Assembly (NCBI GenBank): GCA_950097225.1
Contig: CATNCE010000012.1
Span: 1-41,655 of the forward strand
Origin: an uncultured Bacilli bacterium
GTDB lineage: Bacteria > Bacillota_I > Bacilli_A > RF39 > UBA660
DNA: 41,655 nt
Reading direction: 5' to 3'
Part shown: positions 1 to 41,655 of the stretch, in pieces
How positions within the stretch are numbered: the stretch's first letter is position 1
Layout of the letters: every line of letters starts with the position of its first letter
The notes under the pieces: generated by a model
What the model was told of the DNA's origin: nothing
Seen by the model: the letters and a program-made list of their open reading frames with translations, nothing else
Databases searched by the model: none
Position numbers and translations under genes: made by a program

Positions 1-2
1 TT

Positions 3-959
3 AGACAGTTAATATTTTATGTAATAGGGATTTGTTTGATCATGTTTTGTAAATTTGATTTAAAAAAGTTAGTGAGACCTTTATATATTATATTAAATGT
101 TGTACTTTTATATTTGTTGTTTTTTGGTAAGGCTATCAATGGTAGCAAGGCATGGATTGATTTGCCGTTTTTTTCTATACAACCAAGTGAATTTATGAAG
201 ATAGTTTTAATAATGTATTTGAGTTATATTGTTGTTAGATATGAAAAGTATAAATTAAAGTGTTTTGTTATTACTTTAATTCCTAGTATATTGACATTTT
301 TAGAGCCAGATACGGGAAATGTTATTTTTTATTTTGTTATTATGATTAGTCTTTTATTGTATCGTGAACAGGATAAGAAGAATGTTAAGATTTTTGCAGC
401 CGGAGTGATTGTTTTAGCAGTTATAGGAGTGTTATCATTTTTATTTTTAAGTGATTATATAATAAAGATATTTGGTTATTCGTTTTATTATCGTATAGAA
501 AGAGTATTTTCTTTATTTGATAATAGTAGTTATCAGCTCAATAGGGCTTTAATTGGAATTGGTTCTTCTTATTGGACGGGGAGTGGCAGTATTGCAAGTA
601 TTCCTTATGAAACTACGGATTTTGCTTTTTCTTATTTGATTTCACATATTGGTTTTTTAGGATTAATTGGTTTTTTAGTATTTAATTTTACCTTTGATAT
701 ATATTGTTTAAATAATATTAAGATGAAGACGGGCATGCTTAAATATATGATGGTAGCTTTTTGTGTTATGAAAATTTTACAAGAGAGTATTCATATGTTA
801 ATGAATATTGGGTTATTTCCTATTACAGGCATTACTTTACCATTTATATCTTATGGAGGATCTAGTTTACTTTCGTATTGTTTGATTATGGCAATTATTA
901 GTAATAGTTGCCATATGGAGCATATGGGTAAGGTGGGTATGGATATGGAGCTGGATTAA
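3..959 (+). CDS. SEDS-family peptidoglycan polymerase (FtsW/RodA/SpoVE type), 5' end outside window
   Basis: Polytopic membrane protein that polymerises lipid II glycan strands together with a class B PBP. The reading frame is open from the first bases of the window, so the TTG at 36 is internal and the N-terminal part of the gene (a SEDS protein is about 370-400 aa) lies to the left. Family signatures are the loop with NGSKAWI and IQPSEFMK near the visible N-terminus, and the C-terminal GITLPFISYGGSS signature followed by the last membrane helix. About eight hydrophobic segments are visible. The last about 15 residues form an unusual Met-rich tail (MEHMGKVGMDMELD) that is the antisense of the Tyr/Pro-rich end of the convergent small gene, so the stop may have been acquired by read-through. 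FtsW, RodA and SpoVE cannot be distinguished here. Confidence 0.9.
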   Translation, partial: RQLIFYVIGICLIMFCKFDLKKLVRPLYIILNVVLLYLLFFGKAINGSKAWIDLPFFSIQPSEFMKIVLIMYLSYIVVRYEKYKLKCFVITLIPSILTFLEPDTGNVIFYFVIMISLLLYREQDKKNVKIFAAGVIVLAVIGVLSFLFLSDYIIKIFGYSFYYRIERVFSLFDNSSYQLNRALIGIGSSYWTGSGSIASIPYETTDFAFSYLISHIGFLGLIGFLVFNFTFDIYCLNNIKMKTGMLKYMMVAFCVMKILQESIHMLMNIGLFPITGITLPFISYGGSSLLSYCLIMAIISNSCHMEHMGKVGMDMELD

Positions 960-1086
960 CATAAACAGGTCGTGGACGAGATAATCCAACAACAGCAGCG
1001 CCACCTAATCCGCCTAATAAAAAGGGAATAGCAAAACCTCCAAAACGATCATCATAAGATGGTTGATATCGATAATTTTGATACAT
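898..1086 (-). CDS. Small Gly/Pro/Tyr-rich protein, 62 aa
   Basis: Short protein with a central glycine/alanine-rich hydrophobic stretch (LLGGLGGAAVVGL, a plausible single membrane segment) and a C-terminal Pro-Tyr-rich tail of PYPYPPYPY type. Similar short Tyr/Pro/Gly proteins occur in Bacillota, sometimes as coat-like or membrane-associated proteins, but no function can be assigned. It is considered real because an AAAGGAG ribosome binding site lies 7 nt before the ATG and the composition is not random. Its last 62 bp overlap the 3' end of the convergent SEDS gene. The ribosome binding site is the 3' arm of an 11-bp terminator hairpin that follows the upstream phosphoesterase gene. Confidence 0.65.
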   Translation of the reverse strand: MYQNYRYQPSYDDRFGGFAIPFLLGGLGGAAVVGLSRPRPVYVNPAPYPYPPYPYAPYGNYY

Positions 1087-1088
1087 AA

Positions 1089-1126
1089 AAAAACTCCTTT
1101 CTAGAGTATTTTATGAAGGAGTTTTT
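1089..1126 (-). terminator. Hairpin terminator overlapping a ribosome binding site
   Basis: Perfect 11-bp inverted repeat AAAAACTCCTT / AAGGAGTTTTT with a 16-nt loop. On the minus strand its T-tract runs directly into the ATG of the 62-aa gene and the 3' arm contains that gene's AAAGGAG. The 5' arm overlaps the stop codon of the phosphoesterase gene. It also has T-tracts in the plus direction, so it could terminate the convergent SEDS transcript. Confidence 0.75.
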
Positions 1127-1997
1127 ATTTTGTGTAAAAACGATAAAGATTTATAGATGGGCGATTAAATAAACGCATTTTTATTGTCGATGTTCCAAGG
1201 CCGCCATTTATGTATAAGTTAGCATTGTTAATTTTATAGTGTTCATCGTAATATTTTTTTGATCCTTTTGGTGTATAAATGGCACCAATAAGTGGGAGTC
1301 TTATTTGACCAAGATGAGAGTGTCCTGATAAAACAAGATCAAAATTGTAATTCTTTATTTCGTTTACTTGATCGGGTTCATGGGCTAGTACAATAGTATA
1401 TAGATCTTGATTTATTTCGTTTAGAAAACTAAATGCGTTTACATAGTCAGGGTTTCCTCTGGTTAAATCGTCTAAACCAACAAATATAATTGGATCATTA
1501 GTTTTGTAAAAGACATATTCGTAAGTATTATCGAGAACATGCCATTCTAAGTTAGAAGTTATTTCGTGAAAGTAATTATGATCATAGTCGTGATTTCCCA
1601 TAACGGCTAGAGTTTCGATTTTGGCATCTAATTCGCGGAAAGCTTTAATGACTTCTGTTAATTCTTTATCGTCTAATTTAACGTCTTTATCAACTAAGTC
1701 GCCAGTAAAAACAATGATATCGGGTTTTAATTCATTTATCTTTTTGATAACTTTTTTTAGTTCTTTTAACTTTATCGTGCTGCCATAGTGAATATCACTT
1801 AAGTGAATAATCTTAAATCCATCGTATGCTTCGCTTAAAGAAGTTGTTTTGATTGGATACTCTTTTATTTGCAAGCCAGATGTAGCAATAAAACGAGCAT
1901 ATAAGCAGACTAGACTGATAGTAAAAATAGTAATAATAATTATTTTTACGATATGTAGTTTATTGTTCTTTTCCTTTATTTCGATATTTTCTTCCAT
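1125..1997 (-). CDS. Membrane-anchored calcineurin-like phosphoesterase (YkuE/YaeI type)
   Basis: Binuclear-metal phosphoesterase of the calcineurin-like superfamily. A single N-terminal transmembrane helix (about residues 17-38) leaves the catalytic domain outside. All metal-binding motifs are in order: DIHYG (DxH), GDLVD (GDxxD), GNHDYDHN (GNHD/E), a later AHEPD, and GHSHLGQ (GHxH). Length, 290 aa, is typical for the YkuE/YaeI group, whose members include UDP-2,3-diacylglucosamine hydrolase homologues in Gram-negatives; the Gram-positive substrate is unclear. The start is set by GGAGG inside the last codons of the upstream protease gene, so the two are translationally coupled. Confidence 0.88.
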   Translation of the reverse strand: MEENIEIKEKNNKLHIVKIIIITIFTISLVCLYARFIATSGLQIKEYPIKTTSLSEAYDGFKIIHLSDIHYGSTIKLKELKKVIKKINELKPDIIVFTGDLVDKDVKLDDKELTEVIKAFRELDAKIETLAVMGNHDYDHNYFHEITSNLEWHVLDNTYEYVFYKTNDPIIFVGLDDLTRGNPDYVNAFSFLNEINQDLYTIVLAHEPDQVNEIKNYNFDLVLSGHSHLGQIRLPLIGAIYTPKGSKKYYDEHYKINNANLYINGGLGTSTIKMRLFNRPSINLYRFYTK

Positions 1998-1999
1998 AG

Positions 2000-2665
2000 T
2001 TATCCTCCAATTAAAAATAGCGTTATAATAGCAGTCGTATTATTTATTATGTGAAAAAACATAGAAGTATATATATTATTTGTTTTATAAAATGAGTAGC
2101 CGATGCTCATGCTTAGAAAAATATAGGGAATGATGTAGAGTAAATCTAGTAGGGAGGTAGATACGACAACATGCATTAAGGCAAATATTAATGTATAAAT
2201 TATAAATTTTAAAGTGTTGTTTCTTTTGGCGAATTTAAAAGGATAGCGGAAAGTTAATTCTTCGGCTATTGGAGTTAGCAAACATATCGATAGAGAGCGA
2301 AGTACGAAGTTATTGTTTAAAGATTCACGAATTAGATTTTCATTGGCTGAGAGATCATTTGTTATGTTATATAAAATAAGGTTAACTATATATACTAGGA
2401 TAGTAAGAATAATATATGCTAGTAAGAGATGTTTTATATTGTTTTTGGTTGCCTGTTTGATATTTTTAGCGTCTTTTATTAAGTCTTTTTTATATATGAG
2501 AAAAATGATTAAGATATCAATAGTGTAGCCAATAATAGAACCAGTAGCTTCGTTTTTAGTTAGTGTAAATGCTAGTGAATAACATAGTACTTGTAAAAAC
2601 ATTAGGGCGATGGTTACTATAATGGCATAGATTAGGCCTTCTTTAAAAGTTATTTTTTTTTGCAT
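2000..2665 (-). CDS. CPBP-family intramembrane metalloprotease
   Basis: Polytopic membrane protein of the CAAX protease/bacteriocin-processing (Abi) family. Diagnostic motifs are EELTFR (EExxxR), FALMH (FxxxH) and HIINN (HxxxN), which supply the metal ligands within the membrane. An ATG at 2704 would give 234 aa, but it has no ribosome binding site; the ATG at 2665 has AGGTGAT a few bases upstream and begins MQKKITFKEG, so 221 aa is preferred. It is the first gene of the minus-strand cluster with the phosphoesterase (2-nt gap). Family members process peptides, act in bacteriocin immunity or in prenyl-protein-like processing; nothing nearby points to one of these. Confidence 0.85.
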   Translation of the reverse strand: MQKKITFKEGLIYAIIVTIALMFLQVLCYSLAFTLTKNEATGSIIGYTIDILIIFLIYKKDLIKDAKNIKQATKNNIKHLLLAYIILTILVYIVNLILYNITNDLSANENLIRESLNNNFVLRSLSICLLTPIAEELTFRYPFKFAKRNNTLKFIIYTLIFALMHVVVSTSLLDLLYIIPYIFLSMSIGYSFYKTNNIYTSMFFHIINNTTAIITLFLIGG

Positions 2666-2709
2666 AATATCACCTAGTGTTATTTTAACATATTTGCTAT
2701 TCATTTTGT

Positions 2710-2737
2710 TTGAAAATCAAGTAAGTTGTGATATAAT
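2710..2737 (+). promoter_or_regulatory. Promoter of the Tad-like operon
   Basis: TTGAAA, 16-nt spacer, TATAAT, about 50 nt ahead of the first CpaB-like start codon. It lies divergently from the CPBP gene. Confidence 0.6.
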
Positions 2738-2789
2738 TGTCATAGTAGAGGGTTATCGGGTAGGTAATTTTTATATTGGAGGAATGAAA

Positions 2790-3587
2790 ATGGGAAAGAA
2801 TAAGTCCAAAAGTGGTATGGGAGTCATTAAAAGATTTGTTGGTAATAAAAATACAGTAACTATTTTAGGGTTTGCAGCTTGTATTGTAACCTTGATTATC
2901 GGCTATAACATTCGTGTTCGTGATGCAATATCGCCATCGACTTTACCATATGCGAAACAATCCATACCTTCAAGAACACTCATAACAGATGAGATGGTTG
3001 GAAGAATTAAAATAGCGTCAACATATGTAAATGAGGCTAATAATGTCGTTAAAAATTACAAAGAAGTAGTTGGTAAGTACGTATCACATAAGACAAGTAT
3101 TTCTAAGGGAAGTTTATTTTATAAAGATCAGTTAAGTGATGCTAATGAGATGCCAGATGCTGCATTTGCCAATATTGAAGATGGACAGACTGTATTTAGT
3201 TTGGAAGTTGACAAAGAGACAACTTTTGCTAATTCCATAAGAGCAGGAGATTATATTGATATTTATATGTCAGCAAAGGACTTTAATAATAACAATTTGG
3301 CTATTTATGGACCTTTAATTAAAAGTATTAGAGTATTAGCTGTAAAAGATTCTAAGGGAAATAATATCGTTAAGAACACTTTAGCGTATGGTGAACCTTC
3401 GGAGTTATTGTTTGCCGTTGATGATGATATGTTTGATTTACTCATGGCAACAGAGTGGGTAAAAGGAGATATTGAATTATCACCTGTAATATTTAATAAG
3501 AACTATACAACAGCTGCTGGTGAAACAGAGGTTCCAAGTGAGTATTTACAACAATTTATAAAAGACCAAATTCATGTATTTAATTAA
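2790..3587 (+). CDS. CpaB/RcpC-like SAF-domain protein 1 of Tad/Flp-like pilus locus
   Basis: 265-aa bitopic protein: a basic N-terminus, one transmembrane helix (about residues 22-40), then an extracytoplasmic region with a SAF-type segment (PYAKQSIPSRTLITDEMV...VGKYVS). This layout matches CpaB/RcpC proteins of Tad/Flp pilus assembly systems. The start at 2790 is chosen because GGAGG lies 7 nt upstream; an open frame continues to 2694 without an acceptable start. It is the first gene of a plus-strand operon and is directly followed by a paralog of the same size. In diderms CpaB contacts the secretin; in a monoderm it may act as a wall-spanning or pilus-base component (inference). Confidence 0.75.
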   Translation: MGKNKSKSGMGVIKRFVGNKNTVTILGFAACIVTLIIGYNIRVRDAISPSTLPYAKQSIPSRTLITDEMVGRIKIASTYVNEANNVVKNYKEVVGKYVSHKTSISKGSLFYKDQLSDANEMPDAAFANIEDGQTVFSLEVDKETTFANSIRAGDYIDIYMSAKDFNNNNLAIYGPLIKSIRVLAVKDSKGNNIVKNTLAYGEPSELLFAVDDDMFDLLMATEWVKGDIELSPVIFNKNYTTAAGETEVPSEYLQQFIKDQIHVFN

Positions 3588-3598
3588 GGAGGAAAGAT

Positions 3599-4393
3599 AT
3601 GGACACAGAGAGATTAAAAGTTAATATAAAAAGATTTTTTAGTAATCCAAATACATTGACATTTCTTTTAGTTATTGCAATGATTATTGTCGTTTATTTT
3701 GTCTATAGTTATATGGTTAAACGAGCAGTACAACCAGCAACTCTTCCTTATGCTTTACAGAAGATTACAGCTAAAAAAGAGATTACTAGAGATATGGTTG
3801 GAACAGTTAAAATTAGTGGTTCTTTTATAACTGCTAGTGGAAGAGGTTTATTACAAAATAGAAGAGATATTGAAGGGAAGTATGTTGCTGAAGGGTATCA
3901 GGTTCCTGAGAAGAGCTTTTTCTATTCGGAACAATTAATTGATGAAAAGACGGCTGAGAAGACACCTATTGCTGATGCACCTGATGGATATACTATTTTT
4001 GACTTGGATGTCAATTTCCATACGACTTATGGATGCTCAATTATGCCAGGAAATTATATTGATTTATTCCTTAAGGCTACTGATGATGAAGATGCCATCA
4101 TGTTTGGAAAGTTTATCGAGAGCTTAAAAGTTACAAAAGTAGTTGATAAAAATGGAGAAGATGTTTTTGCTACTGATTCAGATAAAAAACCTAATCCAGC
4201 TAAGATATACTTTATCGTTCCAAGAGAGTATCATGAGTTATTAAGAAAAGCGTTTTTGATTAGTGGAGCAGGAGTGCAAATAATTCCTGTACCAAGAAAT
4301 GCAGGTTATTCAGAAAATCCAAAAGAGACAAGGATTGCTAATGAAGAAATAGAAAACTTTATATTAAGTAAATCTGTTTATATAGCTGGATAG
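3599..4393 (+). CDS. CpaB/RcpC-like SAF-domain protein 2
   Basis: 264-aa paralog of the preceding gene with the same plan: cytoplasmic N-terminus, one helix (about residues 18-37), then the parallel motif PYALQKITAKKEITRDMV and a similar later block (GNYIDLFLKA against GDYIDIYMSA in the first copy). A GGAGG precedes the ATG, with 11 nt between the genes. Two adjacent CpaB-like genes are unusual; they could form a hetero-oligomer. Pilus assembly is inferred from the downstream ATPase and TadB/TadC genes. Confidence 0.75.
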   Translation: MDTERLKVNIKRFFSNPNTLTFLLVIAMIIVVYFVYSYMVKRAVQPATLPYALQKITAKKEITRDMVGTVKISGSFITASGRGLLQNRRDIEGKYVAEGYQVPEKSFFYSEQLIDEKTAEKTPIADAPDGYTIFDLDVNFHTTYGCSIMPGNYIDLFLKATDDEDAIMFGKFIESLKVTKVVDKNGEDVFATDSDKKPNPAKIYFIVPREYHELLRKAFLISGAGVQIIPVPRNAGYSENPKETRIANEEIENFILSKSVYIAG

Positions 4394-4424
4394 TATTTTA
4401 GAATAAAGAGAGGGATGTTCACTT

Positions 4425-5999
4425 ATGTTAAATTCGATATTTGATCAGATGGATTTTGGCCCTTTGCAGGAGTTTTTAGATGAAGACGATGTAACCGATA
4501 TTTCCTATAGTAATAATGGACAAGTTTGGTTGAAAACTTTATCTAAGGGAATTTATCAAGTTAATAGGCCAGATATTAATAATACATTTATGGAAAAATT
4601 AGCTTTCCAATGTTCAAATGTTATGGGTAAAACATTCAATATGGCACATCCTTTCTTGGATGCTGAGTCAGCTGAGTTGCGTATGAATTTCGTTCACGAT
4701 TCGATAGCTACTAATGGTGTTGCTTGTTTGATTCGTAAGACGCCAGCTAAGATTCGTTTGAACAAAGATAAATTATTAAGCGAGCAATATGTTACAGAAA
4801 AATTACATGATTTTTTACTTAAATGTATTTTAGGACACTGCAATATTATTGTTGCTGGAGAAACTGGTTCAGGTAAAACCGAGCTAGTTAAGTATTTAGC
4901 TAGTAAGGCTAAAGAAGATGAAAAAATTATTAGTATTGAGGATACTTTGGAGTTACACTTAGATAAGATATTTCCAAATCGTGATATTGTAGCTATGAAG
5001 ACCAATAATATTGCCTCTTATACTGAAGCTTTAGTTGCGTGCATGCGTCAGAATCCAATTTGGATTTTGCTTGCTGAGGTTCGTTCTGCAGAAGCCGTTA
5101 TGGCTGTTCGTAACTCAATTTCATCAGGACATCATGTTTTGTCAACAATCCATGCTGATCGTGCATCATCAATACCAATGCGTATGTATTCTTTGCTTGA
5201 GTCCAGTCAAGATATTTCGCAGTTTTTAGGATCAATTCATCGTTATGTACAAATTGGTATTTATGTTAAAGGATATTTTTCTAAACGTTTAGGGCGTTTT
5301 CAAAGAGAAATAATTGAGGTGTGTGAATTTTATGTTGATAGTGAAACACAGTTACCAATGTCTAATATGTTATATAAAAAGGAACTTGATGGAAGAGTTA
5401 TAATGCGTAATCCAACTAAGAATTTGCGTGATTATTTAGCAATTGGAAATGTTGAGTTACCAGAAGATCCATTTGGTATTGGAGATGCAGAAGAGGGTTA
5501 TGACGATACTAATAAGACAGCAGAGAAGGCTCTTGAAAAGAGCGAAGAAGCAAGCACTCCACACAGTGAACAAGATCCGTTTAATTTAAATGGAGAAGGA
5601 CAAGAGCAGCAAGTTCAAAGTGCACAAAATCAAGAGCAAAATGCTGGAGGACAGTCAATACCACTTCAAAATCAGGGAGGACAAATGGCTTCTCAAAGTA
5701 CTCAAAATGTCAGTCCACAAATACCACAGGCAGTGCATCCTAATACTCTACAACAAGCACAAGTGGGAGTTCAAAATCAAGTGCAACCGCAAGGGGGAGT
5801 ACAACAAGTACAAGCAGTTCCTCAACAAGTTCAACAAGTGCCAGTACAACAAAGTGTATCAGGTATTGCTCCACAAGCTGTCGCTTCAAATCAGGTTGCT
5901 ATGCCCCAAATGGCAAACAATCAAATGCCTGTTCAACAAAATCAAAATATGGTTTCTCAAGTGGGAATGCCAAATAATACATCAGAGTCAGTTCAATAA
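4425..5999 (+). CDS. TadA/CpaF-type secretion ATPase with Gln-rich C-terminal tail
   Basis: Hexameric AAA-like motor of type IV/Tad pilus systems. The Walker A GETGSGKT is at residues 145-152, the Asp box around SIEDTLEL (170-177), Walker B around WILLAEVR (213-220) and the His box around GHHVLSTIHAD (235-245). The catalytic core ends near residue 370. The following about 140 residues are low-complexity, rich in Gln/Pro/Val/Asn (runs such as VQQVPVQQ), not a usual part of CpaF; the DNA there is CAA-rich, which creates a spurious long open frame in another phase at 5590-6003. The gene lies between the CpaB pair and TadB/TadC, with GAGAGGG upstream of the ATG. The family and motor role are secure; what is exported is unknown because no pilin is encoded nearby. 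Confidence 0.9.
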   Translation: MLNSIFDQMDFGPLQEFLDEDDVTDISYSNNGQVWLKTLSKGIYQVNRPDINNTFMEKLAFQCSNVMGKTFNMAHPFLDAESAELRMNFVHDSIATNGVACLIRKTPAKIRLNKDKLLSEQYVTEKLHDFLLKCILGHCNIIVAGETGSGKTELVKYLASKAKEDEKIISIEDTLELHLDKIFPNRDIVAMKTNNIASYTEALVACMRQNPIWILLAEVRSAEAVMAVRNSISSGHHVLSTIHADRASSIPMRMYSLLESSQDISQFLGSIHRYVQIGIYVKGYFSKRLGRFQREIIEVCEFYVDSETQLPMSNMLYKKELDGRVIMRNPTKNLRDYLAIGNVELPEDPFGIGDAEEGYDDTNKTAEKALEKSEEASTPHSEQDPFNLNGEGQEQQVQSAQNQEQNAGGQSIPLQNQGGQMASQSTQNVSPQIPQAVHPNTLQQAQVGVQNQVQPQGGVQQVQAVPQQVQQVPVQQSVSGIAPQAVASNQVAMPQMANNQMPVQQNQNMVSQVGMPNNTSESVQ

Positions 6000-6032
6000 T
6001 TAAGTAAATAATGTAGAAAGAAGGAATACTAT

Positions 6033-6926
6033 ATGGAACTTTTTGTTATGTTAGTCATAGGAATATTTGTTATATCTTATCGCCAACAAAATGGTGCAAA
6101 TGTTTATTCATTTATCGCAACAGGAATAAAAAATATATATAATAAGTATGCTCCTTATAGTTATCAAGAAGTTAGAGAGAAGAGTAAAGAATTAGGGCAA
6201 GAATATGGCCCTAAAGAATACCTAATGCAAGTCGTCATGATCGGTGGATTATTCTTAATAATCGGTTATGTTTACTTTTATAGTATCGTTACGGCTGTTT
6301 TATATGCGGCTTTGTCTATTATGTTTATTCCTTATTTGGCTTATTTACGTAATAAAAGAGTCTATAGTGAATTTCTGTTTGAAGAAATTCAAGTTTATTG
6401 TTCAAATGTTATAAATGAATTTAATACAACACAATCATTTGTTAAGGCCTTAGAAGGAGTTGTATCATCAAATATCTTAGAAGATCCCGTTTTAAGTGAT
6501 GTTCAGCAGATGATTACGATGTCTTATCAAAATGGTACTATTGATGAGGCTGTTGAATGGTTTAATGAAAAATATCCGTATTATATGGTAAAAAATATGC
6601 ATCAATTGTTTTTACAAGTTACTAAAGAGGGTGCTAAAGATTCCGGTGAGTCTTTTGAAAATATGATGCTTGATATTGACCTTCTAGTAGAAGGTGTTTA
6701 TCGTGATAAGATGGATCGTGAGGCTTCTCATAAGAAGTTCGTTATGTTTGGTGTAGCTCTTTATTTCTTAGTTATTTTAATTCAAACACTTTTAGATAGA
6801 AATAACTATAAAGCTATGTTGTCTTTATGGTATGTACATTTTTTATTGCATGCAGTTATTATAGTTAATTCTTATTTTATAATATCTGGTGAGAAATTCT
6901 ATAATGAAGATACGGGGGCTGAGTAA
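6033..6926 (+). CDS. TadB-like inner-membrane platform protein
   Basis: 297 aa with an N-terminal hydrophobic segment, a pair of helices at about residues 68-103, a long cytoplasmic helical domain of type II secretion F (GspF/TadB) character (residues 110-230, with ALEGV, EAVEWF and LDIDLLVEGVYRDKM), and two more helices near the C-terminus. TadB and TadC together form the membrane platform driven by TadA. A GAAGGA site precedes the ATG. The downstream TadC start follows the stop at once, so translation is coupled. Assignment rests on domain layout and gene order more than on a unique motif. Confidence 0.75.
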   Translation: MELFVMLVIGIFVISYRQQNGANVYSFIATGIKNIYNKYAPYSYQEVREKSKELGQEYGPKEYLMQVVMIGGLFLIIGYVYFYSIVTAVLYAALSIMFIPYLAYLRNKRVYSEFLFEEIQVYCSNVINEFNTTQSFVKALEGVVSSNILEDPVLSDVQQMITMSYQNGTIDEAVEWFNEKYPYYMVKNMHQLFLQVTKEGAKDSGESFENMMLDIDLLVEGVYRDKMDREASHKKFVMFGVALYFLVILIQTLLDRNNYKAMLSLWYVHFLLHAVIIVNSYFIISGEKFYNEDTGAE

Positions 6927-6927
6927 T

Positions 6928-7716
6928 ATGTATTTAGAAATTGGTTTACTTGCCGTTATTGTATTATTTGTAATGCAGTATATAGGTGGTTTTAGTATAA
7001 ATAAGTTTGTCGATGATAATTCAGTTTATTTTAAGAAACTGGAAGAGAAAGATTTTGAGTTTTATGCTAAGGCTAAATATGGTGATGCTGTTGATATCGA
7101 AAAACTATTTAATTCTAGATTGCAACAGGCTTTAATTGTTAGTTTGTTGATTGGGTTTATGTTTATAAGTAAGTTAAGTGGGTCTTCAGTTTTGGTTATA
7201 GTAGGAGTATTCTTTGGAATGTTTAAGTTGCCATATATGCAGCTTAAGAACTATTATAAGAGTCATCTACATAAGATCGATACACAGTTGCCATATTATT
7301 TAAAGAATCTCGAGATATTAATACAACATTATACTGTTCCAGTAGCTTTAGGAAAGTCAGTTGGTGATGCTCCAGAAATATTTCAAGAGGGGTTAAGAGA
7401 TTTAATTGAGAGAATTAATGCAGGGGACTCTTCAGTACAACCTTATATGGACTTTGCAAAAGAGTATCCAGTACGTGATAGTATGCGTATGATGCGTCTT
7501 TTGTATCGTTTAGGTTTAGGTAAACAGGAGCGCAAACAAGAACAACTTTTGACGTTCTCGCGTACTGTATCGTCTTTACAACAAAAAGCAAGAGAAGCAC
7601 GATATAAATCACGTCTTGATAAGATGGAAGCTAAGACAATGCAGATGCTTGTATGTACAGGTATTGGCGTTATGATGTTATTAGTATTATCTATTTTACA
7701 ATCCTTTGGCGGTTAG
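6928..7716 (+). CDS. TadC-like inner-membrane platform protein
   Basis: 262 aa with an N-terminal helix, a helix pair at about residues 64-100, a helical cytoplasmic T2SF-like domain, and a C-terminal helix (MQMLVCTGIGVMMLLVLSIL). It is the last gene of the Tad-like operon and pairs with TadB. The start used is the ATG at 6928, one base after the TadB stop, with GGGGG upstream; an upstream in-frame ATG at 6904 would overlap TadB and is less likely. The operon ends here with an intrinsic terminator whose stem begins at the last base of the stop codon. Confidence 0.75.
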   Translation: MYLEIGLLAVIVLFVMQYIGGFSINKFVDDNSVYFKKLEEKDFEFYAKAKYGDAVDIEKLFNSRLQQALIVSLLIGFMFISKLSGSSVLVIVGVFFGMFKLPYMQLKNYYKSHLHKIDTQLPYYLKNLEILIQHYTVPVALGKSVGDAPEIFQEGLRDLIERINAGDSSVQPYMDFAKEYPVRDSMRMMRLLYRLGLGKQERKQEQLLTFSRTVSSLQQKAREARYKSRLDKMEAKTMQMLVCTGIGVMMLLVLSILQSFGG

Positions 7717-7737
7717 TCGACTATGTCGGCTTTTTTT
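7716..7737 (+). terminator. Terminator of the Tad-like operon
   Basis: GTCGAC, loop TAT, GTCGGC (six pairs including one G-U), followed by seven T. Confidence 0.75.
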
Positions 7738-7757
7738 GTGATAAAAACTACAAAAAT

Positions 7758-7785
7758 TTGTAAAAAAATATTTAAGTGTTATAAT
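7758..7785 (+). promoter_or_regulatory. Promoter ahead of decayed ImmA/IrrE-like gene
   Basis: TTGTAA, 16-nt spacer, TATAAT, about 27 nt before the ATG at 7812. Confidence 0.45.
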
Positions 7786-7811
7786 TTATAGTATTAAGAA
7801 GAGATGATTAC

Positions 7812-8542
7812 ATGTATTGTGTAGATGATGATTTATTTGATGTACTCTATAATTTACATTCTATTTGTGCGAAAGTCGTAAAGGATACTTATGAAAAATA
7901 TAAACTTGATATATGTTTTCCAATTGATATATGTAAAGTTGCAGAGTTTTTAAATGTTCAAATTTCTAGAAGTGATCTTAATCGTTTATGGCCTGATGAA
8001 TTTTTACAGTATATTACCTATATTCAACCATACGAAAATAAAAAGGAACAACATGTAAAAAGGACAACTATTAATACAGATTTTAAAGATTATTGTGATA
8101 CAGATTTTTATGATTGGCATTTTTATAGTAATGGAGAATTGTTTGGATTAGCGGGGAATTATCTCGATTTATTATTAGCGATGGTCAAAATGCTCAAGAT
8201 CCATTTAATCTTTTCAAAAGATTTGATAGCAATCCTGATTGTTCTGTTTTTTTGTTGCATTCAAAAAGTATAAATTTTATTTATGATATATGTGCTATTT
8301 TTTTGTTAGTTCCAGCTGATTTATTTTTAAATGAGTATTTGAGTTTTAGTAAAAAAAATGGGGAAAGTCAATATTTAATGGAACAATGGTTAAAATATCT
8401 GGCAGGTATAACCAATATCCCATATTATGTACTAATTAGCAATTATATTTTATTAAAAATGTTTTTTTGTTCTTTATATCAGTTTGAAAATAAACAAAAA
8501 GATGAGCAGTTTATGTTAAAATATGCTTGTTTATATAAATGA
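7812..8542 (+). pseudogene. Decayed ImmA/IrrE-like metallopeptidase gene (frameshift, catalytic motif lost)
   Basis: Two overlapping open frames (7812-8273 and 8252-8542) make one protein once a frameshift near 8130 is allowed. The first part has the N-terminal ImmA/IrrE look (ICFPIDICKVAEFLNVQI). In the phase of the second frame the sequence just after the shift reads RIVWISGELSRFII, which aligns with the family's R-F-x-x-A-H-E-L-G-H-x-I-I helix; both zinc histidines of HExxH are replaced (Gly and Arg) but Glu-Leu and the flanking hydrophobics remain. Further on, CAIFLLVPADLF matches the family's N-x-F-A-x-x-L-L-M-P segment. ImmA/IrrE proteases usually cleave phage or ICE repressors, so this is probably a relic of a mobile element. 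The frameshift and double motif loss suggest it is inactive. Intact neighbours argue against sequencing error being common here, but an error at the shift itself is possible. Confidence 0.6.
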
Positions 8543-8615
8543 GATCTCTGTTGGAAAATTGTCTTGATATGGTAAAAATGGTATGAATAACCGAAAAAGT
8601 ATAAGATGAAATAGG

Positions 8616-8668
8616 AGAAAGTTAAATTGTCGATAACAGGGGATTTAAAGTTGACTTTCTTTTTTTTT
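8616..8668 (+). terminator. Terminator after the decayed gene
   Basis: Arms AGAAAGTTAA and TTGACTTTCT (ten pairs, one G-U) with a loop of about 25 nt and nine T following. Confidence 0.65.
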
Positions 8669-8705
8669 ATTCGACAAAATAACTGTTTTTATGCTATTCT
8701 GTAAG

Positions 8706-8734
8706 TTGCTTTTTTATATGCTATAAACTATAAT
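8706..8734 (+). promoter_or_regulatory. Promoter of the suf operon
   Basis: TTGCTT, exactly 17 nt, TATAAT, about 20 nt before the sufC ATG and its GAGGTG ribosome binding site. No Fe-S responsive operator was recognised. Confidence 0.7.
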
Positions 8735-8755
8735 TAATATGAATGAGGTGCGTGT

Positions 8756-9505
8756 ATGCTTAAGATAGAGGAATTGACAGTAAAAGTTCAGGATAAGGTT
8801 ATTATTGATAATTTGTCACTCGAGATAAATGATGGAGAGATTGTTGCACTTATGGGGCCAAATGGTATTGGTAAAAGCACTATTTGTAAAGTGATCATGG
8901 GAGATCCTAATTATCAAGTTGTCAGTGGGAGTATAACTTATAATGGGGGAAATTTACTTGCGATGGATGTAGTAAAAAGAAGTCATAAGGGAATATATTT
9001 AGTTAGTCAAAGTCCAATGGAGATCGAGGGAGTAACTAATGCCGAGATGCTGAGATGTGCATTGGAGTGTAAAACAGGAACAAGGACAAACTTTTTTGAA
9101 TTCAATAAAAAGATAACTACTATTTGTGATAAACTTGATATTCCTAAGTCTTTCATTCATCGTGGTGTTAATGAGGGAATGTCGGGAGGCGAAAAGAAGA
9201 AAAATGAATTGCTACAACTTTATGTTTTAGAACCTAAGTTTATTATTTTAGATGAACTTGATAGTGGACTTGATGTAGATAGTTTGAAAGTACTTTCTTT
9301 AGCTTTAAAAGAATACATGAGTGATGATGTATCTATATTAATAATTACGCATCATATATCTATTTTTAAATATCTTACTCCTAATATTGTTCATATTATA
9401 AAACAAGGTAATATTATTAAATCAGGGGATTTTAATTTAGCTTTAGATGTAGAAAAAAAAGGTTTTAGTGCATATGAAGTAGGGGAAAATAAAAATCATG
9501 AATAA
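8756..9505 (+). CDS. sufC: Fe-S cluster assembly ATPase SufC
   Basis: ABC-type ATPase of the SUF iron-sulfur scaffold complex. Walker A GPNGIGKST is near residue 35, the signature motif MSGGEKKKNE has the Lys-rich form typical of SufC, Walker B is FIILDELDSGLDVD and the switch histidine is in THH. Length, 249 aa, is normal. It heads a tightly packed operon sufC, sufB/D-like, sufS, sufU; the next gene overlaps it by 8 nt. Confidence 0.95.
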   Translation: MLKIEELTVKVQDKVIIDNLSLEINDGEIVALMGPNGIGKSTICKVIMGDPNYQVVSGSITYNGGNLLAMDVVKRSHKGIYLVSQSPMEIEGVTNAEMLRCALECKTGTRTNFFEFNKKITTICDKLDIPKSFIHRGVNEGMSGGEKKKNELLQLYVLEPKFIILDELDSGLDVDSLKVLSLALKEYMSDDVSILIITHHISIFKYLTPNIVHIIKQGNIIKSGDFNLALDVEKKGFSAYEVGENKNHE

Positions 9506-10130
9506 AATATTAATGGATGGGGATAAAATATTTTTAAGTAAGAAAATTACTAATATTGAAGTTACAGGTCAAGCCAAATTATTTATTAATAATATTGATC
9601 ACGATGTTGATTTAACGATTACTCTTAAGAATGGGGCTTATTTAGAAGTATTAGATTATAGTAGAAATGGGATAGTTAAGAATATTAGAGTTATTCAAGA
9701 TAGTAATACCACAATGGAGTATGTGCATAGTTTAGATATAGATAGTGAGTATACATTTAATTATATTACGGAGTTAAATGGTGATAATAATACTAATAAG
9801 ATCAGTATAAGTGGTATTTCTAGAGGTATTATTAACTTGGATGTAAATGCCTTAGTTAGAGGGCAATATAAAAATAATGTATTAGAAGAGAATATTAAAG
9901 TATTAAATATTGAAGGAAAATGTAAGATTTTACCTAAACTAGGAATTAGTTCAAGAGATGTAATAGCTAATCATAATACTGCTATTTCAAATATTGATGA
10001 TGATACATTGTTTTATTTGATGAGTAAGGGAATTACGAATGATGCAGCAGTTAAATTAATATGTGATGGATATTTATATGGTAGTATTCGTAAGTATGAT
10101 GAAGAATTTTATAATTTAATAAAAGAATAG
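9498..10130 (+). CDS. Very short SufB/SufD-family scaffold protein
   Basis: 210-aa protein related to the SufB/SufD core: predicted mostly beta-strand (beta-helix part), then a C-terminal helical segment with the family signature seen as ANHNTAISNIDDDTLFYLMS followed by KGI and a GYLYG motif corresponding to the usual RGx...GF of SufB/D. Normal SufB is about 470 aa and SufD about 400 aa, so the N-terminal half is absent. It overlaps sufC by 8 nt, so the start is coupled. No second SufB/D gene is in the operon, so this protein would have to form a homodimer on SufC, unless a full SufB is encoded elsewhere. The family assignment is fairly secure; whether it is closer to SufB or SufD is not decidable by eye. 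Confidence 0.8.
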   Translation: MNKILMDGDKIFLSKKITNIEVTGQAKLFINNIDHDVDLTITLKNGAYLEVLDYSRNGIVKNIRVIQDSNTTMEYVHSLDIDSEYTFNYITELNGDNNTNKISISGISRGIINLDVNALVRGQYKNNVLEENIKVLNIEGKCKILPKLGISSRDVIANHNTAISNIDDDTLFYLMSKGITNDAAVKLICDGYLYGSIRKYDEEFYNLIKE

Positions 10131-10142
10131 GAGGGTGATTTT

Positions 10143-11336
10143 ATGAATCGTGAAGATTTTCCTATGTTGAGTAAAGATATTATTTATTTTGACAATGGAG
10201 CAACGACGTTTAAGCCAAGTTGTGTTATTGATGCAATAAATTATTATTATAAAGATATAACAGCTAATGCTCATAGAGGAGATTATGATATATCTTACAA
10301 GGTTGATATTGCCTATGAAGGAGCACGTAAAAAGGTTGCAGATTTTATCAATGCTAGCCGTGAAGAAGTTGTTTTTACATCGGGAGCTACTGAGTCTCTT
10401 AATATGATTGTCAATGGTTTTTTTGCTCATATTTTAGAACCAGGAGATGAGGTTTTAATAACTTTATCTGAACATGCAAGTAATGTCTTACCTTGGTTTA
10501 GATTAGCTCATACTCATGGAATAAAGGTTAATTATATCGAACTTGATAGTAATCTACATATAACAATGAACAACGTTATGAAAGCAATTACGCCTAGTAC
10601 TAAAGTTATATCTATAGCCGGGATTACTAATGTTGTAGGAGATGAAAGACCTGTTAAGGAGATAGCTCAGTATGCGCATAGTAATAATATATTCTTAGTG
10701 GTAGATGGGGCTCAAAGTGTTCCTCATATGAAATGTGATGTTAAAGATATAGATTGTGATTTTTTAGCTTTTTCAGCTCATAAGATGTGTGGACCAACGG
10801 GTGTTGGTGTATTATATGGAAAAAAAGAACTTCTTGAAGAGTTGGATCCAATTAAAATGGGTGGAGGAATGAATGAGTCTTTTGATTCGGTAGAAGAAGT
10901 TTATTTAAAGGAGTTGCCAATTAGATTAGAGGCAGGTACTCAAAATATCGAAGGTGTTATTGGCTTATCTGCTGCTATTGATTATTTGAATAAGCTTGGC
11001 ATGGATAATATTAAATTATATGAAATAAGGCTAAAAAAGTATTTAATTAGTAAATTAAAAGATATACCACATATTAATGTACTTAATGAAGAGTGCGATA
11101 GTGGAATTGTTGCTTTTAATGTGGATGGAGTATTTCCACAAGATGTTGCCTATTATTTAAATAAGTATCACATATGTGTTAGGGCAGGTAACCATTGTGC
11201 TAAGATTTTAAAAAATGCTATTGGAGTAAAAAATACAGTGAGAGTTAGTTTGTATTTTTATAATACAGAGGCAGAAATTGATAAGTTAATAGAACTACTT
11301 AGTGATAAGAATCGTATTGTAAGAGAGATGATATAA
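10143..11336 (+). CDS. sufS: Cysteine desulfurase SufS
   Basis: PLP-dependent class V aminotransferase that strips sulfur from cysteine to feed SUF assembly. The PLP lysine is Lys214 in FSAHKMCGPTG, and the persulfide-carrying Cys352 is in RAGNHCAKI, the group II (SufS) loop form. At 397 aa the protein is full length. The ribosome binding site is GGAGGGTGAT. Its stop overlaps the sufU start by one base (TAATG), consistent with SufS-SufU partnership. Confidence 0.95.
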   Translation: MNREDFPMLSKDIIYFDNGATTFKPSCVIDAINYYYKDITANAHRGDYDISYKVDIAYEGARKKVADFINASREEVVFTSGATESLNMIVNGFFAHILEPGDEVLITLSEHASNVLPWFRLAHTHGIKVNYIELDSNLHITMNNVMKAITPSTKVISIAGITNVVGDERPVKEIAQYAHSNNIFLVVDGAQSVPHMKCDVKDIDCDFLAFSAHKMCGPTGVGVLYGKKELLEELDPIKMGGGMNESFDSVEEVYLKELPIRLEAGTQNIEGVIGLSAAIDYLNKLGMDNIKLYEIRLKKYLISKLKDIPHINVLNEECDSGIVAFNVDGVFPQDVAYYLNKYHICVRAGNHCAKILKNAIGVKNTVRVSLYFYNTEAEIDKLIELLSDKNRIVREMI

Positions 11337-11770
11337 TGGATAGTAATGATAAAAGAGAGATAATATTAGATAATTATTCTCATCCGTTTAATAAAAGTGT
11401 TGATAATGTGGACGGCTATGTTAAAGTAAATTCTAACAATGAATCATGTATAGATAATATTGACTTATATATTAAATTTAATGGTAATATTTTAGAAGAT
11501 ATTCGTTTTTCTGGGGAAGCCTGTGCTATATCTACGGCTTCTACTTCGATAATGATTAAAAATATGATGGGGAAAAGCATTGATGAAGTATTACTCTATA
11601 TTAGAAATTTTGAGGCAATGTTAAATGAAGAAGAGTATGAAGATATTGATTTTAATGAAGCAGTAGTTTTTGATGAAACATATAAGCAGGGAAATCGTAA
11701 AACTTGTGTAACTTTACCTTATCGAGGTATAGAAAGAGCTATTGTTGAATATCAAAAAACGATGAAGTAG
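11336..11770 (+). CDS. sufU: Sulfur-transfer protein SufU
   Basis: Zn-dependent sulfurtransferase that accepts persulfide from SufS in Gram-positive SUF systems. All expected zinc ligands are visible: Cys and Asp in NESCIDNI, Cys in SGEACAIS and Cys in RKTCVTLP. At 144 aa it has the usual SufU length. It is the last gene of the operon and is followed within 10 nt by a terminator. Confidence 0.93.
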   Translation: MDSNDKREIILDNYSHPFNKSVDNVDGYVKVNSNNESCIDNIDLYIKFNGNILEDIRFSGEACAISTASTSIMIKNMMGKSIDEVLLYIRNFEAMLNEEEYEDIDFNEAVVFDETYKQGNRKTCVTLPYRGIERAIVEYQKTMK

Positions 11771-11777
11771 ATTATTT

Positions 11778-11813
11778 AGTTGTAGTGAACATTGGTTTGC
11801 TGCAACTTTTTTT
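11778..11813 (+). terminator. Terminator of the suf operon
   Basis: AGTTGTAG and CTGCAACT arms (one G-U pair), 14-nt loop, seven T. Confidence 0.75.
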
Positions 11814-11893
11814 ATGGAGTTAAATTGTTTGGTGTCTACTTTTAGTTTATCATTACAAAGTGTGTCAAATTGTTCCTTTTTTCAACAAGCCTC

Positions 11894-11939
11894 TTGATTT
11901 TTCGGGGGGGGGTATGATTAAATTATAGTAGGTTATAAT
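11894..11939 (+). promoter_or_regulatory. Promoter region with 9-G homopolymer (candidate phase-variable switch)
   Basis: A run of nine G (11904-11912) sits between a -35-like TTGATT (11894-11899) and a -10-like TATGAT (11913-11918), giving a 13-nt spacer. Most promoters recognisable in this window have a 17-nt spacer, so the present length would be poorly active and about 13 G would give 17. A second -10-like TATAAT is at 11934-11939; with it the G tract ends at the upstream edge of, and overlaps, the expected -35 position. Either way, slippage in the tract would alter promoter geometry for the 739-aa surface protein. Which -10 is used is not known. Confidence 0.55.
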
Positions 11940-11966
11940 AGTTGTTTTTAACAAGGAGTAGTTAGT

Positions 11967-14186
11967 ATGAAGAATAAAGAATTACTAATATTTGGGCCAC
12001 TTGTTTTTTTGATAGTGGGATTTGCTGTAGTGCATACTAGTTTAGATGGACGAGGATCTATTTCTTTAGGATTTAATGAGAGAGATTTTGATGTGCGTTT
12101 TAGTAAAGCAGTCTTAAATGGTGAAGATATTCAGATATCTGATTCAGGACAGCGAATTTCTTTTTCCCAAAGTATTGATGATGTGACTTTAGAATACGAG
12201 ATTGAAAATAATAGTAGCAATTATGATGCCGATCTTGATGTCGTTTGTTCTTTAGATTATCAAGATGAAGAAATAACTATGACTAATACTCTTGATAAGG
12301 AAAGTGTTGCTGCTCATGATAAAACAAGTGGAAGTGTCAATGTTAAGATACCTTATTATCGATCTTTATATAATACGATAATAAAAGATGCTGTTGATGA
12401 TAATAAACCTAGTGAATTTGTAACTAGTTTAGCGGGAATAAATTATGGTGCTATTTCATCTGATACAAATGGTAAAGGGATATATAGACTAGCTAGTATG
12501 GAAGAAGAAGGGGATACACCTGTTTATTTTTATCGAGGGGATATTGATAATAATCATGTTCTTTATGCAGGATTTTGTTGGAAAATAGTTAGAACAACTG
12601 AGACAGGAGGAATTAAATTAGTATATAATGGAGAACCTTCAGAATCGGGAAGTTGTGCAAGTAATACAGGGGCTTCTTCGACGATTGGCTCTGATAGGTT
12701 TAATATATATAATTCAATTCCTTCTTATTCTGGATATATGTATGGTTATATTGGATATGAAAATAAGGGAATAGTTGAGAAACAAACGATGATTTTATCG
12801 CAAAGAGCTAGCAATATGACTGGTAAGGCATATGGAATAGGCGTCTCTTATAATAATGAGACAAAGAAATATTCACTCGATAATGTTGAATATTTTACTG
12901 ACGGAGATGATCCTTCTAAATTAGTTGGAAAGTATTCATATTTTTCTGATAATGCTAGTTACGGAGTAGATATAGTTCATTATATTACTAAAGTAGTTGG
13001 GGATATAGCATATTATTACGATATAGTTTTAGGTGAGAAATCTTCTTTAGATGTATTTGATAATTACTATTATATTAGACAATTTGCATCTAGTTATTCG
13101 ATAAATGAAGATGGGACGTTTACTTTAAATAATCCGATTCATGTAAGACCAGAAAATTGGTATGATGATTATTCTAAATATAATAATTGGTATGTTTGTG
13201 GTAATTTAGAAACGACTTGTGATAATCTTTATCAAATAAGAAATAATGAAACTATAATGTCAATGTTTCCTGTTGCGATGTATGCTGATGATTTTATTTA
13301 TGTGGATAATAATTTTCAACTTAAAGATCCGGTACTTGTGGATTGGAGTGATAATTATTCTAATCTTAATAGGTATCGTTATACTTGTTTAACTGGCACG
13401 GATAGTTGTTCAGATATTTATTATGTGTTTTTTGCTGATAATGATTATGTAGGAGCTTTTAAATATCATGATAATTTACACATAGAAGATATTCCTGAAT
13501 TAATTAATGAAAATAAGACTAACTCAACTATAAAGAGTCGTGTTGATGCTTGGTATGAACAAAATATATTGGGGAGGACTTTTTCTGATTATTTAGAGGA
13601 CACGGTGTGGTGTAATGATCGTAAACTTCTTAATGATAAAACTTGGTTTATCAATAATGCTCCTTTGAATTTTCCTTCTTTAGAGTATAATGCTATAAAT
13701 TATAAAACCTCGCCAACTGATGGATACAAGTGTTTTAACGTAAATGATTCCTTTACTGTTGATGCCAAAAATGGGAATGGGGCATTAAAATATCCGATAG
13801 GTTTACTGACTTCTAATGAGGTAACTTTTGCAGGAAGTGGAATTCTTAAACCTAATGATTCGTTTTATTTGCAAATAGGAGTATCGTGGTTTACTATGAC
13901 TCCATGGCATATTAAATTTTCTTCTAGTTGGAATATGTTAGAAGCCAAAAGTCTGGCTTTATATGCAGGTGGATACCTTGTCGATTATTCTAATAATGCA
14001 GGAAGCGGAATTCGTCCTTCTGTTTCATTAAAAAATGATGTTTTATATAGTAGCGGGGATGGAACGGGTGATAATCCATATGTGATTTCGGGATTAAGGG
14101 AACATAAAGATTATCCAAGTTCGGTTAATGTGACTTGTGATTTAAATATAAGAGCATTAGAAAGAAATGAATATGTTCTAAAATAA
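11967..14186 (+). CDS. Large membrane-anchored surface protein, paralog of the two right-edge proteins
   Basis: 739 aa. The N-terminal hydrophobic segment (residues 6-24) is followed without a clear cleavage site by a short beta-rich domain (ISLGFNERDFDVRF... to about 140) that parallels the first 150 residues of the proteins at 39421 and 41147, including a conserved segment on the pattern N-x-x-Y-D-A-D-x-x-V-x-C-S-L. It resembles TasA/camelysin-like matrix domains in layout, but that is only a suggestion. A long Tyr/Asn/Asp-rich middle contains several Cys pairs (CxxxxxTCDNL, CLTGTDSC) fitting an exported, disulfide-bearing protein. The C-terminus (SGIRPSVSLKNDVLY then GDGTGDNPYVI) resembles the end of FGE/C-type-lectin-like and DUF6273-type domains. 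No sortase signal is present. Expression may be switched by the G tract upstream. AAGGAG precedes the ATG. Confidence 0.7.
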   Translation: MKNKELLIFGPLVFLIVGFAVVHTSLDGRGSISLGFNERDFDVRFSKAVLNGEDIQISDSGQRISFSQSIDDVTLEYEIENNSSNYDADLDVVCSLDYQDEEITMTNTLDKESVAAHDKTSGSVNVKIPYYRSLYNTIIKDAVDDNKPSEFVTSLAGINYGAISSDTNGKGIYRLASMEEEGDTPVYFYRGDIDNNHVLYAGFCWKIVRTTETGGIKLVYNGEPSESGSCASNTGASSTIGSDRFNIYNSIPSYSGYMYGYIGYENKGIVEKQTMILSQRASNMTGKAYGIGVSYNNETKKYSLDNVEYFTDGDDPSKLVGKYSYFSDNASYGVDIVHYITKVVGDIAYYYDIVLGEKSSLDVFDNYYYIRQFASSYSINEDGTFTLNNPIHVRPENWYDDYSKYNNWYVCGNLETTCDNLYQIRNNETIMSMFPVAMYADDFIYVDNNFQLKDPVLVDWSDNYSNLNRYRYTCLTGTDSCSDIYYVFFADNDYVGAFKYHDNLHIEDIPELINENKTNSTIKSRVDAWYEQNILGRTFSDYLEDTVWCNDRKLLNDKTWFINNAPLNFPSLEYNAINYKTSPTDGYKCFNVNDSFTVDAKNGNGALKYPIGLLTSNEVTFAGSGILKPNDSFYLQIGVSWFTMTPWHIKFSSSWNMLEAKSLALYAGGYLVDYSNNAGSGIRPSVSLKNDVLYSSGDGTGDNPYVISGLREHKDYPSSVNVTCDLNIRALERNEYVLK

Positions 14187-14215
14187 AATGTAGTGATATT
14201 TAGTCACTACATTTT
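14185..14215. terminator. Bidirectional terminator between convergent genes
   Basis: Perfect 12-bp stem AAAATGTAGTGA / TCACTACATTTT with a 7-nt loop. It covers the stop codon of the minus-strand methyltransferase. The T-tract is better on the minus strand. Confidence 0.8.
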
Positions 14216-14982
14216 ACAATATCTAATATGTGGCCACACAAACCTAGGATGTCACTTCGTTCACAGATAGACAAATGATATTTTATAAATTCATTAAATT
14301 CTTCTTCGCTTAGTTTATTAATGTAGGGGCGAAAATAATTGGCAACAGTATCAGGAGATAGTATTTTTATTCTTTTTAAGTTAACAAGTTTGTTTAAGGT
14401 ATTTATGTCTTCTAAGCGAACATATGAGTATAGGTCATCTTCTTTTTCTTTTATGTGATAATTAGAATCAAGTAGGTTATTTTTTAATGAGGGAATAATT
14501 TGTCGTTCAATGAATCCATGACGGATGATAGCATATTCATTCATGATATACTGAATTAAAATAGTTCCATTGGTTTTTAATAACCTTTTTGCTTCTTTTA
14601 AAGCTTGGATTTTTTCCGTTTCACTGATTAGATGATACATTGGACCGAATAGTAAGATGATATCGAAAGAATGGTCTTTTAGTTTACTAAGATTGAGTGC
14701 GTTACCATGAATTAAAGTTATGTCTTTGTTTTTGACTTCGATAACTTTTAGATTGTGTTTTACGAGTTCAACGGCAGTAACTTTAAAACCTGATTCAGCT
14801 AATGGGATAGAGTATGCACCGGTTCCAGCACCGATGTCAAGAATTTTGGGGCTATCATATTTATCAAGAGTTTCTTTTAAATATTTCATGGTTGTAATGT
14901 ATTCAATTTGGCCATGACGAGTTTTTAAACGTTTATCTTCGTTAAATTTATTGTAGTATGTAATTAGATTTTTTTCATTCAT
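14200..14982 (-). CDS. Class I SAM-dependent methyltransferase
   Basis: 260 aa with motif I ILDIGAGTGAYS near residue 47, an acidic motif II region (VTAVELVKHN), and a post-motif LLFGPMYHL, all typical of Rossmann-type methyltransferases of the Methyltransf_11/25 kind. The C-terminal part is helical and has no recognised substrate domain. It is monocistronic, transcribed toward the surface-protein gene, with GGTGAT ahead of the ATG. The substrate cannot be inferred. Confidence 0.85.
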   Translation of the reverse strand: MNEKNLITYYNKFNEDKRLKTRHGQIEYITTMKYLKETLDKYDSPKILDIGAGTGAYSIPLAESGFKVTAVELVKHNLKVIEVKNKDITLIHGNALNLSKLKDHSFDIILLFGPMYHLISETEKIQALKEAKRLLKTNGTILIQYIMNEYAIIRHGFIERQIIPSLKNNLLDSNYHIKEKEDDLYSYVRLEDINTLNKLVNLKRIKILSPDTVANYFRPYINKLSEEEFNEFIKYHLSICERSDILGLCGHILDIVKCSD

Positions 14983-15075
14983 AACTTAATCACCAAATTA
15001 ATTATAGCATTTATTTTGTTATTTTAGCTGGATTATAACATATAATTGATATATAATTAAATTGAGGTGTATAAT

Positions 15076-15426
15076 ATGAAATGTGAAAATTGTGAAAATG
15101 AGTTAAAGGCGACAGATACATTTTGTGAATCTTGTGGAACAAAAGTGTCTAGCGATAATAATTTAATAATTTCTAGACCTGGGAAATTTGCTGGAGCAGC
15201 TGTTGCATTACATATTACAATAGATGATATGGAATTTGATTTACGTGCTGGTGAAGAGAAGGGATTGAGATTAGCTAATGGAGCTCATGTTGTTAAATAT
15301 AAAATATGGTGTCGTAGAGAACATGAAGTAACTGTTAATATTGAAGATAACAAGGTTTGTTCAATAATATTTAAATATGATGCTTTATGGGGTGGCTTTA
15401 AAGTAGCTAAGAATTCAGTTTTATAG
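15076..15426 (+). CDS. Zinc-ribbon protein of unknown function
   Basis: 116 aa. The N-terminal zinc ribbon has two CxxC pairs (CENC at residues 3-6 and CESC at 18-21), followed by a beta-rich domain (RPGKFAGAAVALHITIDD...) of the sort seen in proteins where a zinc ribbon precedes a PEGA-like or DUF beta domain. No membrane segment is present. The start at 15076 follows GAGGTG; a GTG three codons upstream sits inside that site. It faces away from the methyltransferase gene in a shared 93-nt promoter region. Confidence 0.7.
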   Translation: MKCENCENELKATDTFCESCGTKVSSDNNLIISRPGKFAGAAVALHITIDDMEFDLRAGEEKGLRLANGAHVVKYKIWCRREHEVTVNIEDNKVCSIIFKYDALWGGFKVAKNSVL

Positions 15427-15430
15427 GTTC

Positions 15431-15459
15431 TTGACAAACTCTTGCAACTATTATAGAAT
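15431..15459 (+). promoter_or_regulatory. Promoter of the Ser T-box leader
   Basis: TTGACA, 17 nt, TAGAAT. Confidence 0.65.
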
Positions 15460-15461
15460 AA

Positions 15462-15660
15462 ATTTAGAAAACGAGGATATGGGACAAGTAATAAATTATT
15501 CTTTTTTTAGAGACTTTGTGGTTGGTGAAAACAAAGAAAAGAAAGTTTATGAATCTACCTATGAGTGTTGTAATAACAGCCGGGGATACCCGTTATCATG
15601 ATTGAGTTAAAATAAGGATGGTACCGTGCATTTGCACTCCTAATTGTACCATCTTTTTTT
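15462..15660 (+). ncRNA. T-box leader, Ser specifier (nudix-serS operon)
   Basis: T-box core AAGGATGGTACCGTG at about 15615-15629 and a terminator whose arms are GATGGTAC (15617-15624) and GTACCATC (15646-15653) followed by seven or more T. A specifier-like bulge on the 3' side of stem I reads GAA-TCT-ACC, giving the Ser codon UCU at 15554-15556. The next tRNA-related gene is serS, in agreement. Uncharged tRNA-Ser should stabilise the antiterminator and allow transcription of both genes. Confidence 0.88.
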
Positions 15661-15682
15661 ATTTTAGGAGATGGAAGAAGAA

Positions 15683-16132
15683 ATGGAAAAAATAATTAAA
15701 GTTGGTGTTGGAGTTTTAATATTTGATAGTGAAGGAAGATTATTACTTGGAAGAAGAGCCTTAGATGCTGTTGATACAGGTGGGTTATATGAACCAGGTA
15801 CTTGGAATTGTCCTGGCGGTAAACAAGAATATGAAGAAACTATTTTAGAAGCTGCGATTAGGGAAGTAAAAGAAGAGACTAATTTAGTTATAGAAAGTGT
15901 TTTGCCATTTGGAGCTAGTGATGATCAAGAAGAAGGAAAACACTTTGTCAATGTTCATTTAATTGCTAAAAAGTATAGTGGTGAATTAAAGGTTATGGAG
16001 CCAAATAAAATTGATAAGTGGGAGTGGTTTTCGATGGATAACTTGCCAGAGAACTTATATTCTTCCTCGCGTGAAACAATTAATTTTTATTTAAAAAATG
16101 TAAAAAAAGAAGGAGATATTAAAAATGATTGA
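15683..16132 (+). CDS. Nudix hydrolase in the serS operon
   Basis: About 150 aa. The Nudix box is GKQEYEE...REVKEETN with a final N in place of the usual G. The N-terminal VGVGVLIFDSEGRLLLGRRA is typical of the NUDT/MutT-like group acting on nucleotide derivatives. The start could be ATG 15671 or ATG 15683; AGGAG touches the first, so 15683 is preferred. The stop overlaps the serS start by 8 nt, so serine starvation sensed by the T-box raises both. A link of this Nudix to seryl-tRNA metabolism (for example removing a dinucleotide by-product) is only an inference. Confidence 0.82.
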   Translation: MEKIIKVGVGVLIFDSEGRLLLGRRALDAVDTGGLYEPGTWNCPGGKQEYEETILEAAIREVKEETNLVIESVLPFGASDDQEEGKHFVNVHLIAKKYSGELKVMEPNKIDKWEWFSMDNLPENLYSSSRETINFYLKNVKKEGDIKND

Positions 16133-17411
16133 TATTAATTTGATTAGAGAAAATGAAACTATAGTAAAAGAGAATATTAAGAAGAAATTTCAAGATGAAA
16201 AGTTAGCAATAGTTGATGAGATTAGTGAACTTGATAAAGAGTATCGTGAAGTTAAAATAAAAATGGATAATGAGCGTGCGGAAAAGAATCGTCTTAGCAG
16301 TGAGATTGGTGCTCTTATGCGCGATAAGAAAATTGATGAAGCTAACGAGATTAAGAAAAAAATTGCCGAAATGGGAGAAGAAGTTGAGTATTTAACTAAG
16401 CGTGAAGAAGAGTTATCGAAATTAATTAAAGAGAAAATGATGGTTATTCCCAATATAGTTGCTGATAGCGTACCTATTGGGAAGGATGACTCGGAAAATG
16501 TTGAGTTAAAGAGATTTGGTGAGGCAGTAGTTCCAAGCTATGATATTCCTTATCATGCAGATATATTAGCGCGTTTTAATGCTTTAGATAAAGAGGCATC
16601 AGGACGTACTAGTGGGAATGGTTTTTATTATTTGATGGGAGATGCTGCAAGATTATCTAGTGCCATGCTTAGTTATGCTAGAGATTTTATGATCGATAAG
16701 GGATTTTGTTATTGTATTCCACCATTTATGATTAGAAGTGATGTAGTAACTGGAGTTATGTCATTTGCGGAGATGGATGCGATGATGTATAAAATTGAAG
16801 GTGAAGACTTGTATTTAATTGGAACTTCTGAACATTCAATGATTGGTAAATTTAAAGATCAAATTATAAAAAAAGAGAGTTTACCAATAACGATGACTTC
16901 TTATTCACCTTGTTTTAGAAAAGAAGTGGGAGCTCATGGAATCGAAGAAAGAGGAATATATCGTGTTCATCAGTTTGAAAAACAAGAGATGATTGTTTTA
17001 TGTGAACCAGAAGATAGTGAAGAGTGGTATGAAAAGATGTGGCAATATACTGTTGAATTATTCACAAGTTTAGATGTACCTGTTCGTCAATTAGAATGTT
17101 GTACAGGAGATCTTGCTGATCTAAAATATAAATCATGTGATATTGAAGCATGGAGTCCAAGACAACAAAAATATTTTGAAGTTGGTTCTTGTTCTAATTT
17201 AACAGATGCACAGGCTAGACGTTTGGGTATTCGTGTTAAGGGAGAAAAGGGAAATTATTATTTACATACCTTAAATAATACAGTTTTAGCATCAACGCGT
17301 GCTTTAATTGCACTTTTGGAAAATAATTATAATGAAGATGGGTCTGTTAATATTCCTGTTCCATTAAGACCATATATGGGTGGAAAAGAGAAAATAGAAC
17401 CAGTTGCTTAA
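16125..17411 (+). CDS. serS: Seryl-tRNA synthetase
   Basis: Class II synthetase, 428 aa, full length. The N-terminal tRNA-binding coiled coil spans about residues 25-105 (alternating E/K helices). The catalytic domain carries the motif 2 segment FRKEVGAHGIEERG and the motif 3 segment NNTVLASTRALIALLEN. GAAGGAG precedes the ATG, which overlaps the nudix stop. It is controlled by the Ser T-box. Confidence 0.96.
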   Translation: MIDINLIRENETIVKENIKKKFQDEKLAIVDEISELDKEYREVKIKMDNERAEKNRLSSEIGALMRDKKIDEANEIKKKIAEMGEEVEYLTKREEELSKLIKEKMMVIPNIVADSVPIGKDDSENVELKRFGEAVVPSYDIPYHADILARFNALDKEASGRTSGNGFYYLMGDAARLSSAMLSYARDFMIDKGFCYCIPPFMIRSDVVTGVMSFAEMDAMMYKIEGEDLYLIGTSEHSMIGKFKDQIIKKESLPITMTSYSPCFRKEVGAHGIEERGIYRVHQFEKQEMIVLCEPEDSEEWYEKMWQYTVELFTSLDVPVRQLECCTGDLADLKYKSCDIEAWSPRQQKYFEVGSCSNLTDAQARRLGIRVKGEKGNYYLHTLNNTVLASTRALIALLENNYNEDGSVNIPVPLRPYMGGKEKIEPVA

Positions 17412-17435
17412 AGAGAAAATTTTCTCTTTTTCTTT
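17411..17435 (+). terminator. Terminator after serS
   Basis: Palindrome AAGAGAAAATTTTCTCTT followed by a T-rich tract. Confidence 0.65.
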
Positions 17436-17579
17436 TGTGACGGTTTTGGCTTTGTTATTATTTAGTTAGGGAAATTTTTAATAAGTGATATAATAAACAT
17501 GAATGAATATCCGAAATTTATTGAATAAGTTGAAGGGGCATAAATCAAGTAAAAAAGATTATGTAAGGTAGTATTGAAA

Positions 17580-18185
17580 ATGGATGAGATGTTGAAGAGA
17601 TTAAAAGTAATGACTTATTTAGACCGAGAAGAACAGGTTTTGAGTGTGCAAGAGAATTTTTCTTTAGTTAAAGAATGGTTTATTTTATCCGGGTATAGAC
17701 TTGATTTTAATTTATTTTATCAAGTGAAGAAGTATTTGATATTTTTTGGTAAAAAGTATTTAATTGATACTAAAGATATTGAAGTCTTAGTTAGAAAAGC
17801 ACAAAACTTAGATGAAATAATTATAAAATTACAAATTCCTAAAATAGCTTTTGGCAATTACAAATCGGTAAATATTTATCAGAGTGCAGCTAGTCTTTAT
17901 GATGATTTTAGGAAAATTCTTTTAAATAAAGATCATTTGAAAAAGGATAAAAAAAGATATGTACATAATTATGCTTGTTATATTGCTAAAGTAGTTTTAG
18001 AGGAAATGAATGTGACAAAGTTAGAGAGTGATGCTTGGGTTTTGCAGTTTAAACAACTTATGAATTTAGTGATTAAAGCATTTATAGATAAACAGTATTA
18101 TAGTCTAGAACGAAGAGCAATTGCTAATTATGTAGATAACTCAAATATAGTTAGGTATATATTAACTATGCCACATAGTGAATAA
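17580..18185 (+). CDS. Unknown 201-aa protein
   Basis: Soluble, helical, Lys/Tyr-rich protein without recognisable motif, signal peptide or membrane segment. The start is the ATG at 17580 with AAGGTAG upstream; an in-frame TTG two codons earlier is less likely. A TATAAT at about 17489 suggests its own promoter. A hairpin GATTTT...AAAATC at about 18196-18216 with following T's may end it. It sits between serS and ftsK on the same strand. Confidence 0.6.
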   Translation: MDEMLKRLKVMTYLDREEQVLSVQENFSLVKEWFILSGYRLDFNLFYQVKKYLIFFGKKYLIDTKDIEVLVRKAQNLDEIIIKLQIPKIAFGNYKSVNIYQSAASLYDDFRKILLNKDHLKKDKKRYVHNYACYIAKVVLEEMNVTKLESDAWVLQFKQLMNLVIKAFIDKQYYSLERRAIANYVDNSNIVRYILTMPHSE

Positions 18186-18293
18186 ATAAATAAAGGATTT
18201 TGTAGAAGAAAATCATGTTTATTTTACATTTTAATTGACAAATATAATTTATTAAAAGGTTAATTTAAGGTATAATGAGATTAAGGTGATAGT

Positions 18294-20552
18294 ATGGCTA
18301 AGCGTAAAAGAAAAAAACAAAGCAGCTCGACAAACTTTAAATTTTCTGCTGAAATTACGGGTCTTATTTTAATCTTAATGGGGGTCATTGGATTAGGAGT
18401 ATTTGGATCAGTTGGTAATATTATAAAGGAGTTTGCAATATTTTTATTTGGTTCTTATTATAATGTTTTAATTGTATTAGTTTTAGTATTAGGGGCTTAT
18501 ATGCTATTTAAAAGAAAGTTACCTAATTTCTTTAATGCGCGTTTAATAGGTTTGTATTTATTAATAGCGTCTTTTTTGACTTTTGCTCATATGAATCATA
18601 TAGAATCAGGGATAAAATTAGGGGCAGCTATTAATAATTCAACAGAGATCTTTTTAACAGTTATTGGAGACCACAAGTATATTAATTTAAGTCAAACAGG
18701 GGGTGGAATAATCGGTCTTGTTTGCTCTTGGTCGTTAGTCTCTTTATTAGATAAAGTTGGAACGTATATTATTTTAGGAGTTATTTGTCTTTTTGGGGTA
18801 ATACTTTTAATTAATCTTTCTTTTGCTGATTTGATTGATAAGATTGTTGAGATGTGGAATACTCGTGAAAAAACGCCAAAGAAAGAGAAGATACCTAATG
18901 ATGCAAAGGCCTTAGAAAAGAGAAGAATTTATGATCAAGATGAGGAACCAGAAATTGATGATAGTTCGATTTTAATAAATTCGGTTCAGGATTTAAAGAA
19001 GAATACGGAAGTTATTGAAGATGATATCCATCAAGAGCAGGCTCCTATTCTTCCAGTGCAGGAAGTTCCCCTTATTACTATTAATTCAAATTATCGTTTG
19101 CCAAAATTAGATGAGGTTTTAGATCCTGTTAAGAAAAATAAAAAGCAAAATAGTGAAGATTTTATTAAGCAGACAAGTTTGGCTTTGCAAAATGTTTTAG
19201 CGGATTTTCAGATTACTGCTAAAGTTGTGGCAGTTCATGAAGGACCTACAGTTACTCAATTTGAAATAGCGATAAAAAATGGAACAAAGGTTAGCAAGAT
19301 TACTAGTATATCAAAGGAGATTGCCCTTTCTTTAGCTGCTAAAGATGTTCGTATAGAAGCACCAATTCCTGGTAAGACAACGGTTGGTATTGAGATTCCA
19401 AATAAGGTGACTTTTGGTGTTCAAGTTCGCGAGGTTTTAGAGTCAAAGCAGAAAGATATGTCAGGAATGAAGATACCAGTTTCTTTAGGAAAAGACATCA
19501 ATGGTAATAACTGTGTTTGTGATTTATCTAAGACACCACATTTATTAGTAGCAGGTTCTACTGGTTCTGGTAAATCAGTTTGTATAAATTCATTTATAAA
19601 TAGTATTTTAATAAATAAAAGACCTGATGAAGTAAAATTGGTTTTAGTTGATCCAAAGAAGGTTGAGTTATCAAATTATAATGGCATACCTCATTTGCTT
19701 TGTCCGGTTGTTTGTGATCCTAAGAAGGCAAGTATTGCACTTCAAAATATTGTAAAAGAAATGGAAAAACGTTATGACGTGTTTGCCGATGAAAAGGTAA
19801 AAAATATAGTTGGTTATAATGAGAAAATGGCTGCTCTTAAGAAAAAGAATCCCGAAGATAATACGATTCAACTTATGAGTTATATAGTTGTTATCATCGA
19901 TGAGTTAGCAGATTTGATGTTAGTTGCTTCCAAAGAAGTAGAGGATTCAATTATGCGTATTACGCAGATGGCTCGTGCTGCTGGTATTCATTTAATTGTT
20001 GCAACACAACGTCCAAGTACTGATGTTATTACCGGAGTTGTTAAAGCTAATATTCCTTCGCGTATTGCATTTGCCGTTGCTTCACAGATTGACTCACGAA
20101 CTATTCTCGATATGGGTGGAGCTGAGAAATTACTTGGAAAAGGTGATATGTTGTATAAACCGATGGGAGAAAATACACCGCTTCGTATTCAGGGTAATTT
20201 TATAAGTGATGAAGAAATTGAACGAGTTATTGAGTATGTTTCAAATGAGCAAGCTGCTTCATATGATGAATCATTAACTCAGTTAAATGATAGTTCTATT
20301 TCTAGTAGTAATGTCGATGGGGAACGTGATACTTCTGAAGATGATCCTCTTTATAATGAAATTGTCGAGTTTGCGATTGAATCGCGTAAGGTGTCAGCAT
20401 CGCTTTTACAAAGAAGATTCAGGTTAGGGTATAATCGTGCTGCTAGAATAGTTGACATATTAGAAGAACGAGGAGTTATTGGTCCAGCCAATGGTTCTAA
20501 GCCAAGAGAAGTGCTAATTGGTAAGGATGGTGCGATAGAAGAAGATGCTTAG
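18294..20552 (+). CDS. ftsK: DNA translocase FtsK/SpoIIIE
   Basis: 752 aa. The N-terminal four-helix membrane domain (about residues 17-180) is followed by a charged linker, then the alpha and beta motor domains with Walker A GSTGSGKS near residue 422, Walker B VVIIDELADLM, and a C-terminal winged-helix gamma domain (SASLLQRRFRLGYNRAARIVD) that reads KOPS/SRS sequences. It pumps chromosomal DNA at the division septum. GGTGAT precedes the ATG. The symbol could equally be spoIIIE; the length fits either. Confidence 0.95.
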   Translation: MAKRKRKKQSSSTNFKFSAEITGLILILMGVIGLGVFGSVGNIIKEFAIFLFGSYYNVLIVLVLVLGAYMLFKRKLPNFFNARLIGLYLLIASFLTFAHMNHIESGIKLGAAINNSTEIFLTVIGDHKYINLSQTGGGIIGLVCSWSLVSLLDKVGTYIILGVICLFGVILLINLSFADLIDKIVEMWNTREKTPKKEKIPNDAKALEKRRIYDQDEEPEIDDSSILINSVQDLKKNTEVIEDDIHQEQAPILPVQEVPLITINSNYRLPKLDEVLDPVKKNKKQNSEDFIKQTSLALQNVLADFQITAKVVAVHEGPTVTQFEIAIKNGTKVSKITSISKEIALSLAAKDVRIEAPIPGKTTVGIEIPNKVTFGVQVREVLESKQKDMSGMKIPVSLGKDINGNNCVCDLSKTPHLLVAGSTGSGKSVCINSFINSILINKRPDEVKLVLVDPKKVELSNYNGIPHLLCPVVCDPKKASIALQNIVKEMEKRYDVFADEKVKNIVGYNEKMAALKKKNPEDNTIQLMSYIVVIIDELADLMLVASKEVEDSIMRITQMARAAGIHLIVATQRPSTDVITGVVKANIPSRIAFAVASQIDSRTILDMGGAEKLLGKGDMLYKPMGENTPLRIQGNFISDEEIERVIEYVSNEQAASYDESLTQLNDSSISSSNVDGERDTSEDDPLYNEIVEFAIESRKVSASLLQRRFRLGYNRAARIVDILEERGVIGPANGSKPREVLIGKDGAIEEDA

Positions 20553-20567
20553 TAAAGTGTCTTTTTT
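20543..20567 (+). terminator. Terminator after ftsK
   Basis: AGATGCTT / AAGTGTCT arms with two G-U pairs, tetraloop, six T. The stem includes the ftsK stop codon. Confidence 0.6.
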
Positions 20568-20576
20568 GTAAATTGT

Positions 20577-20622
20577 TATTGACAATAAAATGATGCCTAT
20601 GGTAAACTAAACGTCACATAGG
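20577..20622. promoter_or_regulatory. Operator-like palindromes between ftsK and the 139-aa gene
   Basis: A 13-mer palindrome TTATTG-A-CAATAA (20577-20589) and an inverted repeat CCTATG / CATAGG (20596-20601 and 20617-20622), upstream of the promoter at 20643. No regulator is known. Confidence 0.3.
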
Positions 20623-20642
20623 ACTATTCTATTGGCTGGAAA

Positions 20643-20671
20643 TTGACATAATTTTAAATTTTTAGTATAAT
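20643..20671 (+). promoter_or_regulatory. Consensus promoter of the 139-aa gene
   Basis: TTGACA, exactly 17 nt, TATAAT. A fully consensus housekeeping promoter. Confidence 0.8.
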
Positions 20672-20704
20672 TTAGGTGTAGTTGAGGAATGAGGGGGAAA
20701 AATT

Positions 20705-21124
20705 ATGAAAGGATATATTCTTGATTACGTTAACGAGAATGAGTATAAAAAGCTTGAACGTGCTTTAAAAAAGTATAATATGCTAGCGTTTAAAAAACTT
20801 AATTTTGAATATTATCCAGCGTTGAGAAATGGTGAGTTCCTTGGTGAATTAATGAGCTCTGATAAGAAGAATAATACAGAGACTTATGAGTTAAAGTTGC
20901 CAAGTGATCATTTGTTTACTCAAGTTCATGGAGAAGTCAAAGTAAGATACATAGTATATAAAAAAGAAAATATCGTTATGCTTGATACTATATTGCCTAC
21001 GGATATTTTATTAGAAGGACATGTAGCTGAGCTTACAACGTATAAAGGCGTAATGATTTCAAAAGCAAATGCTGATAAGGATAAATTTTTAGTTAATTTA
21101 TTTTCAGCAATGGATAATAAATAA
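20705..21124 (+). CDS. Unknown 139-aa protein
   Basis: Soluble protein, N-terminal helix (NENEYKKLERALKKYN) followed by beta-rich segments. No domain recognised. It is monocistronic with a perfect promoter and its own terminator, and GAGGGGG precedes the ATG, so it is probably well expressed. Confidence 0.7.
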   Translation: MKGYILDYVNENEYKKLERALKKYNMLAFKKLNFEYYPALRNGEFLGELMSSDKKNNTETYELKLPSDHLFTQVHGEVKVRYIVYKKENIVMLDTILPTDILLEGHVAELTTYKGVMISKANADKDKFLVNLFSAMDNK

Positions 21125-21128
21125 TGAT

Positions 21129-21157
21129 AAAACACTTTTTATGGAGTGTTTTTTTTT
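21129..21157 (+). terminator. Terminator of the 139-aa gene
   Basis: AAAACACT / AGTGTTTT with an 8-nt loop and a long T run. Confidence 0.75.
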
Positions 21158-21165
21158 GCCTAAAT

Positions 21166-21194
21166 TTGCTTTTTTTTGTGTATTCTGCTAGAAT
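21166..21194 (+). promoter_or_regulatory. Promoter of the 270-aa/65-aa gene pair
   Basis: TTGCTT, 17 nt, TAGAAT, about 30 nt ahead of the ATG. Confidence 0.6.
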
Positions 21195-21223
21195 AACTGG
21201 TAAATTTTAAGGCGGGGTTTTGC

Positions 21224-22036
21224 ATGCAAGTAGCAGATGTATATATGAATAATGAAGGACAATATATTGATATTAACGATTTATCTTTTAAAAAAGTTGT
21301 TAATAGATTTCAACTTCTGACAAAATTATCATTTGAAGAGTTGGCTTATTTGTTTTCAGGAAGTCACATTCGTGTGGATGACTATGCATCGCAAGTTGAA
21401 TGTTTAATGATGGCTGTATTGGGTGATCCAGATTATAGAAAATACCAAAGTGTCTTGTATGAGATATTAAAGTATGAGGGATTTAATATGCGTTATGAGC
21501 TTATTCTTTATATGCGTTATTTGGCTGATATTCATAAAAGAGAGATTACTGATAAAAAAATTATGGATATTAAAAATAGTTTACAGGTTAAAGATTTAGT
21601 ATATGAACAAGGGAAGTTAATATTTGATACAAGAGATTATGGAGAAATTGTAGTTGAACCAATATTAAATTATTTAAATGGACAGGATGAAGCTTGTAAT
21701 TATGTTAGACGCGAAATCATGTTAGGACATTGCAATTCTATCTCTTGGGATTTATTAGAGTATCTTGATTATGCAAGGGTGGTTTGTTCATTACTTCCTA
21801 CATGTTTTAAGGGAAGTTATTATCACACGTATTTAAAATTAGATGGGCAAGTTATTGATGCTGCTGGCTATATGGCTTTATCGGAGGAGAAGTTTAATTG
21901 CCTATTTGAGCCAAGTGAAATATATGATTTAGATAAAAGAAGTGCACACTTGGAATATTCTAAAATAAAGGATAAGCGTCTTTCTTATTATCCAGAGGCT
22001 TTAGCAATTGCTTATTCAAGACAAATGAGGGGTTAA
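21224..22036 (+). CDS. Unknown 270-aa protein
   Basis: Soluble, mixed helical protein. The C-terminal third (CFKGSYYHTYLKLDGQVIDAAG then a Tyr-rich stretch) has the look of a small papain/transglutaminase-like or regulatory fold, with a Cys-x15-His spacing, but this is too weak to name. It shares an operon with the 65-aa gene (1-nt gap). No signal peptide. Confidence 0.65.
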   Translation: MQVADVYMNNEGQYIDINDLSFKKVVNRFQLLTKLSFEELAYLFSGSHIRVDDYASQVECLMMAVLGDPDYRKYQSVLYEILKYEGFNMRYELILYMRYLADIHKREITDKKIMDIKNSLQVKDLVYEQGKLIFDTRDYGEIVVEPILNYLNGQDEACNYVRREIMLGHCNSISWDLLEYLDYARVVCSLLPTCFKGSYYHTYLKLDGQVIDAAGYMALSEEKFNCLFEPSEIYDLDKRSAHLEYSKIKDKRLSYYPEALAIAYSRQMRG

Positions 22037-22037
22037 A

Positions 22038-22235
22038 ATGAAATATAAAAAAGCGAGAAAAATTAGTTATAATAAAAATTGCTACCGAATTATTATTAGA
22101 GAAGATAACAAGATAGGTTTTATGAAAATTATTGGCTACAAAGACAACAATAAAGAGGAGTATGCTTTTCCTACAGCTCAAGAGTTTTTGCATTTGAGTA
22201 GTGTTTTAAATGTCAGTAATAGTATAAAGTTTTAG
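22038..22235 (+). CDS. Small basic protein, 65 aa
   Basis: Lys/Asn/Tyr-rich small protein starting MKYKKARKISYNKN. GAGGGG lies 6 nt before its ATG, overlapping the end of the preceding gene, and a terminator follows its stop, which supports it as a real coupled gene. Function unknown. Confidence 0.6.
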   Translation: MKYKKARKISYNKNCYRIIIREDNKIGFMKIIGYKDNNKEEYAFPTAQEFLHLSSVLNVSNSIKF

Positions 22236-22236
22236 G

Positions 22237-22259
22237 AAGGCACTTTGAGTGTCTTTTTT
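22237..22259 (+). terminator. Terminator of the 270-aa/65-aa pair
   Basis: GGCACT, loop TTG, AGTGTC, six T. Confidence 0.7.
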
Positions 22260-22261
22260 CA

Positions 22262-22693
22262 TGAAATATAATGCAAGTTTTATTTACTATTAATAAATTT
22301 AAAAAGGAGGTTGCACCATCATAATATTCCTTATTATTGTGTTTTTTATCATATTAATAAAAATAGTACCAACTTTGAACTGAACCCCATTTCTTGGACA
22401 ATGAGAAATACGTCAGGTATAAAACATTTGATTAGGCTAATTGATAAGCATTGAATTCATTTAGCAGACGAGCCAGATCAAGATCCTTATAACTATGGTG
22501 AAGTTATTTGGGGAGGAATAGGATTGATTATATGCCTGTTCCACATTTTGACACTCCTGAGCATCCAGAATCACATTTAATGTATGATGTTGTTTCTTAT
22601 CTTCAAAATCATAATTTGATTCTTTCTCTTATCCTAATTATCTTCTTACTCATAGCCTTACTTTTTACTTTAGTAAAGTAGTAATCTATAATA
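22262..22693. other. Degraded intergenic region with gene and possible IS remnants
   Basis: No intact gene of normal size. A strong AAAAGGAGG at about 22302 precedes a hydrophobic frame without an ATG. The segment ACTTTGAACTGAACCCC followed by ATTTCTTGGAC (around 22371-22401) looks like an IS3/IS150-group terminal end, but no transposase or second end was found. Further on, one frame reads DEPDQDPYNYGEVIWGG and the next phase continues VPHFDTPEHPESHLMYDVV, as if a gene had been frameshifted near 22511-22530. Confidence 0.4.
22532..22681 (+). pseudogene. 49-aa C-tail-anchored remnant or small membrane protein
   Basis: Frame MPVPHFDTPEHPESHLMYDV... ending in one C-terminal membrane helix (about residues 29-47, LILSLILIIFLLIALLFTLV). 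GGGAGG lies far (about 16 nt) from the ATG, and coding-looking sequence continues upstream in another phase, so it is more likely the end of a broken gene than an intact one. A minus-strand terminator and then a plus-strand terminator follow. Confidence 0.35.
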
Positions 22694-22733
22694 AGAAAAA
22701 AGCACTCAATTTACTTTCAGTAGATTAAGTGCT
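22694..22733 (-). terminator. Minus-strand hairpin terminator
   Basis: 15-nt arms (22701-22715 and 22719-22733, one mismatch, one G-U) with a 3-nt loop; on the minus strand it is followed by TTTTTTCTTATT. Probably a backup terminator for the tRNA transcript. Confidence 0.65.
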
Positions 22734-22748
22734 AACCAAGTTATTGGC

Positions 22749-22790
22749 GAGTACTCAACATTGGAGTGTTAAGTATTCCCTTTTTTATTT
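22749..22790 (+). terminator. Plus-strand hairpin terminator
   Basis: 12-nt arms GAGTACTCAACA / TGTTAAGTATTC (one mismatch, one G-U), 6-nt loop, then CCTTTTTTATTT. It ends transcripts entering from the degraded region. Confidence 0.65.
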
Positions 22791-22821
22791 TATGCAAGTT
22801 TCCTTGACATATTCATAATAA

Positions 22822-22852
22822 CATAAAAACGCGCTTTTATCAAGTGCGTTTT
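22822..22852 (-). terminator. Terminator of the tRNA operon
   Basis: AAAACGCGCTT / AAGTGCGTTTT (one G-U) with a T-rich tail on the minus strand, about 36 nt after tRNA-Leu. Confidence 0.6.
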
Positions 22853-22887
22853 ATATTGTTACTCGAAGTTCGAGTTTGATATTATTC

Positions 22888-22972
22888 TGGTGCAGGTAAC
22901 AGGAGTTGAACCTGCACGGATTACTCCACTAGATCCTAAGTCTAGCGCGTCTGCCAATTCCGCCATACCTGC
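22888..22972 (-). tRNA. tRNA-Leu (UAG), CCA encoded
   Basis: 85 nt including CCA. Acceptor stem GCAGGTA / TACCTGC, long variable arm as expected for Leu, anticodon loop CTTAGGA with anticodon TAG, T-loop GGTTCAACTCC. It is the second gene of a two-tRNA transcript, 4 nt after the upstream tRNA. Confidence 0.95.
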
Positions 22973-22976
22973 ATAC

Positions 22977-23053
22977 TGGTGGATCTTGTAGGACTCGAAC
23001 CTACGACCGCCCGGTTATGAGCCGGATGCTCTAACCAACTGAGCTAAAGATCC
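22977..23053 (-). tRNA. tRNA with CAU anticodon, probably tRNA-Ile2 (lysidine), CCA encoded
   Basis: 77 nt including CCA. Acceptor GGATCTT / AAGATCC, anticodon loop CTCATAA, T arm GTAGGTTCGAGTCCTAC. The body (TTTAGCTCAGTTGGTTAGAG, CGGTCGTAGG) matches my recollection of the Bacillus tRNA-Ile(CAU) that TilS converts to lysidine-AU, more than elongator Met. Initiator Met is excluded because the acceptor starts with a paired G-C and the stem lacks the three G-C pairs next to the anticodon loop. Elongator Met remains possible. Confidence 0.9.
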
Positions 23054-23071
23054 ATTTGCCATTGCTCTATA

Positions 23072-23100
23072 AATATAACACAAAAAAATTACTTGTGCAA
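23072..23100 (-). promoter_or_regulatory. Promoter of the tRNA pair
   Basis: On the minus strand TTGCAC, 17 nt, TATATT, about 19 nt before the first tRNA. Confidence 0.65.
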
Positions 23101-23182
23101 TAACTTTTTGCATCCATATTTGTCCAATTTTCGTTCTTTTTAGGATAAAATCAAGAAAAGTAGTACTTATAAGATAGTTTAT

Positions 23183-23211
23183 TTGCTTTTTTTATATTAG
23201 TGTGTTACAAT
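23183..23211 (+). promoter_or_regulatory. Promoter of the adhesin-sortase operon
   Basis: TTGCTT, exactly 17 nt, TACAAT, about 32 nt before the ATG. Confidence 0.65.
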
Positions 23212-23242
23212 ATACCGCAATTCAAGGGGAAAGGAAGATATT

Positions 23243-24841
23243 ATGAAGAAATTCAAACTTGTATCATTAATTATGATATTGGCAGTTATGTTGTTTGGTG
23301 GCATTATTAATGCTAGTGCAGCAACTATACTACCAGATGCTGTTGTATCTGATGCAACACAAAATGCAACTTTACCAAATGGTTTAAGAGAAGTTGAATA
23401 TATAAAGAACTTCCCAGTTGTTATGAAGACAGCTGAAAATGGTAAATACTATATTTATTGTATGTATCTATCTGCGACGTATGCAGCAAATATTAAATTT
23501 ACTAAAACTGGTACTGTTGATCCTGGATATGTCTTTATTTTAAGAAATAGTCCTAATACAGGGGATAAAGATAAAGATTTCTATATTACTCAAATGGCAG
23601 TTTGGTATTATGAAGATTATTTGACAGGAAAAGACTTTAACTTAGTAAGAGAAGTTAAAGAATACATTGTATCAAATGTAAAAACTGATGCAGTAGCTCG
23701 TTATATATATAACCTATATAGAGGAGCAAAGACTTATAAAGGAGAAGTAGGTTCACTTAAATTAGATCAAAGTAAAGTAACATTTACTTTAGAGAATGGT
23801 TATTACGTTTCAAGTACTATTAAAGTTACTAAAGAAAATTTAAGTGGAAAGATTAGATACTCTTTAACTAATACACCAGCTGGTTCACAAGTCGTTAAGA
23901 GTGGAGAAAATGGTGTTAAGGTTAAAATACCTGCTGATAAGATTCCAGAAGGAAAACAGTTAACATTTAATTTAAATGTTGAAAGTGAATATACAACTTA
24001 TACTGGATATTATTATTTTCATAGTAATAAGTATCAAAGAGTATTATTTCAAGAGCCATTAGAAAATAAGGTAGCCGTTAGTGATACTTTATCAATGGTA
24101 GTAAAACATTATAAGGAAAATCATGATGTTAATATTAGTAAAATGGATGTTACTCAATCAAAAGAGATTCCTGGAGCTACTTTAGTGGTAAAGGATAGTA
24201 ATGGGACCAAAATTGCTGAATGGGTTTCAACTAATGAAGCACATAAAATCACTTTGAAAAGTGGAGAATATAGTTTAACAGAGACTTTAGCTCCTAATGG
24301 TTATAAGTTATCAAAGACTACTATTCATTTCTTAGTAGATGCAGTTGGTGCTGTATTTGTAAAAAACGAAGAAGGTAAGTACGTTAATGTTGATAAGGTT
24401 ATTATGATAAATGAACTTATTGATGTTATTTCGGTAGCTAAGAGAGATTCTAAAACTAATAGTTTTGTAAGTGATGCTATTTTAGTTATTAAAGATGAAA
24501 ATGGTAATACAATTAAGGAATTTAAAACAGGAAATACATTGTATCAATTGTCTTTAGATCCTGGTAAGTATACATTATCAGAAGTTAAAGCACCAGTTGG
24601 ATATTTGTTAAGTGATGTAGTAGTTAAATTTGAATTATTGAGTGATGGAACACTTAAAGTTATGAATGATAAAGGGGAATATACTGATAGTGCAATTATA
24701 AATTATTATAATACACCAGAACAAAAAGAAGAACATGAAGTTCCAGCAACTTCTCAAAGTTCGACATTATTGATTATAGGTGGAATAGCACTATTAATTG
24801 GTGGAATTGCTTGTGCAAAGAAGACAATTAAAGAATGCTAA
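23243..24841 (+). CDS. Thioester-domain surface adhesin with two SpaA repeats and sorting signal
   Basis: 532 aa. The signal peptide (residues 1-27) ends at ASAA. A thioester-type domain follows: Cys73 in YYIYCMYL and Gln117 in YITQMAVWYY fit the Cys-Gln pair that forms an internal thioester used for covalent attachment to host or surface amines. Residues 165-270 form a beta-rich linker. Two SpaA/Cna-B-like domains follow, each with a candidate isopeptide Lys (Lys300, Lys400) and Glu in the xEx-APxGY motif (TETLAPNGY with Glu347, SEVKAPVGY with Glu447). The C-terminus has a non-canonical sorting motif VPATS (500-504), a membrane helix and a short KKTIKEC tail. It is directly followed by a sortase gene that overlaps its 3' end, probably its dedicated enzyme. 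The thioester call rests on motif and context only. Confidence 0.85.
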   Translation: MKKFKLVSLIMILAVMLFGGIINASAATILPDAVVSDATQNATLPNGLREVEYIKNFPVVMKTAENGKYYIYCMYLSATYAANIKFTKTGTVDPGYVFILRNSPNTGDKDKDFYITQMAVWYYEDYLTGKDFNLVREVKEYIVSNVKTDAVARYIYNLYRGAKTYKGEVGSLKLDQSKVTFTLENGYYVSSTIKVTKENLSGKIRYSLTNTPAGSQVVKSGENGVKVKIPADKIPEGKQLTFNLNVESEYTTYTGYYYFHSNKYQRVLFQEPLENKVAVSDTLSMVVKHYKENHDVNISKMDVTQSKEIPGATLVVKDSNGTKIAEWVSTNEAHKITLKSGEYSLTETLAPNGYKLSKTTIHFLVDAVGAVFVKNEEGKYVNVDKVIMINELIDVISVAKRDSKTNSFVSDAILVIKDENGNTIKEFKTGNTLYQLSLDPGKYTLSEVKAPVGYLLSDVVVKFELLSDGTLKVMNDKGEYTDSAIINYYNTPEQKEEHEVPATSQSSTLLIIGGIALLIGGIACAKKTIKEC

Positions 24842-25457
24842 GATAACCCTTAGTATTCTTTTCACTTTCATAGGGTTATCTTTGATTTTTGCAGATTATT
24901 TTGCAGGGATTAAAAATAATTTGTTTAATTATAAAAATATTGCGCTTTTAGAGCAGAGAGTATTAATTACAGAGAATATTGGCGAAGTAACTGATGAAGA
25001 TTTAGATGGTACGTATGTTGATTTTGAAGATAAATTTATGACGGATCGCGTAGATGCTTATATTGGTTATTTAGAAGTACCAGATGTAGATATAAAAAGG
25101 GGATTTGTATCAATCGATTCGAAATACAATAGTGTTAGTTATAATGTCATGGTTATTGAGGGATCCATGATGCCAGATCAAGATAAGGGGAATTTGATAC
25201 TAGCCGCTCATCGTGGCAATTCAAGTGTTTCATTTTTTGATAAATTGTATAAATTGAGTGATGGGGCGAAAGCTTATGTTAATTATCGCGATAAAGTTTA
25301 TGAATATGCGCTTAAGAACCGCTATTACGAACAAAAGGATGGTTCTTTAACTATTCGCAGAAATGCTGATGTTAATACATTAACGCTTATTACATGTACG
25401 CGTGATGATAAGACAACACAGACTATATTTATATTTGAATTAGTTAGTGTAAATTAA
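24813..25457 (+). CDS. Sortase encoded with the adhesin
   Basis: About 214 aa. N-terminal membrane helix (LSILFTFIGLSLIFADYF), then a sortase beta-barrel with catalytic His in ILAAHRGNS and Cys in TLTLITCT. In most sortases an Arg lies about 8-13 residues after the Cys; here the strand reads DKTTQTIFIFE and the nearest Arg is two residues after the Cys, so the catalytic Arg is atypical or displaced. The gene overlaps the adhesin by about 29 nt. No ATG is available; the GTG at 24813 has GGTGGA 7 nt upstream, while TTG 24798 and TTG 24807 are alternatives. It presumably joins the VPATS adhesin to the wall. Class is uncertain (A-, D- or E-like). Confidence 0.8.
   Translation: MQRRQLKNAKITLSILFTFIGLSLIFADYFAGIKNNLFNYKNIALLEQRVLITENIGEVTDEDLDGTYVDFEDKFMTDRVDAYIGYLEVPDVDIKRGFVSIDSKYNSVSYNVMVIEGSMMPDQDKGNLILAAHRGNSSVSFFDKLYKLSDGAKAYVNYRDKVYEYALKNRYYEQKDGSLTIRRNADVNTLTLITCTRDDKTTQTIFIFELVSVN
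24840..24888 (+). promoter_or_regulatory. Perfect 11-bp hairpin at the adhesin/sortase junction (attenuator-like)
   Basis: Arms AAGATAACCCT (24840-24850) and AGGGTTATCTT (24872-24882) with a 21-nt loop, followed by TTGATTTTTGC. It begins at the adhesin stop codon and lies inside the sortase reading frame. It could partly terminate transcription or protect the upstream mRNA, so that adhesin exceeds sortase. Confidence 0.5.
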
Positions 25458-25476
25458 AAAAGGGGAGGTATTGGTT

Positions 25477-26154
25477 ATGCCAGAATTGAGTTTAATTGAA
25501 ATTATAAAATATGCAGTGAATTCTTTAATGGATTCAAAGGTATTTATTTTATTGATATTAGAATTATTAATATTAGTTATAACTTTAATATTTCGTAAGT
25601 TTATGGATAAGAGAACTGTTCATATAACTAGTACGATTGCTAGTTTAGTAGTATTAGGATTTTATGTATCAAATTATATTAATACGATAGGAGTATTTCT
25701 AAATAATGTATCTACAAAGTTGGTTGAATTATTGTATTTTCCAACGACATTAGAGTTTATGTTAGTTATGCTTGTTTCGATTGTAGTAATGAGTTTAACA
25801 CTTACAAATAAAAAAAGTAAAATGATTATAAAAGTAGTAAATAGTGTTTTTCCAATTATGATATCTTTCTTGTTCTTTACTATAATCGAATATATAAACG
25901 TTAATAATATACCTTTTGATGAATTTAGTGTATTTACTAATCCAGTCTTGATGAGTTTATATGAATTAGCTATGGGATTATTTATGTCTTGGTTAATTGG
26001 ATTAATTGTCTATAAAATTGATATCTTTATTATTGAGTCAATTACTCATACGAATCTGATTAGTGAAAAATATCCAGATTTAGTAACGGTTAATTTAACA
26101 AATAGTGATGAGGAAATTGAATTACCTAAGTTAAAGAGTGGAGTGTTAAAGTAA
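25477..26154 (+). CDS. Unknown polytopic membrane protein of the adhesin operon
   Basis: 225 aa with about five membrane helices (around residues 22-38, 49-70, 87-107, 118-140 and 160-183 of the product) and a hydrophilic C-tail. No family recognised. GGGGAGG is 8 nt before the ATG at 25477; the GTT/TTG before it is inside the spacer. It follows the sortase by 19 nt and ends in a strong terminator, so it is the third gene of the adhesin operon and may assist export, anchoring or sortase localisation (inference). Confidence 0.7.
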   Translation: MPELSLIEIIKYAVNSLMDSKVFILLILELLILVITLIFRKFMDKRTVHITSTIASLVVLGFYVSNYINTIGVFLNNVSTKLVELLYFPTTLEFMLVMLVSIVVMSLTLTNKKSKMIIKVVNSVFPIMISFLFFTIIEYINVNNIPFDEFSVFTNPVLMSLYELAMGLFMSWLIGLIVYKIDIFIIESITHTNLISEKYPDLVTVNLTNSDEEIELPKLKSGVLK

Positions 26155-26184
26155 AAAACTTACTTTAAAAGAGTAAGTTTTTTT
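26153..26184 (+). terminator. Terminator of the adhesin operon
   Basis: 12-bp perfect stem AAAAAACTTACT / AGTAAGTTTTTT, 7-nt loop, ending in T's. Confidence 0.85.
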
Positions 26185-26205
26185 GAGTGATTGGAGGAAA
26201 TTAAG

Positions 26206-27162
26206 ATGGGTAAGAGAGTAGAGCTTGCAGCTAAAACTAATATAATAGATGCAATTTTAACCTATAAAGAGGCTTTGCGAGCTATGTCAGTAAATATTGA
26301 TAAAGTTCAAGACTTGATGATGCGTCTTCGTAAAATTGAGCTTTTTACTGATATTGATCTTAAAGATATAAGAAATATGGCATCTAACAAGTTAATATCT
26401 TTATATAAAGAATTTGAAGCTAAAGACGTTGATATGTTATATTTTTATGATGATGAAAGTAAAGAGTATTATTCTTCTAAATTTTTTACCGATGGTATAA
26501 TGGGACTGTGTTTAGATGATTTGCTAATGATAGACACTAAACTTTTAGAATTTGTATCTATTTTTCTTCAGGTCTGTTCTAGAGTAAGTGGAATACAAAG
26601 TAAAGTTTTGCGTGTTTGGTTAGGAGAATTGTTTGAATATAATATTTTTACAAATGATTTGGAAGTTAAAAAGCTTGTTGCGGAAGCTCAAGGCAAGTAT
26701 CAAGAGTATATTGATGCTGTTAATAATTTTTATAATACTTCTTTGAATGATTATTTTTGGCGATTATCAAAACAAAATCTTGTTAAAGCAATTTCTAAGG
26801 AAGATGAGCAAGAAAGAAATACGGCTTTAGAATTCTTTTACGGAATAGATATGGATTTTTCTAAGCATTTTGGAACTCAAGAAACTACCAAACAAGTAAC
26901 TACACTTTATAAAGAGATTTTGGAAGATGCTGGATTCGATAGTAGTTTTCTTGATCAAATTCAATTAGATGTTTATTTTACAAAGATGGTTTCGGAAAAT
27001 GCAGAAATGATTACTTCTTATATGAAGATGGATTTAATGTGTCTTTCTATTGCTTTATATAATGCTAAGATGGAAAGTTTTAGTGCTTTTTTAGAGGAAA
27101 ATCCCAATACTCAACCTATTAGCAAGATAGTAAATTTGTTTTGTAATTTTAAAAAACTATAA
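26206..27162 (+). CDS. Unknown 318-aa helical protein
   Basis: Soluble, alpha-helical, acidic protein starting MGKRVELAAKTNIIDAILTY. No motif recognised. GGAGG is 8 nt before the ATG at 26206; the in-frame TTG at 26191 is part of that site. It lies only 22 nt after the preceding terminator, without an obvious own promoter, so it may depend on read-through. The helical, Met/Leu-rich composition would suit a scaffold or regulator, but nothing specific can be said. Confidence 0.6.
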   Translation: MGKRVELAAKTNIIDAILTYKEALRAMSVNIDKVQDLMMRLRKIELFTDIDLKDIRNMASNKLISLYKEFEAKDVDMLYFYDDESKEYYSSKFFTDGIMGLCLDDLLMIDTKLLEFVSIFLQVCSRVSGIQSKVLRVWLGELFEYNIFTNDLEVKKLVAEAQGKYQEYIDAVNNFYNTSLNDYFWRLSKQNLVKAISKEDEQERNTALEFFYGIDMDFSKHFGTQETTKQVTTLYKEILEDAGFDSSFLDQIQLDVYFTKMVSENAEMITSYMKMDLMCLSIALYNAKMESFSAFLEENPNTQPISKIVNLFCNFKKL

Positions 27163-27187
27163 AAACCAGTTTTAATTAACTGGTTTT
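27162..27187. terminator. Bidirectional terminator between convergent genes
   Basis: Perfect 10-bp stem AAAACCAGTT / AACTGGTTTT, 6-nt loop. The stem shares bases with the stop codons of both flanking genes. Confidence 0.8.
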
Positions 27188-28847
27188 ATTCTGTTTCTGC
27201 ACTCGGTTCTATTAAGACGGCATGAACAACGTGGCGAGTGGTGTGAGAAAAGCAAGTCGACAATGTTAGAATTTTTGAGTTGGCATCAAGTGGCACTTGA
27301 AAGTCTTTTTTGCTGCGATTTTTTAACATATTTAAAAATTCTATATATTCATCATCAGTTGCAAATTCGGTTTTTAAATAATCTTCTGTTTCATTAATCT
27401 GGTATAAAGAGAATATTTGCCATTTCATGTTTTTATTTAAGGTATTAAAAGTAATAGTTTGATTACTTGTATTATTATACCAAGAACTGCTCATCATGTT
27501 TTTGATAGTTCCAAACATAATGCCTTGTTTTATGTTATGTCCGTATATAATGGTATTGCGATTAAGATTCTCAATGTCATTACGATAATCCATGAATATC
27601 CAACCCATAGAGTTTTTCTTTTTAAAGAAGTCGCGATTTAAATAATAAGAATTAGTGTCGGCTTGAACTACTGGATAATTTATTTTAGTATTATTGATTT
27701 GAATCCAACCGACAGTATCGGCATTTTTTTGTTTTAAAGTATCAAATACTTGCTCGAAGTTAGTGTAATAGGAAGACACATAAGTGTTTTTTTTGCTGGT
27801 AGTCGAAACTGATTCATCTTCACCATCAATGTAGTCAACATCGGTTTCATTATCTTCTGGACTATAGTACTCCTCGGCATCCTTTAAAACACTATCGATT
27901 TCATGGAGAGTATCTTCTATTTTATTTTGGTCAACGTATTGTTCATACCAGTTAACACCAACTACAAAAGCACTTAATATGACAACAAATAATATTAATG
28001 AAGTTAATAGTTTAAAATTGATAGCTTTAAAGAAGTTATTGTTTTTATATTCTTTAGAGTAATTTAGTTTAAATTGGATATTATTTTCTTCAAAATATTT
28101 GTGATAAGTTTTCTTTAAGTAATTAATAGAGTTATATATCATATTTAAATCATTGTTTTTTTCATTGATTTCGATAGTTATGTTTTTCTTTGAAGTTTCG
28201 ATTATAGAACTTATGACAATGTTAATTACTTCATTAGTGTAGCAGACGATTTTTATGGTTTTTAGGCGATCGTTCATGTGTATGAAGGCATTAAATTCTT
28301 CTAAATCCGAAGTAGTTATTTCACTGCTGATGACAATATATTTTTTATAGTAAATATCAGAGTAGCTTGATAGGGAATTTATAACCATGAATTTAGATGA
28401 ATAATTATATGTGTTACGTGTATGAACTACAACATTTTTGTTAGTGTCTAATCTATCTACTAAATAACTAGGTATTTCATAACAATCAATTTCTTCGATA
28501 TATCTGTTTTCTAGGATAAGAAGGAATAGTTCCATATTAAGACGCTTATCAGGTTTAAATACCAGTTTTTTTACTTGAGAGCATTCATTGGCTATCTTTA
28601 TGGAAATAGGAGCAATGTCCATATTGTTTATTTGGAAAGTTGTTATGTTGTTTTTTATAATGACAAGATTAATAAAATTGGATACTAATTCAAAATTTTC
28701 GTGGATATAGGCTAGCGAGAACTTTAATTCTTTTAGATTAATGACGTTAGTGTTATTAAGACTTTTGTAGTTGACGTCTTTTTTTATTTCAGATACGATG
28801 ATCGTGTTTTTTGATAGTTTAAATACAATATTGATATCCATTTTCAC
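27186..28847 (-). CDS. Class B-type sortase with a large N-terminal cytoplasmic domain
   Basis: 553 aa. Residues 1-270 carry no signal peptide and show alternating strands and helices (for example NVINLKELKFSLAYIHENF and NDRLKTIKIVCYTNEVIN), repeat-like in part; no family recognised. A single membrane helix is at about 279-299, then an acidic Ser/Asp-rich linker, then a sortase domain: WIQINNTKINYPVVQ, His437 in IIYGHNI, Cys532 in TLSTCFSH and Arg538 in TTRHVV. TLSTC and the inserted helix region fit class B. Normal class B sortases are about 220-250 aa with the anchor at the N-terminus, so this fusion places a sensor-size domain on the cytoplasmic side. The start is GTG 28847 with GAGG 5 nt upstream; ATG 28841 is an alternative. 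It is encoded opposite to the adhesin operon and may handle other substrates. Confidence 0.82.
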   Translation of the reverse strand: MKMDINIVFKLSKNTIIVSEIKKDVNYKSLNNTNVINLKELKFSLAYIHENFELVSNFINLVIIKNNITTFQINNMDIAPISIKIANECSQVKKLVFKPDKRLNMELFLLILENRYIEEIDCYEIPSYLVDRLDTNKNVVVHTRNTYNYSSKFMVINSLSSYSDIYYKKYIVISSEITTSDLEEFNAFIHMNDRLKTIKIVCYTNEVINIVISSIIETSKKNITIEINEKNNDLNMIYNSINYLKKTYHKYFEENNIQFKLNYSKEYKNNNFFKAINFKLLTSLILFVVILSAFVVGVNWYEQYVDQNKIEDTLHEIDSVLKDAEEYYSPEDNETDVDYIDGEDESVSTTSKKNTYVSSYYTNFEQVFDTLKQKNADTVGWIQINNTKINYPVVQADTNSYYLNRDFFKKKNSMGWIFMDYRNDIENLNRNTIIYGHNIKQGIMFGTIKNMMSSSWYNNTSNQTITFNTLNKNMKWQIFSLYQINETEDYLKTEFATDDEYIEFLNMLKNRSKKDFQVPLDANSKILTLSTCFSHTTRHVVHAVLIEPSAETE

Positions 28848-28860
28848 ACCAGCCTCTATA

Positions 28861-28873
28861 TTACTAATAGTAA
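28861..28873. promoter_or_regulatory. Palindrome in divergent intergenic region
   Basis: Perfect 13-mer palindrome TTACTA-A-TAGTAA between the sortase fusion and the RNB-like gene, 14 nt from the sortase start. Operator-like. Confidence 0.3.
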
Positions 28874-28902
28874 CATATTTTTAGTTTGTTTTCTATTAAA
28901 TC

Positions 28903-28931
28903 TTGTATTAGTTGATATTAGTATGTATAAT
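28903..28931 (+). promoter_or_regulatory. Promoter of the RNB-like gene
   Basis: TTGTAT, exactly 17 nt, TATAAT, about 32 nt before the ATG. Confidence 0.65.
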
Positions 28932-28963
28932 AAAATTAAGTAAGTGTAGTGGGGATGGTAATT

Positions 28964-30772
28964 ATGGATTTACTTATTAATAATTTAAATAAGGTTATGG
29001 TTAATAAAAGATTTACGGCGAGTGAGGCGTTTGCTTCAGTTTGTGCTTCGTCATTAGATGAATTTGTTGATATTGTTAATGGATTAATAAATGATAACTT
29101 CGAGGAATTAGTTGAGTCTGATTTCTTTGAGCACTATCATTTATTTTTATTTGAATTAGTAGATGCTCTAAAGAGTGAAAAGCCTAGTTTTCGTTTAAAT
29201 GAGTTGATGGAAGGACCGATTAAACTTATAAAAAAACATCTGCGAATTTATCATAAGAAGCTTAAGAAAAAGGATGGGTATTATCATCGATTAAAGAATA
29301 TAGAACAAGATTTGAAGGCTTGTAGTAATTATTTTTTTCTTCATAATAGAGAGCTCAATGATCAAGAAGAGTATCAAATAATGTATTTTTTTATTAATTG
29401 TTTAAAAAAGCCAGATTATGTATTTAGACTTATTGAGTTACATCCTGAATTTGTTAATTTAAGAGATTCGAGAAAGTTACCTATTTTTGTTAATTTGGTA
29501 AATGATGTAATGCAAAATGTTGGTAATCTTAGTGATAAGGAGATAAAGAATTATAAACGCATTATCGTGATGTTTCTAGAAAGTGATGATTTGCAATTAG
29601 GAGATTATCTTTTTAATTTATTAAAATACTTAGAGGAGTGTTTGATGTTAGGAGACTCTGAAAGTCAAGAATTAGCTAGTTTCATTATTATGGAAATTAA
29701 ACGTCATCATGAGGTATTAAATGGCAATATGCGATTAAATTGTGTCGATTATTGTTTTAAAAAATCGCCAATTGTAGTTGTAGATAAGTATGGGGATGAT
29801 AAACGAGAAGATATGCGTGATAAGTTCACTTTCTCAGTTGATACAGGTATTCACAATTCGCTTGATAATGTTTTAATTGAGGATGCTATTTCGATTGAGG
29901 AGACAGATTTTGGAGCAGTAGTATATGTACATATTCCCGATGTTGATTATTTTGTGGCTAGAGACAGTGAATTAGATTCTTTTATGAGAAATCTTGGGGA
30001 GTCTGTATGGAAGAGGGGATATAAAAGGCCCCTTCTTGATTATTCACTTGCCAGTAAGTGTTCTTTAGAGCAAGGATGTAATAGGCCAGCCTTAACGTTT
30101 GTGATTGCTCTAGATTTTGACGGTAATTTGCAAAGTATTGATTTTAAGAAAACGATTATAAATGTTAATTATAATTTTGCTAAGGGCGTTTTAAATTTTA
30201 TTTATAAGGGAACGGATGATAAAAGACTTAAAAAAGCTATATATTTAGCGGGGAAATATGCGAGTCTTTTGCGCAAAAATCGTCATGAATTTTCTAATAT
30301 TGGCATGTCTTCTTTGATTATGGAGGAATATAATATTTTGGTTGATTTGGCGACTGCTAAGTATTTTAAGAATAAGGGACTTGTTTTTCCTTATAAAAAT
30401 TATGCTGGGAAGCGTGATATTCGCACTGCACTTGATGTTGAACTCTGTGAAAGCTTTAATCGCGAACATGAAATTAGTCCAGAAGGCCGCAACATTGTCT
30501 ATAGTATTTTTGATATTTATAGTCGAGTATTTTATGATACCATCAGTATTGGCAATAAGTCTTTTTGCGGGGCAGATGTTGGAAATGTTGGCAATCCTTT
30601 ACGTGAATATATTTCTCTTGAAACAAATAGACTAATTAAAGATTTAGTTATTGATAAAGTTGGTAATTTAGATTTTTGGGAAGAGCGAATAGAAAATGAT
30701 TGTATTGAATGTACAGAAATATCGGCAAAGATGCGTTCTTTAATTAAAATGAAAGTTGACAAAAATAAATAA
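28964..30772 (+). CDS. Divergent RNB-domain (RNase II/R-like) protein, possibly inactive or altered
   Basis: 602 aa. The C-terminal half (about residue 280 on) follows the RNB fold: FTFSVDT, EDAISIEE, VVYVHIPDVDYFV (usual VHIADV), SLASKCSLEQGCNRPALTF (usual LSxxxCSLxxGxxRxAL), and near the end GNPLREYISLETNRLI (usual SPIRRYxDLxxHR). The canonical D-x-D-D metal cluster is not intact: where DLDDAI is expected the sequence is LIEDAI, and the stretch before it is longer than normal. No cold-shock or S1 domain is recognisable; the first about 270 residues are helical and unfamiliar. It could be an exoribonuclease with relocated ligands or an RNA-binding pseudoenzyme. ATG 28964 is chosen; ATG 28955 and GTG 28949 are in frame. 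The Thr T-box promoter begins in its last codons. Confidence 0.7.
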   Translation: MDLLINNLNKVMVNKRFTASEAFASVCASSLDEFVDIVNGLINDNFEELVESDFFEHYHLFLFELVDALKSEKPSFRLNELMEGPIKLIKKHLRIYHKKLKKKDGYYHRLKNIEQDLKACSNYFFLHNRELNDQEEYQIMYFFINCLKKPDYVFRLIELHPEFVNLRDSRKLPIFVNLVNDVMQNVGNLSDKEIKNYKRIIVMFLESDDLQLGDYLFNLLKYLEECLMLGDSESQELASFIIMEIKRHHEVLNGNMRLNCVDYCFKKSPIVVVDKYGDDKREDMRDKFTFSVDTGIHNSLDNVLIEDAISIEETDFGAVVYVHIPDVDYFVARDSELDSFMRNLGESVWKRGYKRPLLDYSLASKCSLEQGCNRPALTFVIALDFDGNLQSIDFKKTIINVNYNFAKGVLNFIYKGTDDKRLKKAIYLAGKYASLLRKNRHEFSNIGMSSLIMEEYNILVDLATAKYFKNKGLVFPYKNYAGKRDIRTALDVELCESFNREHEISPEGRNIVYSIFDIYSRVFYDTISIGNKSFCGADVGNVGNPLREYISLETNRLIKDLVIDKVGNLDFWEERIENDCIECTEISAKMRSLIKMKVDKNK

Positions 30773-30784
30773 AAGTATTAATAT
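30756..30784 (+). promoter_or_regulatory. Promoter of the Thr T-box leader
   Basis: TTGACA, exactly 17 nt, TAATAT. The -35 lies inside the end of the RNB-like gene. Confidence 0.6.
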
Positions 30785-30789
30785 ATTGA

Positions 30790-30995
30790 TTGTAAATCGA
30801 TGAGGAAGGATACGATTATTAGTTGCTTTATTATAGAGAGTTTATGATTGGTGGAAATAAACATAGGCATTAATAGTTACTACCTTTTGAGAGAGTTAAT
30901 AAATTCCGGTTAATTATCGTTAAAAAATGTAAAGAGAAATAAAGAATGGTACCGTGGTAATGCACGTCTTGGTAGCGTTCTTTTTTTGTTGAAAG
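30790..30995 (+). ncRNA. T-box leader, Thr specifier (177-aa gene and thrS)
   Basis: T-box core AATGGTACCGTGG at 30954-30966 with terminator arms GAATGGTACC and GGTAGCGTTC followed by seven T. A specifier-like site reads AGTT-ACT-ACC, giving Thr codon ACU at 30879-30881, with the same trailing ACC as the Ser leader in this window. The second gene downstream is thrS. An AGT-containing bulge and a GGTGGAAA distal loop of stem I are also visible. Confidence 0.85.
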
Positions 30996-31005
30996 GAAGA
31001 GAATT

Positions 31006-31539
31006 ATGTTATATTTTCGAAAAACAGATAATGGTTATGTCTATATTTTTCAAGAGTATGATGAAGCACGAATTCCACGGACCTTAGAGTTTTTGATGAA
31101 TGAGATTGCTATTATGTTGATATATCCTGATGGTTATATTTCTATTGTACCAGTTGGTAATGTTGGTTGGCATATGGAATGTTATCAAGAGTTATTTAAA
31201 ACTACAGAGCGATTTGCTCGAGTTATTCGTGATTTAAAACTATACCCAGAGATTGCAGATATTGGTAGCACATACAAGGTTGATTGTAAGCTAGCTCAAA
31301 ATGGAATTATTTCAATTCATAATCATAATTTAATGAGTAGAAGTGAATATGAGCAGTTTTTAAAAGAGGAAAGACCATACTTTAGAATACATACGCCTGA
31401 AGAAAAGACTGATAAACAAAAAGAAATATTGGATGTAATTTATTCAGAATTATGTGATGATTATTGTGAAATTTTCTATAATGAAAAAACGGGTAGGTTG
31501 GAAAGTGTAAAAGAAGAAAATAAGGAGAAAAAATTATGA
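31006..31539 (+). CDS. Unknown 177-aa protein co-regulated with thrS
   Basis: Soluble protein with beta-rich first half (MLYFRKTDNGYVYIFQEYDE..., YISIVPVGNVGWHMECYQEL) and a charged helical end. No family recognised. It is the first gene behind the Thr T-box and its stop overlaps the thrS start by 4 nt (ATGA), so it is made under threonine limitation together with the synthetase. The context suggests a role in threonine or tRNA use, but there is no sequence evidence for one. Confidence 0.7.
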   Translation: MLYFRKTDNGYVYIFQEYDEARIPRTLEFLMNEIAIMLIYPDGYISIVPVGNVGWHMECYQELFKTTERFARVIRDLKLYPEIADIGSTYKVDCKLAQNGIISIHNHNLMSRSEYEQFLKEERPYFRIHTPEEKTDKQKEILDVIYSELCDDYCEIFYNEKTGRLESVKEENKEKKL

Positions 31540-33302
31540 TAAATTTTAAAGAAGAAGAGAGATTAAATAAGTTAAATCATAGTTGTGCTCATTTAATGGC
31601 ACAAGCTATAAAGCATTTGTTTCCCAATGCTAAGTTTTGGGTTGGTCCGGTAGTAGAAACAGGATTTTATTATGATGTTGATTTAGGGGATAAAGTCTTA
31701 AGTGATGAAGATATTGAAGCTATAAGCAAGGAAATGAAAAAGTTAGCTAAAGATGGAAAGCGAATAGTTAGATCAGAAATTAGTAAGAATGAAGCTTTGG
31801 AGTTATTTGCGGGTGATGAATATAAAATCGATTTAATTACGAGAATGGATGAAGAAGAGGAGCCAATAAGTATTTATTCCCAAGGAGATTTTACTGATCT
31901 TTGTCGTGGGCCACATGTTGATACTGTTAAGGAATGTAAGAATTTTAAATTACTTAAGTTTAGTGGTGCTTATTGGAAAGGGGATGTAAACAATAAGGTT
32001 TTACAGAGAATTTATGGAGTATGTTTTCCAAGTGAAGAGGAGTTAGATGCATACTTGCAGGAACTTGAAGAAGCTAAGATGCGTGACCATCGTAGGTTAG
32101 GGAAAGATCTTGGAATATTCATGACTCATGACTTGGTAGGAAAAGGATTACCAATGTATTTGCCTAATGGTTATATAGTTTGGGAAGAATTAGAAAACTA
32201 TATTAAAATGAAAGAAAAGAAACTTGGATATAAACACGTGTTAACTCCTCCTTTAGGAAATGTTGAATTATATAAGACTTCAGGACATTGGGATCACTAC
32301 AAAGATAATATGTTCCCTAAGATGGAAGTAGAAGGAGAAGAGTTTGTACTACGTCCAATGAATTGTCCTCATCATATGATGATATATGCTAATGACATTC
32401 ATTCATATCGTGATTTACCACTGCGAATCGGAGAAATTGCTCGTGATTGTCGATTCGAAGCGAGTGGGGCATTAAAGGGAATAGAACGCGTTCGTTCGTT
32501 TTGTCAAAATGATGCGCATTTGTTTGTAACGCCAGAGCAAATTGAAAGTGAATTTACTAGTGTAGTTAATTTGATATTAGATGTGTATAATGACTTAGGA
32601 ATTAAAGACTATCACTTTGAGTTATCGCTTCGTGATAAAAATGATAAAGTTAAATATCATCCAGATGATGAGATGTGGGATATGGCTGAGGATACTTTGC
32701 GTCATGTTTTAGATGATATAGGAATTCCTTATGTTGAGAAAATTGGTGAAGCGGCTTTTTATGGGCCTAAGTTAGATGTTCAAGTAAAACCAGCGGTAGG
32801 AAATGAATATACACTTTCTACTTGTCAATTAGATTTTTGCTTGCCAGCTAAGTTTGCCTTAACTTATGTCGATTCTAATGGTGATAAAAAGAGTCCAGTT
32901 GTCTTGCATCGTGCTGTATTTGGGTCAATTGATCGTTTTATCGCTTATTATTTAGAGGAGACAAAGGGTGCTTTACCATTGTGGCTTAGTCCAATTCAAA
33001 TTGTAATATTGCCAGTTAATAATGAATATCATCTTGAGTATGCTAAAAAGGTTTATCAAACATTGTTAAATGAAAATATACGTGTACATCTAGATAGTCG
33101 TGAAGAAAAACTTTCATATCGTATGCGTGAAGCACAAACAAAAAAAGTACCAATAAGTTTAGTACTTGGTAATAATGAACGCGATGAGGAATCAGTAACA
33201 ATTAGATTCTTTGGTAGCGAAGAAAAGAAGACAATGCCATTAAGTGAATTTATTAATTATATTAAAGATAAGAATGATAATCGTGTTCGTGATTTAGATT
33301 AG
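31536..33302 (+). CDS. thrS: Threonyl-tRNA synthetase lacking the TGS domain
   Basis: 588 aa. The protein begins at once with the editing domain (His15/His19 in HSCAHLMAQ; later DLCRGPHV), followed by the class II catalytic core with the zinc Cys in RPMNCPHHM, the motif 2 region RIGEIARDCRFEASGAL and motif 3 HRAVFGSIDRFIAYY, and a C-terminal anticodon-binding domain. Most bacterial ThrRS are about 640 aa with an N-terminal TGS (ubiquitin-like) domain of about 60 residues, absent here. The ribosome binding site AAGGAG sits inside the preceding gene. Controlled by the Thr T-box. Confidence 0.95.
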   Translation: MINFKEEERLNKLNHSCAHLMAQAIKHLFPNAKFWVGPVVETGFYYDVDLGDKVLSDEDIEAISKEMKKLAKDGKRIVRSEISKNEALELFAGDEYKIDLITRMDEEEEPISIYSQGDFTDLCRGPHVDTVKECKNFKLLKFSGAYWKGDVNNKVLQRIYGVCFPSEEELDAYLQELEEAKMRDHRRLGKDLGIFMTHDLVGKGLPMYLPNGYIVWEELENYIKMKEKKLGYKHVLTPPLGNVELYKTSGHWDHYKDNMFPKMEVEGEEFVLRPMNCPHHMMIYANDIHSYRDLPLRIGEIARDCRFEASGALKGIERVRSFCQNDAHLFVTPEQIESEFTSVVNLILDVYNDLGIKDYHFELSLRDKNDKVKYHPDDEMWDMAEDTLRHVLDDIGIPYVEKIGEAAFYGPKLDVQVKPAVGNEYTLSTCQLDFCLPAKFALTYVDSNGDKKSPVVLHRAVFGSIDRFIAYYLEETKGALPLWLSPIQIVILPVNNEYHLEYAKKVYQTLLNENIRVHLDSREEKLSYRMREAQTKKVPISLVLGNNERDEESVTIRFFGSEEKKTMPLSEFINYIKDKNDNRVRDLD

Positions 33303-33329
33303 GATGATTATCATCTTATCTTTTTTTTT
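33296..33329 (+). terminator. Terminator after thrS
   Basis: Imperfect stem around GATGA / TCATC extended by AGAT / ATCT, followed by nine T; overlaps the thrS stop region. Confidence 0.65.
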
Positions 33330-34206
33330 GGAAGTTTACGACGATATCTTTAGTTCCATATGATTCGTACGATTCAACTTCATGTTCTGAAAATTCCGGG
33401 GAAGTAAATATTGCTTGTCTTTTTTCTTTGTTCGCAAATATAGGATAATCGACTTGTGTCTTATAACTATTATAAATGTATCCAGCTTGAATTTGGCCTT
33501 TAGAATTTAGATTATGACTTAAAACATGAATGAATCTTTTGTAACACTTTAGTATATTGACGCTCCAAATTCTTGCAATGCTATCACTGATGTTAGATAA
33601 AAATATGGCATCTTGTCTTTCATTTAAATTAATAGGTAAGGAAGTAAGATCACTTTCGATAAAGTCGATTTCTTTTTCTTGAAGAATTTCTTTTAACTTG
33701 TAATAGTTTTCGGGTTCCATGTAGGGATTTATGCTTTTTAATTTTTGAAGCGATGGAGAAAAATTATGCATAGTTCTTTTTATAATTTCTTTTGGTGGAT
33801 AGTGCGTTAATAAAAAGTCATAGTAAGCGGCAGTGTTATCACTTAAATATTTAAATAGTTTATTGAATGTATCTTTATTGAACGTATCTTCGCCATTAAT
33901 AAAAAATTTACAGAAGTCGGGATATTCTAAGTTTATTAAAGATGCGACTTTTAATTCAACTAGTGGTAGTGTTAGAGGATTTATATCAAATATTAAGACG
34001 TTAGATGCTCCTAATAAATAGGCATTTAGGTATTGATCTCCAGAGCCAGCTACTGTTGTAATATTCTTGCCAGTAACATCAATACAGTTAAATATTCCCG
34101 TTAAATTTTCAGTAGTAAATAAATAGCATTTTCCATATTTTTTAAACTCGGGTGTTAAAAAATAATTTGTATCTAATAATTCTTTTACAATTCTAATTGT
34201 GTCCAT
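33316..34206 (-). CDS. DUF3419/BtaA-like SAM-dependent transferase
   Basis: 296 aa. The segment TVAGSGDQYLNAYLLGASN followed by VLIFDINPLTLPLVELK matches the SAM-binding region of DUF3419 proteins, the family of BtaA (S-adenosylmethionine:diacylglycerol 3-amino-3-carboxypropyltransferase), where GSGDQ replaces the usual GxGxG. The later parts (Asp/Asn-rich, FLSNISD) also fit. No membrane segment. In Bacillota the substrate of this family is not established. GAGGGGG precedes the ATG; the gene has its own promoter facing away from the NAD operon. Confidence 0.7.
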   Translation of the reverse strand: MDTIRIVKELLDTNYFLTPEFKKYGKCYLFTTENLTGIFNCIDVTGKNITTVAGSGDQYLNAYLLGASNVLIFDINPLTLPLVELKVASLINLEYPDFCKFFINGEDTFNKDTFNKLFKYLSDNTAAYYDFLLTHYPPKEIIKRTMHNFSPSLQKLKSINPYMEPENYYKLKEILQEKEIDFIESDLTSLPINLNERQDAIFLSNISDSIARIWSVNILKCYKRFIHVLSHNLNSKGQIQAGYIYNSYKTQVDYPIFANKEKRQAIFTSPEFSEHEVESYESYGTKDIVVNFQKKR

Positions 34207-34231
34207 AAATAACCCCCTCTTTTTGGGGCTT

Positions 34232-34261
34232 ATTATAGCAGATAGGTGCGGGATTGTCCAA
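34232..34261 (-). promoter_or_regulatory. Promoter of the DUF3419-like gene
   Basis: On the minus strand TTGGAC, 18 nt, TATAAT. Confidence 0.6.
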
Positions 34262-34312
34262 TTATCTAAATAAGTATAAAAAAAATCTTTTTAATAAATA
34301 GTTAAAAAGTAG

Positions 34313-34341
34313 TTGACTTTCTAGAAACTTATTAATATAAT
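34313..34341 (+). promoter_or_regulatory. Promoter of the NAD-salvage operon
   Basis: TTGACT, exactly 17 nt, TATAAT. Confidence 0.75.
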
Positions 34342-34415
34342 GTTAATAACAAAAGCAAGAAAGTCTTTTGTAAAAATATATTCTTTGTTATTAACGAAAT
34401 AATAATAACAAAGAA
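34315..34415 (+). promoter_or_regulatory. Interlocking inverted repeats in the NAD-operon control region
   Basis: Three nested repeats: A, GACTTTCT (34315-34322) with AGAAAGTC (34358-34365); B, GTTAATAACAAA (34342-34353) with TTTGTTATTAAC (34384-34395), perfect 12 bp; C, TTCTTTGTTATTA (34381-34393) with TAATAACAAAGAA (34403-34415), perfect 13 bp. B and C share the middle element and exclude each other. Repeat B's left arm starts right after the -10 box; hairpin C ends 4-5 nt before the GAGGAG ribosome binding site. Fits either repeated operators or a switchable leader. The regulator is unknown. Confidence 0.55.
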
Positions 34416-34433
34416 TTAGAGGAGAAGAAAAAA

Positions 34434-35222
34434 ATGGAAAAAAATGGATTTGAAGGAAATGTTGTTAATAGATATAACAACAACTTGGAGTATCGTGAAT
34501 ACTTAAGATTAATAAGGAGCATGAATCAAGAACAAGAACAAGCATTCAAGGAATTACTTAATGACGTACGCAAGCTAAGAGAGGGAGCACAAAAAAGACA
34601 AATAAGTAAGAAGCAATTTACAAAAGCTTTATTTATTGTAGATATGAATAATGGTTTTGTGAATTTTGGCAATATGGCCAATCAGGAATACAATGAGTTA
34701 GTTCCAGAGCAACAAAAGTTAATTGATAAATTTAGAAGAGAAGAAGAGTTAGTTAACTTTATTATGGAAGGACATTTAGAGGATGCAGTCGAATTCTTAG
34801 CTTATCCAGAACACTGTGTTTTTAATACGCTAGAGGCAGAATTAATTCCTCAGTTTAAGGATGAAGAGGAGAAAGAAAATACAAATATTTATTATAAAAA
34901 TTCAATTAATGGCGGATTAAATATCGATTTGCAGATTGATTTAGAGGATTGGCGTGATTTAAAAGAGATTGTTATCACTGGCGTATGTACGGATCTTTGT
35001 GTATTAGATTTTGCTAAAACACTAGCGAGATTGATAGAAGAGGTAAATCGTAAGGTTCATGTTTTCGTAATTGCTAATGCGGTTGATACTTTTAATGCAC
35101 CAGGACACGATAGAGATGAAGAAACAGGGTATGCATTTAATGTCATGCGTAAATCAGGTATTGAAGTTTTGGATGACTTTGATCATTTAGAAAAACGCGA
35201 AAAAGAATTAAAACTTGTATAA
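34434..35222 (+). CDS. Isochorismatase-family nicotinamidase-like hydrolase
   Basis: 262 aa. Catalytic triad candidates of the PncA family: Asp70 in ALFIVDMNNGF, Lys155 in NIYYKNSING and Cys189 in TDLCVLDFA. PEHCVFNTLEAELIPQ matches the family's HCxxGTxEAEL segment. Nicotinamidase converts nicotinamide to nicotinate, the substrate of the next gene. It is longer than E. coli PncA at the N-terminus (about 60 helical residues before the domain). AGAGGAG precedes the ATG. First gene of a four-gene NAD salvage operon. Confidence 0.85.
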   Translation: MEKNGFEGNVVNRYNNNLEYREYLRLIRSMNQEQEQAFKELLNDVRKLREGAQKRQISKKQFTKALFIVDMNNGFVNFGNMANQEYNELVPEQQKLIDKFRREEELVNFIMEGHLEDAVEFLAYPEHCVFNTLEAELIPQFKDEEEKENTNIYYKNSINGGLNIDLQIDLEDWRDLKEIVITGVCTDLCVLDFAKTLARLIEEVNRKVHVFVIANAVDTFNAPGHDRDEETGYAFNVMRKSGIEVLDDFDHLEKREKELKLV

Positions 35223-35281
35223 ATATTTTTTTGCAACTTGATATTAATAAAATGTAAACAAGAGAAAGAGAGAGAATATAT

Positions 35282-36751
35282 ATGAAAATGTTTAATGGGT
35301 ATGAAAGATTACCAAGAAATTATAGTCTATTAACAGATAATTATGAACACAAGATGGGGCAGGGCTACTTGCTTAATGGAAAGAAGGATGAATTAGCAGC
35401 TTTTGATGTATTTTTTAGAAAGGTGCCAAATAATGGTGGGTATGCTATTATGGCTGGGCTTGATAAAGTTATCGAATACATTGAAAATTTGCATTTTGAT
35501 GAACATGCTTTAAAATATTTTAAGAGAGCAGGTTTTACTGATGAATATATTGAATACTTAAGAAATTTTAAATTTTCAGGAACTATTAAAGCCATTCCAG
35601 ATGGAACGCCAGTATTTCCAAATGAGCCACTTATAACAGTAGTTGCTCCACTTATTGAAGCACAAATAGTTGAAACGGCAGTATTGTCACTTGTCAATGG
35701 AGCAATGGAACATGCAACTGGAGCAAGAAGAGTAATCGAGGCAACTCCTAATGGCGTTGGCGTTATGGAATTTGGAGCTCGTCGTGCAGATGGCACAGAG
35801 GCAGCGATTGATGCTTCTTTATATGGAATGATGGCTGGTTGTGTAGGAACTAGTAACGATTTAGCCGCTTATATGGTTGATAAGATTGCTATTGGAACTA
35901 TGGCCCATAGTGATATTGAAAGTTATTCTAATGAATTATTGGCATTTATTGATTTTGCTAAAGTATATCCTAATAATTGTATACTACTTGTTGATACGTA
36001 TGATACTTTAAGAAGTGGAGTGCCTAATGCCATTAAAACATTTAAGTGGATGGAAGAAAATGGAATGCCTACTGATAATATTGGTATTCGCATCGATTCT
36101 GGTGATTTAGTTTATCTATCTAAAGAGGCTAAAAAGATGTTAGTTGAGGCTGGATTTCCGCAAGCAAAAATTTGTTTAAGTAATGGTCTTACTGCTGAGT
36201 CTATTGAAAGTTTAGTTGCAGAGGGAGCAGTATTTGATTTACTAGGTGTAGGGGATAACATAAGTAAGCCAGAAGGAAGAATGGGCTGTGTTTATAAAGA
36301 AGTATCTTTAAATAGTGATGGAGAGTGGATAGCTAAAATTAAGTTAAGTGAAGACGCCATCAAGATCGTTAATCCGGGAATTAAAGAATTGTATCGTGCT
36401 TATGACAATGAAAGTGGATATGCTGTTGCTGATATAATTGTGTGTAAGGGTGAGAAAATTCAAAATGATGATTTAATAGTTGTTAGTACAACTGATTATC
36501 TAAAAAAGAAAAAATTGAGAGATTTTACTATTGTACCATTACAACAACCAATTTTTGAAAATGGCGAGTTAGTATTTGATGATCCAGATCTAGACACTAC
36601 AAAAGCTTACTGTGATGCACAAATGGCAACTATTTACCCAGAAGTAAAGAGAACTAATAACCCTCAATCTTATCATGTTAGTGGAACAGAAGAATATGTT
36701 AATTTTAAAAATGAGTTGATAGAGGAACATCGTTCATTAGTTCTTAAGTAG
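35282..36751 (+). CDS. pncB: Nicotinate phosphoribosyltransferase
   Basis: 489 aa. Joins nicotinate with PRPP to give nicotinate mononucleotide. Recognised by NYSLLTDNYEHKMGQGY near the N-terminus, EFGARRADG, and GTMAHSDIESY with the His that is phosphorylated in this family; later IRIDSGDLVYLSKEAKKM. The length fits the longer Gram-positive form. The ribosome binding site is weak (AAGAGAGAG), 59 nt after the preceding gene. Confidence 0.95.
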   Translation: MKMFNGYERLPRNYSLLTDNYEHKMGQGYLLNGKKDELAAFDVFFRKVPNNGGYAIMAGLDKVIEYIENLHFDEHALKYFKRAGFTDEYIEYLRNFKFSGTIKAIPDGTPVFPNEPLITVVAPLIEAQIVETAVLSLVNGAMEHATGARRVIEATPNGVGVMEFGARRADGTEAAIDASLYGMMAGCVGTSNDLAAYMVDKIAIGTMAHSDIESYSNELLAFIDFAKVYPNNCILLVDTYDTLRSGVPNAIKTFKWMEENGMPTDNIGIRIDSGDLVYLSKEAKKMLVEAGFPQAKICLSNGLTAESIESLVAEGAVFDLLGVGDNISKPEGRMGCVYKEVSLNSDGEWIAKIKLSEDAIKIVNPGIKELYRAYDNESGYAVADIIVCKGEKIQNDDLIVVSTTDYLKKKKLRDFTIVPLQQPIFENGELVFDDPDLDTTKAYCDAQMATIYPEVKRTNNPQSYHVSGTEEYVNFKNELIEEHRSLVLK

Positions 36752-36760
36752 GATTTTAAT

Positions 36761-37363
36761 ATGCGCAATATTGCTAGTAAGTTAGAAGAGTTAAAAAAAG
36801 AATTTCAAGTAGTGGACATACAACATACTCAAAAAACAAAAAGAAGTTTTTTATCAATTGAGGATTACCAGGTTACTCTAAATAATGGAGCTGTATTCAA
36901 TCGCCAAAAACTGGTAAAAGGCGATAAAAGTGGAGATGCCGTAATAATCGTACCAGTGACAAAAGAAAATGAAGTTTTTGTCATCATACAGCCAAGAGTG
37001 TTTACTAAAACGGGTTTAGGAGTTGAAGTTCCAGCTGGATATGTTGATTCTGGCGAAAGCGCAACCAAAGCGGCTATAAGAGAACTAAAAGAAGAGATTG
37101 GTTGTGTGCCATCTGATTTGATACACTTAAAATCATACTATCAAGATCAGGGAATATCTGGAGCTTTTAATACTTGCTTTTTGGCTTTAGATTGTGAAGA
37201 GAAATTCCCTCAAAACTTGGATAGAGATGAGTATATTAAGTATCTAAAGTGTTCACTTGATGATCTATATTACTTGGTAGATGAGGGAATAATCAATGAT
37301 GCAAATAGCATCATTGCTATTAACGAAACAAAAAAGTTAATGTTAGTTAAAAATATGTTATGA
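36761..37363 (+). CDS. Nudix hydrolase, ADP-ribose pyrophosphatase type
   Basis: 200 aa. Nudix box GYVDSGES...RELKEEIG is complete, and the preceding TGLGVEVPAGYVD has the Pro-Ala-Gly form typical of ADP-ribose pyrophosphatases (NudF type). It lies 9 nt after pncB in the NAD operon. It would recycle ADP-ribose released by NAD-consuming reactions, which suits the operon. It has no DNA-binding extension, so it is not an NrtR regulator. Confidence 0.85.
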   Translation: MRNIASKLEELKKEFQVVDIQHTQKTKRSFLSIEDYQVTLNNGAVFNRQKLVKGDKSGDAVIIVPVTKENEVFVIIQPRVFTKTGLGVEVPAGYVDSGESATKAAIRELKEEIGCVPSDLIHLKSYYQDQGISGAFNTCFLALDCEEKFPQNLDRDEYIKYLKCSLDDLYYLVDEGIINDANSIIAINETKKLMLVKNML

Positions 37364-37384
37364 TAATTTAAAGGAGAGTATTTC

Positions 37385-39304
37385 ATGAAAAAAGAATTTG
37401 GCTTTATGCGAGTTGGAGCGGTTGTTCCAGAAGTTAGAATAAGTGATGTTGATTTTAACGCCAAGGAAATAAAGAAAATGATGACTAAGGCAGAAGAGTG
37501 TGGCATACAAATAACTTTATTTCCAGAGTTATCTTTGACGGGATACACATGTGCTGATTTATTTTTAAACGAGTTTTTATTAGATAAAGCTTATAATGCT
37601 TTAATCGATTTAAAAAAGTATAGTAAAAAGTTAAAGGGCGTATTTATTGTTGGTTTACCAATGCGTTTAGATAATCAACTTTTTAATGTAGGAGCAGTTA
37701 TTGAACAAGGGGCAATACTTGGAATTGTTCCGAAGACGTATATTCCTAACTATGGAGAATTTTATGAAAAACGTTGGTTTAGTGAAGATGAAAAGCGCAT
37801 AAGTGACAGTGTTATCATTGATGGGGAAGTTGTTCCTTTTAAAACGAATATGATTTTTAAAGAAAAAAATAATGAAAAGGCAACATTTGGAATCGAGGTA
37901 TGCGAAGATTTATGGTGTACATATCCGCCTAGTAATGATTTAACTGTTCATGGAGCGCGAATGATATTTAATTTATCGGCTTCTAATGAAGTAATTGGTA
38001 AATTTGAATATCGAAAAGGGTTAATTAAATCACAATCAGAGAAGACTATAAGTGCATACATTTATGCTTCTTCAGGCATTAATGAATCTACTACGGATTT
38101 GGTTTTTTCGGGGGCATCATTTATATATGAAATTGGAAAAAAATTGGCGGCTAATAAGCGTTTTGATTTTTCTTCTAATATGATATATACAGATGTTGAT
38201 TTAGCTAGAATTGATGCAATGCGTACTCGCGATATTTCTTATATGGGTGTTATAAAGGAAAAGAGTAAGAAATATGATGTTGTATATTTTAATGGATATA
38301 CTCCTGATAATCAGTTAATTCGTGAGTATGACGAGTATCCATTTGTACCAAGTGATAAAAATAATCGTGATGAACGATGTGAAGAGATATTAAATATTCA
38401 AGCACATGGTTTGGCAAAAAGATTGAAGTCTACAGGAATAAAAAAGTCTATTATTGGTATTTCCGGAGGACTTGATTCAACTCTTGCATTTTTGGTAGTT
38501 GTCAAAGCTTATGATATTTTAGGTATTGATCATGAGAATATTATTGGTATAACAATGCCTGGCTTTGGAACCACGAATCGAACTTATACGAATGCTTGTG
38601 AATTTGTTAAGTTGTATGGGGCTACTTTAAAAGAAATAAATATTAAAGATGCATGTTTGCAACATTTTAAAGATATTGATCATGATCCTAGTATTTTAGA
38701 TGTTACTTATGAAAATGTTCAAGCAAGAGAAAGAACACAGATATTGATGGATTATGCTAATAAAGTTGGTGGTTTAGTTATTGGAACTGGCGATTTATCA
38801 GAGCTTGCTTTGGGATGGTGTACTTATAATGGAGACCATATGAGTAATTATGCAGTGAATGTATCTATTCCCAAAACATTGGTTAGATATTTAGTTTTAT
38901 ATTATGGTGAAACAGAAAGTGATGATAAGCGTCGCAAGATTATTATGGATATTTTAGATACTCCTGTTTCTCCTGAGTTATTACCTCCTTCGGAGTCGGG
39001 AGAAATATTACAACAAACAGAGAGTATTGTTGGACCTTATGTTTTACATGACTTCTTCTTATATCATTTCTTGCGCTATGGAGCATCTCCTGATAAGATT
39101 CGTTATTTAGCTAGTCATACTTTCAAAGATAGTTTTGACTATGAGACGATTGATAAATGGTTAAATTTCTTTATAAAAAGATTCTTTAATCAGCAGTTTA
39201 AGAGAAGTTGTATTCCAGATGGACCAAAAGTTGGGACGATTAGTATTTCCCCAAGAGGAGATTTGCGTATGCCAAGTGATGCTAACTCTGATATGTGGTT
39301 ATAA
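37385..39304 (+). CDS. nadE: Glutamine-dependent NAD+ synthetase
   Basis: 639 aa, two domains: an N-terminal nitrilase-type glutaminase (Glu in LFPELSLTGYTC, Lys in VPKTYIPNYGEF, Cys in IEVCEDLWC) and a C-terminal synthetase with PP-loop SGGLDSTLAF and GTGDLSELALGWCTY. Converts nicotinate adenine dinucleotide to NAD+ as the last step. Normal length for the fused form. AAAGGAGAG precedes the ATG. NadD (the adenylyltransferase) is not in the window. Terminator follows. Confidence 0.96.
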   Translation: MKKEFGFMRVGAVVPEVRISDVDFNAKEIKKMMTKAEECGIQITLFPELSLTGYTCADLFLNEFLLDKAYNALIDLKKYSKKLKGVFIVGLPMRLDNQLFNVGAVIEQGAILGIVPKTYIPNYGEFYEKRWFSEDEKRISDSVIIDGEVVPFKTNMIFKEKNNEKATFGIEVCEDLWCTYPPSNDLTVHGARMIFNLSASNEVIGKFEYRKGLIKSQSEKTISAYIYASSGINESTTDLVFSGASFIYEIGKKLAANKRFDFSSNMIYTDVDLARIDAMRTRDISYMGVIKEKSKKYDVVYFNGYTPDNQLIREYDEYPFVPSDKNNRDERCEEILNIQAHGLAKRLKSTGIKKSIIGISGGLDSTLAFLVVVKAYDILGIDHENIIGITMPGFGTTNRTYTNACEFVKLYGATLKEINIKDACLQHFKDIDHDPSILDVTYENVQARERTQILMDYANKVGGLVIGTGDLSELALGWCTYNGDHMSNYAVNVSIPKTLVRYLVLYYGETESDDKRRKIIMDILDTPVSPELLPPSESGEILQQTESIVGPYVLHDFFLYHFLRYGASPDKIRYLASHTFKDSFDYETIDKWLNFFIKRFFNQQFKRSCIPDGPKVGTISISPRGDLRMPSDANSDMWL

Positions 39305-39305
39305 G

Positions 39306-39327
39306 AGAAGCTTAGCTTCTTTTTTTA
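39306..39327 (+). terminator. Terminator of the NAD operon
   Basis: AGAAGC, loop TTA, GCTTCT and seven more T. Confidence 0.85.
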
Positions 39328-39420
39328 TGCGACTATTTTTGACAAAATATTACATCATAAATGTTGTAAATAAATTCTTGTTTATGTTAAACTTATAATG
39401 GAATAGAAGGTATTTAATTT

Positions 39421-41112
39421 ATGAAAAAGAAAAGTCTACTTATCTTAAGTATATTGCTTTTAGTAATTGGTTTTGCTAGTGTGGCAACAAATATGATAAT
39501 AAATAATACTTTAAATATTGGATATAACAATACATTTTTAGATGATGTCGTATTTATCAATACTAAAACAGAAGGAACTGCCAATATAAGTGAAGATGGA
39601 AAAACAATTACCTATGATGCTAAAAAAATAAGTGTAATGAATGAAGAAACAAATCTAACATTCTGGGTAAAGAATAAAAACACTCAGTATGATGCAGATG
39701 TAACCATTAATTGTAGTCTAAATGATAATTCAAGTGACTTAGATGATTTAGTTGATCTAGCAATAGAACCAGATAAATTTATATTAATACCCAATGAGGT
39801 TAAGTCTGGGGAAGTAAAAGTAAGGTTAAAAAGTGTAGTAACAGAAGAAAAATCTGGAACGTTCACGTGTGAGCTAGTAGCAACACCGATCGAAAGAGAA
39901 ATACCAGGTGTAATAACAGAAGAATTATATGAAGATGAGAGTATGGGAGGAACAGATCCAGTAGTAAGTAAAGACTTAGTTCCGATAATAATCTCAAGTG
40001 ATGGAGTGGTAACATATGCTAATCCAAGTGAAAAATGGTATGATTATAATAATAAAGAATGGGCTAATGCAGTAATACTAGTAGATAATCCAAGTAAACA
40101 ATATCGTATAGGAGATACAATCCAGGAAAGTGATATTGAATCATATTTTGTATGGATACCAAGATATAGATATAAGTTGTTTAATGCCAATCCAGCAGAT
40201 GGAACAACAAATAAGTTATCTGAGAGTATAGCCCAGACAATCGAGATTGAGTTTGAGAGTAAAGATATACCAGTATCGACAGGTAGTAAGGACGGCGAAT
40301 GGTTAACGCATCCAGCTTTCACAAACTTTGATGTAAATGGAATCTGGGTAGGAAAATTCGAAACGGGATATAAGGAATCAACTAGTAAGACAACAGCAGA
40401 AGTAAGTTCAAGTGATCCAACAAAGATTCAGGTGAAGCCTAACGTAAATTCATGGCGTTCCAACTCAGTAGGTAATTTCTTTAAAGCCATGTATAATTAT
40501 AATCGTGAACTTGATTCGCATATGATGAAGAATACTGAATGGGGAGCTGTTGCATACCTGTCACACTCAAGATATGGAATAAATACAGAGGTAAGAATAA
40601 ATAATAATTCTAATTTTTTAACAGGATATGCAGCCAATTCAAAGGACGCAGGAGAAAGTCAAATTGATAATCAGCCATACAATACGGAAACAGGATATTT
40701 AGCTTCAACTACTGGAAATATAACAGGGATTTATGATATGTCTGGATGTGCATGGGAATATGTAGCTGGATATAAAGATGGTTACTTAGGAAGCAGTGAG
40801 CTAACATTAGACGAAATAAGAAATGTGTATAATAAATATATAGATGTATATCCAAGTAATTCAGAAGCGACATTGTATAGTAAAAGGATATTGGGAGATG
40901 CAACAGGAGAAATAGGACCTTTTTATAAGTTAGATGTGTATTATCGGAACAACTGGTATGATGATTATTCTTTCTTTGTTTTTTCAGCTAATCCTTGGTT
41001 TGGAAGAGGTAGTAGTTATAATGATGGCTTAGGAGCAGGGCAGTTGCATTTTAGTAATGGACCAGGTACTGGAGGAAATTCTGCTAGTGCACGTCTCGTT
41101 CTATTGGGATAA
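39421..41112 (+). CDS. Membrane-anchored surface protein with C-terminal FGE/C-type-lectin-like domain
   Basis: 563 aa. The N-terminal helix (LLILSILLLVIGFASVATN) is followed by a beta-domain (residues 25-155) shared with the proteins at 41147 and 11967. A linker and a DPVVSKDLVPIIIS motif follow, then WVWIPRYRYKLFN-type sequence starting the C-terminal domain (FVWIPRY near 240, WGAVAYLSHSRYG, GIYDMSGCAWEYVAG, WFGRGSSYNDG, SARLVL at the end). These are hallmarks of the formylglycine-generating-enzyme/sulfatase-modifying and C-type-lectin-like fold, also used as hypervariable ligand-binding ends in phage and bacterial diversity-generating retroelement targets. Catalytic Cys pairs of true FGE are not evident, so a binding role is likelier. 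A TATAAT is at about 39395. No sorting signal; held by the N-terminal helix. Confidence 0.8.
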   Translation: MKKKSLLILSILLLVIGFASVATNMIINNTLNIGYNNTFLDDVVFINTKTEGTANISEDGKTITYDAKKISVMNEETNLTFWVKNKNTQYDADVTINCSLNDNSSDLDDLVDLAIEPDKFILIPNEVKSGEVKVRLKSVVTEEKSGTFTCELVATPIEREIPGVITEELYEDESMGGTDPVVSKDLVPIIISSDGVVTYANPSEKWYDYNNKEWANAVILVDNPSKQYRIGDTIQESDIESYFVWIPRYRYKLFNANPADGTTNKLSESIAQTIEIEFESKDIPVSTGSKDGEWLTHPAFTNFDVNGIWVGKFETGYKESTSKTTAEVSSSDPTKIQVKPNVNSWRSNSVGNFFKAMYNYNRELDSHMMKNTEWGAVAYLSHSRYGINTEVRINNNSNFLTGYAANSKDAGESQIDNQPYNTETGYLASTTGNITGIYDMSGCAWEYVAGYKDGYLGSSELTLDEIRNVYNKYIDVYPSNSEATLYSKRILGDATGEIGPFYKLDVYYRNNWYDDYSFFVFSANPWFGRGSSYNDGLGAGQLHFSNGPGTGGNSASARLVLLG

Positions 41113-41146
41113 TTATTAAAACAAAATAGAAAGGAAAATGTTGCTT

Positions 41147-41655
41147 ATGAAAAAGAAAAGTATCATATATTTCTTTGTTATCGCACTTGTAATTGGATTT
41201 GCTAGTGTAACAACTAATCTAGTAATAAATAATACTTTAAATATAGGTTTTAATAATGCATTCCTAGATAATGTTAAATTTATAAATACTAAAACTGATG
41301 GAAAGGCATCCATTAGTCTAGATGGAAAAACAATCAGTTATGAAGCTAAAGAGTTAACTAATATAAATGAAGAAGCTAACTTAACATTCTGGATAAAAAA
41401 TGAAAATACTCAATATGATGTCGAAGCCACTATATCTTGTAGTATCGATAATGCATCAGAGAATATCAAAGATTTAGTAAGTATATCAGTTGAGCCTAAA
41501 AGTTTTACTTTAGCAAGTAACGAAGTAAAAAGTGGAGAAGTCAAAATCGAAATGACTAGTGTTGTAACTGAAAGTATAGATGGAAATTTCACCTGTGAAT
41601 TAATAGCAACACCAGTAGAAAGAGAAGAAACTGGTGTAATAACTGATACATGTGT
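41147..41655 (+). CDS. Third surface-family paralog, cut by the window end
   Basis: Open from ATG 41147 to the end of the window (169 codons seen). The first 165 residues run parallel to the protein at 39421: the same membrane helix (LVIGFASVTTNLVINNTLNIG), the same NTKTDGKASIS...GKTISYEA and NTQYDVEATISCSI blocks, and the same ending region FTCELIATPVERE. It is a tandem duplicate 34 nt downstream without a terminator in between, so probably co-transcribed. AAAGGA precedes the start; a second ATG at 41138 is in frame but too close to that site. The C-terminal domain lies beyond the window. Confidence 0.85.
   Translation, partial: MKKKSIIYFFVIALVIGFASVTTNLVINNTLNIGFNNAFLDNVKFINTKTDGKASISLDGKTISYEAKELTNINEEANLTFWIKNENTQYDVEATISCSIDNASENIKDLVSISVEPKSFTLASNEVKSGEVKIEMTSVVTESIDGNFTCELIATPVEREETGVITDTC

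Follow-up and report, generated by a model that had tools for sequence, protein, structure and literature searches.

A poly-G tract in a promoter spacer as a candidate phase-variation switch of surface proteins in uncultured gut relatives of the Mollicutes

Homopolymeric promoter tracts in known systems and at this locus

In Neisseria meningitidis, the surface-protein genes porA and fetA carry homopolymeric G or C tracts in their promoters. The porA tract lies between the -35 and -10 elements, and tracts of 11G, 10G and 9G give, respectively, high, intermediate and low amounts of PorA (PMC3639595); fetA expression likewise depends on tract length (PMC13293289). Poly-G tracts of about 7-11 residues are also found in the promoters of the Treponema pallidum surface-protein genes tp0126 and tpr, and in tp0126 the tract is placed between -35 and -10 with an optimum at 17 nt of total spacer (PMC7864442). 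In the Mycoplasma hyorhinis vlp family of surface lipoproteins, each gene has its own length-variable promoter homopolymer and the family is displayed in combinatorial ON/OFF patterns (PMC10502178). Finally, the Mycoplasma mycoides vmm surface protein is controlled by a simple repeat in its promoter spacer (PMC10502178, PMC2628566).

The locus described here belongs to a low-GC relative of the Mollicutes and lies in a window of 41,655 bases, by which we mean the whole stretch of DNA analysed. As the preliminary description had reported, a run of nine G is present between the hexamers TTGATT and TATGAT, which stand 13 nt apart (Table 1); TTTC at 11900-11903 separates TTGATT from the tract. The rarity that had been claimed for this run was confirmed: no other run of G or of C in the window exceeds 5, the next longest G run being of 5, and a first-order Markov model predicts 0.0125 runs of G9 or more per window. 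The gene behind it encodes, again as described, a 739-aa protein with an N-terminal membrane anchor. The tract is very probably the spacer of a sigma-A-type promoter acting as a phase-variation (contingency) switch, the putative promoter being delimited by the bracketing TTGATT and TATGATTAAAT.

Table 1. Features of the putative promoter and of the gene behind it (window positions)
Feature	Position	Strand	Remark
TCTACTTTTAGTTTATCATTAC box, 22 bp	11835..11856	+	common to several other cassette copies
Upstream arm of the cassette, ACAAAGTGTGTCAAATTGTTCCTTTTTTCAACAAGCCTC	11857..11893	+	kept in 6/7 copies, diverged in C28
TTGATT, -35-like hexamer	11894..11899	+	invariant in 7/7 cassettes
T run, T5 in the window promoter	11898..11902	+	a further spacer homopolymer of variable length; T6 in five copies
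G9 tract in the promoter spacer, candidate slippage switch	11904..11912	+	read from the sequence; alignment of copies
TATGATTAAAT(T) block holding the putative -10	11913..11924	+	TATGATTAAAT invariant in 7/7 cassettes
Candidate -10 hexamer TATGAT	11913-11918	+	spacer 13
Candidate -10 hexamer TTAAAT, TGA before it	11918-11923	+	spacer 18
Candidate -10 hexamer TAAATT	11919-11924	+	spacer 19
TATAAT of the preliminary description	11934..11939	+	34 nt from TTGATT; no conservation in the six other copies
Ribosome-binding site AAGGAG	11953..11958	+	read from the sequence
Surface-protein gene, 739 aa	11967..14186	+	ATG at 11967; N-terminal membrane anchor, then beta-rich domain

In the proposed mechanism, slipped-strand mispairing would add or remove Gs, and perhaps Ts of the adjoining T5/T6 run. 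Such a change would shift the distance between TTGATT, as -35, and the -10 within TATGATTAAAT, and the altered spacing would change how much mRNA is made for the 739-aa protein. With the cassette placed before seven members of one surface family, each could be switched independently and the population would show combinatorial surface variants. We infer that tract length changes within a population and acts on transcription.

The known systems differ from this locus in several respects. The porA and fetA genes are single-copy outer-membrane-protein genes of a Gram-negative pathogen, whereas here a multi-copy cassette is found, with as many as dozens of copies in relatives. T. pallidum is also a pathogen, with far fewer such loci, and in tprL it is the -10 region, not the spacer, that the tract overlaps. 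The M. hyorhinis vlp system is probably the taxonomically nearest precedent, but its tracts are poly-A and concern a handful of genes in one pathogen species, and vmm has a dinucleotide repeat before a single gene. Assignment of the window gene to the Vlp proteins themselves was considered and rejected: its tract is poly-G and its product has no Pfam match. The likeness to Vlp would be one of working. The mechanism is known from porA, fetA and Vlp; the lineage and the scale are what appears to be new and unreported in uncultured gut relatives of the Mollicutes, no report of a poly-G promoter device in these bacteria having been found in the open-access papers searched.

Cassette copies in the genome and the proteins behind them

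The genome (1.61 Mb in 58 contigs, of which the window is one) was searched by pattern and through extracted stretches. Six runs of G9 or more were detected, at C1:28151, C1:44748, C1:58257, C2:76520, C12:11904 and C28:16576, where 0.48 would be expected, and all six are at the equivalent position of a single conserved promoter cassette of the form TTGATTTTT(T)C-Gn-TATGATTAAAT. A similarity search revealed a seventh copy at C3:56612-56691, in which the tract, at C3:56632, is interrupted (GGGAGGGG); two further G8 runs of the genome, at C1:133606 and C13:14257, fall outside the cassette. When the seven copies are aligned, the core CTTGATTTTT(T)C-Gn-TATGATTAAAT differs in length only, as T5/T6 and G8/G9/G10, and shows no other change, the six copies other than that of the window carrying G9 (four copies), G10 (one) and GGGAGGGG (one). 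An upstream arm (ACAAAGTGTGTCAAATTGTTCC...) is common to six copies. The preliminary description had proposed to look for other poly-G tracts ahead of surface genes in this genome; the outcome is these seven cassettes, all located before anchored proteins.

Exact or near copies of the TCTACTTTTAGTTTATCATTAC box occur at C28:16632 and C1:58174 and a partial one at C1:44666; C1:39350 and C8:19300 have the box as well, with no G tract. The C28 copy of the box abuts a two-ORF IS3-like transposase, and TCTACTTTTAGTTTATCATTAC is possibly an insertion-sequence end or an operator. An IS30-like transposase (C3:56820-58010) lies just upstream of the sole copy with an interrupted tract; this interruption may have locked that switch. 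These transposases, beside the C28 and C3 copies, are the only mobile-element genes seen near the cassettes.

The seven products, predicted to be surface-exposed from their N-terminal anchor, belong to one family and are encoded by genes of 410 to 2156 codons. They share an anchor of the type VILSVLxLVIGFAAVTTTLVLNG followed by a common N-terminal domain, after which the outer parts differ. Pfam detected DUF285 leucine-rich-like repeats in four of them (C1:28219, C1:58326, C2:74700 and C3:54999); the 2156-aa protein contains thirteen Listeria-Bacteroides repeats and carboxypeptidase-regulatory-like domains. No Pfam domain was found in the 410-aa protein or in the 739-aa window protein, and no NCBIfam domain in the latter. 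The beta-rich domain of the 739-aa protein is common to many paralogues, and its extracellular part is also present in a GH3-domain paralogue (C1:39651) without poly-G; its nearest relative, at 43% identity, is the C23:8535 paralogue, also without poly-G. The surface family has many more members in the genome, and none of 16 inspected loci has the tract. A weak PDB match of the 739-aa protein to a surface-anchored protein (5a0g, E = 0.016) vanished when a profile was used, and its AlphaFold model (mean pLDDT 47) is too poor for a fold search.

The near-identity of the first ~160 codons in three cassette genes, the transposases adjoining two copies and the many contigs of relatives that end near a cassette could also indicate a hot spot of recombination or mobility, either through gene conversion among near-identical 5' ends or as an insertion-sequence target. 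We give this explanation almost no credence: no transposase is seen beside most copies, any repeated sequence is liable to break contigs, and tracts placed between -35 and -10 are met again where the flanks are unrelated.

Promoter geometry and spacer length

Several paralogues without poly-G have promoters that read approximately TTGTAA-18-TACAAT; the -10 falls within TATGATACAAT or TATGATAAAAT, and the TATGATTAAAT block of the cassettes resembles this extended -10 block (TATGATAAAAT / TATGATACAAT, with TAAAAT/TACAAT at about 18 nt). In such an alternative register, the window spacer would be of 18 nt (TTAAAT after TGA) or 19 nt (TAAATT), and would range from 18 to 20 or 21 nt over the seven copies, which matches the value commonest in 58 other genomes. 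In one relative (G101), the hexamer right after the tract varies (TATGAT, TATATT or TATAAT) and a conserved TACAAT stands 8 nt past the tract, giving 19-20 nt; in two others (G110 and G341), the spacer to TATAAT is of 17-18 nt. TATGAT is a better hexamer than the candidates of the alternative register. Taken together, the comparison points to a -10 register other than TATGAT, and the three candidate registers of Table 1 are kept. The TATAAT further downstream, which had been put forward as a second -10, is indeed present, but the other copies do not conserve it. In several of the paralogues without poly-G, a second conserved promoter region was also observed, TTGACAAAATACTACACCATAAT followed by TTGTAA-18-TACAAT, which is perhaps a constitutive or regulated alternative.

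The preliminary description had taken the spacer as 13 nt and deduced a promoter near-off at G9 and optimal at G13. This calibration is not supported, as the alternative register gives 18-20 nt, in agreement with the relatives; with the usual spacer of 18-20 nt, a tract of G9-G10 would more likely be near its optimum or at an intermediate level than OFF. Its wider proposal of a phase-variable promoter before a surface protein stands apart from that ON/OFF scale, and is supported by the poly-G spacer itself, the seven copies, the sister species, the pattern in the family and class, the restriction of length variation to homopolymers and the enrichment in exported products.

The relation between tract and spacer was analysed in the relatives. 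In 71 TTGACA promoters of the taxonomic family, tract length was correlated at -0.52 with the fixed part of the spacer, and their sum was tighter than in shuffles. When one promoter per genome was taken from 58 genomes, the spacer had a mean of 18.5 nt and fell at 17-20 nt in 55/58; the variance of the sum was 1.18 vs 1.92 after shuffling of tract length and fixed part (p = 0.002), in a set for part of which the search pattern limits the spacer to about 21 nt. It is thus the spacer, and not the tract, that is held near 18-19 nt. Tract length compensates the fixed part and therefore fits the role of a spacer. Among copies with near-identical flanks, in this genome and in relatives, the tract ranges from 8 to 14: one genome (G020) has near-identical cassettes with G9-G14 and another (G162) has TTGACAATACCACCCT-Gn-TANNNT with G9 (12 cases), G10 (11) and G11 (2). 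Single-anchor exported proteins are encoded by 70/105 of the ORFs behind tracts vs 120/597 in the background (odds ratio 8, p = 1e-20), export having been called by a simple hydrophobicity rule and the p value being optimistic because related promoters are not independent.

These data also bear on a reading in which the G tract does not slip and is a fixed structural or operator element, i.e. a stiff spacer or a site for a shared regulator that marks a surface regulon. The conserved cassette of ~90 bp, with its upstream arm retained in 6/7 copies, would fit a regulon; the assembled tracts are fairly uniform, mostly G9-G10, as those of a fixed-length element would be; and the paralogues without poly-G own a separate conserved upstream motif. 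We nevertheless consider a fixed element improbable: the G tract persists in sister species and in other genera whose flanks are different, tract length varies from copy to copy as given above, and a regulator site would not require that this length compensate the rest of the spacer. As regards the favoured phase-variation switch, the genome encodes MutS (C3:81968) and a MutL-like protein (C1:73008, named from sequence), and slippage would therefore occur at a moderate rate, that of a mismatch-repair-proficient cell, and not at an extreme one.

Distribution of poly-G promoters in relatives and beyond

Of the eight other species in the genus, none has the window's own cassette, and five gave no tract in a search for G8 or more. 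In a sister species with a 1.3-Mb genome (G002), 62 such tracts were counted in the list of matches, mostly as GCAACT-Gn-TGCAATACAAT. An anchored protein was found behind 19/20 of the tracts fetched, most of these proteins being of the window protein's family, and the 21 cassettes with conserved flanks carry G8 (eight), G9 (twelve) and G10 (one). This genome holds the densest set of poly-G promoters that we met. In another sister species (G006), a third cassette, TTGCAAAAC-G8/9-TATGTT, precedes the same protein family as the window gene. The first search pattern missed the cassettes of both G002 and G006. Thus, from one sister species to another, the promoter sequence changes, and the poly-G device is retained together with the protein family behind it.

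In the taxonomic family, 114/386 genomes match TTGA-N4-20-G8-N0-3-TANNNT, a pattern that undercounts, G002 scoring zero with it. About 800 matches were obtained vs 17 for the reversed control (table tally, overlapping matches counted), and as many as 43 tracts are found in a single genome (G162). Many of the latter lie before short anchored proteins of one family with the motif LINSKDVVYEDNSNLAADNVQDAIDGTC and have near-identical -35 halves. At the level of the class, a stricter pattern was matched in 42/395 genomes with no match of the control; a phylum-level draw, which held only the same class, gave 30/392 genomes, again with a control of 0.

Class-wide, canonical TTGACA and TATAAT bracket the tract, and the start codon is typically located about 20-50 nt past the -10. 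This arrangement, together with the almost empty reversed-pattern control, argues against a tract situated in the mRNA leader and acting after transcription, as the G-repeat of Helicobacter pylori tlpB read by the small RNA RepG. Length-variable G-repeats in leaders are known in H. pylori (PMC8295292), but such a role is very unlikely here. Poly-G can also arise by chance or as an artefact, and two-colour instruments can yield false poly-G calls. The recurrence observed in independent assemblies is decisive on this point: both flanks are conserved at hundreds of loci, drawn from numerous assemblies and projects, and the position and orientation of the tract are specific against a chance expectation below one per genome. 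The probability of an artefact is accordingly negligible.

Among named genomes, matches were obtained in uncultured Bacilli, Tenericutes and Mollicutes MAGs from rabbit, reindeer and other guts, and further ones in Lachnospiraceae, other Clostridia, Selenomonadaceae, Streptobacillus notomytis, Candidatus Nanosyncoccus and a Treponema MAG. In the viral collection, the window's own cassette gave chance-like matches only, the sole one with a G run reading GGGG, and the general pattern gave four matches among 2.9 million contigs; these promoters are therefore not a phage feature.

On this basis, these commensals probably switch many of their surface proteins randomly between on and off, as is known of some pathogens. 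We lean, with some reserve, towards a broader proposal: that in uncultured gut relatives of the Mollicutes, and in scattered Lachnospiraceae, Saccharibacteria and Streptobacillus, much of the surface proteome is under independent poly-G switches, tens per genome, that the gain and replacement of cassettes outpace those of the protein families behind them, and that the spacer is tuned to 18-19 nt and not 17. If this is true, commensals would own some of the largest known phase-variable repertoires. A 2025 review asked, as an open question, why only pathogens seem to have genomes with many phase-variable loci, and proposed database bias (PMC11868660). The present counts in one family of uncultured gut-type bacteria, namely as many as 43 poly-G promoter tracts in one genome and 62 G8+ tracts in the sister species, mostly before surface proteins, bear on this question. 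The succession -35, Gn, -10 also provides a simple rule to search for switchable surface genes in the genomes of unculturable bacteria, in which the presence of a gene need not equal its expression.

Some further arrangements were observed during the scans. In the Streptobacillus notomytis isolate, several TTGACA-Gn-TATAAT promoters were found, many before signal-peptide proteins. Rabbit-gut Bacilli MAGs contain arrays of secreted proteins (MKNLKMFAIAVMAFAVMATGVHA...), with one poly-G promoter each. In a genome of another family (G784, contigs C2 and C4), TTGAC is followed by unusually long tracts, of G13 to G21, before TATATT or TAATCT.
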